A stretch of 5,970 nucleotides of DNA from Comamonadaceae bacterium (GTDB lineage: Bacteria > Pseudomonadota > Gammaproteobacteria > Burkholderiales > Burkholderiaceae), in assembly GCA_947505915.1 (NCBI GenBank), contig CANNNH010000098.1:1-5970 (forward strand), in the 5' to 3' direction. Below are positions 1 through 5,970 of the stretch, piece by piece. Each line of letters opens with the position of its first letter. The stretch's first letter is position 1. The position numbers were made by a program, and so were the translations under genes. The notes below the pieces were generated by a model. The model searched no databases, was not told where the DNA came from, and worked only from the letters and a program-made list of their open reading frames with translations.

Positions 1-31
1 AGCAAGGCCCGCTAAAACCCAATATCGAGAT

Positions 32-59
32 TACGAAATTCACATTGCTCAATTTCGTA
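32..59. repeat. Inverted repeat, 9-bp perfect arms
   Basis: TACGAAATT (32-40) and AATTTCGTA (51-59) are perfect inverted arms around a 10-nt AT-rich spacer. There is no T-tract after either arm, so an intrinsic terminator is unlikely. The arm sequence and spacing look more like an operator for a dimeric DNA-binding protein. It lies beyond the 3' end of the HEPN fragment, so the gene it would serve is probably left of the window. The symmetry is seen directly; the regulatory role is inferred. The rest of 1-103 shows no gene. Confidence 0.45.
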
Positions 60-103
60 TTTACCAATAACAGTCGGGAATTGCCGTCTTGCCGACAGAA
101 AAC

Positions 104-298
104 CTATTTCGACAGCAACAGACTGGCCTGGGCCACCATTTTTTTACCAGCCACAACCAATGTGCTCACATGCTTGTGTCCGGTTTGCAGGGCGCTGGTC
201 AGTAGCGCCAGGTCTTCGATGTATTCGTGGACCATCTGGTTGCGAAGTTTGCGGATTTCCAGCCAGGCTTCAACAGACTCTATCCAGCCCTTCGGCAA
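104..298 (-). pseudogene. Truncated HEPN-domain protein (toxin partner of MNT antitoxin), C-terminal half only
   Basis: The 64 residues from a TTG at 298 contain RKLRNQMVHEY, the R-x4-H motif of HEPN ribonucleases (R-N-Q-M-V-H), preceded by a GWIESVEAWLE helix. Both are typical of the C-terminal half of HEPN proteins encoded beside minimal nucleotidyltransferases. Such partners are usually about 130-150 residues, so the N-terminal helices are missing. The start of the normal gene should lie just after the MNT stop at 336. An ATG at 317-315 does open a frame there (MSALLFFAEGLDRV), but it ends after 15 codons in a different frame from the HEPN motif. This fits a deletion with a frame change near 290-317. 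Intact HEPN toxins cleave RNA; this fragment keeps the R-x4-H but not the full fold, so it is probably inactive. A short functional protein starting at the TTG is possible but less likely. Confidence 0.6.
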
Positions 299-335
299 AG
301 AAAAGCAAGGCGCTCATGCTGCGCAGGGGTAAGGC

Positions 336-635
336 TCACAGCCGCACACCCTCTTGCGTGGCGATACGGTGGATGGGCTGCTCTAGCAGATTGGGGGCCT
401 TGAGCAATACGTCTACCTTGCGCCCGTGCATCGAGCGCGAAACGCGACTGGCCAAGCGTGCCGCCATGAGGGCCGGTTCTTGAACAGCTTGCAGCACCTC
501 CACCATCAGGTCAACATCGCCGCCTTTTTGGTCGTCATGCACGCGCGAGCCAAACAAAGTGACCTGAACGCCCGGGCCAAGCACCTCCTGCGCCGTGCTT
601 TTGATGGTGTCGATCTGGGCGGGAGTCAGGCGCAT
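336..635 (-). CDS. mntA: Minimal nucleotidyltransferase (MNT) antitoxin, MntA-like
   Basis: This 99-residue protein is a complete minimal nucleotidyltransferase of the DNA polymerase beta fold. The signature is visible: F-G-S-R at 28-31, the metal-binding pair D40 and D42 in GGDVDL, and a third acidic residue, D75, in KVDVLL. In characterised MntA/HepT modules the MNT enzyme AMPylates the HEPN ribonuclease and neutralises it. All catalytic residues are kept, so the enzyme could be active. Its cognate HEPN gene directly downstream on the same strand is truncated, leaving an antitoxin without a full toxin. The ATG at 635 has no clear Shine-Dalgarno sequence upstream, and a palindromic repeat sits about 17 nt before it. 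Family membership is secure; the AMPylation role is inferred from the family. Confidence 0.85.
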   Translation of the reverse strand: MRLTPAQIDTIKSTAQEVLGPGVQVTLFGSRVHDDQKGGDVDLMVEVLQAVQEPALMAARLASRVSRSMHGRKVDVLLKAPNLLEQPIHRIATQEGVRL

Positions 636-647
636 GGAGGTTTTAGG

Positions 648-675
648 ATGGATACCCGCCTTCGCGGGTATGACA
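648..675. repeat. REP-like palindromic repeat, copy 1
   Basis: ATACCCGC (652-659) and GCGGGTAT (664-671) form a perfect 8-bp stem with a CTTC loop, within the context ATGG-stem-loop-GACA. This belongs to the dispersed palindrome common in betaproteobacterial genomes, recognisable in translation as the 'MDTRLRGYD' or 'YPRRRVSI' pattern. A related copy lies at 5915-5941. It sits between the MNT start codon and any upstream promoter, so it may form a hairpin in the mRNA leader. Similarity to copy 2 is visible directly; genome-wide abundance is from general knowledge. Confidence 0.7.
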
Positions 676-761
676 AAAAGGCAGCTTGATAGCTACCGCA
701 GTGCCGGGTTGTAAAAAACAGCACTTTCCAAACATGACGGACCGTTTGGTAAGGTTCAATT

Positions 762-810
762 TTACGGGCAAACCCGCCAGACCTCAAGCCCGCTTGCTCA
801 GACTCCCGGC
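762..810. repeat. Direct repeat copy 1: detached 3' end of the RfaH-like gene
   Basis: This 49-bp stretch matches 2616-2665 with one substitution (G796 versus A2650) and a one-base indel in a C run. On the minus strand it reads GSLSKRA then TGA at 786-784, the same C-terminal residues as the RfaH-like protein, plus the following 22 nt with the small CGGG-CAAA-CCCG hairpin. Weaker similarity continues left: TGACG and CCGTTTG occur at 735-748 and again at 2603-2614, with small indels. The sequence right of 810 is unrelated to the RfaH-like gene. It is therefore a gene-end duplicate bounding the left side of the toxin-antitoxin array. Confidence 0.85.
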
Positions 811-845
811 GCACTGGTGCTGGGGGGCTGCGAGGTTGGCCGGAT

Positions 846-873
846 TTGCTCAAAACAAGAGCTGGCGCATAAT
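846..873 (+). promoter_or_regulatory. Probable sigma-70 promoter of the MazF-type TA operon
   Basis: A -35-like TTGCTC (846-851) and a -10-like CATAAT (868-873, five of six consensus positions) are separated by 16 bp. The antitoxin ATG follows 26 bp after the -10. The adjacent palindrome at 872-885 overlaps the -10 and the expected transcription start, the usual place for an autoregulatory operator in TA operons. Found by eye only. Confidence 0.5.
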
Positions 874-885
874 GCATATATGCAT
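872..885. promoter_or_regulatory. Palindromic operator-like site of the MazF-type TA operon
   Basis: ATGCATA/TATGCAT is a perfect 14-bp palindrome directly after the -10-like CATAAT and just before the ribosome binding site AAGGAG (888-893). Ribbon-helix-helix antitoxins normally bind such short symmetric sites and repress their own operon, with the toxin as co-repressor. The palindrome is seen directly; binding by the antitoxin encoded at 900 is inferred from the family. Confidence 0.55.
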
Positions 886-899
886 AAAAGGAGCTTGCC

Positions 900-1130
900 A
901 TGCAGAAAAGAATGACCATCACCATGGACGAGGCAGTCTATGAAGGACTTGTCAGAGTCGTAGGACGGAGAAAAATCAGCGCTTTCATTGAGTCCCTGGC
1001 GAGGCCTCACGTTGTCGGAGATGACTTGGCCGCTGGCTACATGGCCATGGCGCAGGACACTCAGCGCGAGCAAGAGGCACTGGAGTGGAGCGAGGCGTTG
1101 ATTGCCGACGGAACGCATGAAGCGCGCTGA
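900..1130 (+). CDS. Ribbon-helix-helix antitoxin of a MazF/PemK-type TA pair
   Basis: This 76-residue protein starts at an ATG with a good AAGGAG ribosome binding site 6 nt upstream. Residues 5-30 ([13 protein letters not shown], then [14 protein letters not shown]) have the strand-helix-helix layout of MetJ/Arc-type DNA-binding antitoxins. The C-terminal part ([18 protein letters not shown] and on) is acidic and helical, as expected of a toxin-wrapping tail. Its stop at 1128-1130 overlaps the toxin's ATG at 1117 by 14 bp, so the two are translationally coupled. It is expected to neutralise the downstream MazF-like RNase and to repress its own promoter through the palindrome at 872-885. The pair looks intact. 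The MazE or PemI name would be by position only, so no symbol is given. Confidence 0.85.
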
Positions 1131-1443
1131 GGTCTGGTGGGTGGACTTCGATCCTGCCAGAGGCGGCGAGATCCGCAAGACCCGCCCGGCTGTCATCGTG
1201 AGCAATGACATTTCAAATGCTCATCTGAACAGAGTCCAAGTTGTACCCCTGACATCCAACATGGGGCGGCTTTACCCTAGCGAGGCGGTTGTTGCAGTAG
1301 CAGGCCAAAACAGCAAAGCGATGTCAGACCAGATGACCACCGTGGCCAAAGAGCGGTTAAGTACACGTCTGGGCGTGTTGAACAAGGCAGACATGAAAAT
1401 TGTTGAGCACGTCCTTAAGATTCAACTGGGGCTACCGCTTTGA
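1117..1443 (+). CDS. mazF: MazF/PemK-family toxin, sequence-specific mRNA endoribonuclease
   Basis: The 108-residue protein has the classic N-terminus [19 protein letters not shown], followed by [11 protein letters not shown] and VVPLTSN. In characterised MazF proteins the catalytic Arg and Thr lie in the 'RP.hhh.ND' and 'hhhhT' motifs; here these correspond to R23 and T46. The C-terminal [13 protein letters not shown] and LGVL segments match the usual MazF ending, and the length is normal. The ATG at 1117 fits the family start better than the upstream in-frame TTG at 1102, and it lies within the antitoxin's last codons. Members of this family cut single-stranded RNA at short sequences and stop growth when the antitoxin is degraded. 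The cleavage sequence cannot be predicted here. The gene looks complete and functional. Confidence 0.9.
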
Positions 1444-1542
1444 AGTGAACCGCGACGTCAACATTGGCAAGAATTTATCGCGAAGCATTCCGCATTCTAG
1501 TTTGCATTAGTAATACCAGAAAATACTTTTATGGAGGCCGCC

Positions 1543-1833
1543 ATGACTGAAAGTGCCGTTCGCCCTGTGGCAATCAAGATCGACGGGGACATCAAAGCTC
1601 GAGTCAAGCGCCTAGCTCAGGCGCGTCAGCGCACTCCTCATTGGTTGATGCGCGAGGCGATCACGCAGTATGTGGATCGCGAAGAAAAGCGAGAGGCCTT
1701 TCGTCTGGACTCGCAGCTGGCATGGGAAGCCTTCCGTGCGAACGGTTTGCACGTGAGCGCCGTTGAGGCAGATGCCTGGATGGCAGAGCTCGAAAAAGGC
1801 AATGACATAGAGCCACCTGGATACCAAGCCTGA
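1543..1833 (+). CDS. CopG/ParD-like ribbon-helix-helix antitoxin, orphaned
   Basis: The 96-residue product begins PVAIKIDGDIKARVKRLA and continues with RTPHWLMREAITQYV, the beta strand and two helices of a CopG-family DNA-binding domain. The C-terminal region (LHVSAVEADAWMAELE, then EPP) is the toxin-binding part typical of antitoxins paired with RelE/ParE toxins. The ATG at 1543 is preferred over one at 1531 because GGAGG at 1533-1537 is a strong ribosome binding site at the right distance for 1543. In intact loci the toxin start overlaps the antitoxin's end. Here only the last codons of a toxin remain (to 1888), and the antitoxin's own last residues (GYQA) may be altered by the deletion junction. 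It can probably still fold and bind DNA, but has no local toxin to neutralise. Confidence 0.85.
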   Translation: MTESAVRPVAIKIDGDIKARVKRLAQARQRTPHWLMREAITQYVDREEKREAFRLDSQLAWEAFRANGLHVSAVEADAWMAELEKGNDIEPPGYQA

Positions 1834-1888
1834 CCAACAGTTTGTCTCCGTTCTGGCCGTACGCCACCAGAAAGAGGTGGGGTTCTGA
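1811..1888 (+). pseudogene. RelE/ParE-family toxin remnant (C-terminal end only)
   Basis: A short open stretch between stop codons at 1808-1810 and 1886-1888 encodes, at its end, QFVSVLAVRHQKEVGF. This is the characteristic last strand and tail of RelE/ParE-family toxins ('VLAVRHQKEAGF/Y'). A full toxin is about 95-105 residues; here no more than about 25 codons remain and there is no start codon. It overlaps the end of the upstream antitoxin in another frame, so the toxin body appears to have been deleted with a junction near 1815-1838. The remnant itself is clear in the sequence; its identity rests on recognition of the tail motif. Confidence 0.65.
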
Positions 1889-1915
1889 GAGGGGATTTAC
1901 GTTTTACTAGATTGA

Positions 1916-1933
1916 TCTATTGAATTTAATAGA
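1916..1933. repeat. AT-rich inverted repeat upstream of ccdAB
   Basis: TCTATT (1916-1921) and AATAGA (1928-1933) are perfect arms around GAATTT; as an 18-bp palindrome only two positions fail. It lies between the ParE remnant and the ccdAB promoter region. It could be an accessory operator or upstream promoter element. There is no T-tract to support a terminator. Role unknown. Confidence 0.35.
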
Positions 1934-1966
1934 CTCGCCTAGCATTCTGTACCCAAAAAATGCGCC

Positions 1967-1994
1967 TAAAATATGCGCATAATATTATGCGCAT
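1967..1994 (+). promoter_or_regulatory. ccdAB promoter region with perfect 22-bp palindrome (operator-like)
   Basis: Positions 1973-1994 form a perfect palindrome, ATGCGCATAAT followed by ATTATGCGCAT. It contains a CATAAT -10-like hexamer (1978-1983), and a second candidate, TAAAAT (1967-1972), touches its left edge. No convincing -35 was found. The extra TGCGC at 1961 resembles another half site. The position just upstream of ccdA matches where CcdA/CcdB complexes bind in known ccd operons to give conditional repression. The palindrome is certain; the function is inferred. Confidence 0.6.
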
Positions 1995-2004
1995 GGACAC
2001 CCTT

Positions 2005-2268
2005 ATGCCAGCCACACCATCCTCCCAACATGTAAGAACCGGTAGGCCCGGTAAACGGGCAATCAATTTGAGCCTGAGCAGCGATGTTCTGGAGGCCGCC
2101 AAGGGCCTTGAGATCAACATTTCTCAGGTTTGCGAACAACACCTGCGGGAAGTTGTGCTCCGCGAGCAAGAGCGCAAATGGCGCGAAGAGCATGCCGATT
2201 TCATTGCGGCTTACAACGCCACTATGGAGGCTGAGGGGCTGCCTCTGGACGAATGGAGAAGCTTCTGA
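2005..2268 (+). CDS. ccdA: CcdA-family antitoxin
   Basis: From the ATG at 2005 the protein has 87 residues. After a basic lead (TGRPGKRA) comes INLSLSSDVLEAAKGLEINISQVCEQHL, the N-terminal ribbon-helix-helix of CcdA. The tail REQERKWREEHADFIAAYNA and GLPLDEWRSF has the disordered CcdB-binding segment with the family's terminal W-R-x-F-like ending. In-frame ATGs at 1960, 1987 and 1993 lie in or before the palindrome, so 2005 is preferred, although its ribosome binding site (GGA at 1995-1997) is weak. The stop overlaps the ccdB start in TGATG, giving translational coupling. CcdA binds CcdB, frees poisoned gyrase and represses the operon; these roles are known for the F-plasmid family and inferred here. 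Confidence 0.85.
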   Translation: MPATPSSQHVRTGRPGKRAINLSLSSDVLEAAKGLEINISQVCEQHLREVVLREQERKWREEHADFIAAYNATMEAEGLPLDEWRSF

Positions 2269-2585
2269 TGGCACGCTTTGATGTCTACGCAAATGCAGGC
2301 AGCCACGCGGCAACCACGCCCTACCTACTGGATGTGCAGAGCGATCTGCTCGATGGGTTGGACAGCAGGATGGTGATTCCCCTGCGCAGTATCAAGCACT
2401 TCCCCAAGGTCAAGCTGTCATCTCGCCTGACTCCGGTATTCACCATAGAAAGAGAAGAGTTTTTACTGGAAACGCCGAAGATGGGCGCTGTTGCCAGCAA
2501 GGCGTTGAAGTCACCGGTGACCTCTTTGGCGCATGCGCGTGACCAAATCACCGCAGCACTTGATTTTTTGTTTCAGGGCTACTGA
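2268..2585 (+). CDS. ccdB: CcdB-family toxin, DNA gyrase poison
   Basis: The 105-residue protein starts MARFDVYAN and contains YLLDVQSDLLDGLDSRMVIPL, the diagnostic CcdB segment (compare VDVQSDIIDTPGRRMVIPL in the F plasmid), ending in ITAALDFLFQGY. The ATG at 2268 overlaps the ccdA stop and has GGAGA at 2255-2259; it matches the family N-terminus better than the in-frame ATG at 2253. CcdB traps the gyrase-DNA cleavage complex through its three C-terminal residues (W-G-I in F). Here they are Q-G-Y: the glycine is kept but the tryptophan is replaced, as also seen in chromosomal homologues such as the Vibrio fischeri one ending T-G-I. The gene appears full length, so a working toxin is likely but its gyrase potency is uncertain. 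It converges on the RfaH-like gene. Confidence 0.9.
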   Translation: MARFDVYANAGSHAATTPYLLDVQSDLLDGLDSRMVIPLRSIKHFPKVKLSSRLTPVFTIEREEFLLETPKMGAVASKALKSPVTSLAHARDQITAALDFLFQGY

Positions 2586-2615
2586 TGGCTTTGAAGGTAG
2601 TCTGACGCCGTTTGA

Positions 2616-2665
2616 TTACGGGCAAACCCGCCAGACCTCAAGCCCGCTTACTCAGACTCCCCGGC
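2616..2665. repeat. Direct repeat copy 2: native 3' end of the RfaH-like gene and flank
   Basis: This 50-bp segment spans the last codons (GSLSKRA and TGA at 2640-2638) of the RfaH-like gene plus 22 nt beyond, and is nearly identical to 762-810. It begins 30 nt after the ccdB stop. The flank includes CGGG-CAAA-CCCG (2619-2630), a 4-bp stem without a T-tract, too weak to call a terminator. The frame is uninterrupted here, so this copy is the functional gene end. It marks the right boundary of the toxin-antitoxin array. Confidence 0.85.
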
Positions 2666-3135
2666 TCGATTGACAGGCGCACTTGCTTGCTCATAATCTC
2701 AATGAGCACCATCACGCGCGCTATGCCGTCTGCCATTTGGTAAATGGCCTCCAGGCCGGCAAAGGGGCCCTGGTTGATGCGCAGCTGCTCACCGGGGGCA
2801 AAGTGCGACTGCTGCAGGGGCTGGGCTTGGAGTTGGGCCTGAATGGTCGAGACCAAAGCATCGTCTACCTTGGCCGGCACATTGCCAAAGCTGACCAATC
2901 GGCTCACACCGATGGTGTAGCGGATAGGGTTCCAGCTTTTACCTTGCTGGCTGGCGTCCAGCCGTATGAAAAAGTAGCGTGGAAACAGCGGCTCATCAAC
3001 CGGCACCAAAAGCTTGCGACGCAGCTTTTCAACGCTGATCAGCGGTAAATAACACTCATAGCCCTGCCGCTGCAGGTTGTCCAGCGCCAAGGACTCTTGC
3101 CTGGGCTTGCTGTGAATGAGGTACCAGCTGAACAT
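2638..3135 (-). CDS. RfaH-like NusG-family transcription antiterminator
   Basis: The 165-residue protein (ATG at 3135) opens with MFSWYLIHSKPRQE, aligning with the MQSWYLLYCKRGQ start of E. coli RfaH. It continues with the NusG N-terminal domain (about 1-100), including the DEPLFPRYFFIRLD segment at 47-60 and the RYTIGVSRLVSFG strand. The C-terminal KOW-type domain (about 115-158) reads APGEQLRINQGPFAGLEAIY and on to MSKQVRLSIEP. RfaH-type paralogues bind paused RNA polymerase and prevent termination in long polysaccharide or virulence operons. A TTG at 3147 would add four residues but is less family-like; neither start has a clear Shine-Dalgarno. It follows the Wzz-like gene by 47 nt and is probably cotranscribed. 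Its 3' end is duplicated at 762-810. Confidence 0.85.
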   Translation of the reverse strand: MFSWYLIHSKPRQESLALDNLQRQGYECYLPLISVEKLRRKLLVPVDEPLFPRYFFIRLDASQQGKSWNPIRYTIGVSRLVSFGNVPAKVDDALVSTIQAQLQAQPLQQSHFAPGEQLRINQGPFAGLEAIYQMADGIARVMVLIEIMSKQVRLSIEPGSLSKRA

Positions 3136-3182
3136 GTTGCAGGGCAATAGCTAGCGGGTTAGCTGGTTAGACCGCAAAGGGC

Positions 3183-4055
3183 TCAGGCCTGGGGTTTGGC
3201 GCCAAAACCCAGCGCGCGGCGAATGGCGGCGAGCTTGGCGGCGCTTTCGGGGTCTGCGCCGGCGGTGCGCAGGCCTTGGCGAATAAAAACAAACAACAGG
3301 AGCGCAAAGCCGGTGGCCAAGGCGGCGATGGTGGCTTTCATGGCCTTTTTCTGGCTGACGGGCTTTTCTGGCAGGGAGGGGGCTTGCAACAGTTGCTCGT
3401 CGGACATGCCTTCGAGCTGCATTTCCAGCGACACCACTTGCGCCTGCATGCCGGCAAGGACGGACAACAAGTCGGTGTAGCTCTTTGATACGTCAGACCC
3501 TGTTGACTTGAGGGCAGCTTCTGACTTAAGGCCGCGCTCCAGCACACCCAAGAGGCCAACGCTGGTTCGCTGCGCTTCTTCCAGCCTTTGCTTGGCACCC
3601 ACCAACTGAGCTTCTAAACGGGTCTTATTAATGCCTCGTGGACGATTTTGCTCGTAACTTTGCTTCAAAACGGCCTTGGCCATGGCCTGCGCCTGCTGCG
3701 GGCTGTCACCAGACACAGTCAGCGTGAAAAGCTTGGTTTGCTTGTCCTGCGCGAATTTGATGCGGCCGCTCAGTGCCAGGCGGGCCTGCTCGGGGGTTTG
3801 GCCTTTGCCCAGGTCCAGCTTAGCGACGACGGGGTCCAACACAGTAGCCAGGCGCAGGGTGCTGCCGATGTCACTCGGCAAAATTGCCACGCTTTCGTAG
3901 GTGGCTGGCAGCGTAAAAGTAATGCCCAAGGCGCACAGGCCGGCGGCAAGGGGGCCGAGAATGAGGAGCTTGATGTTTTGACTGACGGTGAGCAGCAGGT
4001 CAAGCAGGCTGATTTCGTCGTCTTCTGCAGCTGAGGTGGGGGCTGAATTTTCCAT
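3183..4055 (-). CDS. Wzz-family polysaccharide chain-length determinant (co-polymerase)
   Basis: From the ATG at 4055 the protein has 290 residues. An acidic lead with EISLLDLLLTV (14-24) precedes membrane segment 1 (about 29-49, LLILGPLAAGLCALGITF). Next come the strand motif PATYESVAILP and a short periplasmic domain with a likely coiled coil (NKTRLEAQLVGAKQRLEEAQ). A proline-bearing stretch (PSLPEKPVSQKKA) leads into membrane segment 2 (about 242-260) and a short basic cytoplasmic tail. This is the architecture of Wzz/PCP proteins, which set the chain length of O-antigen or exopolysaccharide. It has no C-terminal kinase domain. In-frame ATGs at 4079 and 4142 are alternatives; 4142 would overlap the upstream gene. 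It sits between the MarR-like and RfaH-like genes, forming a polysaccharide-control operon. Confidence 0.8.
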   Translation of the reverse strand: MENSAPTSAAEDDEISLLDLLLTVSQNIKLLILGPLAAGLCALGITFTLPATYESVAILPSDIGSTLRLATVLDPVVAKLDLGKGQTPEQARLALSGRIKFAQDKQTKLFTLTVSGDSPQQAQAMAKAVLKQSYEQNRPRGINKTRLEAQLVGAKQRLEEAQRTSVGLLGVLERGLKSEAALKSTGSDVSKSYTDLLSVLAGMQAQVVSLEMQLEGMSDEQLLQAPSLPEKPVSQKKAMKATIAALATGFALLLFVFIRQGLRTAGADPESAAKLAAIRRALGFGAKPQA

Positions 4056-4111
4056 TGTTGTTATTGTACCTTTAGTCATTTTGGAAAATTTTAAGCAGCC
4101 CTTGAATACAA

Positions 4112-4474
4112 CTATAAGCTTATCTTTGCCTCGCTCATGCATTGCCCCAGCTGGGCAAAGTAATGCTCGGCCATGGGTGTGGGCTGAACGTATTTAATGC
4201 GGTTGTCAACTTCGTCAGGCACCAGGGTGAGCACGCCTTTTTGGCGCAAAGACTTCAAGCGGCGGTGCGCAGTGGTCGAAGAGACGTCCTGAGACAGGGC
4301 CATTGCTTGCAGCACGGTGATTTTTTGGCCGGCCTGCCAAACGGTGGCAAAGAGGTGCAGCAGGCGCTCTTCGACCGGGTCCAGCAGCACGAAATCTGGC
4401 AAATTCCGCAAAGATTGCACCAACTGCAAAAACCTCAAGTAGGTCTCAGAGTACTGTTTCTGTTGATTCGGCAT
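4112..4474 (-). CDS. MarR-like winged-helix transcriptional regulator
   Basis: The 120-residue protein begins with a helical segment (YSETYLRFLQLVQSLR), then LDPVEERLLHLFATVWQAGQKITVLQAMAL. A helix-turn-helix follows (SSTTAHRRLKSLRQKGVLTL, about 70-90), with a wing (PDEVDNRIKYVQPT) and a C-terminal dimer helix. This is a compact MarR-type fold, of the kind that occurs next to exopolysaccharide genes in related bacteria. It is the first gene of the leftward set, 56 nt before the Wzz-like start, and diverges from the phasin gene across a 164-nt intergenic region. It probably controls this operon, but its ligand and target are unknown. AAGGG sits very close (2 nt) before the ATG, so the ribosome binding site is not ideal. 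Confidence 0.75.
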   Translation of the reverse strand: MPNQQKQYSETYLRFLQLVQSLRNLPDFVLLDPVEERLLHLFATVWQAGQKITVLQAMALSQDVSSTTAHRRLKSLRQKGVLTLVPDEVDNRIKYVQPTPMAEHYFAQLGQCMSEAKISL

Positions 4475-4638
4475 AGCCCTTCATCATAGCGTTAAAGCTT
4501 GTCGCCTAGACCAGTGTTCTTGCGATTCATATGGCTGCTTTTAGAAGATGCCGCCTAATACCGCACGAGGGAGCGGCTTAACATCGGTTGCGCTTGCTGA
4601 CTTGCCCGCCTCATTCACTTTAAACCCCCACAAAACCG
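4475..4638. other. Divergent intergenic region between MarR-like regulator and phasin
   Basis: These 164 bp must carry the promoters for both the leftward polysaccharide operon and the rightward phasin gene. No consensus-quality -35/-10 pair, clear palindrome or RNA element was recognised. The phasin ATG has no Shine-Dalgarno; the preceding bases are C/A-rich. No protein-coding remnant was seen. Confidence 0.4.
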
Positions 4639-5175
4639 ATGCCCGCCAAAAAAAACACCACCACCCGACCCGAAGCAAAACGCAGCGAAGCACCGCACAC
4701 CGCCGGCCTGGTGCAAGACTCTGCGCAGCAAATCTGGCTGGCCGGCCTGGGTGCTTTTGCCAAGGCGCAAGAAGAAGGTAGCAAGGCCTTTCAGGGTTTG
4801 GTGAAAGAAGGCCTGAGCCTGCAACGCCAGACCAAAGCCGCAGCCGAAGAAAAACTGGCCGAAGCCAGCCGCAAATTCAGCAGCCTGGCCGAGGCGACCA
4901 CGGGCTTGAGTAGCGGCATGAGCGCCAGCCTCAGCAGCCTGGGCGCCAGGGCAGCGCAGCCCTGGGACAAGTTAGAGAGCATTTTTGAAGAACGCGTAGC
5001 CAAAGCGCTCGCCCACCTGGGTGCACCCTCAGCCGCCGACATGGCGGCCTTGCAAGCAGAAGTAGCGGCTTTAAAGCGGCAGGTGGCGGCGCTCAGTGCC
5101 GGGGCAAAGCCAGCAAAAAGAGTGGCCAAGGCGCCCGCAAGCAAGGCCAAGGCGAGGGCGCGTTCTGCCAGCTAA
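4639..5175 (+). CDS. Phasin family protein (polyhydroxyalkanoate granule-associated)
   Basis: This 178-residue protein contains DSAQQIWLAGLGAFAKAQEEG followed by FQGLVKEGLSLQRQTKAAAEEKL (about 27-72), the hallmark amphipathic helix of the PhaI/PhaF granule-associated proteins. A long helical region follows, then a heptad-patterned segment (MAALQAEVAALKRQVAAL, about 135-152) that probably mediates oligomerisation. The tail is rich in Lys, Ala and Arg (AKPAKRVAKAPASKAKARARS), like the histone-like DNA-binding tail of PhaF. It probably coats cytoplasmic PHA granules and may link them to the nucleoid. The basic tail is short compared with the long AAKP repeats of Pseudomonas PhaF. A TetR gene follows 75 nt downstream on the same strand. 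Confidence 0.88.
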   Translation: MPAKKNTTTRPEAKRSEAPHTAGLVQDSAQQIWLAGLGAFAKAQEEGSKAFQGLVKEGLSLQRQTKAAAEEKLAEASRKFSSLAEATTGLSSGMSASLSSLGARAAQPWDKLESIFEERVAKALAHLGAPSAADMAALQAEVAALKRQVAALSAGAKPAKRVAKAPASKAKARARSAS

Positions 5176-5250
5176 TGGCCTTCCCTAGTTACCCGGCCGC
5201 GCCGCCTGGGTTAGAGTGCCCTCAGACACAAGAGTCAGGAAGGCAAGCCG

Positions 5251-5940
5251 ATGGCGAAAAAAGCGCCGCGCCGCACTGCGGAGCGCATTCTCGAGGTGAC
5301 GCTGGCGCTGTTCAACCGCTTTGGCGAGCCCAATGTTTCGACCACGCTGATATCAGCCGAGCTGGGGATCAGCCCTGGCAATCTTTACTACCACTACCCG
5401 GCCAAAGACGAGCTGATCAACGCCCTGCTGGAGCGCTATGAAAAAGCGCTGGGCGAATTGCTGGGCGCCAGTGAAGGCGTGCGTGATGTGGAAGACGCCT
5501 GGTTTTTCATGCACACGCTGTTTGAGCGTATTTGGGAATACCGGTTTTTGTACCGCGACCTCAACGACTTGCTGAGTAAAAACCGCAAGCTTGAAACGCA
5601 TTTCCAGCGCATCATCGACAACAAGACCCGCGCCGTCAAAGCCATGCTGGCCAGCATGACGCTGCACCGCGCCATGAGCATGGACTCGCGCCAGACCGAG
5701 CCCACGGCCACCAGCATGGTGGTGGTGCTGACCTACTGGCTGAGCTTTGAATACGTGCGCAACCCGCGCCACGCGCTAGAGCCCGAAAACGCCCAAACCG
5801 CCCTGCTGCGCGGCGCCCACCACGTGCTCAACCTGTTGATCCCCTACCTCGAGCCCGTGCAGCGCCTGCACCTGCAAGCGCTGGTGGACGCCTACACCAG
5901 CCGGGAAGAGGGGGATGGATCCCCGCCTGCGCGAGGATGA
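5251..5940 (+). CDS. TetR-family transcriptional regulator with repeat-derived C-terminus
   Basis: The 229-residue protein starts at an ATG with AGGAAGG (5237-5243) 7 nt upstream. Residues 8-60 form a TetR DNA-binding domain: RTAERILEVTLALFNRFGE, then VSTTLISAELGISPGNLYYHY (the helix-turn-helix) and PAKDELINALLERYE. The rest is a helical ligand-binding and dimer domain rich in aromatic residues (AWFFMHTLFERIWEYRFLYRDL). The effector is unknown; by position it may control the upstream phasin or PHA metabolism. The final residues (roughly EGDGSPPARG) are encoded by the palindromic repeat at 5915-5941, which also supplies the stop codon. The natural end of the domain is probably near LVDAYTS, so the tail looks like an acquired extension of about ten residues. 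Confidence 0.88.
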   Translation: MAKKAPRRTAERILEVTLALFNRFGEPNVSTTLISAELGISPGNLYYHYPAKDELINALLERYEKALGELLGASEGVRDVEDAWFFMHTLFERIWEYRFLYRDLNDLLSKNRKLETHFQRIIDNKTRAVKAMLASMTLHRAMSMDSRQTEPTATSMVVVLTYWLSFEYVRNPRHALEPENAQTALLRGAHHVLNLLIPYLEPVQRLHLQALVDAYTSREEGDGSPPARG

Positions 5941-5943
5941 CGG
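5913..5943. repeat. REP-like palindromic repeat, copy 2, overlapping the TetR gene end
   Basis: The core ATGGATCCCCGCCTGCGCGA followed by GGATGACGG resembles copy 1 at 648-675: same ATGGAT lead, CCCGCC-loop-CGCG stem and ATGAC end. The stem is ATCCCCGC against GCGAGGAT, with one mismatch. It reads as the familiar 'MDPRLREDDG' pattern in another frame. The element lies inside the last codons of the TetR gene and contains its TGA. As a hairpin at a transcript end it could protect the mRNA 3' end, but there is no T-tract. Confidence 0.7.
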
Positions 5944-5970
5944 ACTGGGCGGGGATGGCGGAAGGGATTC

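Follow-up and report, generated by a model that had tools for sequence, protein, structure and literature searches.

The locus and its genes

The window, that is, the whole stretch of 5,970 nucleotides analyzed here, belongs to contig CANNNH010000098.1 of a Comamonadaceae bacterium and features a block of three toxin–antitoxin (TA) modules transcribed against rfaH. The rfaH gene (2638–3147, minus strand) is complete, and its product, a paralogue of NusG, scores above the curated cut-off of TIGR01955 (167.1 versus 144.5 bits). All three modules lie on the plus strand. The module farthest from rfaH is of the mazEF/pemIK type: a MazF/PemK family toxin (1117–1443; PF02452, 90.5 bits, 9.8e-26) with a small MazE-like antitoxin upstream (900–1130), which matches G268 at 80% and reaches 19.1 bits with the NCBIfam model TA_MazE, below its cut-off of 65. 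It is followed by a CopG/RHH (ParD-like) antitoxin (1543–1833; PF01402, 33 bits, 5.2e-8) and by the remnant of a ParE toxin (1834–1888), of which only the last residues are left as judged by sequence reading and a by-eye comparison with locus L089. Nearest to rfaH, the Pfam families of CcdA (1960–2268; PF07362, 91.3 bits for 1972–2268, 4.9e-26) and CcdB (2268–2585; PF01845, 120.6 bits, 3.9e-35) occur in tandem and form a type II ccdAB module. These Pfam matches bear out the gene content given in a preliminary description of this DNA—a MazF-type pair, ccdAB, and between them an orphan antitoxin with its ParE remnant. As such, the mazEF, ccdAB, and antitoxin modules are ordinary.

A direct repeat of the rfaH 3′ end

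The block is bracketed by an ungapped direct repeat of 46 nt (762–807 and 2616–2661, 45 of 46 positions or 98% identical), for which a simple arithmetic estimate puts a match of this quality within 6 kb far beyond chance. The right core is the intact 3′ end of rfaH on the minus strand: the final codons GSLSKRA, the stop codon, and 22 nt behind it. The left core, also on the minus strand, is a displaced, 5′-truncated rfaH 3′ end with the same seven codons, stop, and 22 nt, altered by one synonymous change. Allowing one gap lengthens the repeat to 762–810 and 2616–2665, which confirms the direct repeat of ~50 bp claimed previously, and the full gapped alignment runs from 735 to 821 against 2603 to 2687 with 70 of 71 aligned columns identical and five gaps of 2 to 14 nt each. 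The weaker extension that had also been proposed is supported by shuffling on both sides: after the core, CAAACGG(TC)CGTCA pairs with CAAACGGCGTCA (15 of 5000 shuffles reach its score), and before the core, AGCA(CC)AGTGCGCC pairs with AGCAAGTGCGCC (21 of 5000). One substitution against five gaps is an odd pattern of decay.

By eye, no further copy of the repeat is present between one TA module of the block and the next, where an integron cassette array would have attC sites after each gene. The preliminary description had suggested looking for the 50-bp repeat elsewhere; a query over 299 relatives returned only matches of 21 to 24 nt, in four of them. Plasmid records contain no match to the repeat, and viral contigs contain no exact match to a 24-nt piece of it. 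A further search, which scored two candidates per genome and carries little weight, gave no repeat match either. The rfaH end also resembles the start of mazF over 24 nt (score 31; background maximum 30 over 6618 tiles). This similarity is taken as chance because 15 of 20 relatives end in SLSKQA and only two in SLSKRA.

The displaced ops-like leader

To the left of the left repeat, the window carries at 692–699 (minus strand) the octamer GCGGTAGC, a putative ops-type element. Just before it lies a hairpin (701–724, minus strand) common to G041 and G055; in this comparison of three sequences only, one C–G pair is U–G in the window, and one loop-side pair is not kept. The stretch 688–724 matches G041 at 86% and G055 at 89% over 37 nt. 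In these two genomes, the distance from the rfaH stop to the start of the matching stretch is ~124 and ~95 nt, and that to GCGGTAGC is 149 and 120 nt, respectively. The left flank of the block resembles the downstream leader of rfaH in these two relatives. The octamer is enriched at this position: of 68 rfaH rows, 16 have it in the 200 nt that follow the stop, compared with ~0.6 expected. Rfam yields no leader match in the window up to an E value of 5 and none in five relatives at the gathering score.

In the window, rfaH and GCGGTAGC are 1939 nt apart. Subtraction of the repeat spacing of 1854 nt leaves 85 nt, which is a normal distance between rfaH and ops, and thus the block—mazEF, the antitoxin with the ParE remnant, and ccdAB—appears to have been inserted between rfaH and its ops-like leader. 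Both the spacing and the left flank support the insertion put forward in the preliminary description. In the nearest of the genomes compared, G001 (94.6% over 2296 nt), the matching sequence ends within rfaH, so that the empty site is not visible in a close strain. The parting of rfaH from a leader that it often abuts amounts to a natural test of how important this neighborhood is.

A second array in another species

G336, which belongs to another species, features the order full rfaH, truncated defence-like gene, rfaH tail copy, ccdBA, second tail copy, and ops. Contig C92 carries the full rfaH, an HEC-09-like frame (PADLOC, 5.3e-21), a tail copy of 128 nt (96%), and ccdBA; contig C72 carries the end of ccdBA, a tail copy (93%), GCGGTAGC 150 nt further on, and a sugar dehydrogenase. 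The two contigs share an exact end overlap of 141 nt. Cargo other than that of the window, a possibility raised in the preliminary description, is thus enclosed by copies of the rfaH tail at this gene in one further species, and TA and defence-like genes may have gathered at this site repeatedly.

All three rfaH ends of G336 keep frame and stop. The full gene differs from copy 2 by one synonymous and three other codons (two of them near the truncated edge of copy 2) and from copy 3 by four synonymous and four other codons; copies 2 and 3 differ by five synonymous and three other codons. For the full gene against its copies, these codon changes do not clearly indicate a synonymous bias. The repeats of the two species are not alike in extent: 46 nt (85–87 nt when gapped) in the window versus 128–137 nt in G336, with different end points. 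What they share is confined to the last codons, and these are not the same in both species. The cargo per unit amounts to only about 0.8–1.9 kb.

A tandem duplication of rfaH, with the modules between two full genes and the second gene later deleted to its last codons, would produce a similar picture. The preliminary description had named such a deleted second gene as the case that would speak against an insertion; it comes close to what is observed in that the left copy is an in-frame, decayed rfaH end longer than 46 nt, and paired rfaH genes ~4.3–4.5 kb apart do occur in L152, L194, and L195. However, these pairs combine a phage-type with a host-type gene whose proteins are 53–54% identical and are not recent duplicates, and the extra deletions would be needed in two species, twice in G336. 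We consider this origin unlikely.

An assembly artefact, in which strain variants of one locus are joined at a short repeat, has a precedent in an apparent third case. In G347 (contig C16, locus L114), ccdAB and a 202-aa ORF are flanked on either side by an 89-nt copy (82%) of the 3′ end of a tail gene; the copies differ by 11 synonymous (stop included) and six other codon changes. This candidate was dropped because single Ns stand at both joints (4088 and 5585) and the outer pieces resemble an insert-free allele; it is probably two strains scaffolded together. By contrast, neither the window nor either G336 contig contains an N, the spacing of rfaH and ops in the window is normal once the insert is subtracted, and other metagenome protein sets contain 97% relatives of CcdB. 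For the window, such an artefact is very improbable.

Surveys of rfaH and TA loci

Self-repeats of rfaH were surveyed in 68 rows, which include at least three duplicate records (L002/L150, L009/L151, L011/L162) and one row cut at the contig end. A scar is present in only two rows, the window (79.7 bits) and L113 (209 bits). The two rows of L152 match each other as paralogues (56.3 bits), L171 has a repeat of 37.4 bits located in the leader that follows its stop, and another seven rows reach 29–33 bits, with controls reaching 31.9. Partial rfaH matches in G040 were not counted since they fall at contig ends or close to them, and one adjoins an insertion-sequence-like stretch. In viral contigs, where the sample comprises 47 of 80 loci (one without a stop, some with little sequence behind it), none of the 46 rfaH rows with a stop shows a 3′-end repeat except for pairs of distant rfaH paralogues.

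That the bracketing repeats belong to the TA modules was rejected. Among distinct TA loci, usable flanks are available for 11 of 12 ccd, 10 of 11 maz, and 12 of 12 par loci, with the window counted in each and the flanks of G336 being too short; a repeat above 60 bits is found only in the window and G347. The repeat thus belongs to the rfaH site and not to the modules. The next-best values are those of L118 (39 bits), which looks like a dispersed 21-nt repeat, of L089 (38 bits), with a tight 23-nt repeat around its ParD gene, and of L102 (36.5 bits).

Phage records do not match the block. Of 46 plasmid records, none covers 80% of it, and each of the 20 matches listed covers one module. No donor of the incoming DNA was found.

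Site-specific integration versus recombination within rfaH

Tyrosine recombinases act on repeats of 8–60 bp and integrate in gene 3′ ends, and islands of the CIME type grow by accretion, as described in PMC5704250. The locus could accordingly be a decayed integrative element that was placed at the rfaH 3′ end by a recombinase and lost all but its addictive TA modules; the repeats would then be attL and attR and the G336 array a tandem accretion. The preliminary description had likewise proposed an element using the rfaH 3′ end as attachment site. This is a serious rival, possible rather than probable. A 46-nt direct repeat with one copy restoring the gene end is what site-specific elements leave behind, and G336 has three rfaH ends in tandem. 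Integrases of PF00589 occur on the rfaH contig in three of ten genomes searched, the nearest, in G175, at 19.9 kb. In addition, large serine recombinases are present in 22 of the 251 loci over 3 kb, nearly all of them beside phage-type rfaH, and in three loci (L152, L194, and L195) phage cassettes with such recombinases adjoin a host-type rfaH.

Against this origin, neither the window block nor the rfaH contigs of G336 revealed a recombinase. The other two PF00589 integrases lie 101 and 355 kb from rfaH, although most other rfaH contigs are short. The three cassettes next to host-type rfaH sit on the 5′ side of the gene, and no serine recombinase occurs in the window, L112, or L113. The repeats of window and G336 have neither length nor end points in common, the units are small, and neither the other rfaH rows nor the viral-contig rows, distant paralogue pairs aside, carry a 3′-end repeat. 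In line with the earlier description, which had seen no integrase, transposase, or terminal inverted repeat, profile scans of the block frames reveal no transposase, and among the 19 inverted pairs listed, none has arms at both block ends as a transposon or insertion sequence would.

Given the unequal extent of the repeats in the two species, and with no recombinase found beside either array, recombination anchored in the rfaH 3′ end is favored, and we regard the window as a somewhat probable insertion scar of this kind. The ancestral order would have been rfaH, ~85 nt, the ops-like leader, and then probably a sugar-coat operon. DNA with three TA modules, which most likely came with the rfaH 3′ end of a related strain, would have joined directly behind rfaH: on one side by homologous recombination inside the gene, on the other through a junction with scant or no homology immediately upstream of the former rfaH end. 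The resident rfaH would thereby keep a complete 3′ end, and the old one would stay by the ops leader as a 5′-truncated remnant decaying by small indels. With further rounds, an array like that of G336 would arise, in which the latest cargo adjoins rfaH. A broader proposal, which we hold to be rather doubtful, is that the conserved rfaH 3′ end might serve as an integrase-free landing pad for successive TA and defence modules between rfaH and an ops-led sugar-coat operon. Every newcomer would supply a new rfaH end and turn the previous one into a dated scar, so that cargo would be younger the closer it lies to rfaH.

Relation to known systems

In homology-facilitated illegitimate recombination after DNA uptake, foreign DNA is gained through one homologous anchor and one junction of low homology; the likeness of the window to this process is one of junction shape only. 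Chromosomal ccdAB and mazEF insertions occur in intergenic regions at gene ends. Like the modules of the window, these are of ordinary type II, occupy a short intergenic space, and converge with the neighboring gene; in the present case, however, the 3′ end of that gene is duplicated and an array has formed.

The CIME and tandem accretion islands described in PMC5704250 share with the present arrays direct repeats of a gene 3′ end that restore the gene, recombinase-free cargo, and tandem repeats upon accretion. They differ in that no related recombinase-bearing element was found at the rfaH 3′ end, the cassettes in three loci being on the 5′ side, and in that the repeats of window and G336 are longer, gapped, and of other end points, with about 0.8–1.9 kb of cargo per unit. 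Duplications of C-terminal gene parts next to homing-endonuclease genes occur in cob and atp6 of fungal mitochondria (PMC6279837). There, too, inserted genes separate a gene from an incomplete duplicate of its 3′ end; degenerate homing endonucleases are among these inserts, in contrast to the TA and defence-like cargo here, in which no homing nuclease was recognized. The literature, covered in part, contains no report of such a TA array with rfaH-end copies at rfaH.

The locus suggests that TA modules lacking their own recombinase may gain access to chromosomes via recombination at a conserved regulator bordering a variable sugar-coat locus, and the displaced gene ends would be a record of arrival order. 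In favor of recombination inside rfaH, the nearest to the window among 39 aligned RfaH proteins look mosaic: P0003, P0006, and P0029 are 50–74% identical to it over the first 60 columns and 95–100% at the end. Short metagenome contigs are the main source of these mosaic proteins, and chimeric assembly could account for them.

The Direct Repeat and the Enclosed Modules

The preliminary description reported a direct repeat of about 50 bp derived from the 3' end of the RfaH-like gene. This repeat is real: positions 762–807 and 2616–2661 of the window form an ungapped match of 46 nt, of which 45 are identical. Its reported weaker leftward extension is borne out as well—a gapped alignment of 735–821 with 2603–2687 features 70 identical positions out of 71 aligned and five gaps, and the scores of the two outer extensions were reached in 15 and 21 of 5000 shuffles, respectively. 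Both copies lie on the minus strand. On the right, the copy forms the 3' terminus of a complete RfaH gene (167.1 bits against TIGR01955, cut-off 144.5); on the left, just the terminal part of rfaH is present, and the remainder of the gene is lacking. Over the shared seven codons and the stop, the sole change is synonymous. The repeats enclose, as described earlier, three modules on the plus strand: mazEF; an orphan CopG/RHH antitoxin with the C-terminal remnant of a ParE toxin behind it; and ccdAB. A Pfam search of nine other overlapping frames in or at this block gave no match. RfaH and the modules are unremarkable representatives of known families. In the matches listed, the modules are found separately in other genomes and on plasmids, each aligned over its own genes only. 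A 24-nt inverted similarity between the mazF start (1120–1142) and the rfaH end (2626–2649), with one gap and two mismatches, is just above background and probably due to chance.

Position Between rfaH and its Leader

The genome closest to the window is the Comamonadaceae MAG G001 (locus L001), with 94.6% identity across 2296 nt and 97.3% across 789 nt. Its contig ends inside rfaH, and a search of this genome with window positions 1–2800 returned short matches only, at 216–253 and 645–683. In the next relatives, RfaH has a protein identity of approximately 70%. Window positions 688–724 match two genomes over 37 nt: G041 (86%), in a stretch beginning approximately 124 nt past the rfaH stop, and G055 (89%), where it begins approximately 95 nt past the stop. 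A hairpin in this stretch is common to all three sequences. The stretch also contains the octamer GCGGTAGC, which we take to be the RfaH-recruiting core of the ops element; it lies 149 nt past the stop in G041 and 120 nt in G055. Of 68 rfaH entries, 16 have this octamer no more than 200 nt past the stop, versus approximately 0.6 expected from background frequency. The window has it 1939 nt past the rfaH stop, a distance that shrinks to 85 nt once the repeat spacing of 1854 nt is taken away. Hence, the block separates rfaH from the leader that formerly lay downstream of it, as expected of the insertion at rfaH proposed before, and the left repeat represents the old rfaH terminus in its original place. 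The leader matched no Rfam family in the window or, at gathering score, in five related loci, so the ops label rests on motif and position. Less probably, the left repeat is what remains of a once complete second rfaH gene that was later deleted. Counting the second array described below, toxin–antitoxin and defense cargo is wedged between rfaH and an ops-like leader, and the displaced gene ends persist beside it.

A Second Array

The genome G336, whose rfaH is approximately 57% identical to that of the window, carries a second array on contigs C92 and C72. The complete rfaH (C92, 3077–3577) comes first and is followed by a frame without a Pfam match that resembles the PADLOC candidate family HEC-09 (positions 3–117 of 203, 5.3e-21). 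A second rfaH end follows at 4376–4503 (128 nt, 96%), and behind it ccdB and then ccdA in reverse orientation. C72 opens with the same ccdBA end and continues with a third rfaH end (503–639, 93%), with GCGGTAGC 150 nt on and then a UDP-sugar dehydrogenase. The array order is read across two unmerged contigs that contain no N and share an exact terminal overlap of 141 nt; such overlaps are the pattern of neighbors in an assembly graph. Other cargo between repeats at the same gene, as envisaged in the preliminary description, is thereby found, and ccdB faces an rfaH end in both species. All three ends keep frame and stop. The complete gene differs from the second end by one synonymous and three other codons and from the third by four and four; the second and third ends differ by five and three. 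The end adjoining the octamer is the more diverged one, which fits serial insertion directly behind the full gene.

The rfaH site is hit rarely: self-repeats of the 3' end occur in two cases, the window and G336, among 68 rfaH entries (some records present twice), and 46 viral-contig entries with a stop showed none except pairs of distant rfaH paralogues. Toxin–antitoxin loci elsewhere in the family sample have no such bracketing repeats, which ties the repeat to the rfaH site. A third candidate, at a prophage tail gene in G347, was rejected; single-N gaps fall exactly at both joints, and two strains were probably scaffolded together. Separately, G523 (L089, 1463–1974) carries a ParD gene with a seemingly differently deleted ParE, tight between two 23-nt direct repeats, and this unit lies just behind the stop codon of another frame.

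Origin of the Arrays

A site-specific element at the rfaH 3' end, later reduced and accreted in tandem, would account for a gene end restored by the repeat. The arrangement behaves like accretion at the end of a gene. In many viral contigs, phage-type rfaH genes have a large serine recombinase as neighbor, and in L152, L194, and L195 one lies immediately 5' of a host-type rfaH; recombinase-bearing elements thus do visit the rfaH neighborhood, though on its 5' side. Reduced elements that accrete in tandem are a well-documented phenomenon, with repeats of 8–60 bp (PMC5704250). The repeats of both arrays exceed this range and differ in their end points; moreover, the units are tiny, and the two arrays seem to lack one common core. 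No recombinase was found on the rfaH contigs of G336 or in the window block, where none had been noticed before either. The tyrosine integrase family is present on the rfaH contig in three of 10 genomes (most of the remaining contigs being short), at 19.9 kb (G175), 101 kb (G089), and 355 kb (G133) from rfaH. Of the reading suggested initially, the insertion is supported, and attachment of an integrated element at the gene end would be the less probable part. With observations on core and recombinase pointing both ways, the arrangement is not filed as a recombinase-borne element, and we consider such an origin less probable, though a serious rival.

We lean instead toward recombination with DNA of a relative bearing modules behind its rfaH. 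One crossover would take place by homology inside rfaH, and the other junction would form, with scant homology, immediately ahead of the former rfaH end. This route would explain the variable repeat length, the in-frame divergence of the copies, and the absence of an enzyme; donor, direction, and enzymes are putative. Among 39 aligned RfaH proteins, three of those closest to the window (P0003, P0006, and P0029) seem mosaic, with a foreign first part and a nearly identical last part. This is as expected for a gene bordering a variable locus, but the short metagenome contigs may be chimeric. Compared with window 2638–3147, the metagenomic P0003, P0006, P0016, and P0029 appear to be N-/C-terminal mosaics, either true recombinants or assembly chimeras.

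Phage-Type Cassettes and Neighboring Genes

In the viral contigs L194–L214 and in L152 (10064–15456), an RfaH-like gene carrying an extra N-terminal part forms a cassette with a large serine recombinase (PF00239/PF07508) and two RepB/ParB-like genes. The recombinase occurs in 22 of 251 loci longer than 3 kb; 18 of these 22 belong to the 21 best viral-contig rfaH hits. A second, host-type rfaH (53–54% identical) borders the cassette in L152, L194, and L195, and an ops-like octamer lies 150–152 nt behind it. Two phage contigs, L106 (1–914) and L204 (8549–10062), carry additional genes that separate the phage rfaH-like gene from the recombinase. In L106/L199, this is a nucleotidyl transferase (PF00483) that reads like GalU; in L204, a glycosyltransferase-like and a NUDIX-like frame were recognized by eye.

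In G055 (L060, 7486–8237 and 9127–9980), two MNT modules, each with a HEPN-like neighbor by eye, lie inside an rml-like gene run upstream of rfaH; G041 has the same run without them. Left of the ops-like leader, the window carries a fourth module (104–635), consisting of an MNT nucleotidyltransferase (PF01909) and a HEPN-like frame, recognized by eye and without a Pfam match, of only 64 aa whose N-terminal part is seemingly lost. Palindromic GGATACCCGCCTTCGCGGGTATGAC-type elements lie at 646–680 and 5911–5945, and the sister genome G001 has similar copies on several of its contigs. The right end of the window (4639–5940) features a phasin-like frame just below the cut-off of TIGR01837 (90.8 versus 94.7 bits) and a TetR-family regulator (PF13972).
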